Position numbers and translations under genes: made by a program. From positions 310,001-374,000 of the forward strand of contig JARFIW010001324.1 in the NCBI GenBank assembly GCA_036346225.1: a stretch of 64,000 bases of DNA, in the 5' to 3' direction. Below the pieces are notes generated by a model. The model made no database searches. It was given only the letters and a program-made list of their open reading frames with translations, and was not told where the DNA came from. Positions 1 to 64,000 of the stretch are shown here, in pieces (position 1 is the first letter of the stretch; every line of letters starts with the position of its first letter). The DNA is from Platerodrilus igneus (lineage: Eukaryota > Arthropoda > Insecta > Coleoptera > Lycidae).

Positions 1-1028
1 AAAGATTGTGATCTTGTTTGCAAAGCGGACATTTGTCGACATTAGGCTTCGTCTGGACTAACATGGAAACGGTGGAGCGAGACTTAGACAGGTTGCTGGA
101 ATGAACTTTGTTTAAATCGGTTTTATGATTTACCGACAAATTCGATAAAGATTTGCAAGTTTTTTCCAGATAAGCAATTAACTCTTTATAAGATGGGATA
201 GAGGTAGGATCTTGATGCAATTCAAAATTACGGGCAGTGTGTACATTAAGGTGATTTAAGATCATTTGCACAACAATAAAATCCCATCGCTCTATAGGCA
301 AATCAAATTTGTTAATGGCTTGTAATTATCGGTAAAGGCATCCACTAATTTTTGCAAACCCGTGAGGTAATCAGAATTTAATTTGGGAAATTTATCAATA
401 TTATTCCATAGAGCTGAGGTAATGTGAAGAATATTACGATATTTTTCGCGAAGTTCATTGTAGGCAAGAAGGTAATTGGGTTCAGTAAGGTCAAAGTTCT
501 TAATGGTTAAGAGTGCCGGTCCTTTTAGTATTGAGTGAAGATACGAAAATTTATCCACGTCCGACAGATCGTTATTAAGATGAACTAAGCTATCAAAGCG
601 GTCAATGAAGCTTTCAAACAAACAACCTTTCCCATCAAACGTAGGGAGGGCCAGCGGTGGAAGTGAAACTTTCGATTTCAAAGTATCTAGCGGCGCGGAC
701 ACATTAGCCGGAGACGACGACGATTGGCTTGGAAACAGCGTGAAATCGAGCGCTTTTATTTGAAAGAATTGGTTATCGAAGCGTTTACGAATAGCGTATT
801 TTGTTTGAAACTGTTCATCGGTGTCATCTGCAGAAGAAATTACACCTACTATAAATTTATGGTGAACAAAGAAAATTTCTCGTACGGTTTCGAGGATTGG
901 TACTTTGCGCGAAATAAATCATAAGAGGTTGATTCAACTGCAGATTTTTGCGCGATTTCAAACATTTCATTCAGCGAGTTAATCGCAATACTCCGAAGAA
1001 AACAGCTACGTTTTAATTTTTCTGCCAT
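1..1028 (-). pseudogene. BEL/Pao retrotransposon gag, 5' part, broken
   Basis: The structural polyprotein of a BEL/Pao LTR retrotransposon reads leftwards and leaves the window. The ATG at 1028-1026 opens a reading frame (MAEKLKRS...). The frame is lost near 900 and again near 310, so at least two small indels break it. The middle (702-292) contains the LPTFDGKG and F-x-D-R-F motifs typical of the DUF1759 gag domain of BEL/Pao elements. The segment from about 315 to 100 continues that domain in another frame (LP-I-x-R-W-D). At the left edge C-P-L-C-x4-H (about 8-31) is the start of the CCHC zinc knuckle. Protease and RT would lie outside. BEL/Pao gag is confident from motifs; the element is not functional as read. 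Confidence 0.85.
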
Positions 1029-1640
1029 AATTTAAATTAAGTAAATACCAAAAAAAACAGACGAAATGAAACCGAAATGTCGATGATTAAATTAAAGGCA
1101 AACGTGGAGATAACAAAATATGTCAAAATGCTGGTACCGAGCACGATAACAAAGAAGGCTCGTAAACAACTTGCAAAGCTTTGATAAGCGGTATGAATAA
1201 TTGTATGAATTTGTTGTACATTGACATCCGGCAAAAAATGATCAATGTGATTTTTTTGCGGTAATTTCGATAGCTCTGTAGTAAAGAAAAGTGAATATGT
1301 ATACGAAAGTAAATGATAATTAACAGAAAACATATCATTAATGATTTTAACTAGAACAAACAATTACTTCAAACACTTACCTCTGTCTATAGAGCGAAGC
1401 AAAACACAATTATCTAAAGCGGTCGTTCAGAACGAGATGCGATAGTAGGGTAAAATCAAGAAAACCAGCACCACATTTCCACCAGCATCCACATTTCCAC
1501 ACACATCTGGACCAAATTTACATGTAAATTCGCACTATAAAGTCTTATTTTAGATGAATCTCCTCCTGACTCCCTTGCTCTCCGCCTTGCTCGAACACCC
1601 CCAACCATTTTCTTACGTCACACCCCATTCTTTCCACCCG
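1029..1640 (-). other. Leader or LTR region upstream of BEL/Pao gag
   Basis: No supported gene. Lying 5' of gag on the minus strand, it should hold the element's leader and possibly part of its 5' LTR. A good minus-strand splice-donor-like GTAAGT follows GACAGAG near 1380. I could not place LTR ends or a primer-binding site with confidence. Short repeats of CATTTCCAC lie around 1474-1500. Confidence 0.3.
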
Positions 1641-2571
1641 CGAGATAAATCTTTTCCACATTCCACCACGAGATAAACCTATCTTGTTTGGTATCAATTA
1701 ATATTAGAATTTTCTTAGCTACCCGAATCTCTAGGAATTTTTTAGATTGCACCATCCCCAAGGGAGCTACCCTAATTTTAAGATTTCTTACCTGTAGCGA
1801 CTTTTGAGCGTTCTTATAAATTTTTTTAGTCATGCGATACATCTTGTTAGTCTTAAATTTTATGTAGAATCCGAATCTGCAAACAGATTTGAAATCGGAC
1901 CACGCCCTGCAAAGTTATACCCTTTAAAGTCCTGATCTTCTAATTTTGCTATTTGCTCTATAAGCAAACCTAACAAATAGTTTTCTTCGTCTAGCCATTG
2001 CATCTTTCGAGATAAACCTATCTTGTTTGGTATTAATCAATATTAAATTTTCTCAGCTACCCAAATCTCTAGGAATTTTTAGATTGCACCATCCCCAAGG
2101 AGCTACCCTAATTTTAAGATTTCTTACCTGTAGCGACTTTTGAGCGTTCTTATAAATTTTTTATACATGCAATACATCTTGTTAGTCTAGAATTTTACGC
2201 ACATCCGAATCTGTAAACAGATTTGAAATCGGACCACGCCCTGCAAAGTTACACATATACCCTCTGCGAGATAAATCTTTCTCCACATTTCCACCCACGA
2301 GATAAACCTACCTTGTTTGGTATCAATTAACATTAGAATTTTCTCAGCTACCCAAATCTCTTTAAATTTTTCAGATAGCTCCATCCCCAGAGAGCTACCC
2401 CATTTAAGATTTTTTTTTGCTGGTAGCGATTTCTGACGGTTCTTATAAATTTTTATACATGCAATACATCTTGTTAGTCTAGAATTTTATGTAGAATCCG
2501 AATCTGTAAACAGATTTAAAACAGGACCACCCTTACCATTTTACACACCCTCTAAATTATAACTTTCCTGC
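1641..2571. repeat. Three tandem copies of a 260-300 bp unit with a conserved palindrome
   Basis: Three related units are adjacent: about 1641-1926, 2010-2267 and 2268-2571. Each has the same ordered blocks: GAGATAAACCTA, a GAATCTCT/AAATCTCT block, CACCATCCCCA, GCTACCC, TTTTAAGATTT, GCGACTTTTGA, ATACATCTTGTTAGTCT and, near the end, the inverted repeat AATCTGTAAACAGATT followed by GGACCAC. The palindrome is at 1874-1889 (one base changed), 2208-2223 and 2501-2516. A fourth, internally deleted copy is at about 5390-5495. Minus-strand translations of units 1 and 2 share a K-I-L-x-L-I-D-T-K-Q motif, so the unit may once have been coding, but all frames are broken. I do not recognise the family. 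Confidence 0.75.
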
Positions 2572-2704
2572 GGCTCATATCTAAAGAAAATCTAAAAACC
2601 ATTCTTAAAACTTTTTATTACAGACAATTTTACTAATACAGTTTAAATTTTGTAAACCACATTTCTAAATACATATTCACAATTTTTATTTTCAACCTAG
2701 AACT

Positions 2705-3265
2705 TCTCATATCGGCTCATACTTATTAATATTTATTTCTAAATAGAGCACTTTTCCAAAGACCAACCGGACCCACATGTTTCAAATTCCTCTGATTTTG
2801 TTCTTATGGTTTCGCTTAAGACCTCGTACATATTTTCCAGATTACTAGAAGACGTTATAACCACATTTTTGTGTTAAAGTTTCACATCGGTAGTCTCTTC
2901 CCCATTTTGGTGTAAACGCCGTAGAGTTCGCATAGACTTTTATGCTGTATGTTGTATTCTTTTTCATTTAATTAATCGAATAAATCGCTCTTTCTGCTTC
3001 CAAAGAAACTCGGGCACTCCATCGTCGACACTGGCGTTCTTTATGCGATAGCTAGCCATACGGTTGTTAAACGCTGTGCTAACCATTTCTACACCATCGT
3101 CGCTAGTAGCGGTAACTGATGCATTTTATGTCTGTTGCTCCTTAAGTGTGCGGCATATGTATTCTTTTCCATTTCGAAATCGCATACTTTACACATAATT
3201 CGTGGTTGTTTCGTACAAGGTCCTTTAACAGCTGGCGGAGCTGAACGTTTACGGCTTAATGACAT
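2705..3265 (-). pseudogene. C2H2 finger plus conserved N-terminal region of a virus-type DNA polymerase B ORF (fragment)
   Basis: ATG at 3265-3263 opens 58 codons (to a stop at 3089) that include a C2H2 zinc finger: C-x2-C at about 3182-3193 and H-x5-H at about 3128-3148. In a second frame the sequence continues with F-N-N-R-M-A-S-Y-R and F-x-R-L-I near 3060-2970, and in a further one S-G-W-S-L (about 2760-2771) and N-I-N-K-Y-E (2716-2733). From memory, the order finger, N-R-x-A-x-Y-R, S-G-W-x-L, N-I-N-K-Y-x-P is that of the N-terminal region of insect-genome ORFs carrying a viral/organellar type B DNA polymerase. The polymerase domain itself is not seen; the sequence below 2700 loses similarity. 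At least two frameshifts and a stop are present. Identification is by motif only. Confidence 0.5.
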
Positions 3266-4074
3266 ACCGTGCTGTTTTCCTTGTGTCGCTGTAAGCTATT
3301 CTCGTAAAAGCGATACCGCAAGTCCCACAGTTTAAGTACTTTGCTGCGGACGGCTTAACCCTGGGCGATGTTACACACGACATTTGTTCTGGTGCCGTTT
3401 GAGAGCATTTTTCCAGGTATAGGAAGCACCGCAAGGTTGCACTTATAAACGTTTGCAGGTACCATTTTGGTACAAAACAAAATCCGCACTATAAGACTTG
3501 ACTTGTAAGCGAACTAACTTATAACTAAAAGCTTACTCGAGCGTACCTGCTTTATGCTACCCTATAGAATGCAAACCGAAGGTTTCGAAGACACCGAACG
3601 AAGTTGAGGATTCAGCGGGGAACTAAATGACGTCATAATCCTTGCTGCTCGTCCAATACATTTAGCGCTAATGCATGCACCTGGTTCGCTTCGTCGATGG
3701 TGCGAATGCCGTTAGTAGAAACACCGGAAAACGTCTTCCATGTTATACGGATCGCGTGCATATTAAAAATCCAAAGGGTGGTAGCACACGCACACAAATT
3801 GTGTGCAAGTCGTGCTGTAGAAGATGCAATGCTACTATAACCAAAACACTTTAAACCATTACTAAGAAAATACCAACTTGTTGTCTACAGGATACTTACA
3901 ACAATTTAATTTTAAATAACTTCTACGTCATATTTTAGGAAATGGGGGCTTGAATATTTTCCAAATGAATCACCAAGCGAAAGTATATGCTTAACGGTAT
4001 TAGAATTACCCATTAATTTCCATTTTACGACCGTGGTTAATTATAGATTAAAATTTAATTTGTGCACGTTCGAG
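3266..4074. other. Non-coding stretch upstream of the polymerase-like fragment
   Basis: No coding signal that I can support. Short open frames on both strands lack recognisable motifs. On the minus strand this is the 5' flank of the polymerase-like ORF. GC content is higher than in the rest of the window around 3600-3800. Confidence 0.3.
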
Positions 4075-4290
4075 CTTCTCGTAAACTAACATATTTTAAG
4101 CAACAATGCGCTGTATAATACATGCATACCCTTCGCCGCGCTACTGCTATTCTTGTAATTGCTAGAAAAGTCACTCTCCTTTTTACTGTTAGGAGCGATG
4201 CAAAGCACCATTTTTATACTTTCTATAGCACATCGCACTTTTTCGTCTGATAATTAAATTTTGCTTCTGTGAGCTTTTACACTTTCGCAT
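4075..4290. repeat. Direct repeat, copy 1 of 2 (about 215 bp)
   Basis: It matches 4535-4755 over its length. Shared blocks include CGTAAACTAACATATTTT, TGTATAATACATGCATACCC, GCGCTACTGCTATTCTTGTA, AGCACATCGC and CACTTTTGC/CACTTTCGC. There is no open frame across it. It belongs to the set of duplicated non-coding modules between 1.6 and 6 kb. Confidence 0.8.
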
Positions 4291-4324
4291 AGCGGTCGGC
4301 CGCACGTATTGATTTCTAGAACCG

Positions 4325-4400
4325 GTAAGTACTCGATATCCTCCAAATAGAAATTAGATGCTCGATGTCTGTCAACTTCCAATTCCCTCGTAAAGGTAGA
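4325..4400. repeat. Dispersed module also found at 5865-5932
   Basis: AAGTACTC, CAAATA(G/A)AAATT(A/G)GATGCT and TTCCCTCGT occur here in the same order and spacing as at 5865-5932. Non-coding. Together with the other repeats it suggests this block contains several copies of one kind of intergenic region. Confidence 0.6.
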
Positions 4401-4534
4401 AAAACTCGGTCAATCATCCATTAAACTTCAACCCGCTACCGTTCTGATAATTTACAAACATTTTCAAACGACAATGGGCTGAGAATTTTTAAACCTCCGA
4501 GGATCTTTAAGTCGTGATCAATTACACATCCGAG

Positions 4535-4755
4535 CTACGCGTAAACTAACATATTTTGCAGCAACTGTATAATACATGCATACCCTTCTCTGCGCTACTG
4601 CTATTCTTGTAGTTGCTTGGAAAAGTCAGTCGCCCTTTTACTGCTAGGGTCGCTAAAAGCACCATTCCATACTTTCTTTATAAGTGTAGCACATCGCGCA
4701 CTTTTTGTCGGTTAATTAAATTTTGTTTATGTAGGCTTTACACTTTTGCTTATTT
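4535..4755. repeat. Direct repeat, copy 2 of 2
   Basis: Second copy of the 4075-4290 unit, with scattered substitutions and small indels. It carries TATAAGTGTAGCACATCGCG, which is slightly longer than the matching stretch of copy 1. Confidence 0.8.
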
Positions 4756-5094
4756 AAACATCTAATACGATCAATTAACCACTTTCGATTATTCTAACAG
4801 GAACCACCATACATTCCGCCACACCGTTCTTTTGAATTCCTATGGGTTTCCGCACTAACACCGACGTATCTTTCTTACCATTTGTTAAACAAAACTACCG
4901 GCATCGCCATTGTGGACGTAAACAGATGTTTGTGGATGTGTACGAGTATGTAACCATATACATTAACCAGTCTAAGCTATTTTATTTAGTCCAAAACTAC
5001 TATTTTCTAAACCACAATTAATAATCGCCTTTATAGGTTTAACATTTCTACCATTACCCAATGACTGGTGCTACGTACATGGAAACTTTAATTT

Positions 5095-5205
5095 CTTATT
5101 GGAAATTCTTATTCTCCCACCACTGCGCGTAGTTGCATGCCTACCCCTTTTGGAGGTATATGCTCGTTATAGGTTGTAAGACCCTCGGTTTTACTTAACT
5201 ACAAT
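5095..5205 (-). pseudogene. Decayed partial copy of the 198-codon ORF at 6141-6737
   Basis: On the minus strand this stretch corresponds to the part of the 6141-6737 ORF with the K-P-R-V-L-Q-P-I-T motif. The blocks GTTATAGGTTGTAAGACCC, CGTAGTTGCAT and TTCTCCCAC are shared in order with 6535-6635. A stop codon and shifts break the frame here. It shows that the ORF had at least one tandem paralog on the same strand. Confidence 0.7.
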
Positions 5206-5389
5206 TCGTGAGACCCCTTTAATCTTTTAATCGTATCTTTCTCGCCTACAATACAGTAGGACTTAACATTACTACCAACAAATTCTAATACTGGACACCC
5301 ATTAAATACGTCTTTAATTTTCCTACAACTTTTTGTTCACAAGTGTTATATTGTATTTATTATACTCGAGGGTAGTCACTCTTTTAAGA

Positions 5390-5495
5390 TAAATATATTT
5401 GTGTCAACTAATATTAAATTTTCTAGGGACCCCAAATCTGTAAACAGATTTTAAATAGGACCACCCATACAAAGTTATGCGTTTTAAAGACTAAT
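5390..5495. repeat. Partial fourth copy of the palindrome-bearing unit
   Basis: It contains the start block (AGATAAATATATTT, TCAACTAATATTAAATTTTCT) joined directly to the AAATCTGTAAACAGATTT palindrome (5434-5451), GGACCACCC and CAAAGTTATGC. The middle of the unit, as seen at 1641-2571, is missing. Confidence 0.7.
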
Positions 5496-5933
5496 TTTGC
5501 TCATCTTTATTTAACACCATCTTAGAACCCTTTTTCGCTACCCAAGACATATGCTTTAACCAACCATTTCCTAGAAATCTAAAACCGCAGTGTCCCGCAA
5601 ATACCACGTGGAGATAACACGTATACTCTGTCAACCAGGATAGAAGCCGGAAGGATTTGGAAGGTGGGAGAAGAACTTAAAAATTATGGAATCTTAAAAC
5701 TAATATATACAAATCTAAACAACTATCTTATATCTTTACACCCCCATGCGTAGATTGTTGTACTATTAGGGTGACGTAACCTTTTGTCATCTTCCCTCGA
5801 TAAACTAATTTTATTAATAAGCTGCGTATGCAAATCGTATTCTTTTACTCCGGATACATACGCAGACAAGTACTCATCATCAAATAAAAATTGGATGCTT
5901 GGTGACTGTTAACATCCGCTTCCCTCGTGTACG
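5496..5933. other. Non-coding stretch with one module copy
   Basis: No gene supported. The end (5865-5932) is the second copy of the 4325-4400 module. Confidence 0.3.
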
Positions 5934-6045
5934 CCCAGACGCATCCCAGCCCATGAGCACCCCTGCGCATGCACACCTGCCCATGCGCGCCCATGCGCGT
6001 AGCACCTGCCCATGCGCGCTGCCCATGCGCACCCTCTCTGTGCGA
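5934..6045. repeat. GC-rich CCCATGCGC minisatellite-like tract
   Basis: Irregular repeats of GCCCATGCGC / GCGCATGC, far richer in GC than its surroundings. Both strands are open for about 60 codons, but the predicted peptides are simply the translated repeat, so I do not call a gene. Confidence 0.6.
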
Positions 6046-6113
6046 CTGCTATTTCGTGGTAACGTCACAGCCTTTTATAAATAAAGAACAATGTTATATA
6101 CTATTATAAAATG

Positions 6114-6119
6114 TTTATT
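6114..6119 (-). terminator. Poly(A) signal AATAAA downstream of the 198-codon ORF
   Basis: AATAAA on the minus strand lies about 22 bases beyond the stop of the 6141-6737 ORF. The spacing is right for a short eukaryotic 3' UTR and supports that ORF as a transcribed unit. Confidence 0.5.
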
Positions 6120-6140
6120 CTGACATTATACATAACAAAT

Positions 6141-6737
6141 TTAAAAATCAACTAATACCAAGCATGGATCATTTAAACTTAATTTTAATACAAAGTTATA
6201 CACAGAAGACAGTCCTTTCTTTATGTTTGTTTGGGTGGCTTTAATTTTATCTAATTTTATTCGCAGCTTAAAATTTAAATCGATACCCAAGTCCTCTATC
6301 TCCTTTTCTAACCAATAGTTTGATACATAGAGACCGTCTAGGTTTTCGAATTGTAAAATGTACCGAAGTTTGCCTCTATATTTAAAGTCTTTGATTCCGC
6401 CGACAACCAGATCCATTCCTTCGTGTAATTCTTCCAGCTTGTGACAATCTTTTAATCGCAGCTTTCCCACTATATCCTGCATACGTATCTTGTTAGCTTG
6501 ATCGACTTCTTCTTGTCGGTATTGGAGGAAATCCTTTTCTCCCACACACCGTTGCGTAGTTGCATATCCACCACTTTTGGGATATATGGTTGTTATAGGT
6601 TGTAAGACCCTCGGTTTTAAATGATCCGAAAGGTTCTTTACTGGCAAATATACAATGTTTAGCGGAACCCCTTTGCGTGTGGTGTACGCAAAGATTACGA
6701 AACCCGCATTCCTTAGTTCGTCTTTGTTATCTGCCAT
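6141..6737 (-). CDS. Unrecognised intact 198-aa protein of the virus-like block
   Basis: Complete ORF from ATG at 6737 to a stop at 6141. It is the longest uninterrupted non-retroelement ORF in the window. The start is the first ATG in the frame and is preceded by AT-rich sequence. The protein begins MADNKDELRN, is lysine-rich and has no signal peptide or membrane segment. A decayed copy of its K-P-R-V-L-Q-P-I-T region lies at 5095-5205. AATAAA follows the stop. It lies downstream of, and on the same strand as, the broken replication-initiator-like gene (6811-8200). I do not recognise the family. Its intactness beside heavily broken neighbours could mean recent activity, selection or chance. 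Confidence 0.6.
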   Translation of the reverse strand: MADNKDELRNAGFVIFAYTTRKGVPLNIVYLPVKNLSDHLKPRVLQPITTIYPKSGGYATTQRCVGEKDFLQYRQEEVDQANKIRMQDIVGKLRLKDCHKLEELHEGMDLVVGGIKDFKYRGKLRYILQFENLDGLYVSNYWLEKEIEDLGIDLNFKLRIKLDKIKATQTNIKKGLSSVYNFVLKLSLNDPCLVLVDF

Positions 6738-6810
6738 TTTGATAAATACGTTTTAGAATAACCTTTTAAAAAGTATACGGATTTAGTACCATCCTTTTCT
6801 GCAAGAACGT

Positions 6811-8200
6811 CTACATAACTAAAGAGTCTTTCTTACTAACCGCAAATGCATACAGCTTGTACAACCCGGATGTATCTAAGTCAGTCCATCGACACATAAA
6901 ATAATCTTTTAATTCTTCCTCATTTTCTCTAATAAGATGTTCTTTGTCTAACACATCTTTGTATTGTTCGTATTGTCGCAGTGTTTTCCATGTAGTCCAA
7001 TTTTCGCCTTTTGCATCCATTTCCTCTAATTCCAGTTGTCTTTTCCTTCCACTTACAGCGTATGGCATACATAATGGGGCAATTTCCTTTAACGTAAACG
7101 GATAGAGTTTACTACCAATATTTGCGCGTTGTCGTACAACCTCTGGGACGAATGTTAGGCGTATCTATCAATCCCAATTCCGAAATGACTATTTCTTTTG
7201 GAATTGTAGAATATGAGTGTTGCAGATTGTGTAAAATATGTACTACCTGCTTTAATGTAGCACTTGTGTAAGATTTTATTTTATCTTGGCTGTCTTCTCC
7301 TCTACTATCTCCAAATAATTTACGGGTAAATAGTTAAAACTAAAAGCCAGCACATACTTTATCAATGTTTTCCTTTCTTTTGGATTTTCGGACAACTTAA
7401 TTTGCAAACCCGTCAATTTCTTTGTATTGCCATTCCCCCAATACACGTACTGTAGCAGGTTATTATTCGCTAAACAGCAGCTATTTTGTAGCTTGTCCGA
7501 TAGCCTACTCCACATTTTGGCAAGTGGTACCGAGTACATTGGCGCCTTTAGGAAGTATAACACTATCTTCCAATAAGGTTAAACAGTCTTTTAAGGGTGT
7601 ATACACTCGTTCCGCACTGACATAGCTTCCAATTGCACAGTTGTATATTCTCGCTTCCAATCGCGTAATACCATGTTCTTTGACCAAAGTAGACGCAAAT
7701 GTTTCCCTTAAACGTACATCTGGACAACGTAAAAATCTAGTATATGATTGCCAAGTTGTTTATTAACACCAGGACTTGTTATCTGACACACAAATTTGTT
7801 GTATATCTTAATTCTTGCATTGGTTGTTAGCCATGTTAAACAATCAATCCCTGCAGTTTTATCGTTGTCAACTATAATATTACACTTTTCTTCGTATTCC
7901 CTTATAGCAAAAGTTATGCTTTGTAGTTAAATAATTACACATCTCCATCTTGCTAAATATGCCCGCAAAATCTTGGGTTACATCCATGTCAAAAGATAGA
8001 AATAATCTTTTCGACTTCGTCTAATATATCTGGTAGTTCCTCCAATAAAGTTTCCAACTTAACATCTGCTAGTTCCACTTTGTATGGAACACATATAGGA
8101 TTTTGGAATTTTTATTAATGCATTCGAGGTCTTCTTTTCCGATAATTTCTTTTACTCTCTGGCCCATCTTGTTAGTGCTTTCCAGAGAAAACGGAAGCTT
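6811..8200 (-). pseudogene. Replication-initiator-like gene, broken by frameshifts
   Basis: A run of minus-strand open segments in the order 8200-7690, 7687-7505, 7563-7276 and 7130-6811 appears to be one ancestral gene of about 450 codons, interrupted by small indels and a stop near 7275. Motifs in order are D-V-T-Q-D-F (7961-7984), G-I-D-C-L-T-W (7831-7851), K-I-Y-N-K-F (about 7789-7809) and R-L-E-A-R-I-Y (about 7644-7663). The K-x-Y-x-K followed by R-L-E pattern resembles gene II/X-type phage and plasmid rolling-circle initiators. That is an inference from motif layout, not an established match. The C-terminal part (7068-6811) is charged, ends in a stop and has no known motif. Inactive as read. 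Confidence 0.45.
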
Positions 8201-8216
8201 AGCTTTAACACCATGC

Positions 8217-8477
8217 CTAGCGAAACAAATCAGTTGAACTTTCTTCGTAGATAGCTGTTAAATGCACCACAAATTTCTTTTTTAGGATAAACATCCTTTT
8301 GTTTGCAGATGCTTGTTCGGTGTCAGAAAGGTCGCAAATTTTAACCAACATTATATTGTCACAAAATGGTTCTGTAATTGGTGTGTGTAGTCCACCAGTC
8401 AGCATCTGTTCGCCTTCGACATAACAAATATTACCAATATCTTTTACCAGATTATTGTTGCACATATTTTCTGTCAA
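8217..8477 (-). pseudogene. Unrecognised 86-codon fragment upstream of the initiator-like gene
   Basis: Open from 8477 to 8217 on the same strand as the initiator-like gene and 20-30 bases upstream of it. It contains many acidic residues near a D-L-S-D-T-E-Q motif, followed by a K-K-K-F segment. It may be the N-terminal part of the same gene in another frame, or a separate small gene. No known family recognised. Confidence 0.35.
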
Positions 8478-8569
8478 CAGCCATAATCCAAATCGCTCAT
8501 TTGCGGTTTCACTTTATTCCCAAAAGTTGAGAAACGTTAATCATCTTGGAGACGCTCATGTTTACCGTT

Positions 8570-8877
8570 CTAGCTACTATCGAATACTAAATTGAATACG
8601 AAAAATTGTTCTCTTACGTATTCTACAGAGTGAGGACGTATATTGCCGAAGATAGTCGAATATGTTGTTATCCAACCTAAGCCGACAGGGATGCGCATCG
8701 AAAGGAGATAATCTCTACAAATCGAAAGTTGATAAAGCAATTGCATTGATAATTCAACACATTTTGTACTAATCCTCCAATTGACCAATAAACTTGTAAT
8801 TGGGATGAACATATACCGATTGACCACTTATTTGATCAGTGCGTTGAATAATAACTGGGATGCCCTGTTTGTAAATG
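8570..8877 (-). pseudogene. Unrecognised fragment at the 5' end of the virus-like block
   Basis: Open from 8827 to 8570. An overlapping frame upstream reads Q-S-V-Y-V-H-P-N-Y-K-F-I-G, and a short ORF starting M-S-V-S-K-M-I-N-V-S-Q-L-L-G lies just downstream near 8557. The latter faintly recalls KilA-N/Bro-type domains of DNA viruses. The similarity is too weak to assign. Confidence 0.3.
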
Positions 8878-9080
8878 ATCCATAAATTACCCCATTGCTT
8901 CCTTGTTTTAAGTTTGTATTTTCGTTAATAAACACTATTTGAATTGAATTATTATTACTGTATTGTTGTTGTTAATGAGTTTTCCATTAAAAACAAGTGT
9001 GGACCTAGGTTAGATAAAGGAAAATTTAATAGGTTGGGCGCGCCGGCGCTGGCAACCTTCATAACGGCCTAAATCTTGTG
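8878..9080. other. AT-rich flank of the virus-like block
   Basis: No gene seen. It contains TTGTTGTTGTT-like repeats, and TTGGGCGCGCCGGCGC near 9035, a local GC peak at the border with the skewed region that follows. Confidence 0.3.
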
Positions 9081-10090
9081 AATTTAAAATATAACAATTT
9101 GAAATTGGTCTGAGGTAGCGGTTATGGGTGCATTGTGGTAAATGAGATTGGTGTTACTGTGTGATGGGTCGCTACATTTCGTGCGTGGATTGGTGCAGTC
9201 GGTCCACGTGGTAACGTCGGTGGTGAGCATGACGTTGGGTGACGAAAAGCGGCTGTGTGGTGTGTGATGTCGGGCAGCGACGGTGACCCATGTGGCTTTG
9301 TGGTTGCGACCTCTGACCCGGCTGGCTGCAAAATGTTTATCTAAGGGGTGCTGCGGTTCGGGTTACCGTTGTTCCCGCGTAAACTGCCGTTTTCTGGGCA
9401 ACGAAAAAGGGTATCGGGTCAAAATAACGTTCGAGTGGGATGGTTGATTGGAACTGAATGAACTCGAATGTTCTTTTGATGGATACATTGCGGATGGAGG
9501 AGATGGTGTAACGCTTTGCAAAGGAAATGAGAAGTGTGTGGTTGACGGCGATAAACTGGGGATTGTTTACGTTGGCTTGGCAATGCAGGGTGTTGGTGAT
9601 GAACTGGCAACGGCAATCTGTGGTTTTAGGTTGTCGTTGAAGGCATTGCGTCTGCTGATCAGCTGACGTTGGCGCTGTATAGCTAGTGGGCGGGCTGAGG
9701 CTGTTTGCTGATGAAGATGAATTTATCTAAATGGCCCTGCGGTAATGTGGGTGAAATCTGTGTTTGTGCCTGCGTGTAGTGGGTGACGAAAGGGTGGAAA
9801 ATGTCGTGGTGATGAATGTGTTCCGTGTTGGAAGGGGACAGCAGATAAATAAAATCTTAATCTTGATGGTGGTATTTACGAATCTGCACAATTCAAAAAT
9901 GTTCGGGGAGATAATGGACGTCGCCAGGTGTGCGCGTGGTGGCTGTTACGTTAAATGCCTTGTGCCTGGGGGAAGGGAAAATTGGAAATGGATGAAGGAA
10001 CATGGAGCTGCGACAATCCGGGTTGAACAAATCTTATTGAAAATGAGGAAGGGAATGTGTGGGAACCCATCCGGGGGCTTGCATTGCTGA
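9081..10090. other. G/T-skewed transitional sequence
   Basis: Base composition changes abruptly: G and T greatly exceed C and A on the + strand. Repeated GTGGT and GTGTG words are frequent and stops are scarce, so several meaningless open frames arise. No domain recognised. G runs lengthen towards 10090, where the homopolymer-rich segment begins. Confidence 0.5.
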
Positions 10091-12020
10091 AAGACTCTTT
10101 TGAGGGCTTCAAAAGGACAATCGTATGCAAGGTTTTCCGGACAAATGGAGAAAACGAACATGCGGGTTTCCCCCGCGGCCAAACTTATGTTGCCTGGCCT
10201 CGGATCTTGGGTCTTTAAAAGGGGGAAAATGGGCGGGGTTGGAAGGTCAATAAAAACCCTGGGAAAAAAGGGGCCTTTTAAAAAAAGGGGTAATTTGGCG
10301 GGGTGGGGGGTTGGGAAAATCTTAATTGCGTTTCGGGGATGGGAGGGAAAAATTGGGCAAATGAAAACGGATGGGGTTGAAAGGGAAAAAAAGGGGATGT
10401 TTGGGTTTGGGTGTTCCCCGGGAAAAACTTTTCCGGGGGAAAAGGGGTTTGGAAAATTTTAAAAACGAAGAAGGCGAACCCCGGCAAAAAGGGGGTTGGG
10501 CCCTGGGGAAATGGGCCTGGGTATGGGAAATGGGGTTGAGGCCTTGGGATTCAAACCCAAAAGGGTGGGTTTTGGGGAGGGGCTGCTTGGTTGCGAAAAA
10601 TAACCCAAACCAAAAGGGGTTTGTGGTTTTGTTTGGGTAAATTAGGTTTTTGTTTGGGAATTTAAAATGAAACCCTTTCCCGGGGCTGTTTGGGGTGGTA
10701 AAAAGGGAAATGGTTTTCCGGGATTTTAAATTTGGGTTTGGAAAATTTTTTGAAAGGGTTTGGGCCCGCTGTGTGGTAAAACCGTTTCAAGGGGGTTGTC
10801 GGGGGGGGCCCAAAGAAATTTCCGGGGTTTTGGGGGTTTTGGGTGGGGGGCCTTTTAAAACCCCGCAAATTCCGGGCAAAGGGTATTTTGTTTCGGGACC
10901 TTGGGGTTTTCTTTAAACCCCGTGGTTAAAAATGGGGTTTTTTTGCCCGGGGTGAAAAATTGATGGGTTTAAGTTGGTTTAAAAATGTCTTGTGGAAACC
11001 CTTTTTGGGGCAAACTGGTGGGTTGGGTTGGGGTTGGGGAAAGGGGTGGGAAGAAAAACGGGGGCAATTGGGGGGGGCTGCGTAGGTTGGGGGTGGGCCA
11101 GGCCCGGGTCGGGAAAAACGGGTTTTGTGGGGGGGGGGAAATTCAAGGGTTTTTTTAAATTTTAAATTAAACCGGGCGGGAAGGGGAAAATAATCGGGGC
11201 GGAGTTGTTTAAAAAGGGTGGGGGTTGGGGGGGGAATTAAAAAGGGGGTGTGTAATTTGTATTTAAAAGGGTTAATGAAAATGGAAAAAGGGGGCAAAGG
11301 GGTTGGGGAAAAACCAACTACCGGGGTTTGGGGTGAGGGTAAATTACCGGATGGTTTAAAAAGGGGTTTTGGGTTTAAATTCCGGGGTTGTTTATGGAAG
11401 GGACGGGGGTTTTTTTAAAGGGGGGACACGTTCCCTTTTGGGGTCATTTCGCTGAAATTTGGGGTTTGCGAAATTTTTGCTTTCATGGGTTAAGGGGTTG
11501 GTTTCGGTAATAAAGGTGGGTTTTCAAATTTGTTTCGGGGTTTGTGGAATCCGCAAAAAGTTTTTGGGGCGGGGTTTTAAAAGGGGGGAAAAAAGGGGTT
11601 TGGGTTTTCGCTTTAAATGGAAATACCTTTTTGGGGGGAAAAAATTTTTCGGGGTGGTTTTTAAATTTTAAAGGTTTTTTGGGTCCTTTCCCGTAAAACT
11701 GGGTAAATGGGGTTATAAAAGGGTTCTGGGATTAAAACCCGGTTTTAAAAAACGGCGGGCAAAAAATGGGAAATTTTGGTGGCCAGGGTTTCGCATCGGT
11801 TGTTTAAAATTTTAAAAAAATGGTTGTGGGGGTTTTAAAAGGCCCGGGGTTTTTACGAATGATTTTGGGGGGGGATTGGGTAAATTTTAAAATTTGGGCT
11901 AAAAAAAATGTTTTGGGGGAAAATGGCCCGGGGGTTTTTGGAAATGGGGATGGAGGGGTTTGTTTTTTGGGGGAAAATTTGGGCCAAAATTTGGGTATGT
12001 TTCTTGGGTAAATGAAAAAA
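10091..12020. other. Homopolymer-rich, extremely G-skewed segment, probable low-quality assembly
   Basis: Nearly all sequence is made of short homopolymers (GGGG, AAAA, TTTT, some CCCC) with G far above C. This is unlike anything else in the window. The pattern grows gradually from about 9950 and ends abruptly near 12020, where normal AT-rich DNA resumes. Many apparent ORFs here are composition artefacts and encode only G/F/K/P-rich strings. The gradual onset, sharp end and run lengthening fit an uncorrected single read or failed polishing better than a biological repeat. Confidence 0.6.
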
Positions 12021-12561
12021 ATAAAAATAAAATGCTCTTTAAAATTTTAAAAACAGGTTTAAAATTTTAAAGTGAAGGACAATTATTTTCTTGTTATCGC
12101 GGCAGCACAACAGGCTCGGTGTCTGAAGTAATTACGGTATATTCAATTACATTTTAATATACCGGGCGGAGGTAACTATTCAACAATTTCTAAATGGGAA
12201 AATAAATTAAGCGGTTAATTATGTACAATATAAACGAAACAACCTTCAATATAAACATACCTTTGCGTCTTTGTAGAAACAAACTACCAAAATTTTTAGC
12301 AACCTTGATGTAAATTTTCCAAAGTTACAGTGTTAATTTTATTGAGAATTTTAAAAGTTTTGGTTATGAAGTTTTCCTTAATGGTAATCAACCATTTTGA
12401 ACTATCGGGCTCTCACCTGTACTTCTCTATATACTACTTATTATACAAACCGCAAATAAAATACATCACATGTTTTTCATTACAGATAAAAATATAAATT
12501 CACCAAGAGGAATCACCCTAAACTTCTTAAAGTAAACTAAACTAAGAATATATAAACATAC
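12021..12561. other. AT-rich host sequence, probable neuroligin intron
   Basis: No ORF or repeat recognised. It lies directly 3' (minus sense) of the neuroligin exon donor site and is presumably the following intron. Confidence 0.4.
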
Positions 12562-12713
12562 CCTTTGCTGACAAAATTACTGATGTAATGAATAAGAAGT
12601 TTAGATACAAGGGCATCCCCATGACTGTAATTGTGTGGAAAAAATGGACCTCCGCCAACTAAAGGTAATCCCAAGATGTAAGGAATATCCTCTCCTCTTA
12701 CACTACCAGGTCT
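12562..12713 (-). CDS. Nlg: Neuroligin internal exon (esterase-like domain)
   Basis: This 152-bp exon of a synaptic cell-adhesion protein is read right to left. The acceptor is TTTCTGTTTCAG before 12713 and the donor is GTATGT starting at 12561. The exon is phase 0 at its start and ends two bases into a Gly codon. It encodes 50 residues including R-G-E-D-I-P-Y-I-L-G-L-P-L, F-F-P-H-N-Y and Y-I-S-N-F-V-S-K. This matches the stretch of neuroligins preceding the conserved G-D-P-N. In acetylcholinesterases the catalytic His lies where this has the Arg of S-V-R-G-E-D, consistent with a non-enzymatic neuroligin. No other neuroligin exon was found, so the introns on both sides are long. Other carboxylesterase-like adhesion proteins are less likely. 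Confidence 0.85.
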
Positions 12714-13830
12714 CTGAAACAGAAAAAAATCCATTTAAAGTTTTTCTTATTTTATCATGTACGGTTTATTAGAAATTTCACTAGTGTTTGCCAGTGCGAA
12801 AGTAGCAGCGGCACTATTTGCGGAATTACAAAACACCTATAAAATGCTAAACACGTAACAACCTCGTAATTCCACCACATATATATCTAAACGCTTGATT
12901 AAGGGTTGGATTAGATGTTCAGTATGTTTTAGAAATAAACAAGGATTAAATTAAGAATTCCGGTCAATTGTCTGGCATACGTTAGTATCTTAGAAAGTAC
13001 AGGTTCAGAAATCTTTTCACAAAGGGTGCATTTATTCAAAGCAAACTTATTAGGTTTGGATAGGATTCGACTATATAATGTAACAAACCCTAATATTTAA
13101 CGCAAACTAGTAAAAATTTAATAAGAATAAATTGATGGGATAAATCATCATAGTTGCGGAAATAATCATAAATCAGCGGGTCAAGCACACGAGACGCTTT
13201 TTGCATGTAACGACGTTTATCTTGGAAGTTGCATGAAGAGGCAAATAACTTTTAAACCAGAGCACAAAAGATTATATAAGAAAAATACTTAAGAAGATAA
13301 ACGCTGAGCAGAAACTTGTCTTATGCAATTACACGTTAAGGGTTGATTTAATTTCATTTTAAATTAGACCGGTGCCTTCCGTTATCGACAGACATGTTTA
13401 TGCTTTCAAAAGTTTGAATTAGCTTTTCTTTGGGAAATGAGAGCTGTAATACGATATACGACATATGACAAACTTGTTTAACTTTTAATCACTTTTATAC
13501 AAGCAACGCCGCTTCGACGCACCTGATGCGGAAACTGTTCGAATGAAGATTATGCTTTACTGTAAATATCCCCGTGAAAAGTTTTAAGAATGTCAATGTG
13601 AAACATAAGTTTTGACAGTGTTCGCTGTTTAATTTCCGCAATATTTCTGGAGTCAACTCAATTTTAAATTAACACCGATAAGATTGTGCTCATGTATTTA
13701 TTTCTGCGGGTTTTCCTTAGTTATAATGCTTATTTCTTAAACATATACCATCAGGAACAGAATTAAGGTAGACACAGATTAGAGCGCTTCGCCCCACATT
13801 TATCCACAATTTTTAAATTTTTTGTTTTTA
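12714..13830. other. AT-rich host sequence, probable upstream neuroligin intron
   Basis: No coding potential or repeat recognised. It begins with the polypyrimidine tract of the neuroligin exon acceptor. Confidence 0.4.
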
Positions 13831-16560
13831 GCAACAACCAAACCGTGTGTTGGTACCATTGAAAGTCTTTTTATAGGGCGTCAATTGTGGTGGAATTCTC
13901 ATCACAGAATCAATCCTTCATAGCCAAAAGTCGGAAACCTATTTGGAATTTTTAAGCATGCTGTTGTTGCCTTCTTACTATCAAGAAATCCTGTCCTGTA
14001 TCGAGGAGCGTGTGTGCTCCATGGGTGGGTGTGATCTTCTAAGGGTCAACTTCCTATTGCAGTGTTAATCTTGCAATTCTTACTGCTTAGTAGGAAACGT
14101 TTTCAGGAGTTACTTGTATTGATGATTGATGTGTGGTTATGACTCGGCCATCCAGTACCCTTCGAGGTCTTTTCCTTTTCTTTGCTGACTTCCTTCCAGC
14201 GGTGCTATAGTTCTTATTGAATGATGATGTGATGTGTAGTATATTTTGGTGACCAGCTTCGTACAGTGTTCTTGGATGATTTCTGCCTGCAAGTCGTGTC
14301 TTATGGTATTGCTTCAGACAAACTACGGTGCGCCGGTAATGAGTCGTAGAGTTGTGTCTTGGAATCCCTCCATTTTGTGCTGGTTTGCGTTGTTTAAGTA
14401 GGTCATTCGTGCTGCTAAAGCGTATGTGACTTTTGGTCTAAAGTATGCTTTGTAGATCCGCATTCTAGTTTCTGTCGGAACATGTCGTTGTGTCACCAGT
14501 GGGTGTAAGTAACCCTTGCTTTGTTCATGATGAAGGTGACGTGTGCTTTAAAAGTTACTCTTTGATCAATTCTGACACCTAGGTGGACGATATCGATGGC
14601 CCAAGCGAGGCGTGGGTTAAGTAGCGTAGGTACAGGTAGTAGATGAGTTTTGTGGTTGGAGAACAGTATCACTTGAATCTCGTCGACGTCGAGGTGAATT
14701 TTCCAGGTGTCAAACCATTCAGGTAGTATGTTGTTTGGCGTTGTATATTTGTATTGCAACTTCTGGATTAGGGCCGTTTGCGATGTCGTCGGCGTATAGC
14801 CCGCATTCAACGTTTTTTGTGAAGGTGTGTGGTAGATGTAGGCGCTAAAGAGTGATGGTGACAGACACCCGCCCTGTGGGCCTCCAGCTGTCATTAGCAC
14901 GGGCTTAAAGAGTTAATCACCAACTGTTTCCTGCCGAATGCATATAGTTTGCATAGCAATCCTTCGTGCCAAACTTTGTCGAATATATTCGTGAGATCAA
15001 GTGAGGCTGTTACGATAACTTGGTTGTTATGGTTTTCGTCTACTTGATCGATGACTTGAATGATTTGTAAAGTTGCTGAATGTTCTTCTTTAAATGCGAA
15101 CTATTTGGATCTGTCGTTTAAGCGATCTTGTAAGTGTTGAAGGGGTAGTTTTTCGAATATTTTGGATATACAACTGAGGAGTGCTATTGGGTGGTAGTCG
15201 CGTGGTCGAATTTTGTCTTCTGTGGTTTCCGGATTTTGATCATAATTTCAGTCTTCCAAGATTTAGGGTAGTATCTCTGTGTTAGGATTCCGTAGAACGG
15301 TCTTATGATGTAAGCTAGTGTGCATTTTGTAATGTTTATCAATGCCGTGTAGTTGATTCCGTTCTATCTTGACGTTCTTCGATTTTCTTGTTTTAATATG
15401 GGTTCTTTCGTTTCTTTCGGAGTAAAGAAGGAAATCTAGTAGTCTGGTGTGTTGGATAGCTGTCCTTCTGCACATAGGTTGACAACTGCTTCTGATTCTG
15501 CGTTCCTGGTAGGGTTTGGGGAGAATATCTCTTGAAGAGTGGCTGCAAAGGTTTCTACTCTTCCCTTTTCATCATAGATTTTTCCGGTAGGTCCATTTAG
15601 TGGTGTTGGATATGGGAGTCTATTGAGTCAGTACAGATTCCCTTCGGTTTCCATGGTTTGGTTTACATATGTGGCACACATGCATGTGTAGAATGTTCGT
15701 CTAGGAGTATCTTGAGCGCTGCTTGCTTGGGGTTTATTCGGATCCTGATTGCCGGGTCTCGGACTACTTGCCAGGGTCTGATCAGCCTTCTATTTTTTAT
15801 GGCGTCGTGTATGTATTGTGGGTTCAAGTTGTCAAAGTTTTTGGTTGTAGCTGTTTAAGTGGATTGATGTGTAGGGTGATGGAAATTGGCAGATAGTCTT
15901 CGATGACCTCTGTTGTCATGTTGTAAGGTACGTCTTTTTGTTATTAATATATTTAGGACGTCTGGCCGGTGGTTTGGATTTGGAGGAACTCGGGTTTGTG
16001 AATCTGGTCCTTTGATGTCAAAGATTCTTCCTAGAACATGAACGTGTAGAGTCCAAGTCCGTTTTAGTTTTTGGTGTTGGATACCTGCGATGGATGTTTG
16101 GCTTTGAGGTCACCAGCTATGATGGTGTTGATGCCATCGTTTAGTAAGTTGTCGATGTCTTTTGGTTGTAGATGCTGGTGTTGATGTCATGGGCTACGGT
16201 ATGCGGAGACAATCTTGAGTGGCGTTTTGTTTATTTGTGTCTATATGGGAAGGGTGTCCACCTGGATTGCAAGTAGTTCTATTGTGTGGTACATTATCCG
16301 TTTGTGTACTAAAACGGCCACTTTTACGGCTACTGGTCGTCTTGGTTCCGTTGGTCTGTTGTATCTGTATGTTGTGAAATTGGCAATATTTAGCGGAATG
16401 TCGTTGTTTTGTTTTGTTTCGCCCAATAGTGCTGTGGACTTAAATGGCTACCCCCTCCTGCTGCTGTTCGTCTTGGTTTCGTTGGTCTGGACCTCCGGTT
16501 CCAGATCAATTATTATTAGGCGTAGATATTGCCCATCGCATTCTTGCAGGTGGTAGAATA
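13830..16560 (-). mobile_element. Jockey-clade-like non-LTR retrotransposon, decayed
   Basis: A LINE reads right to left. An endonuclease remnant lies at about 16200-15950, with I-I-A-G-D, the core of the APE-type exonuclease motif. The reverse transcriptase includes G-G-P-Q-G (about 14860-14885) and, in a shifted frame, the catalytic Y-A-D-D box (14785-14796). Then come W-F-D-T-W-K-I-H-L-D-V-D and H-L-G-V-R-I-D-Q-R-V-T-F, typical of Jockey-type RTs (14720-14520). The longest open piece is 135 codons (14493-14900); stops and frameshifts occur throughout. The 3' end is probably the A-rich stretch near 13815-13840. I could not find target-site duplications. It lies in the same direction as neuroligin. 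Confidence 0.8.
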
Positions 16561-16639
16561 ACTGATAGTTATAATTTTCCGCTATACCGAATGGACCTGC
16601 ACCTTAAAAAATTTCTAGATTACTAGAACAGGTGGAATG

Positions 16640-17130
16640 GCTTGCGCGTTCCAGTGATCTAAAGAGCCAAACTACAGGTTCAACCAAATTAGTAGAATCT
16701 TTAGTGAGGAATCAGACTATGACAGGTTCCCGAAAGAGGGCAGCGGCTCTTTCGAGATTGGCAGAGACCATAGGGGTCGGTATGGCTTTCTAAGACACAC
16801 TACCGCGATGTGGAAGGCAACGGGAAACCACCACATTACCTCTCAAGTACACAACGTACTTAAATTGTATTTAAAATGATGGCATCCTCCTCTGAGGTAA
16901 AAGATTCCGGAGGTAAAATAGTCCCCCATTCGGATCTCCGGAAACGGACTATCGAAGATGTGATCAAAAAATTTAAAAAATAATCGGGAACATTCTGCGA
17001 GTCGGAGCGGGAATGTCAGAAGTATGAAGCAAGTAGGTAAGCTAAAGAACTTAAAAATTGAAATGGATAGGTTAGCACTAGACATAGTAGGATCAGCGAA
17101 ATTCGGTGGCCCTCACTATTTCAAGCAAGA
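16640..17130 (+). mobile_element. 5' part of a second non-LTR retrotransposon
   Basis: It contains a GC-richer leader with GGTCGGTATGGCTTTCTAAG and AAGATTCCGGAGGTAAAATA, which I recognise as the conserved 5' region preceding the endonuclease of a common insect LINE type. From about 17020 an endonuclease start can be read: M-K-Q-V-G-K-L-K-N-L-K-I-E-M-D-R-L then D-I-V-G, matching the beginning of APE-type endonucleases. The rest is missing, replaced at about 17130 by a SINE-like segment. Confidence 0.6.
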
Positions 17131-17320
17131 TAGGATCTTTAATGTGCGTCATAACACACACACGGAACCTACATTTTACCTATCACCCGCATGAAAGCGT
17201 ATTGTTGTGAAAAATGCTTGTCTAGCATTTTCCAAGCGATTCGTATTGGAAATCGAACCCGGCACCTTGGGTTTAGTAGTAACACGCGGACCAACTAAGC
17301 CAAGAAGCCGCTCAAATACA
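17130..17320 (-). mobile_element. tRNA-derived SINE-like element
   Basis: On the minus strand, 17315-17240 has a tRNA-like head with an A-box-like TGGCTTAGTTGG and a B box GGGTTCGATTTCC. The tail towards 17130 contains GTGTGTGTGTTATGACGCAC, as in many insect SINEs. No clean cloverleaf forms (the anticodon arm does not pair), so it is not a functional tRNA. It sits at the truncated end of the 16640-17130 LINE. Confidence 0.55.
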
Positions 17321-17443
17321 GTTGATAGGTGCAAAATATTTAGGGTCTGAGTTGCTTAATAAAAAATATCGCTATTTAAATATATATTAGTTTGATGTAT
17401 GTTGAGGGGGCGTGGTACAACATACGGACACACAAACATATAT

Positions 17444-17580
17444 TACTGTGATAACGGTTTCATGTTGGGCGCCACTAAAAGGGTGATATGACAACGGTCG
17501 CATGTTCTAGCGCCGCTAAATTAGTACTGTGCTATCACCGGTGCGTAGCAACGTCGCTAAAAGGGTGCTGTGACAACAGG
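17444..17580. repeat. About 41-bp tandem repeat, 3+ copies
   Basis: Three and a half units share CTGTGATAACGG / ATGACAACGG / CTGTGCTATCACC-like starts and GCGCCACTAAAAGGGTG-like ends. The copies are diverged. No function visible. Confidence 0.6.
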
Positions 17581-19296
17581 TACAGCAAATTGTAAATTTG
17601 AATTAGTTGAATTACCTTTCTTTCTAACTTTTCATTGCTTGACTAGTTCAACAGAAGCAATGGAATTTACAAAATGAAATCAAACACAGCAATATCATAA
17701 AGCATATATACATTCAAATACAATTTTCTCTCATACAAAAGAATATAGAACATCTACAGCATAATTTTTTTAATATAAAATTATTCCTAACAAGTATTTA
17801 CTTACTTAATTATTAAACTATTCCTCACCTAATCTAGATTAAAATTTACAGAACTCAAATCTGTTCTCTCGTAGATAGTTTACCTGTCTTTCATTCTCAC
17901 GCTTATATGGATGTTTGGCCATAAATCCGTCTATTTAAAAGTCGAAGTGTTTCGAACCGTGATCTAAAACTTTCTGGTAAATATCCTTACAAAAAAAATA
18001 TATGATTAAGACTTATTCTACCTTGAATTCAAATGAGAAATACTCAAATATTTGTTACAAACAAAAGACTTTAAAAGTTGTACTTGTAAAATCAAAAAGC
18101 ACTTATCCAATTCTCGTAATTAACGGTAGTAAATATTTTCTGCTTCTATTCTTAAATTGACGCCAAAAAGCTCAGCTACAAGATCGTCCATATTATGTAA
18201 AAATCTCCATTTAATACATCAGTTACCAAAGTGCATCTTCCCTCTATATAATTTATTAAAAGTATTTTTTGTATCAGGATTATCATGTTGAAGATTATTT
18301 AATTCTCATAATGTTTTAAAATAATTATTTGCCATATTTATGCAGAGGTACGTTTTGAGAATTACATCTTTATTCACAGTTACATTTTAAATATTATATA
18401 CTGTATGCATGCCTCGTACTTAATAAAACAATTTTTCTCAACGTAAAATGTTGGCGAATCGATTGAACTCATTTAATAAAGTTCCCGCTCATATACGGTT
18501 TTATCTAATTATGTCATGGTTCTCTAGAGTTTTCTTGTTCCCTATTGAGCATAATATACCGTAAAAATGTAAGATTTCAGGGAATAAAGCAGTTTATTAC
18601 CTCATTAGTGTTGAATCGCGTGATTTATTTCCATAGTGACCCGTACTGTTTGCCCTTGTTCAACACAACGAGTTGATCGTGGCGTCGCATCCTATTCTGT
18701 AGTAACATGACCAGGTAAAATCGATTTTACTAAATTTTTTATTAGTTGACGCAGTGTTTCGTTATAAGTCTCGAAAATTTGAGAACATGTTTTATTTAAA
18801 AATTATACGGAAGTCAATATTATATGATTAATTAAAGCTTTAATTGCTTCATAATCAAAAAATTTGCATATTTAATAATCGTAACAAACGACGTGTTCTA
18901 ACACATATGAAGTGAATGGTTTTTGACTTTATATCTTACAATCAAGTTCGTATCTTTAATAACGTATATAATGCGTTTTAAGTTATTTCAAGAGGAATTA
19001 TTTTTACATATACGGCTTAAATTAGCAAACATAGCTGTATTGTTGATTTAAAATTGGGGCTTTTAAATGCACGGGATGTGTTTTGCTTTGCACTCTAATG
19101 GTTATGTATTTACAATACGCTTATATTATACAAGGTAATTATTTACATGCAGGGAATTGTGTTTTTGTTTTGCATCTTAATGGCAAAAAAGCACGTTTGT
19201 ATTATACAGGTTGGAACAAGAAATTTTCTAAAATTACTATATTCTCCGGTTTTACAATATTTGGTGAGTTTTATTTGTAGGCTTTGGTTTTTAATA

Positions 19297-19300
<4 letters not shown>
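17581..19300. other. AT-rich stretch without recognisable features
   Basis: Both strands have only short open frames with no motif. Nothing repeated was noticed. Probable intron or intergenic DNA. Confidence 0.4.

Positions 19301-19301
<1 letters not shown>

Positions 19302-19341
<40 letters not shown>
19302..19341. repeat. (TA)n microsatellite
   Basis: About 20 uninterrupted TA units. Confidence 0.95.
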
Positions 19342-19342
<1 letters not shown>

Positions 19343-21017
19343 CGCGTAATTAAGGGTTCATTTAGGATATTAAGATATTTTAAACAATTATTTAAGAAGC
19401 TTAGGTAATACATAATAATGTAGGCTTAATTTAGTTTAGTCATAGTTAGCTAGGAATGATGTAATTTAGTATTTATTTAAATATAGGGCATAAGAATTAA
19501 TAATAATGGGGTAAAAGTTTAGCATATTTAATATTATAAGAGAATGTAAAAGCGTTGAATATGTGTTAAAATAGCAGTCTTATTTTTCCAAGGTAAAACC
19601 CAAACGTTTTTAAAAGCAGAGCAAAGTAACAAGGGAAAATATATTTCTAGACAACATTGATACAAACAAACTTTAATAAAGGTTACAGGAAAACAGACGA
19701 CCGTTAAAATTAACGTAGTCAATTTGCAACAGGGATAAAGCAAAACCACATAAATCTGACAAGGACGCAGTATGTTTGTTAAGGTATCGATTTTAATTCT
19801 GGAGCTAGTATCGGAGGGAGCTACTGTCATGAAAGAACAAAGATAGAACAAAAACGTATGCATACTAGCGAGATTTTAAGAATTGTTGAAACGGGTACAA
19901 ATTGTACGTGCGATTTAGAAACGGGGGAGGGGACGAACGAATTCTTTATTATTTAACCATTTTTCGAGAGAGGCCTCGCTCTCTTTTAATTTCAGCGGCC
20001 AAGTGAATTAGTACAGTTTGATAAAAAGTTATTTAAAAGCTATTTAAGTGAAAAGTAATCTTGTATGTAAGTATAAACAGATTGTTATTATGTTGTTGGA
20101 ATGCACGAAATTAGTAAAGATTAAAATTATTTGGATGATGAAAGCAGCTATTTTTGGGTATTAAATTTAATTTGGAACAAGAGAAGGAAAAATTTGAAGA
20201 TTTGATGTTTATGGTTGTATATTATTTATGGAGAGATAGTTTGGAGTAGCAACACACATGGTGATTCGACCGGGGAGTTATTTGATGGACTGAGTACATA
20301 CTGGACGGCAGAATCTCCAAGGGGCTAGTTGGTGGACAACATTCAGAAGATAGCTACCAGGTAGGCCATTATATAGAACATTGAGTGGTGAATGCTTTCC
20401 AAGGTTTTTGTGATTATTTCGATTTGTGTTTTTTGTGTGTTTTCTATTGTTATACATTTTATGAACTAAAATTTATGAGACTTTAAAGTGAAATTGAAAT
20501 TTAATTTTGAAAATCAAGAATAATTAATGAACTTACAGATAACCATGCGATGTTGTAAAAAGGTATAGAGGGCCTATTTGATATTTGGTAGTGCAGTAAA
20601 GTTGTATGCACATTTATAGAGTTTTACTATGAACTCATGGTAAGACAAAAGGATTAACGTAAGATATGAAAAATGCTCTCTTGCTTTAATTAAAAATATG
20701 TTTTTAAAAGGGTTTTCGATCTGAATTATTTTTATTATTATGAAATTGTTGACAATACGATTGTATATGAAGAAATTACATTTTTGAAGATGTAATATTG
20801 ATCTCACGTTAATAGAGTGTGATATATTTTTTTAATTGAGTTATTTTTGAGTGTGCGATTAAAGGGTGTAATTTCTATTTAGGTTTGAGCATGGTGGTAT
20901 TGAACGAGAGCTTTTAGATTTAACAGGTAGGTGTCTGTGTAAATTTTAAGCAATTCTAGCTAGTAGGAGACAAGTATACAGCAGCCGAGGGCGAGTATAC
21001 AGGTATACCTCACAGTA
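19342..21017. other. AT-rich stretch that may contain an LTR
   Basis: No gene supported. A purine-rich tract and GAGAGAGGCCTCGCTCTCTT palindrome occur near 19965-19990. If the primer-binding-like site at 21018 is real, a + strand LTR should end just before it, but I could not define its borders. Confidence 0.25.
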
Positions 21018-21042
21018 TTATGACGCCCAAAGTGTGGGACAC
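21018..21042 (+). promoter_or_regulatory. Possible retroelement primer-binding site (tRNA-Lys-like)
   Basis: TATGACGCCCAAAGTGTGGG resembles the tRNA-Lys type primer-binding site, TGGCGCCCAACGTGGGG, with several changes. It is flanked by the direct repeat ACCTCACAGTA at about 21007 and 21067. A second partial match, TTGGCGCCCTCAAC, is at about 21347-21361. No gag follows. Confidence 0.3.
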
Positions 21043-21074
21043 GAATTTTGGAACCCAACCAATAAACCTCACAG

Positions 21075-21076
<2 letters not shown>

Positions 21077-21140
<64 letters not shown>
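21077..21140. repeat. (AT)n microsatellite
   Basis: About 32 uninterrupted AT units, the longest microsatellite in the window. Confidence 0.95.
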
Positions 21141-21144
<4 letters not shown>

Positions 21145-23915
21145 GACTATATTAAATAGAGTTGTGCATGGCTGGAGTTTTGAGTGTATTGCAACCAGTT
21201 AAACAATAAATACAGCTTATGTTTGTGAATTTAGTATTTCTATTGGCAAAGTGTGGTCCCTGGCGAATTTACAAGCAAGCAAGTTTAATTGCAGAGGACA
21301 ACTTATCTTTAATTGGCGTGGTGCATGTGGGTCCTATCTACTGCAATTGGCGCCCTCAACATAATATTTATTGTGTGCTGCCAACACTCACGACTCAATC
21401 TGTTGCTAGTAAGGGAACAGCACCTGTACCTTTTTCTGTCCAGGGCTCATTTCTTCGGAATTCCCAGTTAGTCAGGAGATACTACGAATATATCTACCAG
21501 TAAGTTCTGTGACGTTTCTCTTCAGCCAACGCAAGTACGTGACAACAACTTTGAGTATGAACAATATAAGATTATAATCGTATGTTTAATCTCGCCAGGG
21601 TCGCCCATTGTATCTATTTACATTTCAATGAAGGTATTACTAACTAACTAACTAAAATTATGCTTCCTAAGATCCAGAATACATGTAAACAAAATATGTA
21701 TTTCTTAAAAGAAGTAACCCTAACTCTGTTGGTGGGATTTTTCAATGCAGAAGCTGTCATATGATTATAAAGATTTCAAAGGAATGTCACAAACTAGTTG
21801 CATCTTTCTAAAAAATGGGCTTATCTACTATTCTGAAAGCGCGAGTTGCAACTTACAGATGTATCTCCACAAAGTTACACACACGTACACAGGTTCAGAT
21901 TTATAAGTGCAAACTGCTTTCTTGGCAAAGAGCACATGCATGTTTGGATACAGATTGGGCCTGAAAGACCCGTGCTATGTATGCGGGGTAACAGTGGATT
22001 TCCTTTATTTAAGATAACCGAATCACACAAAATTGTAAGACAAAAATGTGTTAATATATAATCTACGAGGCATTTCTAGACCCATAATTCCTTGAATAAA
22101 GCAATAACAAACTTATACGATAGAAAAGGCTTCACTGGGCTTTTCAGACTAATGCTGTGCATTATTGGACTATAGAATATAAGTAACTAGTTTTTATTGA
22201 ATCGACTCATTTCAAAATGAATTTAAAACCTAATATCCATAGTTCTAATAACTTCAATAACATTTTTATGGGCCATTTAATAAGGTTGTTTTTCAAATTT
22301 ATTGGTCATTAGGTATTTAATACCTCTATATAAAGAAAAGCAGATATTAAAAGAAATGCTTGCTTTGCACAGAAAAGTAGGACGCGTGAGCAGATTACGG
22401 AGCTTCATTTTACACATTCTAACAATGCTTTTCCGAGTTGCAATAATAGCTTCATTCTAAAGCATTCTAGTTTCAATCAAAGAGAATACTGTAGGCTTTA
22501 TGAAAACAATTGAATTTTCCTTGCGGCTTATATAATATTACCGGGGCACATGATTAAATCGAGCTCCTTGAAGGAGAATTTTTAATTTAGCATCGTATTT
22601 CTGCTGGAAGCCTTTTTGCTTTATACTACATAGAATGGTTTGTTCTTAATTAAGCTTCCAAAATTTATTAACTTAATTAAACTTTTATTGGAATATTAGT
22701 TTGAGATTAAAAATTAATTGAAAAATAATTACGCAACTTTGTTGATTAGAATATTTATGAACAGCGTAAGGTTTCTCCAATGTAGTGACTTTATTTTAGA
22801 AAAGTTTATAGCTTGCTTTCTTTCATTTTTTATTGAAAATAAAATATTTGACGTAAGTATAACAAAGATATGGTGTTGAAGCTCCATTTTTATTCTACTA
22901 ACCTTTACAAAAACAAAGCAACGTATCTTAATAGTTTCTGGTCGCTTGGCGTACTAATCACGCAATTTTCTAAAGCACAAATGGAAACAGCATGGGTTCA
23001 GTTTTCACTAGCACAAATCTCCAAATATAACGAAAATTGGGTGTTGATGTCGCAAACGGCAAAACATCTAAACATATTTAGGGCAGTTAGCTCAAGGTTC
23101 TTAAATTACAAAGCTGTTGAGAAACTGCAGATAGGCCAACAATGAGCTGAGCATTTAATGACAAAGCACTGAAATACAATTTGAAATGTTTCCGACGTTA
23201 GTTCCAGTGCTTGTTGTCGTTATTGACTCTTATCCTCGTTAGTTTTCTTTTTCTATTAGTTGCTATATTTTACAATTGTTATATACAATTTCCCAGTTAC
23301 AAATAGGATGCAACAAAAAAAAAAAGGAAAACTTTAGCATACTGCAGAAGCAACAGAAATTGTATAATATGGTACGAAAACTAGTTTTTCGGACGATTAT
23401 ATGTGGAAACAACAGATTGGACACTACTTAGTTATTCAGAAAGGGAAGTATATTATTCTAGAATGCAAAACTACATATCCACTGTAGCATTTAAATACTT
23501 TTCAACTCTAGAATATGACGGCTGTTAGTACGTTAATTACCCAGACAATCCGTATTGCTTAGGACGACTACCGGTTTTCTAACTTTTTGCATCCGTTTCG
23601 TTTTGGCTAAAAGAAGTTTAAAATACTTACTAGTTAGATTAATACTAACAGTTTTGGTTTTGCTCTAAGACGTAGTTACTCATATTAGGTTATAATTAGA
23701 ACGATTTCACCATACAATATCTAGAATGCATGTAATAAGACCCTGCATCTCCTAGACATAGGAGTTGCGGACTTTATAAAGATAAAAGACAAAGAAGAAT
23801 TTTGAATTTATTTTTAATACCAAAAACGTCAAGTAAATTTTATAGTTGTCTCTCTTGCATGATCGTGTACACGTTTATTACAAATAAAATATAAAAAAAC
23901 TTAATAAATTCATAG
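21141..23915. other. AT-rich stretch without recognised genes
   Basis: It has open frames of 71-94 codons (21219-21503, 21846-22061, 22870-23145, all +) without known motifs, splice support or repeats. I do not call them genes. Confidence 0.35.
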
Positions 23916-24007
23916 GGCATGGGTGTGGATAGTGATCAGTGTACTCTACCTGCAATTCAAGAGGCGGCAAAAAGAACGTCGATGAAATTATTGCCTGAAA
24001 ATCTAAA
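23916..24007 (+). other. Candidate exon, unknown gene
   Basis: A 92-bp segment with acceptor-like ATTCATAG before it and a strong donor GTGAGT after it is open throughout. It encodes M-G-V-D-S-D-Q-C then A-I-Q-E-A-A-K-R-T-S-M-K-L-L-P-E-N-L. Its codons look less AT-driven than the flanks. I recognise no family, and no partner exon in the right phase was found nearby. Confidence 0.3.
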
Positions 24008-25004
24008 GTGAGTACGCATATGACCAATTTATTTCATGACGGAGATAGAAGGAAATAAAAAGTTCATTCTACAAGAACATTGTGCTTGTAAATATGGATG
24101 AACTTTGCAATACACTTCAGGGTTCTACATTATGGACGCAGTATTCGATGTTGAGTACTACTATATCAATCCACTATAATAAAGACGTTTGGAAGTATAA
24201 CACGTTAAAAACTTTTCAGAACGCAAAACTGGCGAATATAAACTCGAAAGCCACAATTTTGACGTAAGAAAAGATAGATGAATTTATTATTAAAGCTTCT
24301 GACAAAATTAATTTACTTACAAAAGTTTGTCAGTAAAAAGATGCTTATCCACTTTTTTTAATAACTTCTTTAAGGTCGTGCTTGTTATGAGTATATCTAG
24401 TGCATGCTGTGAACAAGAGCTAACCTAGTTACCTATTAATTACATGGAAGATTTGAGTACTGTGGTTGTAATAAAAATTGTCAATACTAAAATTAAAAGT
24501 TGTCGCAAGTTTATGATTACTGAACAGTGTCCAGTCGCATAACGATTCTTCTTCTAAAAGAATCCAAGTGAGCAGCAACCTTGCACAAACCTTTACTTTT
24601 ATATTACTAATAATGTGCTACAAGTGCCCACCGATATCCTGCTTGCGTTTTAAGTTATTCCAGTAAAATATCCCAGAAATAAACTTTTTGTAAATATTTT
24701 GCTTGCTGTATGTCCTATGACTCTTATAGTTATTATTGAAAATAAACTATAAAAAATACTTTCGAAAAAATGTTATATATGTTTTACGTAAAACCAACCG
24801 TCTTGGCACTGCACACAAGGAAGGCACAGAGTGGCGGTGCATTCGTTTTCACACCACCCCAGAGACAAAGCTGCAAGGCGCATTTCTTTTGTACCTAGTG
24901 TCCAGAGGTCAAATCCACGATTTTGCTTGTTTTAGAGACTTCTACAGCTCGTGCTCATTCGCGTCTCTGTCGCCTCTTCTACGTCTTTGTCCTCTGTTAT
25001 CTGT
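24008..25004. other. AT-rich stretch, one unrecognised ORF overlapping its end
   Basis: A 101-codon + ORF (24736-25041) with a Cys/Ser/Leu-rich C-terminus has no known domain and runs into the duplicated segment at 25005. No gene called. Confidence 0.3.
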
Positions 25005-25760
25005 AACGCGATGCGCTACGCTAAACGTTAAACTAGAATGAAAGAAATATTTAACCTTGAATAGACTAACTTATTATAACACCAAGTACAATCCTAATTT
25101 TATGTAAAATAGTGTGATTTGCAATGGAATCTGTATTTTTATTTAAAATAAACTAAAAACCACCAGGAAATTAGTGTTATGTCTGTAAATACATCCAGGG
25201 TTTTAAATTATTTTAAACTACAAGAATGTAAACAAATCAATTATGATCACCAGATTTTAGAGCAAAAGCCTGTCATAAGAAGCTTTCAGAAATATAAAAT
25301 AAAATCTTAATATGCACTTCAAATATGAGCTTTAGGACGTGGTTAAATAAATTTCAGGTAATATAACATCTATAATAAACATTGTTGCAGCTATCATAGA
25401 GTAAATCACGTATGCATTTTCTATGATGTAATCTTTTATACACTAGACTAATGGTCCAATTATACGGTTTCAGATTAAGAAATTAAAGATACAGCTACCA
25501 AAATTACATGATACCAGAGACTTCCTACGTGTCATTTGTCATAAACTCAATCACAGTTTATCAATAATATGAAAAAACGACTACATACGCAGTAGAAGGG
25601 GAATTAAATGAATAAACCCAATTGAGAGTGAGACGGTAATACGAAACGGAGCTACCTCAAAACATTAAAAATGTTGCAATACGGGTGAACAGAATAGGGG
25701 AGTAGAAGATTGAAATGATAGTGTGTTTAGAAATTTGACTGAAGGCACAAAGTTTTCGAG
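25005..25760. repeat. Old direct duplication, copy 1 (about 0.75 kb)
   Basis: It is collinear with 27545-28400. Shared blocks include GCGATGCG(C/T)TAC, GAATGTAAACAAATCAATTA, TTGCAGCTATCAT, CTACGTGTCATTT and CATACGCAGTAGAA. Substitutions and indels are frequent, so the duplication is old. Start-to-start spacing is about 2.54 kb. No open frame is conserved between the copies. Confidence 0.8.
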
Positions 25761-27544
25761 TAAAATGTAGGCCGTAAAATTTTTTGAATGTGTATCATTC
25801 AACCGTAAAACTTTTTTCAATATGGGTTTTTAACTTGTGAATTTTTTAAAAGATAGTTGTCCTTTTCTAATTTAGTTGAAAAATTTACATTTTTGTAAGA
25901 TTTTTTTTTAAACTTATCTTGAAAGGCTTTTAAGCCAGAGATTGACTGATCATGACTTGAAAACAAAGAATTTTTTTTATTTCGGATGTAAATTTAAGTG
26001 TAATGTAAAGTTTTTATAGAAGAATAAAATTAGTTATAAGTGTCGTAGTAGCACGTGAAGAAAGTTATTAATTAGACAGTTGGCGGATTAAAAATAATTT
26101 TCAGAAAAATAAATTATGAAGTACGACGGTATGGAGTTAGTTATAGTTTAGGGGCAAAATATTTCTCTCTCAGACGCAATCGACTCTTTTTCAGGGCCGC
26201 AGGAATATTTAAATTTTTAGATTTACTTTTGGTTATCGATAAAATTTTGATAAAGATGTGTGAAGTAATGATAATATAGGTCAATCCTGAGAGATTTGGC
26301 AGGAGAGAAAGTTTTTTAACCGAATGGGACTTTTAATAAAAGGTTGAAGACAATATTTGAGTTTAAAAACATTTTGAGACGAAACATAGGTTACCACAAT
26401 ATGTTACTTAACTTAATTTCTTTTTTGTAAAATTAATTTTTAGTTAAAAATATTTTTTAAGACGAAACATGGGTTAGCCCAACAGTGTACTTAAGTTAAT
26501 TTACTTTTAATCTTTATTTTGGGGAAATTATTTCCTTAATTGTGTGTAGGTGGATAAATTGTGCTAGCTTTTATTTGTTAAAGTAGAATGTTATATTTTT
26601 TAATTTTGGTATACGTAACAAACTTCACAAACATTTAAGTTGACACCACGCTTTCGTTTTTAATCTTTCTTGATATATTGTATTGAGGGTACTTCGTTCT
26701 TATCCTGCTATCGACCGCTCCCTAAGGGAACACATCGCCTAATTCTTAGAAAAGTAGCCTAACATCACCAACCTACCCTTCCTTGGCTGTCCACCCTTAC
26801 TCCTTCATTGAAAAGAAAGGTTTTCAACCGACCCTTGTTAGTTTTATTCGCGTGGCTAGATGGATCTCTTTCCTATTTAGACAACAATTGTCACTGTACC
26901 CTATCCTCCACTTTCCAAACAATTTTTTTCCAATTGGTTATATTCCTACCACTTCAATTTCACTTAGTCTTTCTCCACTCACTTTAACGTTAGAGCTTGG
27001 GTTTGGGACTCTACCGAGGGGTCACGGTAACAGTTTTGCCCATCGCCATCACGACAGTTCCTCCTGTTAAAGGTACTGGGGAATTTTAATATTAGATCCC
27101 TCGTAGGAACTAATTTAAGTTGGGAGGGGATTAGTGATGGTAAATTATAGTAGGATTGAAAGAGTGGGTACTGGGAACAATTTCCGAATGGACTTTCGTG
27201 CAAATTTGACCAATTAGGGTAATACTTGACTGGGGGGTGAAGCGGGCTTCATATCTTAAGTGGAACTATCTTAACACTGCAGCACTCTGATTGAAGAGCT
27301 TTACCTTCATGGGTGTTTTATTCCCTATGGAGTAGAGATGGATGTTTCACGACCTTTCCCCTTCAGCAGTACTTACAGTGTTGTATACTTTAGGAACAAG
27401 GAGCTTTTGGATCTTTTACTTCTCCATTTATCGTTTTTTTTGGACCTAATGAATCGACAAAGGACTTATGAAGTAGGACGGATACTAGACTAACGCCAAA
27501 GATGCTATGATAGTAGAATTTTGGTAAAAATCTTATTTGTTACA
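25761..27544. other. Spacer between the 0.75-kb copies
   Basis: AT-rich, with a diverged two-copy tandem of about 75 bp at roughly 26357-26510 (GACGAAACAT(A/G)GGTTA, ACTTAA(C/G)TTAATTT). From 26690 to 27240 base composition is more balanced and a 95-codon + ORF (26783-27070) occurs, but it has no recognisable domain. Confidence 0.4.
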
Positions 27545-28400
27545 ACATAGCGCGATGCGTTACTCTAAACGCTAAACTAGAGAAAAAGAAATAGTATTTA
27601 ATCTTGAATGAACTAACTTGTTATTGAATCACTCGGTACAATCTTTATTTCATGTAAAACATTATTGAAAAATCAACATTTGCAATGAAATCAGTATTTT
27701 TATTCAAAATTTTATTTAAAAGTTTTCGCGTTATTTATGTAAATACATGGGGCGACTTTAAAAACGAGTTGTAAGTTGTTTTAAACAACAAGAATGTAAA
27801 CAAATCAATTATAATCACCAAATTTTAAAGTAAACACCTGTCAGAAGAAGCTTCTTGAATTATAAAAGGAAACTCATGAATATTCATCTCAAATATGAGC
27901 TATAGGAAGTTGTAAAATAAGTTCCAAGCAAATCAACATAGTTTAGATGGACAATGTTGCAGCTATCATAAAGTAAACCACAAATACACTTTATTACAAT
28001 GTAGTCTTCAGACGCTGAACAATGGAAATACACTCGTATAAGTTTTCCACGATGTTATTTTTTATACACTACAATACAATTTGTGCATTTATATGGTTTA
28101 AGATTAAGAAACTAAAGATACGTCCACGTAAATTGCACGATACTAAGGGATTGCTACGTGTCATTTATCATAAACTCAATCCCAGATTGTGCAATAATAT
28201 GAAAAAACCCTGACAACATACGCAGTAGAAAGACGATTAAAAGAATAAATCCAATTGAGATCGGGACAGTAAAACAGATTCGGGCTATTGGAAAACACAA
28301 AAATTGTAGCGATTCGCGCGAATATAATAGTAGAGGGGGATTGGGATAATAGTAGTGAGTGTTTATATGGACATTGACCGAAGAGTTCCGAGAGAAATTT
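27545..28400. repeat. Old direct duplication, copy 2
   Basis: Second copy of 25005-25760, slightly longer because of small insertions. Overlapping minus-strand ORFs of 81 and 84 codons (28154-28421) lie at its end but are not conserved in copy 1. Confidence 0.8.
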
Positions 28401-28788
28401 TGTGGCATGCCCGAAAGGCAATACAGGCGGCAGGCAACATGAAAAAATTGAAATACCGCTGCAAGTGGCAGGGTATTTTCATTTACGTGTAGGTGCGGCT
28501 TTAATGTCAGAAAAAAGTTTAAAATAAAGGGGCAAGACCAGATGAGTCATCACTCCATTAAGTCGGAACTTTGTAGCTTGATTTGTGAAAGGGAACTTTC
28601 TGTGTTGGAGCATTAAAGCAAGAACTCCAACATTGGGGTTCTTGGATACCATTGAAGTACGCAGTGAGTAGATAGTTGTGCTTGTAAAAATTTAATTATG
28701 CATTTATCAACTAAAATGTAATGGTAAATGGTTGTTATTTTTGTAGCACGTAATTAGTTTAAAGGTGAAAAAAATTATTAAATTTCAG
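28401..28788. other. Non-coding stretch
   Basis: Nothing recognised apart from a donor-like GTGAGT near 28661 and the polypyrimidine/AG site that precedes 28789. Confidence 0.3.
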
Positions 28789-28838
28789 GAATTAGCGACG
28801 GAGGAAATGAATACTGATTTGGAATTCCTTAGTGAAAT
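28789..28838 (+). other. Candidate short exon, unknown gene
   Basis: A 50-bp segment between AATTTCAG and GTAAGT is open in one frame (E-L-A-T-E-E-M-N-T-D-L-E-F-L-S-E). Both splice sites match consensus well. It does not join the 23916-24007 segment in phase without creating a stop, so they may belong to different transcripts or be chance. Confidence 0.25.
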
Positions 28839-29379
28839 GTAAGTAAATAATGGAATAAAAACTTAAGTTTCTGGAAAGCACAATGTTATAGCGCAAAATA
28901 AGAATTTACCTGTATTTTTTGTGTTATGACTTACATAGATAATAATTTGGGATTCACTAATGTCATAATTAAATGGGAAAATAGGAAAATTTGGTATGGA
29001 GAATAGTTTTATTAATGGCTTATAATTAAAGCTTTTTTTAAAAAAATTTTTTAAAATACTTTTAATTTTTATTTTAACGCCACCTGGCCATATTATAGAG
29101 TAAAGTTTATTTATAGAAAAGTATATTCATATGTGCATGTGTAATGAATTGTTACTATGTTAAAAGAGGTTAGGTATACGTGTATTTTTATTTCAATTAT
29201 TTAGGAAATAAGCAGTCAGCAATTTGTAAGGGATATACAGTTACCCTAGTGATAGTCATATTTGGAAGGAATATTTAATTTTGACAGGGACACATGATAA
29301 TGACCGACTATAGAATACCAAAGCAAGGGAGTTTTATGCGGAATAGCAGTCTTTTGCATAAAAAGAACATCACATACTT
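28839..29379. other. AT-rich stretch without features
   Basis: No ORF, repeat or regulatory signal that I can support. Confidence 0.35.
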
Positions 29380-29600
29380 GCGACGACAGAATGTTTGGCG
29401 CCCCTGAATTTTGACAAAGACAATACTTTCAGGGAAAGTGTTAATGTAATGTAGAATTTTTAACTTCAAACTATGCTACACATCATTTTTGTATTTCTTT
29501 GTTGTTCTTTATATTCTTTTCTCATTTATCTATAGGAGTCCACTACCGCACCACTATAGTTAGCCCACGCACCATTTTATTGTTACGTGGTCCCCGACGT
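29380..29600. repeat. Dispersed repeat R3, copy 1
   Basis: It shares, in the same order and spacing, a TTGGCGCC-like block (about 29395), a pyrimidine-rich stretch ending TCTATAG (about 29537) and CCGCACCACT followed by TTAGCC with copies at 42130-42350 and 45895-46085. It looks like an intron-plus-exon module or a very old transposon. No open frame common to the three copies. Confidence 0.5.
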
Positions 29601-29820
29601 TTCAGGGTAAATCAAATTTAAATTGTTTTCATGGAACTCGTTTAAAATATAAATGCGTAAGCATTTCTGTTGGACAAAGATTGGATTTCCGGTATGCTAC
29701 TATACATGCTGTAAATAGTTGGTTGAACAATATGTGATTTGAAGGTTTCAGGTCATTGCTGCCATTTGGTAAGACTGTTTAATTTTCTAACATTACGCTG
29801 CCCTTGCAAAGTTTCATTGC

Positions 29821-29821
<1 letters not shown>

Positions 29822-29861
<40 letters not shown>
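29822..29861. repeat. (TA)n microsatellite
   Basis: About 20 TA units. Confidence 0.95.
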
Positions 29862-29865
<4 letters not shown>

Positions 29866-32412
29866 ATTTTTTTGAAAGGTTGTAACTACCTCATGCTGTT
29901 GTATGCAATTCACTAATGGGTCGTTCACGAATAATTTTGTCATGTAATTTGCTAAAAGCTTATCTTGTTAAAATGTAATGTTTTAATTCATAGAATAATA
30001 TTTTGTAATTAATAATGTGCTCAACTTTACCGGTTGTATATAAAACAAGGGTAAAATGTGCAGACAAATAATCTTCACTTGTTTGTTACAAAGTTCAATA
30101 TTTTATCTTGTTTACTACAATTTAAAATGTCAAGATGGTCATCTAACAGGGCCTACGTCCAGAAAAGTGAAGTTTACACTGAGATTAACTAATTAATAAT
30201 TTTGCCACATGTTGAGTAAATTTTTAAAGAACTGTAAAGTCTTTCGTAGCACTACTACAGACTAATAATTATAAAAATAAATATTGTCAATAAAAGTTAA
30301 GTATCAAAATCAAATTTTAGTAGTAATTAAACTTTAAGATTCATTTTACACCCTCTGACTAAAACAGAAACTACATTTATAAGAATTTTATTTTTCATTA
30401 AGTTACACTTATAATGTTCATAACTTATCTTAAATGAGAATATAGAATTATTCTTGACTTCAGTTCATTATTCTATAATTATTAAACTTCTCCAAAGTTT
30501 CTTAGGTAATTGAATGGTTTAACTTATAGTGAATGCGTATAATGATACAATAAAAACTAATTGAAACTAAAATAAAGATTTCGTGCTTATACAGGAACAT
30601 AATGTATAAAGGGTGTCTATGTTGGTAGTATTTATGTTTCAGAGTTGCCCTAGACTTCGTTAGTTCAGTGAAGAAGATGACCATATGTAAGTAACATATT
30701 TGTGGTAATCAAACTTTGTATTTAAAGTGGTTAGTGATAATTTAGGTTTTCAAATTTTCCTTTTCTCGCAATTTGATTCAGTAAATTTCATAAAAAAAAA
30801 ATTTAGGTGGCGTCCATTATTTTATTTTCCAACTTTAATAAACCCATTGACCCAATTTCATGAAACCATGGGTCAAAACTCAGTTGGCTAAAAAGTCTTA
30901 AGCGTTTTCTGTTTCTAAAAGCCATTTTCCATCCTAACTTTACCCTGAGCTTGTTACTGTTATATAAGAATTCTCGATAGGTTAAGTAAAACTCTATAAA
31001 AAGTCTACCATGATTTTTTTATACTAACACTGCCGCCCAACGTCTGGGGTGTGATCGAATTTTGTTTGAAATTTGTATAACAAGCGGTTTCATTTTAAAA
31101 TATAATACAAAAGCCATTCATTTTCACTGCATAAAATAATATCAATTTAATGCATCCGCATTAAAACAAAGCACATTTTCGTGTGTAGACATTTCTGCAG
31201 ACTGAAAATGAGTTCCATACACTTTTAAAAATATTAGATAAATTGCGTGTGTCGATGTCACATAAATTTATTTTAAAAGTCTTAAATAAAACATGTTAAT
31301 TCCAGAATTTTCATTATAAATAAGAGAGTAAACAAATTAATTGGATATTTTTCAAAAATTAACTTTTCAAGTCAGGAATCTGAACTTCTTCTCCGATAGT
31401 AGGTAATAATCCGCATACATTAAAACAGTAGGGGCAAAACGTTATTTGGAATGAAGCTCAGTTTTGGTACTTACGGGTCGTTTGTCCTATTCTCGGCTGA
31501 ATAACTTTGTGTTCCAAAATATTCATGTGCTTGAGAGCAAATTTAACAATAATGGTTGCTAAATTAATACTAAACTTATAAGTCCTAGCACCCCTTTTGT
31601 GTTATGCTTTGGTCTGACAGTTTGTCTTTATAGCTAGTTGCAAGTCCGAATTATGAGTTCTGTAGTAACCATGAAAATGCATACCTCCCCAGACATTTAA
31701 GCGACAGTACCAATTTTAGACTACCCTAGAAGGCTATGTGTTAGGAGTTTTAATTTTATGCGAGCGATGTTAAATCTTCACACAAAGTAAATTTGCTCAC
31801 CTGTCTAAAGTTCATTTAATTAAAATATGCAAAAGCTAAATTTGGGGTCTTGAGTTTATGTGGGTAAAGACAAATATAACTTGTTTATTGAAGTACACCA
31901 ATCGCAATGATTTCGTGTACTTTTTATGTACGTATTTCCCTTGTGAAAATGCTGTATTTAAAAGCGCATTGAGAACTATATATTGCTTTGTGTTTAAAAC
32001 CCTATTTTGCTTTTCTTCCCAATTACATATTCTCGCTTATATTTCCATGCAGAGGTTTAAATGAAACTGGTTTTGTTTCGTAAGCAAGAAATTCCATTGT
32101 TCTAAACTAAATTAATTTTACGATGAAAATTTCAGTACACAATAAAATGAATTTCCATTAAAGAGACGGTATTTCAAGAGATTTAAGTACAAAGGATGTT
32201 TACTACGTTTATTGAAATGAAGTAAACCGTAAACAGAGTCTTAGTTCAGAGAATGGTTCCCTTTTAGATCTAACATTAGCAAAATAATATAAGGTTATTA
32301 AGACGTTGTGGTTTAAAACTTTAAAACGAAGTACTTTACTCATATGTATACAATAATAATTACAAAAGCAAATACGAGTTGACCATGCCAAATACACAGC
32401 AATATACTCAAT
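29862..32412. other. AT-rich stretch without recognised genes
   Basis: ORFs of 60-68 codons only, none with a motif. No repeats noticed. Probable intronic or intergenic DNA. Confidence 0.4.
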
Positions 32413-32890
32413 TTATACAGGGTGTCTCAAAAATGGCGTCTGTCCTTTATAATATGAAAACGTCCTGACTGTGTACATGAAATTTTTCAATATAATCCAA
32501 ATCAGAGTATTCTCATGAAAAATAATATAGTAGTTAGAAAAATAAAAAATTTTCAGCAGAGCGCTTTTGGCGATAGCCATCTTTGGTGCCATGTCCAATT
32601 ACTTTAAAAACTTATATTCCATTTTCGACTCCATCAACGACGTAGATAAGATGTAATCCATATTTATTAGAACGATCAAATTGTTAACTAGTCTTTTATT
32701 ATGTGATATTAGTTAAGTACTTTAAATGATCTCTATTGAACTAGTTTAATGGAATATAAGATTTTAAAATAATTGGACATGGCACCGAAGATGGCTAATG
32801 CCGAAAGCGCTCTGCTGTAAATTTTTTATATTTCTAACTATTATATTATTTTTACGCGAAAATACTCTGTTTTTGAATTTTATTGTATCA
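32413..32890. mobile_element. Fold-back (inverted-repeat) element
   Basis: An arm at about 32485-32626 and another at about 32749-32875 are long near-perfect reverse complements around a spacer of about 120 bp. Each carries TTGGACATGGCACC, GATGGCTA and AAAGCGCTCTGCTG. The left side starts with ACAGGGTGTCTCAAAAATGG, similar to ends of Tc1/mariner-type and MITE elements; the right side lacks that end. The RNA could form a hairpin of about 130 bp. No protein is encoded. Confidence 0.7.
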
Positions 32891-33864
32891 TTTGTAAGGG
32901 TACAATATTACTCCCTATAGAGTAGAATAAGTACTAGATATTTTGTTTAAAAACCATTGAATTTTAAATAATAGAATTTAGAAATGACAATTTTATTAAT
33001 TAATAAAAACAAGAATGAATAAACCTATGAGTTAGTTATAAAAATTGATCAAAGTTCCGAACCCGTGCGTCTAAGCAGGCCTAAGCTCTATTGCAAATAT
33101 CACAATGTACATTTTCTAAGATTAATGGATTCACATCTCTAAATGCGTGTTGTATCCCTAATAGGTTATCTTCACTTCCTAAAGGTGTTCTGTAGAGACT
33201 AGACTTTTCATGTCCCTAGAGAGGGACCATGTTAGGCTACCTGACTGACATATACACAACACCACTTTGTAACGCGTTGGCATTATGTAAAATAGAAACC
33301 GGATGGATAGGTGGAAAATTATTCTTAAACCGGCAAAATTAATAGCAATGTGTCATGTATATTTTAATTTTATTACCCATAGTGTTCTTTAAGCAAAACA
33401 TTTCAATAAAAAATTTTGTTTTATAAAGGGTAATAAACCTAAAACTACAAAAGCATTGTTTCATTTCAGTTAAATACATATTTGAACGTAATTGAGATCT
33501 ATAAATTATTTTAAACAACAAAAGGATAAATAAAATACATATAGCAGTAAATTTTCATAGCGGGGCCGTGTCATTTAAAAAAAATTCTTAAACAAAAATG
33601 TTGTTATGGTAGAATTCATTCATTTATCGATATAATGATTTCCGTAAATTGGACGATGATAAAGGTACTCCAGGATAGCTCAGGTGGGGCTCTTTGAGTC
33701 GTAGGAAAACGCCTGACCAGTAGGGACAGACCGTACAGGAGTGAAGTAAAAGCTAAACCATATATAAGGGCATCAGGAACGAGGAGTTAGCAGACACTGC
33801 GAGAAATGTTCCACGATTCTCGGGAAGACCCCGAGGTAATTCACTATACCAAGAAAGATTAACG
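32891..33864. other. Stretch upstream of the first hAT
   Basis: No gene. The last 200 bases (33660-33860) are GC-richer than the surroundings and may belong to another element, but nothing is recognisable. Confidence 0.3.
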
Positions 33865-34462
33865 CTCTAAACCATAGGTTCCCAACGGGGGCGGTACCGC
33901 CCCCCCAGTGGGCGCTGTAGCTTTCAAAGGGGGCGGTAGGGAGTACAGGGGCAAAAGGGGGTGCGTTAGGAGGATCAAGGGGGGCGTTCGTGACGTACTT
34001 ACCTTTTAGAAAATAAATATATTAAAATACTTTGAAAATACCTAGTTGGCATGAATAGACAGTTTATTTAGCTATCTAAAATGTCTATGTTATTGTTATC
34101 GAGAAAATATACTTTAAAACATTTAATTCAGCATTAGGTCTATGAATACCTAATTCCGTTTAATATTGTCCGCAACAAATCTTTGCAAGTTGATAAGCAA
34201 AGACGCGATATGACTTGCTTACAAAGTGCACCGGCATCGCAAACAAGATAAAACATACAAGTTGATGCTTGTATGAAATCAAACGTATAAAAGGCAGGGA
34301 TAGCTCTAGGAATGTGTTATTATTTTGTGTGCTTCGCAAATAATCCATGTTCGTGAGTGATAAGTTATATAAGTCATTATAACCATTAATTTTATAATTA
34401 TCTATAAATTCGTTGAAAAGTTAATTTATTTTAAACCGTGGCAAGTTTTGGATTTCAAAATG

Positions 34463-36220
34463 TCTGAATCTAAGAAGAAATGCCGGCAGTACAGTCTTTT
34501 GTATTTGAAATATGGATTTAGCACTCTCCTGTAAACCCATCATTACCCATGTGTTTACTTTGCCAAAAGTTTTCTCAAATGAAGCCATAAAGCCTTCTAG
34601 GCTACAAGAACATTTAAATAAAATGCATACTGATAAAAGGACAAAGATTTGTCCTATTTTCAAGAACTGCAGAAGAAATATTTGAAACAGCCAACTATAT
34701 CAAACCTATTTGCGTCGTCTTCTAAACAAGAAGATGATGGACTACGAGCATCATATAACATTTCATTGTTAATCGCAAAAACGGGAAAACCACATACCAT
34801 TGGCGAGGAACTTATCTTGCCGGCAGTCAGAGAGGTAATAAAACTGTTCTTCATCATAAGACATCGGCAGATGTCATCAGAAAAATTCCTCTGAGTAATA
34901 ACTCAGTGCAAAGGAGAATAGACGAAATGGCTCAAGACGTTGAAATATCATTATGCGATTACTTAAAACTTGCAATTTTTCCATTCAACTTGATGAATCC
35001 ACTCTACCAAATAACGAAGTACTGCTGTTATCATACGTTCGGTTCATAAAAGACGAAAAAATTTATCAAGAGTTATTATTTGCAAAAATTTGGAAACTGA
35101 TACAAAGGGAGAAACGATATTTAATACCATGAGTACGTTTTTCAAGAGAAAGAAATACCTATGCATAATATTTTGTCGGCAGCTACTGATGGTGCTCCAG
35201 CAATGACGGGACGTCACAAGGGTTTCATAGCTCATTTGAAACAAGCAGTACCAAATGTACTCGCTATACATTGTATTATTCATCGTCAGCACTTGGTTGC
35301 AAAAATCTGAACGAACGTTTGCATTCGTCGCTTCATTACGTTATTAGAGCAGTAAATACGATTAGAAGCAATTCATTGCATGACAGATTATTTAGCCAAC
35401 TTTGTAGTGAAAATGATGAAGATTACAATCGCTTGCTGCTGCACACAGAAGTTCGTTGGCTCTCAAAAGGTACTTGTTTGAACCGTTTTTCAACTATTTG
35501 ATTCAGTACTGGACTTTCTTGAAAACAGAAACGAAAAATTGCGCGAAAACCTGATTATACATAAAATGACATCGCTTATTTGACAGACTTGTTTAAAATA
35601 TTTAATGAAGTCAATTTACAATTGCAAGGTGACGAATTGAATTTAATTAAAACAAAAACGTCATAGCTGCTTTTGTGGGAAAACTTCTTCTATTCAAACG
35701 AAATCTAGGGAGAGGTGAGTACAGCCACTTTCCCACATTATCAGCAGTCTCTGCAAAACATGAAGATTTACTTACTTACTGCCAACACTTGGACGTTCTT
35801 CATGTTGATTGTGTGGAGCGATTCCAGGATATTTTAAACATGAATATACCGGGTTGGGTTTTAGATCCTTTCGCAAATGCAGATACAGCAGAATCATCAA
35901 ATTTAGAAGAGGAACTCGTAGAACTCACAACTAACGAAGAACTAAAAGTAAAATTCAGAAATGGATATCAAGAGTTCTGGCTTCAAAAACCAATACCAGT
36001 TCTTTACCCTGGATTGTGGTCAAGAGTACAGATATTCTTAATTGCATTTCCTTCATCTTATTTGGCTGAGCGTGGGTTCAGTGCAGTAGCTAATTTATTG
36101 TCTAAGAAAAGGAACAGACTGCACATTACTGAACGTGGCGATTTGCGGCTGATGTTAACGAAATTGGAACCCGACATTAGCAAATTGTTAAAACTTCACC
36201 AGCCTCAACTATCTCATTAA
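34463..36220 (+). pseudogene. hAT transposase, ZBED5/FAM200-like
   Basis: A BED-type zinc finger (C-L-L-C with H-x3-4-H about 20 codons on) is readable near 34540-34630. The catalytic core follows in shifting frames: Q-L-D-E-S-T (34985-35005), A-T-D-G-A-P-A-M-T-G (35185-35210) and E-V-R-W-L-S-K-G (35448-35475). The C-terminal 181-codon piece (35675-36220) carries the hAT dimerisation region with Y-L-A-E-R-G-F-S-A-V. At least four frameshifts separate the pieces. The order and motifs are those of the ZBED5-type hAT transposases. No active protein can be made as read. Confidence 0.9.
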
Positions 36221-36409
36221 TTTTTCTTCTTAATCTTTTTCTGTTTATTATGTATTCATATTTAAGTTTTAATAAACAAGTTTGTACTACAATTGATAGT
36301 CGTTTTAATTAAGGTTTACTTTTGCGATTTTTAATATATATACCTTGTCCAACGCTTTAGTGAACGCTTGTAATAGCAGTCAAAAGTGCAACGTTCGTAT
36401 ATGAGTATC

Positions 36410-36411
<2 letters not shown>

Positions 36412-36460
<49 letters not shown>
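36412..36460. repeat. (AT)n microsatellite inside the hAT element
   Basis: About 24 AT units between the transposase stop and the right TIR. Confidence 0.95.
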
Positions 36461-36463
<3 letters not shown>

Positions 36464-36967
36464 AGATAGATACTATGCAACAATATTTTAATATTCGTTA
36501 TAATGCACTATGATGAGGAGGGGGGCGTTGGAAGTTTTTTTTCCAGTAGAGGGGGCGTTGGTTCAGAAAAGGTTGGGAACCTATGCTCTAAACCAACAAA
36601 CTAATTTATTATACAGCTAATATTTTCAATTAAAAAACCAATTGATTCATAAATCTTAAATACTAATTGAAATGTCAAAGTGAATGGTAGACTAATTAAA
36701 GTTCTATTACTTAATTATGAGCAACACGTTTAAACACTAAACATCCATGCACAAAACATCTAGGCTAACTAAGAGCCACTAATGCAATATCAGTAATAAC
36801 CTAAAACAATCGTAGTAATTGGGAGTACAGATTTTATGGCCACAAAAGGTGCAGTGCTGGATAAAAGTTCTGTAAATAAGTTTAACCCATTATAAAGCTC
36901 GTGCATAGATTTGCACGATACACCTAATTTTGATAGGACGTGACATTAGAATAACACCTAACTAATT

Positions 36968-37130
36968 TATAAGAAGCAACCAGTATGTTGCCACAGTAAT
37001 TACTATAATAGAGATACTCAACCAGCACACTACTAAAACAATTTTAACTATAAGAAGCAACCAAAATGTGGCTACAATAATTATTGTAATAACGGTAATC
37101 AACTAGCACACTACTAGAATTATTTTTAAA
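36968..37130. repeat. About 80-bp tandem duplication
   Basis: Two adjacent copies share TATAAGAAGCAACCA, TGTTGCCAC/TGTGGCTAC and AGCACACTACTA. Non-coding. Confidence 0.7.
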
Positions 37131-37384
37131 TAGCTGGATCAATTGTACATAACTTCATCTAACCATACATGCACTGCAATTTTTCTAAGAAATACAACCT
37201 GAGATTTCACCGCTGAAACTAATTGTAAAGATTCACGATAGATTCAACTACCAGAGGTAGTAAAGAGTAAAGTTGTAATAACAAATGGAGCTAGCACCAT
37301 AAACATAACTTGCAATAGGGCGGTCCATACACCTTGCATTTGCAGTATATCCATACGTTCGGGGGTATTTTGCATTAACAAGTA

Positions 37385-37915
37385 ACTACTAACTGGCTCT
37401 GGAACCATCATCAACATTAGGTCTTCAGTCCTGGAACTGGTTAGACGCGTAACCTCATTGTTTCCTATTCTGAACTAACCTACAAATTTCCCTAAAATTT
37501 GCACAACCTGTATCCATCACTATCTGTTCTAGGGCTTCATGAATCTTCTTTTTCCTATCTCTGCTTGTAATATATCCCGTACTATTCCCCAAAAATACCT
37601 TGGAACGTATTCTACCTTCTATTTCTCCTATTAGTTTTCCACAGATATCTTTATTCCCCTACTATTTCTATAACTTATTTGTTATTAACTTTGTCTGTCC
37701 ATTCTATCATCCTCATACATCTGAACCACATCATTTTCAAAGGGCTGCTACCGTTCTTCTGTCTGCTTTCTACTGTCCGTATTTCATAGGCATACTGTGC
37801 TGTGCTCCACGTATACGCTTTCAACAATTTTCTTCTTATTTCTATGTTTGTTATCTTTGATCATAGACGTTGTTCTTTCTAGTTAGATGCAGTTCGGTCC
37901 CCTTCTTTTGTTTTA
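37385..37915 (-). mobile_element. LINE 3' fragment, copy 1
   Basis: It is similar to 38450-38930 on the same strand and encodes the C-terminal tail of the reverse transcriptase ORF. The minus-strand message here is broken by stops. It abuts the next fragment, so several copies inserted into one another or arose by local duplication. Confidence 0.6.
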
Positions 37916-38240
37916 CAATTATTTACCCTATTTCTCCGACATTCAGTGGTTGTGAAGGGGAGTAAGCAGCCTGTGGCAGCCAAGTTCGCCAGCACTTGAA
38001 CATTTGCCCAATTAATATTTTTTCCAATATATCCTTTCGCACAATCAACATTAGTTGCAGATATTTCACATCCAACACTTGTGGTTGTTTATAATAATCA
38101 TCAGATTTATGTGTGCTTATTCTTTCGTCATTAGGGATTTCTGTCCGAGACTGGTTGGACGCGTACCTACACATATTTAAATTCTGAGCTAGCCTACACA
38201 GTTCCCTGAAATTCCCACACAGCCTATATACCGCTCCTTT
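37916..38240 (-). mobile_element. LINE 3' fragment, copy 2
   Basis: It starts with the family 3' end (ATTCAGTGG, GTGAAGGGG, TTAAG/AGTAAGCAGCCTGTGG) and includes an 83-codon minus-strand piece (37923-38174) with Y-A-S-N-Q-S-R, the same C-terminal motif as copy 3. It is truncated after about 320 bp. Confidence 0.65.
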
Positions 38241-38264
38241 CTCCTTCTATTGTTTTCTAATGAT

Positions 38265-40390
38265 ATGCACTATTTCAACTAGATTCAGTGGTATGTGAAG
38301 GGTGTTAAGCAGCCTGTGGCTGCCACGATCCCCCAACACTTAGACATTTGCCGAATTAATAGTTTTCCAGTAAATCCTTTCATACAATTAACATTTTTCG
38401 TGAATATTGCACTACCAATACCTGTAGTTGCTTATAATAATCATCATGTTTAAAAGTACAGTTATTTTTTCGTCATTAGTTTCTCCATCTCGCGACTGGT
38501 TGGACGCATACCTACACTGATTTCTATCCTGAGCTAGCCTACGCATTTCCCAGAAATTCTTACATCCTACATCTTTCAATATTTGTGTGCAATAGTCTAA
38601 CCTAGGTCTACTTCTACTTCTCTTTTTTCCTATCTCTGTATCTAATATATTCCGTACTATTTTCTCATGCCATAGCATGTGGCCTATCATCCTACCTCTC
38701 CTATTTTTTACCGGCTTCCACAATTTCCTTCTTCCCCTACCATTTCTAGTACCTCTTCATCATTCGTCTGTAGCACCACATTTCAAAGGCTTCTACCTTT
38801 TTCTTGCCCGCTTCTCCTACTGTCCAGGCTTCGGAGCCGTACAGTGCTGTGCTCCACACATGTTTTAAGCAATCTTTTCCTTGTTTCTATGTTTGTTTCC
38901 TTTGAACACAGTAGTTGCTTTTTCTTGTTAAATGTAGCATGACCTTGTGCTAATCTTTGTTTTATGTCTTTTGCGCTTTCCCAATCTTGCGTTATTTGGC
39001 TTCCTACAAAGCAGAAATCCTTAACCTCCTATAAGTTCTTGTTGCCTATTTGTATTTGTTCTTGATTTATTTTCCCCCCTCTTTGCATACTAGTAGTTTA
39101 GTTTTATTTTTGTTAATTAGCATACCGTATCTCTCTGTTAGAACAGTTTCCATTTCATGAAAAGCAGCTTCTAACTCTTCCTTGTTAGATGCTAATACTG
39201 CTATATCATCTGCAAATCTAAGCATATCAATCTTTTGTCCCTGCATAGTAATTCCAAATCTCTTCCTGCATTTGACCATATTCATTGCCTCTCCAATATA
39301 TAAGTTAAAAATTAATGGGGATAAGGCACATTCCTGTCTCACCCCTTTCTTAATATTTACTTCTATACGTTCCTGCTCTAATTCTGTTACTGCTGTTTGC
39401 TCTTTGTATAAGCTATGTACAATTGGTCTATCCCTAAAACTCATTCCAATCTTTTTGAGTATTTAGAACATTTTTTTCCATTTTACATTGTCGAATGCTT
39501 TTCCCAGGTCTACAAACCCTATGTACACGCTCTCCCATTTTTCTATTGTTTTCTCCATTATCACTCTTAGAGCTAAAATGGCCTCTGTGTTCCCCTGTTT
39601 CGCCTAAACCCAAATTGATCTTCTCCTAGTATTTCTTCAACTCGTTTTTCCATTGGTTTTTGTACAATTCTAGTTAATATTTTTCATACGTGTGCTGTCA
39701 AACTTATTGTTCAAAAGTTTTCACATCTACCTGCGCCTTTCTTTTTGGTATAGTTACTATAATATTGCGTTTGAAATCTTTGGGTATTTCTCCTGTCTCG
39801 TACATATAACTAACAAGTTAGAAGAGATGTTCTATTACTGCTTGTCCAGCAGTTTTAGAGTTTCTGCTTGCACCTTATCTGTACTCGGCGCCTTACCATT
39901 TTTCATACACTTTAATGCAAATTCAAACTCATCTCTAAGAATAGGTACCTCAAGTCATCCTTTTCAGTGTCTGATTCCTGTTCTAATGCTGTTAGTTTTT
40001 CTCCTGCATATAAATTCCCTGTATATTGTTGCCATCAATCCACTTTCTCTACATTCTCCTCCCGCGTCCGTTTTATTTTTGCTATATGGTTTTATATTCA
40101 TTCTAATTAGTTTGTATGCTTCATCTGTCTTTCCTATTTCCATCTTAGTTTGTACCTCTTTGCACTTTCCACCAGTTCATTGTTCTTTAGCTTTCTTGCA
40201 TTTGCGAGTAATTTCCAATTGTATGGCTTTGTATCTCTGTTTTCGTGTTTCGTCTGATCTATTTTTGTATTTTTGTCTTTCTTCTATTAAATTCAGGATA
40301 TCCTTTGTTGTCCATGGTTTCTTATTGTCTTTTTGTATGTACCCCAGAATATCTCTGGCCGCTATGTCTAAGCTGGCTTTAATGTTATTG
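38265..40390 (-). mobile_element. LINE, 5'-truncated, copy 3 (longest)
   Basis: Non-LTR retrotransposon read right to left. A linker with K-P-W-T-T-K-D-I-L-N-L-I lies at about 40310-40270. Next is the RT with G-V-R-Q-E-C-A-L-S-P-L-I-F-N and the catalytic L-R-F-A-D-D-I-A box (39067-39444). The C-terminal R-R-G-R-M-I-G-H-M-L and R-P-R-L-D-Y region is at 38412-38723, followed by the 3' tail near 38270. The endonuclease is missing. The type (F-A-D-D plus a G-H-x-L-R-H-like C-terminus) is common in insects; I am unsure of the clade (RTE- or CR1-related). Internal stops and frameshifts mean it is dead. Confidence 0.85.
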
Positions 40391-42129
40391 CTCCTGAACC
40401 AAGACCCTAAAAATAATCCAAATATGACAAGAAGTGTTGAGAACTTACTACTTACCACCAATGTGGGTAATGTATCGAAAGCTTAATAAAACAACGCTCA
40501 ACTGGCTTGGAAACGGCGATGACGTTGAATCTGCCAAATGCGTAATAATTAAATTCCTTGCACTTCAACAGCAAGATAATTAATTTCAAACGAGACGCTA
40601 TTTCTTTGGTTAAATCCCTCAATGCGTCGTGTCTGTACAAAGGTAAAAATTCAAGAGAGTCATACCTTGGATCTTTACTAACGACCCGGTGATAACATAT
40701 TGACACAAATAAAACCACCATGTTTTTAGGAAGGAAACAGAATGGAACCAGGCAGTGCTAGTAACGAAAGTTTACAAACAGTTTTATTACTAAAAATAAC
40801 ATTTTACATATTAGAAACATAGGAGAAAATCGTAGGCTGCCAAACCAGAACAGACCAATACTACAGAATGTTTTAACAAATAGACTTAAGAACATTTTAA
40901 CAAACAGAATATAAAAGTAAACACAGGAGGCGTTACAATGTAGATGACAGTGAAATTATTAATATTGATATGTCATACCATAATTTTCCCAAATATAGGG
41001 GACCTTTTTACAAATTTTAGTAATATGAAGTAGAATTAATGTTACATAGTTACAATACAAAGTGAACCTCAAACGATATCATAAGCAATTTAAACATTGC
41101 AGAAGTAACTTAAAACACATACCCTTAGTTAGTGGCATTCACCACTATCGAGTTACGATAATTAATCGTATCGTTCAATACAAAGTAAAAATGTTTTATT
41201 GTATTTATTCAGATTGATTAGAAAATGCAACAGCAATGGTCAAATGACGTTCGCGTGAGTTCACGCTTGATTTACGCGATAGGAATGTTTTATAATGTCA
41301 CAATCCACCAAATACATAAAATGGTGGGGTAATTACAGACGAGAGACAATGGATAGAAAACCATGAATTTAGTTATTCGCAAGCCATAAACATAAACACA
41401 TGTGAAGATATACGTTAAGAGGTTTTTCGAGTACACCCCTTTGGTTATGAACGGTTATGCATGTGACCAGAACCTGAAGATTTTCTACAGGACCCACAAC
41501 ACTATTAGATTTGGTCGATTTGGTTCCAAGCAATATAAATTGTAAAAAAGGACCCAATGGCAAACTAATTTGATCTTGACTATATGGAAACCCTAGCCAT
41601 CTGTATGTGTAACTGTATCACACCTCCTTGGAAATTGTTTTTTTGTTGGTGGCGTTTATGCATGACGTTTGTTCAATCAATATTGATAAAATTATACAAC
41701 GTCCAATAGTAATTAAAGTACAGTGCTAAGTTAGTATTAGATATAAAACTTGGACATTTCAAGTTTTATTTGAATATTTGAATCGTGTGGTAAATTATTA
41801 TTGTGAACGATCAAAGCTATGGTTAATTAAATATAAACTAAATTATGTAATTTCACAAGTTTCTGTGTGTATTTGTTTACGGGAATATTATTAAGTTGCT
41901 GATATTTAAATTGATTAGGTAAATTTAAAATTTTTTATGAATAGTTGTCTACAGAAAACATGAGATAATACATTATTAAAATAAATTTGAGGTGACGCAC
42001 TAAGTTGAAATTCCTTGTTTTATTTTTCAGGCAGTTGGGTAACATTTTGTAAAAGTAGTTCCATTTCACCAGAAAGCCAACATAATTAAAATCCGCAGGA
42101 ACACTCGTCGTCTAGGAGATTTCTACCAG
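40391..42129. other. AT-rich stretch without recognised genes
   Basis: ORFs of 64-89 codons on the minus strand (40452-40721, 41369-41563) have no known motif. No repeats seen. Confidence 0.35.
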
Positions 42130-42350
42130 ACTGGATTGGATTTAACGAGTTGGCGCCTATAAATTTGAGTGCCGAGAGTTTATCAAGTTATGTGTTATTG
42201 ATACCGTAGCTTTTAATACCACTTAGTTAATTGTTACACTTTTCAATATTTTTCAGATTTTCTTTTATTATTTCTATAGGGACCCATCCCGCACCACTGT
42301 CATTAGCCAATTCGCTTTGAATTTGGTACGCGATTCTTGCCACTTTTGGG
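42130..42350. repeat. Dispersed repeat R3, copy 2
   Basis: Same ordered blocks as 29380-29600: TTGGCGCC near 42154, TTTCTATAG at about 42280, then CCGCACCACT and ATTAGCC. In this copy the segment after TCTATAG is open for 15 codons up to a donor-like GTACGC. Confidence 0.5.
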
Positions 42351-43939
42351 CGAGTCCAAATTTAATAGCGTAATTCTTCATTCAGCCGCAATAACCTCTA
42401 TCAATCCAGTTATTTGAAAGTGTTAGTTTAACCACTGTCGATCATCAGCATGAAAATTAACTGATGCCCCATTTAATTGTATGCGCATGTCCCGTATTTT
42501 AGTACAAGGTAGATCATTTAGCATGTTACTAAAGTGTTTGTAGAGAAGCCTAAGAATATCCTGCCATTTAATCTATTGGGTACTCATACTGGACCCAAAA
42601 GTTGGTTTCTATAATGCCTAGTCACACATTGAATAAAAAGCGATATTGGTGTAAAGATTCATATTTGTATTAGTTGGTTTTCTACCGAATAAAAATGCAT
42701 GTTGTGTTGATTTTAAAATAGCCACTCTTCACAAATCTAGCTTCGTCTTGCCATAAAATTTTTTTTGTAAAAGTAAGATTCAAGTGTATAAAACAATTGC
42801 TAAAATTGACACGTACATAAAAGCGTTTGTAAATTCTTCTGGTTGTTTTTGACCTAAAGGCTCATTTAATTAACTGAAATTAGTAAACTTATTTCAACCA
42901 CCTAATGATTCATTAAATAACGCACTCGCGCTACATACAGTATTCATTATTTTGTGTTTTGTCCAGTCGATCACCTTCCTTGGTTGCGCAGAAAATAATG
43001 CCACTTAGTGCATTAGATCAGGAATACTTTCAATACAATTTTATGAAACAGAAGCAGAATCAGTGCGGAAGTGGAGAAATCGTCTTGTGAGAGCAATACT
43101 TCAACCTTTAGCTGAGTCGATTATTTAGTTTGGAAAATAAGATAATCATGCCTGTTTCTATTTAATCATAATTCAAATTCAATTTAGAATCTCGTTCAAG
43201 GTTTACTTCGTTTACCGTATAACTCTAAAATATTACGTTAAATTATAATAGACTCAATATCCTGAAACACCCTGCAAAGGAAAATATATAAACTCGAGAA
43301 GGGAGGTAATTCTGACTACAGTAAAATGGCTTCTGTAGAAAAATGTTCATCCCCCAAACAAATACCGCGTTTTTAAATGTTCTCTCACAGCGGAGTCTGT
43401 AGCAAAATTTAATTAACTAAAAATCCTCTGACTTATTATTAATACCCACAAACCGTTGAAAAGGGAAGTATTTAGCTTGATTTCACAGATCTTTGTTAAT
43501 AAAAATTGTCGCTTGTAAAAACGAATTACTGAATCTATTCGTATGTATTGTGGGTAATTATCTTTTAAAATATTTTACGCAGAGCGTCGTTTAAATACTG
43601 GTACATAAATTGTACATAACAGTTGTAGTTACGTTTGAGCAGTTGCTCATTAATCACTGTGGACAGGGATCTAACTTATGTTGAAACGCTTCAATGAAAA
43701 TCAACCGGTTTCCTTCTATGCTGTTTCTGTTAACTATGCCAAAACTACATTCTCCACTCATAGATACAGTTATAAAGGCACTAAAGTAGGACATTTATTA
43801 AACCTAACGTTATAATGCAGCGAATTTCAAATTCGAGATTTAAAAAACCAGTGCAAAATAACACGTGGCAGCATTACGTTTCGTAGTTTGTTTGCAGTTC
43901 GTTAGTTTGTATTTGACGTTTGAAAACAGAGTGTCGAAT
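42351..43939. other. AT-rich stretch without recognised genes
   Basis: Nothing recognisable on either strand apart from short open frames. Confidence 0.35.
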
Positions 43940-44640
43940 GGAATCAAACGAATACTTCCGCAATAACCTCCTCTTTGAATTTAATTAAAGCGCGAAGACA
44001 TCCGAAATAACTTGAAGCATCAATGCCGACTGGAGATAGAATGCCATTGGAAAAAGACAGAAAAGGGTTCGCTTTTGCTTCTGCGAGAGTAATTTTGATA
44101 CAGAGCTTCTACACGTGTTAGAAAGCATACGCACTTTGGTAAACGTCGTTTAAAAACCGTTGTCCATGGTTATTTAAATCAATCAACCAGGCGATGACAA
44201 ATGCGAAGCTCTCAGATTATTCACTATCCTGCGATATATTCATTTCATGGACAATTCTCAAAAATTGGGGACACTTATACCGTATTCTCTAGCAAAACGA
44301 CATAAAGCAGCGGATGGTTCATCTGTGCATCCTTGCTTGATTTCAATTAGTTGGATTAAAAACTACTTGACCAATCTTGTCAAAGACCATTACTGATGAC
44401 TAACACAAGATGTTTATGTAAACATTAAAAAAAAGAACGGAATCGTTGCGCTTTGATAAAAATAACTACCTGCACAAAAGTTTCGCCCTATCTACAGAAT
44501 ACAATGATATGCACTTGGTGGAACACAGGTTGTGTTGTATACCGCAAATTGCTTCAAAGAGAAGTGATCAACACTGCTAGTACGTTAGGTATGCAAAGAC
44601 TAACTAGTAGAAATCAGTTTATAAATTTCATTTAGTTAAA
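43940..44640 (+). pseudogene. mariner-like transposase remnant
   Basis: Pieces in several frames match the order of mariner transposases: a helix-turn-helix-like start near 43940-44000, then L-I-P-Y-S-L (about 44265-44285), H-P-C near 44325, and a D-E-K-W-like region degraded at 44395-44420. The 60-codon ORF 44453-44635 has M-I-C-T-W-W-N-T-G-C-V-V-Y-R-K-L-L, matching the W-W-D-x-x-G-V-V-Y-Y-E-L-L core around the second catalytic Asp, here Asn. TIRs not found. Dead. Confidence 0.65.
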
Positions 44641-45894
44641 TGAGCTTATAGTATAAAAGCTGCCCCTAAAATTTATTGAAGCTTTAGTAGTGTATGTTTA
44701 ATAACGTGACTATTTCAATCAGATATTACATTAGAATAAAGAATTAAAATAGTGACGCACGTTGTACCTTTTTATACAACCAGTAATAGAGATCGAGACC
44801 TTACATTCCTCGTATTTAATTAGAGAAGTACAGATAAATCTTGGTAATTAACAGGCATAAGAAATTTTATTTGTACACACTTACACGAGTTTTAAAACAT
44901 ACTATTGAATTATAGAATTAAGCAAAACATCATATACCGATGTGTCGCGAACGTAAACAAATGACGCTGCTTTCGGTATGCAATATAAATATGCAAAAAT
45001 AAGAATACCAGTCACATAGATGAAAGTTCATTGACTTCGAAAACCGAGCAGTTCGACGCAATACCCCGTGTGAATAAAAAATAGAATGCATTTACCCTAA
45101 GACGAGAAACTTATGAAACCCACGGATATTATTAAGAGAGGATCATTCAATCTTCCATCTCAATTATAAAGCTTCATATTTAAGTGACAGTATTAAACCC
45201 AGGAATTGTTTGTAAATAAGTTCCCAAACGGGAGTGACATGTAAAATTAAAAATACCACTACAAGTCAAAGTGCCTCGGCATCGGAAGCTTTCAGGCAAC
45301 GTTAAGTTGGAGTACTTGATTACTGCAAACATTTTTCTGCACTAAAAGATCGTTCGGAGCTTAGTAGAGAACCAACAGAACCTGTAAGTTATTGAATTTT
45401 AGTTTTCTATCTGCTAAAGATTACATGCTGTTCTACAATTAATACTTGCGATCCGTTGTAATAATAGGAATAAGTAAAACTTATTATCAAGAAGACCTTT
45501 TACATTGGTGTACGCTTATTTACAGCGTATTGTAAACACAGAAATTCTCAAATGGAAAAGCACCACACCTGTATCAGGATAATTCATATGTAAAAATTAA
45601 ATTCCTTGAAGGTTTACAGTTGATAAATTTGTGTTGCTATTTTTTACATACGCACATGTTTGTCCAATTAGAAGTTGATCCTAAATTTTTTATTTGTTTG
45701 TCATTTACTGTGATATTCATGTTTAATGATATAGGGTAAGTAAACCAGACTTAAAGTTTTTGTTACTATTTGTGATTATTTTAAATTAGTTGAAACTGAA
45801 AAACGAACACAAAGCTCCATCAATCTCTATTGTAATAAGATCCGTTCAATCGTCTCTCAGAACACCCTTTTTTTAAAAAGGCTGCAAACAGTGT
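44641..45894. other. AT-rich stretch without recognised genes
   Basis: No feature supported. A donor-like GTAAGTT follows a GC-richer segment near 45380. Confidence 0.3.
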
Positions 45895-46085
45895 TTCTTT
45901 AGGTGGATTGGCACTTTAAGGCATTATTAGACAAAGACAGTTTAAAGACCTATAAGGTTGGTGTAAAAGTATTTGGTAAAAGTATTTTAATTTCTATACG
46001 CTTAACAATTTTACATTTGCTTTCATATAAACCATCACGCACCACTGAAAGCTAGCCGGTGCACTATTTTACTAATACGTCACCT
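45895..46085. repeat. Dispersed repeat R3, copy 3
   Basis: It has GGATTGGCAC, GACAAAGACAGTTTAAAG, a pyrimidine tract and ACGCACCACTGAAAGCTAGCC, in register with copies 1 and 2. The TCTATAG before the last block is changed to CATATAA. Confidence 0.45.
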
Positions 46086-47539
46086 TGCCCCTATGGAGTG
46101 GAATTTATTCAGGCACTTTACGTCAATTCAGCACGTCTTGCGAGTGCAATTCAAAGAAAACTACAAGGAAGGTTGTATTATGTAAAACCTCTTAACAATA
46201 ATACATTCCCGAACACCGTTAACTTAACAAAAGTTATTCTGATTTCTAGTTGGGAGTTTTCCAACGGTTCTCTTATTTTCCTTAAGATGCGCCTCCGAGT
46301 ATGATCTTTTCTGCTTTCTATCGAAGAATTTGGAAAGCTACACCTTGAAAACAAAAATACTTGACACTCGTACCTTGAAGTTCTGTTGTAAACTCCAAAC
46401 TAGTATATCTCTACTTGTGTGGATTGCACATAATTAGAAGGGATTATGCTGCTGATTAACAAAACTAATTATGTTAATCTCGTTATTTAAGTAAAAATTT
46501 AGGCAAAGAAAAACGTTACGGTCTTATGTGCTAACCCAATAAAATGTGGATTGCCAGAAGGGGTTTCTATTTTCCATTTATTGTACCTAAATAAAGTGTG
46601 CCATCTTATTACTTCAACTGTATAAATTATAAATGTAGGAACAGAGTAGTGTACATAGTAGCGGAAAATGCTGATCTAACTTTACGCCATGAGAAGATTG
46701 AAAATAAAATACATAATTAGCGCTTACTTAACAGAAAGTGTGTAAATCAATTTCTAAAATATTATTAAGTCTATTTTTATAACAATTGAGGGATCAGATT
46801 GTTAGAGTAGAATTTATTTAAGAAGAGCCTGTACGTCATTTGACATATGCGCAAACTTTGAAAGTCAGTGGTGTAACGGATTTATAATTTTTAGGGTTTT
46901 CAAAACACTACCATAGAGTAAATATTCTAAAATTAAATTTTATTTTGTTGGTAATGTAAATTCACATGGCGAATACGCAAAGCATAAAACACACAAAAAT
47001 TACAGCGTTTTGCACTCAGATGATGGGTCCAATACTAGTCTAATTATTCCCAAATATTTACAGAGAATCCTTCATGCACTAAAATACCGCAACAGACATC
47101 AACGATGATGGGTAGGAACAATAATTACTACACTAAGGTTTTCTGATATTCCTTTAAAATATTTATAATCGTATTTCATTTTAATAGTTTCTGCACTGCT
47201 AAATCCCACAATAACGTTAGCGTTACTTCCTTTACGAAATATGATGCAATGGACACGTTTTAAACTGTAAACCACCCAGGGGGTCGATTTTTGAAGCAAG
47301 AGGATTTCACTCAAATGAGAAAGCGGCCATGTTTTCCAATGGTACCATCAAAAGTTAATTTTTGAAATTCCCGTGAGAATAGATTAATCATTGGAAATGT
47401 TACCAATACTAGTTCGTATGGGAATTACGAATTCTCATGAGAAAAACGAGACATAACGTAATGTCAAATCTTCAATTGATAGTCTAACCTGAAGCCGCGA
47501 GAATTTTATTTATATTGCTTAGTATAGTTTTCAATTATT
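46086..47539. other. AT-rich stretch without recognised genes
   Basis: An 81-codon + ORF (46059-46304) overlapping the R3 copy and a 71-codon minus ORF (47099-47314) have no known motif. Confidence 0.3.
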
Positions 47540-48476
47540 CAGTAAACAATGAACAAGTTAATGCATATTTGGCGCTATCGAAAATATTGAGTTGGCCGAA
47601 ATGATAGTAGAGGATCGTAGTCTGTCATTGAGAGAAGATATTTTTACTGCCTAAATGGCAGAGTCTTTATAAAAGTATTTAGACCATCCAAAGAGTTGAC
47701 ACAATATTTAATTGATTTATTGGACAATTACTCTACATCAACTTATCAGAATTTCAGCCTTGAATATACAAACCAAGGTATAATAATTTTGCAAAAAATG
47801 GGAATAATCTTGTTTTAATAGGTATTGGTTGCATTAGCGTTTTTTGCATGTGGGTGTTATCAAACATTGGTCAACTATAACTTTTTGTGGCGTTAGAGCA
47901 TCGTTAGCAACTGTATTACCGAAGTTGTAGCAGCCCTCAATCAGACCGAGATTTTAATGAATGGGTGGCATTTCCAAGGAATACAGAAGAATTGTCCGGT
48001 ATTCGGGATAGGTATGTGTAGTTTATTACATTAGTAATAATACAAATAGATTCGTTAATATTAGATTCTACACATATGAAATTTTCGGAATTATTAGAGT
48101 AATATATTGCAGTCATGTGGCAATATTAGCACCACAAGTACATGACGAACAATATCCAGAACATATTTATGTAAATAGAAAGAATACCATTCCATTAACG
48201 TGCAACTTGTAGGTTACTCAAAATGTTTCTGGTATTACAAGTAGTATATTATTTTAGATCTGTGAATCAACGTCAAAAATCTTTGTTAATGCATGGTTTC
48301 CCGGAAGCACACATGACACCTATATTTGTAGCAGATCACAAGTTGAAATGGCATTCGTACACTAATACAAAATAGAGGACCTGAATTTAAAGTCTACTAC
48401 AAACTGAACTTACGTAATAATTTGATTGTATAGGAGATTCTGGATACCCTCTACGCGAATAGTTGCAGACAGACAC
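47540..48476 (+). pseudogene. PIF/Harbinger transposase, N-terminal and central part
   Basis: DDE nuclease of a PIF/Harbinger DNA transposon, broken into many frames. Readable motifs are S-L-R-E-D near 47620, E-H-I-Y-V-N-R-K (about 48165-48185) of the nuclease core and W-F-P-G-S-T-H-D (about 48292-48318), the classic W-P-G-S-x-H-D box. It ends with G-D-S-G-Y-P-L (48433-48455). The gene is then interrupted by the hAT element at 48477 and resumes at 52257. Several frameshifts are independent of the insertion. Confidence 0.85.
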
Positions 48477-51400
48477 CAGTGGCGTAACTACGATTTTTGG
48501 GCCCCCCCGCAAAAATTTTAAAGTGGGCTCTCTTTAAAATGTATTACTTTTACTGGCTTATATTTAGCCATATTTTTAAATTATAGTACATGTAGAGAAG
48601 GAAGCAGTATAGAATTAAATACATATACTATATTAATCAAGTGCTTTATTAATTACAAAACCAAATTACATAAATCAAACTTATAAGTTAATTAATATTA
48701 AATCTACATATTTATACGCCGCACAAAATTATTTACACCTAAAAATTTGATACAGTAAAAAAACCTATGAGCTAGCAGACATTCCAAATCAAATTCAAAA
48801 TTTTGTTTTTCTTGCATGTTTTGCTGCAAACGCGTTTATTGTATCCTCTATATTCATATTTTTGGCAGTGTCATGTTCTACTGCTAAGAGGGATAAATCG
48901 TCTAATCTATCTTGTGAAGTGCGGTTCCTAAGATAATTTTTAATAATTTTAATTTTGAGAAAGATCTCTCCGCACTTGCAACGCTAACGGGTAAAGTTAG
49001 GTATAACATTAAGGCTGTTATGGTGTTTGGAAAACTGCTAGAACCTGTAGATTTGGAAAGTACTAGATATTCTAAAATTGTAAGATACCGTTAACATTTT
49101 TAATTCATCACAAATAAGTCTATTATTTTTGAGTGTAGTAAGTTCTATACCTATAGCATCATTTAAATCTTTGTAGTAAAATTTTTGCAATTGTTTTGCC
49201 TTAGATAAAATATCGTCTGCAGTTAAATTCAAAAATACATTAGGTTCTAAGAAATTAAACTTTTCGTTTACATGAAAAAGCGATTTAAAACGATTCGACA
49301 GCTGTGAAATTATAATATCCATTACGCGATAAAATACATTTATTTTAAATTTAAATTCTTCATCATTAAATCGATAATCATTGGATAATTCATCGTAATG
49401 CTTTTTATTTTTGGTTGCCTTTTTTATAAATTCCGGTTTAATATTCCATTGCCCTGCAACTTTCGCTGCTTCCTCCTTGATGTTGGAATAGTTATTTCTT
49501 GTTTCCTTGAAAAATTTTAAAGTTTTTGTAATAAGAGAGTTATCTGATTAATATTCGCCTTTTCACTCTGAGCAGTTTGTGAGAGCTTGTTAAGCTCTTC
49601 TAGAATTTGACTTAAAAACACTTAAAAAATAAAATTAAAATTATCCATGCTAGTTAATATTTGCTTTGCGTCATTTCGTTCATCTGTTTTTTGATATCAT
49701 AATAATTTTATTAAGAGACATTACTATATCTTTATACCGAATTCTTATGGCAGCTAAAGATTTTACTCGATCCGCCCAACGTGTCGGATTTAAGCGTTTC
49801 AATTGTGTGAAATTTTCTTTAAAACAGAAAGCCAATTCCATCTTACTATACTATTAGCAAAAATGTATATATGTTTTCTAAAAGTAGAAAAACGATTCTA
49901 TTTCTTTTATACCTTTAACGGCATCATTTATGACTAGATTTAAGTTATGGGCACTACAGTGCATATATAAGGCTGCAGGCTCTATGTTTAAAATTCTCTT
50001 TGCACGCCAGAATACGTACCGCTCATAACGTTAGCTCCATCGTAGCCCTGCCCTCTACATTTATTTATATCTAATTGCATGTTGGTTAAATTGCTTAATA
50101 TAGTATTACATAGTCCTTCAGCAGATTGGGACTCTACTTTTGTAAAACCCACAAAAGTTTCACAAATATCTATTTTGGTTACCTCTCCCAAGCTGTCTTT
50201 TTAAAATCAATATATCTTACAATTTTACTTAATTGATCAATCTTAGTTATATCCTGTGTAGTGTCTATTATGATTGAGAAAAAGGAGCGGATCTAATTTT
50301 ATTTAATAAAATATTTTTAAGTGTGCGCTTAAAGTATTAATAATATCGTTTTGAATTTTTGGGAAAGATATTTAATTGAACCTTTGGGTCGTTCAAGCAC
50401 TTTTTGTAATATAGGATCATAGTTACTAATTAAATGAACTAAACTTAAGAAATTACCGTTGTAACTGTCTTTTGAATCAGAAAACTTTCTATGTCCTCGA
50501 AATGACAGCATGCGCTGGGATAGTGTTAAAGTAACATTGAAAAGTCTGTGTAAAACATTTTTCCAAAATTCAGTTTCTTGTTTTAATAGTAGAGTATCTT
50601 TCTTATCTATGGTATAATTTTTTTCCACATATCGTAAATAAAACAACAAGTTAAATGAGATTGAGCAAGCAAATGCTCTTTAATTTTTTGATAAACCCTG
50701 CCAATCATTAATTCCGGTCGTCCAACTTGACCTTACTGAAGCAAACAGCCAACATGGTTGACAATAAACACAATTTTTAATTTAGAATAACACAACCACC
50801 CATTTGAATTGTGTGGTAAGTTTAACATATTGCTTTTATTTTCGCTTGCAGTTATTAAGTAATAATAGTGAACTGAAAAACTTCTATTTTTATTATCTTT
50901 AGAAACGCACCATCTGGTCTACACAATCCGTAATTAATTATTTCTTTTCTTAAATTGTCATGTTGTAAAACATTGATTTTTAAAAATGTGCAAAATCGGT
51001 TGGATATTCTTTCGTCAGATCCATAGATAGTTCATTAAGTGAAAAGTACTACTCACATTTACCTCTGTAATTGTAGTGGTATCTAGTTCCAAATTTCTAT
51101 CGCGGCCGTCATTATGTGATGTACTTGCGCCCTGGGTGAGAGTTTTAAAATTGTTGACGACTGCTGTTCGTCTGTAGCGGAACTAGTAGATGCTACTGTC
51201 GAAAGCCCAATTTCTTTCATAGATTGTTCTTGTTTTTCGGACTCTTTAGAAGTAAAAAGGAACTTATTTTGGAATCTTGCTCTTTGATTCTTCCAATAGT
51301 TTCCTTTTCGTTTTTGCAGCGCCGCTTGTAGTGCTCATTGTATATTATTTCCTGCAATTTTGAATGAAATTAATTATAATGTAATTAGATAAGTAATAAT

Positions 51401-52248
51401 TATTTAAAAGCCTTTTGAAATTACAAATAACACATACATACTTTGCTTTAAATGCTTTAATTAACAAAATATAAATGATTTTTATTGAATGCTTAAAGAT
51501 TTATTTATATGTATTTCTCAGCGCGACTTCAACTATGATCAAATCAATAGTAGTTTAATAAAAATAGATATAAATACTTACGTTTAAATATGAAAGACCT
51601 CCTGTAATACGAACACAACACTATTGAGTAAAACGTACTGGAATGCTTTTTACTTCCTTTCCGTTATATATAATGCAGCTAATGCAAATACGTTGCAACC
51701 AGCTGACTAGAAACCACAAAATGAATTTCTTTCTAGTATTATATTTCTAGAAAGCGAAGGTTACTAAGCTACCTGCCATCCTGTGAATCTGTACTGTACA
51801 GACAATAGCCCTTTTATTCCTATTTAAAATCCCACAAACCAAACTAACCCTACTATACGTCGTTTAATAATGCTTTACCACTTTATACAACTTATCACTT
51901 AAGAATAATATAGACATCTTTGTTATTAAAGTTTACAGTCTCTTTCATCTGTTTATTAACCCTTACAAAATAGGACAGAACGGATAGAAAGAAGAAAGGA
52001 TGCAGGCTGCAGGTGGTGTTCAGTATTTATCTTAATTATTATTTCTTGTATTTCAGCAGTTCCTAGTAGTAACATCAAGAAAACGTTCGTTAACCTGCGG
52101 TTTCTGAATTATCTGCAATATTTTCTTGACCGTTTCTTACCTGCCAAATACGTTGAAGATGAATAAGTTGAGTTTATTATCGTTTGGGCCTTCTTGCACT
52201 TGGGGCCCCCGCATAGCGGGGGCTGGCAGGGGTGTAGTTACGCCACTG
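48477..52248 (-). mobile_element. hAT transposon inserted in the Harbinger transposase, full length with TSD
   Basis: A 3772-bp element with TIRs CAGTGGCGTAACTAC (left) and GTAGTTACGCCACTG (right) and the perfect 8-bp target duplication ACAGACAC (48469-48476 and 52249-52256). GC-rich GGGCCCCCCCGC and GGGGGCTGGCAGG tracts lie just inside the ends. The insertion splits the Harbinger nuclease between the G-D-S-G-Y-P-L box and its C-terminal part, so it is younger. It carries one broken minus-strand transposase gene. Confidence 0.97.
48740..51338 (-). pseudogene. hAT transposase of the TTF-finger/DUF4371 (ZMYM1-like) type
   Basis: Putative start at 51338 (MSTTSGAAKTKRK), a basic N-terminus. A TTF-type zinc finger region is readable near 50690-50790 (C-x2-C, then G-I-N-D-W). 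A 106-codon piece is at 50329-50649. The most diagnostic stretch is in 49988-50191: C-R-G-Q-G-Y-D-G-A-N-V-M-S-G, the conserved motif of DUF4371-containing hAT transposases. The piece 49038-49322 belongs to the region before the C-terminal dimerisation domain, remnants of which follow to about 48780. Stops and frameshifts throughout. Confidence 0.88.
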
Positions 52249-52256
52249 ACAGACAC

Positions 52257-52560
52257 CCGTACGAGATCCAGAATTTTGATATAATGCAACATTTCTTATA
52301 GCTCGAGGGACAATCGAACGCTGTAATGGATTGTTAAAGGCGCGATTTCAGTGTTTATCGCACCACCATGTGTTACATTATTTACTATCTAAGGCTTCAC
52401 TCATTATTAATGCTTGCACTGTGCTACACAATATATGTATTGATATCGATAATCCCAAAGTGTTCTTGATTTTGGTATCATTCAAGACAATGTTGTGTTT
52501 GGGAATTACCAAGAACTAAATGAATGGTAGAAATTTACAAGCACGCATCATACGAAATTA
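52257..52560 (+). pseudogene. PIF/Harbinger transposase, C-terminal part
   Basis: It continues the Harbinger gene beyond the hAT. Fragments corresponding to Y-N-x-x-x-x-x-x-R are readable near 52280-52320. A 62-codon open piece (52331-52519) follows with L-K-A-R-F-Q-C-L-S and K-A-S-L-I-I-N-A-C-T-V-L-H-N-I-C-I, the conserved C-terminal end of PIF nucleases. Confidence 0.88.
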
Positions 52561-52620
52561 TTTTGCATAATATGCTTTCGAAGGATGCACTTGTGCATAC
52601 TACCAAATTTTGCAAAATTA

Positions 52621-53159
52621 TATAGCGGGCTACTATTAATGCGTTTTACTAATTTAAAACAAGTAATAACAAAAGTCTTTATTACTCACTATTCACAAGT
52701 CTAATTAACAGTATATGCCTTATTTATAGATGGTTTCAGTCCAATTAACAACGAAGCACTATCAAACTAACGCTATTTAGAAGCATTAATATCTTCTTAA
52801 ACTAAATCCTTAACCATAGGTCTTCTTAACAACACTTACACTACTATAATTTATTTATTACACTTTTGTCTATTTATATACAGGCTGGCGGTTCAATACA
52901 CACTTTCACATTACACAAATTGATATTCACTAATAGGACTTTCAAAATTTAATAAACCAACTAACTATACACGAGATGATTTATATACGACATTTTGGTA
53001 TAGACTAACTCTGTACTTCATCAGCGGTCTTATATCTACCCTGAATTAAATAGGTGATTCATTCTCCGGTATATGCTAAAAGGTTCTAGGCTTCTGTAGT
53101 AGATACATTGCATACGGCGCTTGTGTGTTTGACGGGTTGCTTAATAGTAGCTCGTAACA
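52621..53159 (-). repeat. Solo LTR of the Gypsy family, minus orientation
   Basis: The reverse complement of this segment is similar over its whole length to the LTRs at 53504 and 59347. Shared blocks include TGTTACGAGCTACT, AATCATCTCGTGTA and TTGTTATTACTTG, with an additional diverged stretch near its U3 start. No internal region accompanies it, so it is a solo LTR left by LTR-LTR recombination. The 3' terminus (left end) has lost or changed its first bases. ATAT lies at 52620-52623 and directly after the right end (53160-53163), consistent with a 4-bp duplication. It is more diverged than the two LTRs of the neighbouring full element are from each other. Confidence 0.85.
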
Positions 53160-53499
53160 ATATGCACATGCAATGTGCTTCAGTAATTGCAACAATATAA
53201 TTATTATTATTGTACCAATCGGATTAGTGTATTTTGTACATCGTGCAAACAATAATGTCACAAAGTTAAATGCATAAGAATACTCGTATGTCTAAAACGC
53301 GGTGTAACAACAGAAAAATGATTTCGTGACAAAAATAAATAATTTCCAAAGGTAATGTAATATAATAATGTAATATAATATAATATAGTATACAACACGT
53401 TCTACAAATTTCTCTAGACACCTGTTTATATTTAATTGGATAGTGATTCAAATGATTGGAAAATAATAATCAATGAAATATTTAATACCTAATATAAAC
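53160..53499. other. Short stretch between the solo LTR and the Gypsy element
   Basis: AT-rich; no coding signal. Probably part of the original Harbinger element or its flank. Confidence 0.35.
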
Positions 53500-53503
53500 A
53501 TAT

Positions 53504-54040
53504 TGTTACGAGCTACTGCTAGGCAACCCATCAAACACACAGCTACATAACCGATGGTATATCCTACGGAACTCCCGAACGTTCTAGTAAACAGTAGAAT
53601 ATGAGTCATCTATTTAATTCAGAGTATATATAAAATCGGTGATTAATGTAGCAGTTAGTCTATATCAAAATGTCATATATAAATCATCTCGTGTACAGTT
53701 AGTTGATCATTACGTTTTAAAAGTTTTATAGCAAATATAAATTCGTGTTATGTGAACGTGTATATTGTACCGCCAGCTGTACACAAATAGACAAAAGTGT
53801 AATAAATAAATTATAGAAGTGTTACTGTTGTTAAGAAGACTTATGGTTAAGAATTTAGTTTAAGAAGATTTTAGTGCCTTGTAAATGGCATTAGTGTGAT
53901 AGTACTTCATTGTTAATTGGACTGCAACCATTTATGAATAAGACATATACTGTTAATTACACTTGTGTACAGTGAGCAATAAAGACTTTTGTTATTACTT
54001 GTTTTAAATTAGTGAAACTCGTTAATAGTAGCCTACTACA
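53504..54040 (+). repeat. Gypsy 5' LTR
   Basis: It begins TGTTACG and ends CTACTACA. It contains TATATATAAAATCGG (TATA-like, about 53626) and AATAAAGACT (poly(A) signal, about 53980). It pairs with 59347-59882. Confidence 0.96.
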
Positions 54041-54041
54041 C

Positions 54042-54058
54042 TGGTGTCAGGTTGTGTT
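54042..54058 (+). promoter_or_regulatory. Gypsy primer-binding site candidate
   Basis: TGGTGTCAGGTTGTG starts one base after the 5' LTR. TGG is the expected complement of a tRNA CCA end. The sequence resembles sites complementary to a tRNA-Leu 3' end; the tRNA identity is from memory and unverified. Confidence 0.6.
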
Positions 54059-54099
54059 GGGTGATTAATTAAGTCTAAAGACATTTGAGCAGTTTGTAT

Positions 54100-55330
54100 A
54101 TGCCAGTTACAAGAAGCCAAAATAAAATGGACGCAGAAACTTTCATGAATTTCCTTAAGGATTTTAAATCCAGTATGGAAGAGTGGTTTACTGAAAATGC
54201 TGAGAAAATGGAAAAAGGGTCTGCTAAACTAGAAGTGACACAATGCAAACGTAGTGAGGTCAGTTAAATTAGAATCAACCCTTAAAGAAAAGTTAAGTGA
54301 AAATGCTAAGAAAATGTAATAAAGGTTTAGTGAAAATGCTGTGAAAATAGAAAAGTTGAATGAAAAGACAGTCACGTTAGAACAAAGATCAAGGAAAAGC
54401 TCCATTGCATTGAAAGAAGATGTCACCGAACAGGTAAAAATGATTGAGTAAAAGTTGGACAGTAAATTGGTAAAAATGGAAGAAGATGTGATGGGGCTGC
54501 AAGAACACATGATTTCAATAACAGCCCGGCCACATGAATTAGCAAACCAAGTTGTAAATCAGAGTCAATACCGTCAAAATTTAAAGTGAAACCACCCACA
54601 TTCGATGGTAAAACACCTTGGCCCAGATATTTGAAACAATTTGAAGCTGCTGCAATAGCCAACGGTTGGTACAACAAGGCAAAGGCTACTTCCTTAATAC
54701 TAGCGCTACGGGGGGAAGCTCTTAATATCTTGCAAACCATTCCCGATCACCAACAGAATGATTACGGCTCTTAACATCGAAGCTTAAGATCACATATGGA
54801 GACGCTCACCTTCAACAGGTTTACCATGCATAAGTTAAGAACCGCTCACAAAAGACAAATGAAAGACTGCAAAAATTCGAAGCTGACGTTGCTAGATTAG
54901 TAGATTGGCATACCCAACGGCACCAGATAGCTTCCTCAAACAACTGGCTGTTCAAATATTGTGGATGGCGTTAAAGATGGCGAAATTCAGCAAGCGCTAC
55001 GATTAGCACGGCCAAAAATGTTAGATGACGCACTGGCTCATGCGCTTGAATTTGAAGCAGCTAAGCAGACATCACATAGAGTGAGTCACAAGTTCGGTCT
55101 GCCGTAAAGAACCTGGCCATTCGCAGAACAGCATAGAAGGAATAATCAACCGTGTGGCGGAAAGGCTTGAAAGACAACGACCGCGGAAAAGGGGTCTGCA
55201 ATGCTGGAACTACGGTGAAGTTGGTCATATACAGAGATGCTGTACTCAATCAAAGAAACAACCGGTTGAACAGCAGGGAAGACTAAAGCACAAGGTAGTG
55301 TCCCGGAGATTATCATCCGTGCTGCATCGT
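54100..55330 (+). pseudogene. Gypsy gag
   Basis: The likely start is the ATG at 54100 (MPVTRSQNK). A Lys/Glu-rich coiled-coil-like region to about 54520 is interrupted by stops. Then comes the capsid core with K-P-P-T-F-D-G-K and a Trp four residues on (54580-54620), typical of arthropod Gypsy gag. A nucleocapsid zinc knuckle lies at about 55200-55245: C-W-N-Y-G-x3-G-H-x4-C, where the second Cys is replaced by Tyr. At least four stops or frameshifts occur. Confidence 0.85.
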
Positions 55331-56017
55331 CAATGCGAAGTCTGGACAGCATTTATATCGATGGTAAAATTAATAGTAGGGTTGTCCGATTACTCGTAGA
55401 TACAGGAGCGACAAGGACTATTGTGAGACCAGATTTGGTTGATCGTGGAGAAGTGCTACCTGCATCGGTATGTCTTCGAACGGCAAGAGGTAAGAAAATT
55501 TCTACTCACGGAGAGACTGCCGTAACGTTGGGAATTGGAGACAAAGTAATTAAAATCATTGGGCGTTGGTAGCTGAAATTACAGAAGAAGTTTTCTTGGG
55601 AATGAATCTCATGAGAGAATATGGGTTTCATGTGAACATGAAAGAAAATGTGCTTCGGATAGATGATGATGAGATTCCAGTAACTAGTAACCAGACGATG
55701 CAAGTTTGAATGATTTGTGATTTGAAAATAGCCGAGAAGACAGAAATGATCGTGATAGGACGCCCGGATGGTACGTTCCGGGAAGGACAAATGTGCATGA
55801 TGGAAGCAACTGAAACGGGAATGGGTCAGAAGGGATTACTGATTGGAAGAACACTGGTGCGCTCTCGAAGTATGATACCAGTAAGAGTGCTAAACATTAA
55901 TCCGCATACAGTGACCTTGAACAAAGACATGTTTATGGGAAGTTGCATTCCAGTATGCCATTTAAACGTTGCGTGGACGACACTTAAGACAAAACAGCCA
56001 ACGTTTGCTCACAGAAA
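55331..56017 (+). pseudogene. Gypsy aspartic protease and linker to RT
   Basis: The active-site motif V-D-T-G-A-T is at about 55396-55413 within an open piece at 55333-55572. A second open piece (55710-56024) covers the protease-RT linker. A frameshift lies near 55570 and a stop near 55708. The enzyme normally matures Gag-Pol. Confidence 0.85.
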
Positions 56018-57440
56018 TTGCTAGATATGTTGATACCTTCGTGTCAAGGATTAAACGGCAAAGTAAAAGAACTGGTCGGACGATATCGAGGTGTGTTTGC
56101 ACTGGATAATGGTGAGAAAGGAAGGACGAACGTTGTGCAACACAAGATCAATACTGGAGATGCGCAACCGATACGACAACGTCCCAGGCGGCTTCCTTTG
56201 GCAAAACGTCACGAAGCCGAGCAAATTATCACAGATATGGAAAAACAGGGGGTGATTCAGCTCTAGGATAGTTCATGGGCATCCCCGTTAGTGCTTGTCA
56301 AGAAAATGGATGAATCGACAAGGTTTTGTGTAGACTACCAGCGGCTAAACAATTTTACAAAGAAAGACAGCTATCCTTTGCCCAGAATAGATGACACCTT
56401 GGATACTCTATCCGGATCTAAATGGTTTTCGACCTTGGACTTGATAAGCGGATACTGGCAGATAGGCTTGGAGCCAAACGATAAAGAGAAAACTGCGTTT
56501 ACAATTGGAATTGGATTATGGCAGCTCAAGGTCATGCCTTTTGGATTATACAATGCCCCTACTACTTTTGAACGTTTGATGAAGGCGATACTGCGCGGAC
56601 TGTCCTGGAAAACATGTCTGGTGTACCTAAACGACTCGATAGTGTTAGGGCGGTCTTTTAAAGAACGTCTTAAAAGTCTACAGGAGATATTCTAAAAATT
56701 ACACGGGGCACAACTTACCTTGAGCCCTAAAAAATGTCACTTATTTGGAAAAGAGGTGAAATACCTAGGACATGTCGTTTCGGGGACCGGAAAAAGAGCC
56801 TACCCTGACAAGATAAAAACGGCACAAGAGTGGCCTACACCAGCAGATATACAGCAACTACACAGTTTTCTAGGGTTGTGTACATATTACTGATGTTTTA
56901 TACTAGGGTTTGCGAACATTGCCAAACCGTTGACGTAATTAACCGAAGATGGACAAGAATATAATAGGAATAACAATCTACCACAGCGCATTTCAACAAC
57001 TGAAACAGCTACTGGTTACAGCACCAATTCTGAGTTATCCACGGATAGAGGGGAAATTTGTGTTGGATACCGATGCCAGTAACACAGCTATAGGAAGCGT
57101 TCTTTCTCAAGTGCAAAACGGACAAGAAAAGTTATTGGATATTTCAGCAAGGTCTTGTCGCGGCCAGAAGGGAACTATTGTGTGACAAGAAGTGAGCTGT
57201 TGGCCTTCGTCAAATTCGTAGAGCATTTTTATAAGTAGTCATACGGCCGTAAGTTCCTGTTAAGAACAGACCATGCTGCACTAAAATGGTTGCTGTAGTT
57301 TAGATACCCTGAAGGGCAATTTGCAAGGTGGATAGACCGGCTTAATTAATATGACTTTGACACAGAACATCGGAATGCAGACGCTCTGTCATGGAGACCT
57401 TGTCAGGGAGACTGCAAACATTGCTCCATAGAATGACGGT
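56018..57440 (+). pseudogene. Gypsy reverse transcriptase and RNase H
   Basis: RT fingers and palm are open in 56018-56266 and 56291-56695, in one frame separated by a stop. The motifs F-C-V-D-Y-x-x-L-N, Y-P-L-P-R-I-D and [12 protein letters not shown] are intact. The catalytic box reads Y-L-N-D (56624-56635) instead of Y-x-D-D, so one metal-binding Asp is lost. The RNase H start, V-L-D-T-D-A-S (about 57060-57082), is in the piece 56949-57185. Further downstream, H-x-A-L-K-W-L (about 57270) and the D-A-L-S end (57380) are readable in other frames. Inactive. Confidence 0.9.
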
Positions 57441-57639
57441 AACCGATGATACTTGGCAGCCCAAAGGAATACGAGAAGACCAGGAGAATGACGCTGAATT
57501 GGGACGTATTATTTAGTGGAAAAGTAGAGGACAACGACCAGCTTCGGAAAAAATGAGTATTTCAAGTAGGAGCCTGAAGGCATACTGGGCACAGTGAGAC
57601 TCCTTGGTGATTGAAAATAGAATCTTGAGACAACGCCTG

Positions 57640-58760
57640 AAATGAAAAGATGGCACAGTGTTGCAGCACTTGCACGATGGTATTTCCAGAGGGCACTTTG
57701 GCGTGAAAAAAACTCTTGAAGGAGTTAGAGAAAGATTCTATTGGGTGAACTGCAAGGAAGATGTGAAGGAGTGGTGCCGGAAATATGAGTTGTGTGCCTC
57801 TGGAAATGGCCCGGTCACAAAACGGAAAGCCCCAATGAGACAGTATAACGTGGGGAATCCTTTTGAGAGGGTGACCATTGATATAGATGGTCCGTTTCCT
57901 GAATCAGAGAAAGGAAATAAATACATCTTAGTTGCAATGGATTATTTCCTAACTAAGAAGCCGAGACGGTTGCAGATGTTCTGGTGAAAGAGTTGTTTTG
58001 TCGCTTTGAAGTTCCCTTGCAATTACATTCCGATCAAGGTCGGAATTTCGAATCATCGTTGTTTCAGAACGTTTGCAAACACCTTGGAATCAGGAAGACT
58101 AGAACCACACCACTTTATCCTCAATCGGATGGAATGGTTGAAAGAATGAACAGGACGTTAGGAAAGTACCTAGCCAAAGTTGTCTCTGAACATCAACGAG
58201 ACTGGGACCAATATTTACATTTGTTCCTACTGGCGTACCGATTTTCGGTACATGACAGCACAGAATACTCTCCCGCTTGCGTGATGTTAGGACGTGAGTT
58301 ACGGCTACCATGTGATCTTCAGTTTGGATTTAAACCTGGAGATAAGATCGCAGGTAAAGATTACGTTAGCAAGCTTCGTGAAAGATCAAATAGCATTCAC
58401 GAAAACGTCCGAAAGAATATCCAGGCAGCAGGCAATCGAATAAAATCACAATATGACACGAGAGCTCAAGAAGGTGGTTATCAACCTGAAGTGTTAGTGT
58501 GGTTGTATAATCCACAAAGAAAGCGTTGGTTGTTGCCAAAAATACAAAGACAATGGGTAGGCCCGTACAAAGTGTTAACAAAAATTAATGATGTAGTGTA
58601 CGGGATCAGAAAATCACCCCGTGGTAAACCGAAAGTGGTACACTTTGACCGTTCAACATCCTACGCTGACAACAACCAGGAAAGCTTGAATAATGAGAAT
58701 GGTGTTCGACAAGTTATTAATCATGAGCCAAATGTAGATTTTAAGAATTTTATAGCGGCG
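57640..58760 (+). pseudogene. Gypsy integrase
   Basis: The zinc-binding N-terminus (H-x-G-x-x-x-G-H-F-G at about 57670-57702, then W-C and C) is in 57658-57987. The first catalytic Asp follows in T-I-D-I-D-G-P-F. A frameshift near 57950 separates the second Asp (H-S-D-Q-G-R-N-F, about 58028) and the Glu (M-V-E-R-M-N-R, about 58135), both in the 284-codon piece 57984-58838. All three catalytic residues are thus present but in two frames. A C-terminal W-V-G-P-Y-K-V motif (about 58555-58575) is the GPY/F module. There is no chromodomain. Confidence 0.92.
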
Positions 58761-58789
58761 TATGGTGGTTCCGCTAAGGCGAGATTTGG

Positions 58790-59180
58790 CGTTGTTGTTG
58801 AAAAACAGCAAGATCTGTTTAAAGCACCTGAAGAGTAATTCCTTGCACATTGCGTAGCTCAAAATTTGGAAATAGCTGTTGTTTTCAAGAAAAAGTTTGG
58901 ATGTGTGGATAAATTAGTACAACAGCAGCCAACTGTAGGAAAAGCTTCGGTTCTTCAGGATAAAGATCGTTATGTTTACTATCTGGTCACAAAGAATTCT
59001 TCATGGCAGAGACCTATTTGTGGACATCTATGGGAAGCTTTGCTGAATCTTAAGGCTCAGATGATGGAAAATGGAGTAATAAGTTAGGCTGTGGATTGGA
59101 TCGCTTACATTGGAGAATAGTCCGAAATATGCTAGAAGTAATTTTTCAGGGAACCAACCTCCGGGTCCTTGTTTGTTGTT
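58790..59180 (+). pseudogene. TARG1/OARD1-like macrodomain at the C-terminus of Gypsy pol
   Basis: Macrodomains of the TARG1 type bind ADP-ribose and remove it from modified proteins. Here D-L-F-K-A-P (58812-58829), L-A-H-C-V-A, I-A-V-V-F-K-K-K-F-G (about 58869-58898), Y-V-Y-Y-L-V-T-K and G-C-G-L-D-R-L-H-W (59087-59113) follow one another as in human TARG1. The Lys of V-T-K (58992-58994) and the Asp of G-L-D-R (59099-59101) correspond to catalytic Lys84 and Asp125 of TARG1. The start is in frame with integrase. A TAA (58836-58838) interrupts it, the G-x-G loop before I-A-V is deleted, and a frameshift near 59080 precedes G-C-G-L-D. Not functional as read. The family call is from motif recall. 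Confidence 0.85.
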
Positions 59181-59332
59181 ATCAACCGGTTGCCTACCAG
59201 GACTAAGAAAAGGGTGTTGACTTTTATTTACAACGACGTGGTGGATGCAACAGAAGAGATGTCTGCCGATAGCGTCATCAGTCATCGAATTGGCGTCAAA
59301 ATGTATTTATAGTTACGAGACGTAACGGTTTT
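59181..59332 (+). other. Tail between macrodomain and polypurine tract
   Basis: A continuing open stretch reads R-L-P-T-R-T-K-K-R-V-L-T-F-I-Y and then acidic residues up to a stop near 59310. It is probably the end of the polyprotein in another frame. No domain recognised. Confidence 0.4.
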
Positions 59333-59346
59333 AAAGAGGGGGGCAG
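59333..59346 (+). promoter_or_regulatory. Gypsy polypurine tract
   Basis: AAAGAGGGGGGCAG lies immediately before the 3' LTR, as expected of the plus-strand primer. Confidence 0.9.
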
Positions 59347-59882
59347 TGTTACGGGCTACTGTTAGGAAATCCGTCAAACATGCAGCTGCATATCCGATGG
59401 TATATCCTACGGAACTCCCGAACGTTCTAGTAAACAGTAGAATATGAGTCATCAATTTAATTCAGGGTATATATAAGATCGGTGATTAATGTAGGAGTTA
59501 GTCTATAACAAAATGTCATATATAAATCATCTCGTGTACAGTTAGTTGATCATTAAGTTTTAAAAGTCTTATGGTAAATATAAATTCGTGTTATGTGAAC
59601 GTGCATATTGTACCGCCAGCTGTACATAAATAGACAAAAGTGTAATAAATAAATTATAGTAGTGTTAGTGTTGTTAAGAAGAGTTATGGTTAAGAATTTA
59701 GTTTAAGAAGAAATTAGTGCTTGTAAATAGCATTAGTGTGAAAGTACTTCATTGTTAATTGGACTGAAAACATCTATGAATAAGGTATATACTGCTAATT
59801 AGACTTGTGAGCAGTGAGTATTAAGGACTTTTGTTATTATTTGTTTTAAATTAGTGAAACGCGTTAATAGTAGCCCGCTACA
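59347..59882 (+). repeat. Gypsy 3' LTR
   Basis: It begins TGTTACG and ends GCTACA, followed by the ATAT target duplication. It is collinear with the 5' LTR apart from scattered substitutions and one or two single-base indels. Confidence 0.96.
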
Positions 59883-60069
59883 ATATTAACAAACTAAAAC
59901 TATAAATCTATTATACATTATTCATTGACTCTCACTGGGCTGCTGCAATTTATTTTGTTGCTTCCATCTAGGCTCGAAACAAGATCAGCTTTTGCTTACA
60001 GTAGGTTTTTTAAAAGACGGTGTTTGTTTAGCTAAACCAGCAAATTCGTTGTTAGCATTGATTGACGGT

Positions 60070-60531
60070 GTAAACCTACGAGTAGCAAAGTTTTTGATTC
60101 TGGGCTTGCTTAGTTTGGGGTTTTAAGATGTGCTATTGGGTGTTCTTAGACAAACTGTTATAGGAACCACATAATTGCTCTCTGTTGAAAAAATTGCTAC
60201 AGACACCGGATAAATGTGCTTCACAGTACTGTTGTAGTCTTCCTGTGTGCTTCTATCAACTCGTGTGATCCTTATCAATCTGCTACAAATCATATATTAA
60301 TACAAGAAAAAAATATACTTGAGAATGCATACAATAACAAGTGATTCGCCATTCATTCCATGTTTTGCTTGCACCAGGAATAGCATTCAACTTGACAGCT
60401 ATATCTGACCATTTTCTTTGGGCATTTTTATAGGCGAATAGTAGTCCAAAGCGTACATGCGGGTTGAATATGTCTGGATAGCGAAATTCCGGCAAAATAC
60501 TCGATACTCGTGCGACGCAGGTTGCTTCCAA
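60070..60531 (-). pseudogene. Myb/SANT-like ORF of the PIF/Harbinger type
   Basis: An open piece from 60531 to 60283 encodes F-R-Y-P-D-I-F-N, W-S-D-I-A-V-K-L-N and T-W-N-E-W-R, the layout of the Myb/SANT-like DNA-binding protein that accompanies Harbinger transposases. After W-R a plausible GTATGC donor (about 60327) and a TTTGTAG acceptor (about 60285) would lead to a second open segment with a stop near 60124. It lies just right of the Gypsy element, while the nuclease lies to the left. They may therefore be the two genes of one Harbinger element separated by later insertions. Confidence 0.6.
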
Positions 60532-62119
60532 GGTAAGTTGTGGTTATCTCTAGCCCCATATCTAATTAGTTCAGGTCAATTTAATTGAATGCTGAAACCC
60601 CTTTTGGGATCACCGTGAAACCAGTTTGAGCCAAGTCGATCCATCGCTTATGTAAATGAAATCATCTAACTATACACCCGGATGCACTTCCCAAAAACGG
60701 AACCAGGATAATTAAATTTTTAAAGGATCGGAATTAACGCTTTGAAAAATGAAAACTAAATCCTCCTTCCCAAGGGTATATATTTTTCGTATATTACATC
60801 CCCATTCATACTTCAGCATTAACGTATTCAATTACAGTCAATTTCCAACGCAAAGCAATTTTTATAAAGATCCCGCCCCATTGGAATGTTGAGATTATCG
60901 TAATAAATTTTATTACGGACATACGGACGCATATTTTTGCATTAATTTATTCGGTAATTTTTAATATAAGTAATTTGATGAATTTTTCATAATATTTTTG
61001 TTGATTAAATATCATAAGGAATTACATTTAATATCTAGTTTTATATAAACACTTTCCCATTTGAAATAATTGACATATGTTTGTAATCTATATGTTCTGA
61101 GATGATAATAGTGAATTGAACTTGTATGTAGGCAATACATTTTACTCATTTCTGGTTCTGGTTCTAATTCAGAAATGACTTGAAATGTCAGCGTTGTGTG
61201 GCGTGCGGTTTCCTTGCCATAGAACCAACATTGGTTCATTCTTTCCAAACTGGCATTATGATTTCTATAGTTAGATAGTCTAGTGGAACTGACTAAAAAA
61301 ATATAATTTTCATTCTTTGAGTGGTTAGTCAGTTGAAAGCGATGGCTGGTTATAATTATTAAAGTGTTTGACTCATTCACGAACAAGCAATTATTTGGAT
61401 TTAGGATACCCATGATTTATAGTTCCTGATATCATGTTAGCTTGTGAAAATTATATTAATAGATAATAATTATTTTTTCTGCCGTTTGGTTAGAGTAGAC
61501 AAAAATGGTGTCACAACTGTCTGCGATTACAGATGCTTTAGCTAAACATCAATCCCTATGTGGATTTGTTTAAGTTAGTGTATTTCTTCTGTAAAACGAG
61601 GTGAGTTTATAGAAGTATCATTAATCTAATGGTTGTGGTATACGTTGTTTAGTTAACAAAATCGTTTATAATGTGTATAAAATATCGAACCGAGTTTTGT
61701 CATTGTTGGTGCAATAAGCGGGATAAGTTTTATATTTCAAGCCGTGTTTGGAAAAGGTTAAATAAATTCTTCCTCCCGTAAAGTACATATTTCAGAGGCA
61801 CTTAATGCTATAATTTTTTGATGTACAAATTGTGTTGTACACCTATTGCTAAATAATTTAACGTGTGAAGTTTATAATGCCGGTTGTTCAAAGCAACCTT
61901 GGTAAAAGCTTTTCGTGAAAACATATTATACTTAAGTTAAAGCAATTCTATAACTTGTTCTTAAAATTATAAAAGTGGCCTCTAATAGAATTTATAGTTT
62001 TACCTAACTGATAATGATTTGTAAACATGGTGTGGATCTACTAAATGCGGTTTGTTCTCTTTGGGGTAGTTAATCAGTAATAAATAACAAACTTAAAAGT
62101 ATTTATGTAGCCTTTGGTT
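60532..62119. other. AT-rich stretch, one unrecognised ORF
   Basis: A 133-codon minus ORF (61012-61413) is the longest in this stretch. It is rich in Asn, Ser and Tyr and has no known domain; chance is likely. Harbinger ends could lie here but were not found. Confidence 0.3.
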
Positions 62120-62345
62120 CTCACCACAACTTAATCATCACTGGATCTTCAGTCCTGAAACGGGTTAGACACGTACCTCCATTGTTTCCTATTCTGAGCT
62201 ATCTTACACATTTCATTGAAATTCCCACAGTTTGTATCTTTCACTATCTGTGTGCAATAGTCTGATAAATGTCTACATCTATCCCTCTTTTTTCCTATCT
62301 CTGCTTGTAATATATACCGCACTATTCCCCAAATGCCTTAGAAAG
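62120..62345 (-). mobile_element. LINE 3' fragment, copy 4
   Basis: It matches 37420-37620 and 38490-38660: CTGGTTAGACGCGTAC-like, CCTATTCTGAGCTA and CAATAGTCT blocks in order. Same family and strand as 38265-40390. Confidence 0.75.
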
Positions 62346-62619
62346 TGTCTTGTAGGTTCCTCACAGAACATATAGTATTGGAATTTTTGTGATTTTTACT
62401 TGCTCTTATTACTTGCATTCGTTTATTTCCAAAATTATGTAATGTTGTCATGGCATTAAAAATGTTTGTTGATCTGTGACAGAAAGCCAAATTATACTAC
62501 TTTAATTTTTTCAGGTTCCTTGTTTACTTTATAAATTGCGACATTTCGAGCATTACGTTACAAATAACAGGGTTTAATCCAATAACTGACAGCCTTGGCG
62601 CATGAAGTATATTGTGGTA

Positions 62620-63190
62620 GTGGGTGTTAACAAGCGCTAGCCTGCTTTATTCTTCTACGACGAACATTAGTTGTGTGTCAACTCTTGTCAATGTTGATTG
62701 TCCATTAGACGTTTATGTTATCATGGCAACTAGAAGTCAAGTTTATTGCGAAATATTCGGTCATCCTAAATTATTAAGTTTACTGTATTACGAACTTATC
62801 GTGATGCAATTTTACACTATTTATATGTTCAAAATTATTTAAAAGATAAATATGCTAGAAGAGATCTGGGTGTTGCCGAGATACTGAGAACGCTGTACCA
62901 AAAATTAAAGCAATTTGGCAAAGTGCATCAATTCCCATTGTTTCTAGAAATCGTGTTTGGATTAAACTAAAAAAGTTACATAAACGTTATAAACAAGTTC
63001 AAAAGAATATGAAATCTAGAAAAAATACGACCACCATGCAGGCAAAGACAACATCTTTAAAGGAGGATGGTTCTAAATTATTTGATATAGCATCTTGCAA
63101 GTGCGACTTTGAAATATGTAGTTTGTTAAAAATCCAAAAGTGTGCTTTTAAGGGAACGCGAATTTCTTATTGATCAGTGAAAAAGCAGGA
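62620..63190 (+). pseudogene. Unnamed TE-associated ORF remnant (C-x-C rich region)
   Basis: Pieces in several frames: M-A-T-R-S-Q and L-L-Y-Y-E-L (62732-62838), and then K-L-F-D-I-A-S-C-K-C (about 63074-63105) followed by a Cys, R-E-R-E-F-L-I-D-Q and R-T-M (about 63155-63195). I have seen this L-F-D-I-A-x-C-K-C ... E-F-L-x-D-Q-R pattern in many uncharacterised insect proteins that look transposon-derived, but I cannot name the family. Frameshifts occur between the pieces. Confidence 0.4.
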
Positions 63191-63214
63191 CTATGGCTAT
63201 TATTTTCTAAATAT

Positions 63215-64000
63215 ATATCCGACTTCACCGATATTCAGTGGTATGTGAAGGGGGTTAAGCAACCTGCGACTATCAGGATCCCCCAACACTTATACATTTG
63301 CTGAAGTAACAGTTTTCCAACATCATTTGCAAAATCAGCAACTATAGCTGCTTTTAATAATCATCTGGTTTACGTGCAATTATTTTTTGTCATTAGATTT
63401 TCTCTCTTGCAACTGGTTGGACGCGTACCTCCATTGTTCCGATCTTAGCTAGCCTACACACTTCCCTGAAATTCCCACAGTCTACATCTTTGACCATCAG
63501 AGTGCAATGGTCTAACCTAGGTCTATCTCTACCTCCCTTTCATCTTATTTCTGCTTCTAATATATTCCGCACTATGCCTGATGTCTTAGTGTGTGACCTA
63601 TTATCCTATTTCTCCTATTTTTTACTGTTTTTCTCATATTCCTTTCTTCCCCTACTATTTCTAAAACTTCCTTGCTCTTAACTTTATCTATATTACCACA
63701 TTTTAAAGGCTTACATCTTATTCCTGTCCGCCTCTCCTACTGTCCAAGTTTCACAGCCGTATTTGCTGTGCTTAACACATATGTTTTCAGCAATCTTTTC
63801 ATTGTTTCAATGTTTGTTATTTTTGAACACAGTAGTTGTTTTTTTTGCAAAATGTAGCACGATTTTTTGCCAATCTTTGCTTTACATTTTTGAGCTCCAT
63901 CCTGCGTTATTTGGCGAAAACTGCAAATTTAAGTATATCAATTCTTTGTCCTGCATAGTAATTCCAAATGTCTTCTTGCGTTATAGCCTTTCAACATTAT
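63215..64000 (-). mobile_element. LINE fragment, copy 5, running off the right edge
   Basis: The 3' tail (ATTCAGTGGTATGTGAAGGG, TTAAGCAACCTG) starts at about 63228. The region equivalent to 38430-38960 follows, and from about 63920 the part around the catalytic box of the RT, with a deletion relative to copy 3. Minus strand. Confidence 0.8.

What the first reader, a model, noticed from the sequence alone, without database searches (positions are those of the whole stretch)
58790..59180. Macrodomain (TARG1/OARD1-like ADP-ribosyl hydrolase) fused to the integrase end of a Gypsy retrotransposon
Seen: D-L-F, L-A-H-C, F-K-K-K-F-G, Y-Y-L-V-T-K and G-C-G-L-D-R-L follow each other in TARG1 order, starting in the integrase reading frame and lying before the polypurine tract and 3' LTR, so the domain is inside the element and not a flanking host gene. 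Known: human TARG1 uses Lys84 and Asp125, and both equivalents are kept. Inference: the element captured a host de-ADP-ribosylating enzyme and expressed it as the last part of pol, perhaps to counter PARP-dependent silencing or DNA-damage signalling during integration. I know of no characterised Gypsy family with this fusion.
Basis: partly seen in the sequence, partly recalled or inferred. Interest (0 to 1): 0.88.

Follow-up and report, generated by a model that had tools for sequence, protein, structure and literature searches.

The report
Jumping gene carrying a TARG1 enzyme
A family of jumping genes found in beetles and other insects carries, joined to its DNA-inserting enzyme, a protein domain of the human TARG1 type (predicted to remove ADP-ribose tags), in most cases with a zinc finger, and likely uses it to undo a host damage signal while it inserts itself.

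Summary
Window 58791-59182 encodes a TARG1/OARD1-type macrodomain (E 2.7e-14 for one 82-residue piece). It starts in the integrase frame, before the polypurine tract and 3' LTR of a 6.4-kb Ty3/Gypsy element. This copy is dead: stop codons, a frame change, a lost loop.

De-ADP-ribosylation during integration is inferred. Nearest precedents: fish retroviruses with macro ORFs, an orchid Gypsy with AlkB. New variant of a known kind.

The parts
53500..53503 (.). ATAT, left copy of a likely 4-bp target-site duplication
   Evidence: read directly
53504..54040 (+). 5' LTR (TGTTAC...CTACA)
   Evidence: blastn to 3' LTR, 91.8% over 537 bp
54042..54059 (+). primer-binding-site-like stretch TGGTGTCAGG..., fits tRNA-Leu (recalled)
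   Evidence: sequence; tRNA assignment from memory
54100..55300 (+). decayed gag region with CCHC-like knuckle (approximate limits)
   Evidence: sequence; gag zf-CCHC in sister copy L057
55380..57400 (+). decayed protease, reverse transcriptase and RNase H (approximate limits)
   Evidence: ORFs, read by eye; same order in L057 by Pfam
57646..57987 (+). integrase zinc-binding (H2C2) and start of core
   Evidence: Pfam PF17921 2.5e-15
57957..58838 (+). integrase core and C-terminal domain, running in frame into the macrodomain; closed by a stop
   Evidence: Pfam rve 2.7e-10, Integrase_p58_C 6.1e-11
58791..59182 (+). TARG1-type macrodomain, broken in this copy (stop, loop gap, frame change); Lys84 and Asp125 equivalents kept
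   Evidence: PDB phmmer E 2.7e-14 for 58839-59087; other copies
59216..59278 (+). CCCH zinc finger, broken in this copy (first Cys changed, a stop inside)
   Evidence: frame translation; intact form in L005 and L057
59333..59346 (+). polypurine tract; in unbroken copies it is also coding
59347..59882 (+). 3' LTR
59883..59886 (.). ATAT, right copy of the likely target-site duplication

Best explanation
[not shown]
Against: No activity, expression or localisation data. Of the 19 integrase-chosen stretches, 15 have a frame-changing indel in macro/CCCH, 2 more carry a stop and one a 30-nt in-frame loss, so 1 of 19 is unbroken; the reverse test finds frame-changing indels in the integrase of 14 of 29 macro-chosen copies. 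76 of 77 events are deletions, 68 of them of one base and 53 of those in one-base runs of 3 or more, which suggests assembly error or slippage, but true decay with spread of broken copies is not excluded. The phosphate-binding loop differs from human (MSRG for MGAG), effect unknown. P0017 and P0027 lack both Lys and Asp. CCCH scores are below Pfam cut-offs, the strict CCCH motif is in 15 of 33 shorter relatives (several of these are cut short), and the finger is absent in the leafhopper-type group. Insects have few PARPs (recalled).
Confidence: 0.55

Rival explanations
1. The macrodomain is a reader, not an eraser: at the end of integrase, where chromoviruses carry a chromodomain, it would tether integration to ADP-ribosylated chromatin or damage sites.
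For: It follows integrase in 16 of 17 stretches (L014 shows no integrase match), in L057 and in 19 of 19. Changed phosphate loop. ALC1-like macrodomains include readers (PMC7050489 passages).
Against: Both catalytic residues are present in 37 of 39 element rows, at 41-54% identity to the own copy among the element rows of A2; a pure reader need not keep them.
Confidence: 0.2
2. It acts in the cytoplasm on RNA or Gag: the CCCH finger would bind element RNA and the macrodomain would remove ADP-ribose placed by antiviral-type PARPs on RNA ends or capsid proteins.
For: CCCH is the most constrained part, and CCCH fingers mostly bind RNA (recalled; PDB relatives of the finger include CPSF30, RBM22 and Roquin). 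A virus protein, Kadipiro virus VP8, carries a TARG1-like fold at 45% identity. A review suggests that RNA ADP-ribosylation may mark transposon-derived RNA.
Against: Fusion to integrase rather than Gag; the CCCH-less leafhopper-type group keeps the macrodomain.
Confidence: 0.2
3. A passenger: a host gene piece caught once, no longer of use.
For: The window copy and 18 of 19 integrase-chosen copies are broken in the segment.
Against: Found in several beetle families and a leafhopper, with one origin, and pN/pS near 0.2 in copies not chosen on the domain.
Confidence: 0.04
4. A flanking host gene or a chimera of the assembly.
For: None found.
Against: Lies between integrase and polypurine tract inside paired LTRs; the segment recurs in 150 of 150 scored matches and behind integrase in 19 of 19, and in other species.
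Confidence: 0.01

Closest known systems
TARG1/OARD1/C6orf130 (ALC1-like class macrodomain hydrolase)
   Same: Whole domain, fold, Lys/Asp pair
   Different: Part of a retrotransposon polyprotein, SRG in the phosphate loop of 28 of 33 relatives, followed by CCCH; a clade of its own apart from host genes
Fish Epsilon-like endogenous retroviruses with macro-domain ORFs (Basta et al. 2009)
   Same: Retroelement carrying a captured macro domain, per one sentence in PMC4977317 (passage)
   Different: Vertebrate retroviruses, extra ORF; the original paper was not held, so macro type and place were not seen. Here a Ty3/Gypsy of insects, TARG1 type, fused to integrase with a CCCH finger
Orchid Ty3/Gypsy with AlkB m6A demethylase (PMC9289625)
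   Same: Gypsy element with a captured host eraser enzyme; activity shown there in vitro (abstract and passages)
   Different: Plant, 25-kb elements, separate ORF, RNA demethylase; here an ADP-ribose eraser type inside pol
Bdelloid LTR elements with GDSL esterase or DEDDy exonuclease ORF3 (PMC5408684)
   Same: Enzyme ORFs acquired by LTR retrotransposons of invertebrates (passages)
   Different: Separate ORF3, other enzymes
Chromovirus integrase chromodomain (recalled)
   Same: Extra chromatin-related domain at the integrase C-terminus
   Different: Chromodomain reads histone methylation; here a macrodomain with catalytic residues

Membership tests
TARG1 (ALC1-like hydrolase) | Full-length sequence match to TARG1 | tested here: met
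   E 5.2e-37, residues 18-150 of the 213-aa query against 14-146 of human
TARG1 (ALC1-like hydrolase) | Macro fold closest to TARG1 | tested here: met
TARG1 (ALC1-like hydrolase) | Catalytic Lys84 and Asp125 | tested here: met
   Both in 37 of 39 element rows and in the window copy; K85 invariant and D126 at least 90% in A2, which left out P0017 and P0027. PMC7050489 writes residue 125 as Glu, PMC9411070 as Asp
TARG1 (ALC1-like hydrolase) | Human-like diphosphate loop MGAG | tested here: not met
   MSRG in 15 of 17 own copies, SRG in 28 of 33 relatives; host-type loops vary too
TARG1 (ALC1-like hydrolase) | Removes mono-ADP-ribose | not testable with these tools
   needs protein
Ty3/Gypsy LTR retrotransposon | Paired LTRs TG...CA, PPT, PBS, short target duplication | tested here: met
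   the tRNA of the PBS is recalled
Ty3/Gypsy LTR retrotransposon | PR-RT-RH-IN order in pol | tested here: met
   on pieces of L057
Ty3/Gypsy LTR retrotransposon | Which clade (for example Mdg3) | not tested
   tRNA-Leu primer site and 4-bp duplication hint at Mdg3, from memory only
CCCH zinc finger | C-x7..8-C-x5-C-x3-H | tested here: met
   motif in 17 of 17 own copies, 115 of 120 long and 15 of 33 short relatives, 0 of 87 host-type rows; PF18345 8.4e-5 and PF00642 9.3e-4, below curated cut-offs
Chromovirus | Chromodomain at integrase end | tested here: not met
   no chromodomain in Pfam scans of L057 pieces at E 0.01

The most novel reading that the evidence does not exclude
A clade of insect Ty3/Gypsy elements, reaching high copy number, carries an integrase-borne de-ADP-ribosylase (integrase-TARG1-CCCH) that cleans ADP-ribose off DNA ends, PARP1 or the integration complex. 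This would make ADP-ribosylation an anti-retrotransposon barrier of insects and the macrodomain its counter-defence, fixed once and kept across beetle families and beyond.
Probability: 0.35. Interest if true: 0.9.

Novelty: new variant of a known kind. Interest (0 to 1): 0.75.

Why it matters
Macrodomains are a well-known viral answer to host ADP-ribosylation, best studied in RNA viruses (recalled). A Ty3/Gypsy lineage that welded the TARG1 type onto its integrase and kept it over several beetle families would say that ADP-ribosylation also bears on retrotransposon integration, a question for which I know of no natural handle. It also gives a ready enzyme set, with divergent natural variants, to compare with host TARG1. 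It explains a number of database proteins named 'OARD1-like', 'Macro domain-containing' or 'C3H1-type domain-containing' in beetles as pieces of a mobile element.

Tried and rejected
IMG/VR scans with the macro piece and the integrase: one 9-residue chance hit (L001), nothing else. First protein search with the broken 82-aa piece: no hit. Paper searches: none of the listed papers is, by title and abstract start, about a macrodomain in a Ty3/Gypsy element; PMC6338049 (accessory domains) holds no ADP-ribose term and PMC8672886 (zebrafish ERVs) none either. Considered and rejected: flanking host gene, one-off insertion, chance motif order. First thought that MSRG is unique to elements: dropped, two host-type rows also have it (P0099, P0103). 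dN/dS: 53 loci, 7 dropped as duplicates; pairs under 80% of codons dropped; those copies were chosen by macro similarity, so (chosen by integrase) is the fairer test. In one search I fetched 19 of rows 2-23; the three skipped (rows 2, 4, 9) are in the list, so they carry the segment too. Labels in the tree include P0019, P0026, P0027, P0050, P0083 and P0091, given by motif or likeness; five of these were unlabelled and P0050 left out, while P0008, P0012 and P0028 count as element rows by my reading of their sequence. First-look candidate numbers (13,960 macro, 50,869 integrase) are not copy counts. Species of the genome not determined. Whether related Gypsy families of this genome lack the domain was not tested.

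Full report
WHAT IS IN THE WINDOW. A Ty3/Gypsy element lies at 53504-59882 with LTRs 91.8% identical over 537 bp, ATAT on both sides, a TGGTGTCAG primer-site-like stretch after the 5' LTR and a polypurine tract before the 3' LTR. Pfam finds the integrase zinc-binding domain, the rve core and Integrase_p58_C. The integrase ORF 57957-58838 runs in frame into the N-terminus of a macrodomain; the next piece in the same frame (58839-59087) matches human TARG1 at E 2.7e-14; GCGLDRL and the last strand lie in another frame (59081-59200). A CCCH finger follows at 59216-59278. This copy has stops, a frame change and a gap at the phosphate loop: a relic.

THE SAME GENOME. The genome has 2.71 Gb in 1723 contigs. 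With the macro-CCCH protein of an unbroken copy, 150 of 150 scored candidates match over at least 206 of 213 residues at 93% identity or more; by my count of that listing 138 of 150 have no stop inside and 6 sit in open frames of 1418-1462 aa. These are the best-scoring copies, so they are not a fair sample. Copy L057 has gag (368 aa) and pol (1454 aa) overlapping in different frames; its pieces give CCHC, protease, RVT_1, RNase H, H2C2, rve, p58_C, Macro (25.4 bits, cut-off 22) and CCCH (23.3 bits, cut-off 29) in that order. Its LTRs agree at 99.43% over 527 bp, and the ORF reads on through the polypurine tract into the LTR. In 10 of the 17 stretches paired LTR pieces were found, at 84-99% identity (the others show no pair in the stretch held).

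A FAIRER SAMPLE. A search with 200 aa of integrase alone, followed by fetching the stretch downstream of 19 of rows 2-23, found macrodomain and CCCH in 19 of 19. Among these, pN/pS is 0.209 (0.173-0.255) for the macrodomain and 0.072 (0.019-0.142) for the CCCH. In 46 copies of mixed choice the macrodomain (0.282) equals the integrase (0.295), the CCCH is lower (0.131) and the tail after it looser (0.50). Against this: 15 of the 19 have a frame-changing indel in the segment, two more a stop, one a 30-nt in-frame loss, one is unbroken. Conversely 14 of 29 macro-chosen copies have a frame-changing indel in the integrase. Of 77 events 76 are deletions, 68 of one base, 53 of these in one-base runs of 3 or more. 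Assembly error or slippage would give this, but I cannot exclude real decay.

OTHER SPECIES. A profile of 17 own copies found 299 proteins at E 0.01 or better among 7998 candidates, 120 listed. Of the first 23 rows, every one that bears a species name is a beetle. Integrase end, macrodomain and CCCH stand together in Exocentrus (P0004), Molorchus (P0005), Aromia (P0021) and Leptinotarsa (P0018); macrodomain with CCCH in Gonioctena (P0011) and Acanthoscelides (P0023), and with a finger short of one Cys in Brassicogethes (P0008); integrase end with macrodomain, finger gone, in the firefly Pyrocoelia (P0012) and, as I read it by eye, in the leafhopper Macrosteles (P0028). Taxonomy was looked up for five names: Cerambycidae, Chrysomelidae, Nitidulidae, Lampyridae and, for Macrosteles, Cicadellidae. 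A second search for long proteins gave 174 at E 0.001 or better among 1138 candidates, 120 listed, mostly Aromia and Molorchus. All 120 hold the macrodomain, 115 a CCCH motif; 4 of 120 (P0122, P0219, P0234, P0235; 1372-1379 aa, unnamed sources) list protease, RVT_1, RNase H, H2C2, rve and p58_C together.

ORIGIN. In a tree of 61 macrodomains one branch (100/99) separates 24 element rows from 32 host-type rows, 5 rows unlabelled; a larger quick tree gives the same split at 94 (36 against 87 rows). This fits one capture. The CCCH-less group (P0022, P0025, P0028, P0030, P0031) lies inside the CCCH-bearing ones with moderate support (93/71), so loss is likelier than late gain (inference). The genome also has a TARG1-like exon of its own (C549, 68% identical to a beetle OARD1-type protein over residues 36-140, while the other 149 rows, which look like element copies, reach 50-53%), flanked by splice-like AG and GT.

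HOW IT LIKELY WORKS. TARG1 binds PARP1 and releases ADP-ribose from acidic side chains and from nucleic-acid ends (PMC7050489, passages); it and its relatives also reverse thymidine ADP-ribosylation, and Lys84 and Asp125 are the catalytic pair (PMC9411070, passages). Both residues are kept in 37 of 39 element rows. Fused to integrase, the domain would ride with the integration complex; there it would remove marks from cDNA ends, PARP1 or integrase. Reader and cytoplasmic RNA roles remain open.

NOVELTY. Searches listed no paper about a macrodomain in Ty3/Gypsy. Fish retroviruses with macro-domain ORFs are mentioned in PMC4977317 (original paper not held), and a Gypsy with a working AlkB is known (PMC9289625). 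Hence a new variant of a known kind.

Noticed in passing
52623-53164: An inverted, separate LTR of the same family (84% identical) lies about 340 bp upstream of the element.
   Followed up: partly
292-915 (minus): ORF with DUF1759 (E 2.9e-21), likely gag of a BEL/Pao element (assignment recalled).
   Followed up: no
L057:5490-5587: The pol frame runs through the polypurine tract about 90 bases into the 3' LTR, so LTR start and pol end overlap.
   Followed up: partly
L059-L077: Single-base deletions in one-base runs recur at the same spots in many copies, with no insertions; looks like an assembly artefact or slippage.
   Followed up: partly
BFVD entry A0A8E0KJF2: Kadipiro virus VP8 has a TARG1-like fold at 45% identity to the element domain: another insect-linked genome (recalled) with this enzyme type.
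   Followed up: no
L002, L003, L004: Exons of host macrodomain genes, by eye of MacroD type (L002, L003) and of another type (L004), in the same genome.
   Followed up: no
L078 (C549:4625238-4625552): Host TARG1-like exon, bounded by splice-like sites, distinct from the element copies.
   Followed up: yes
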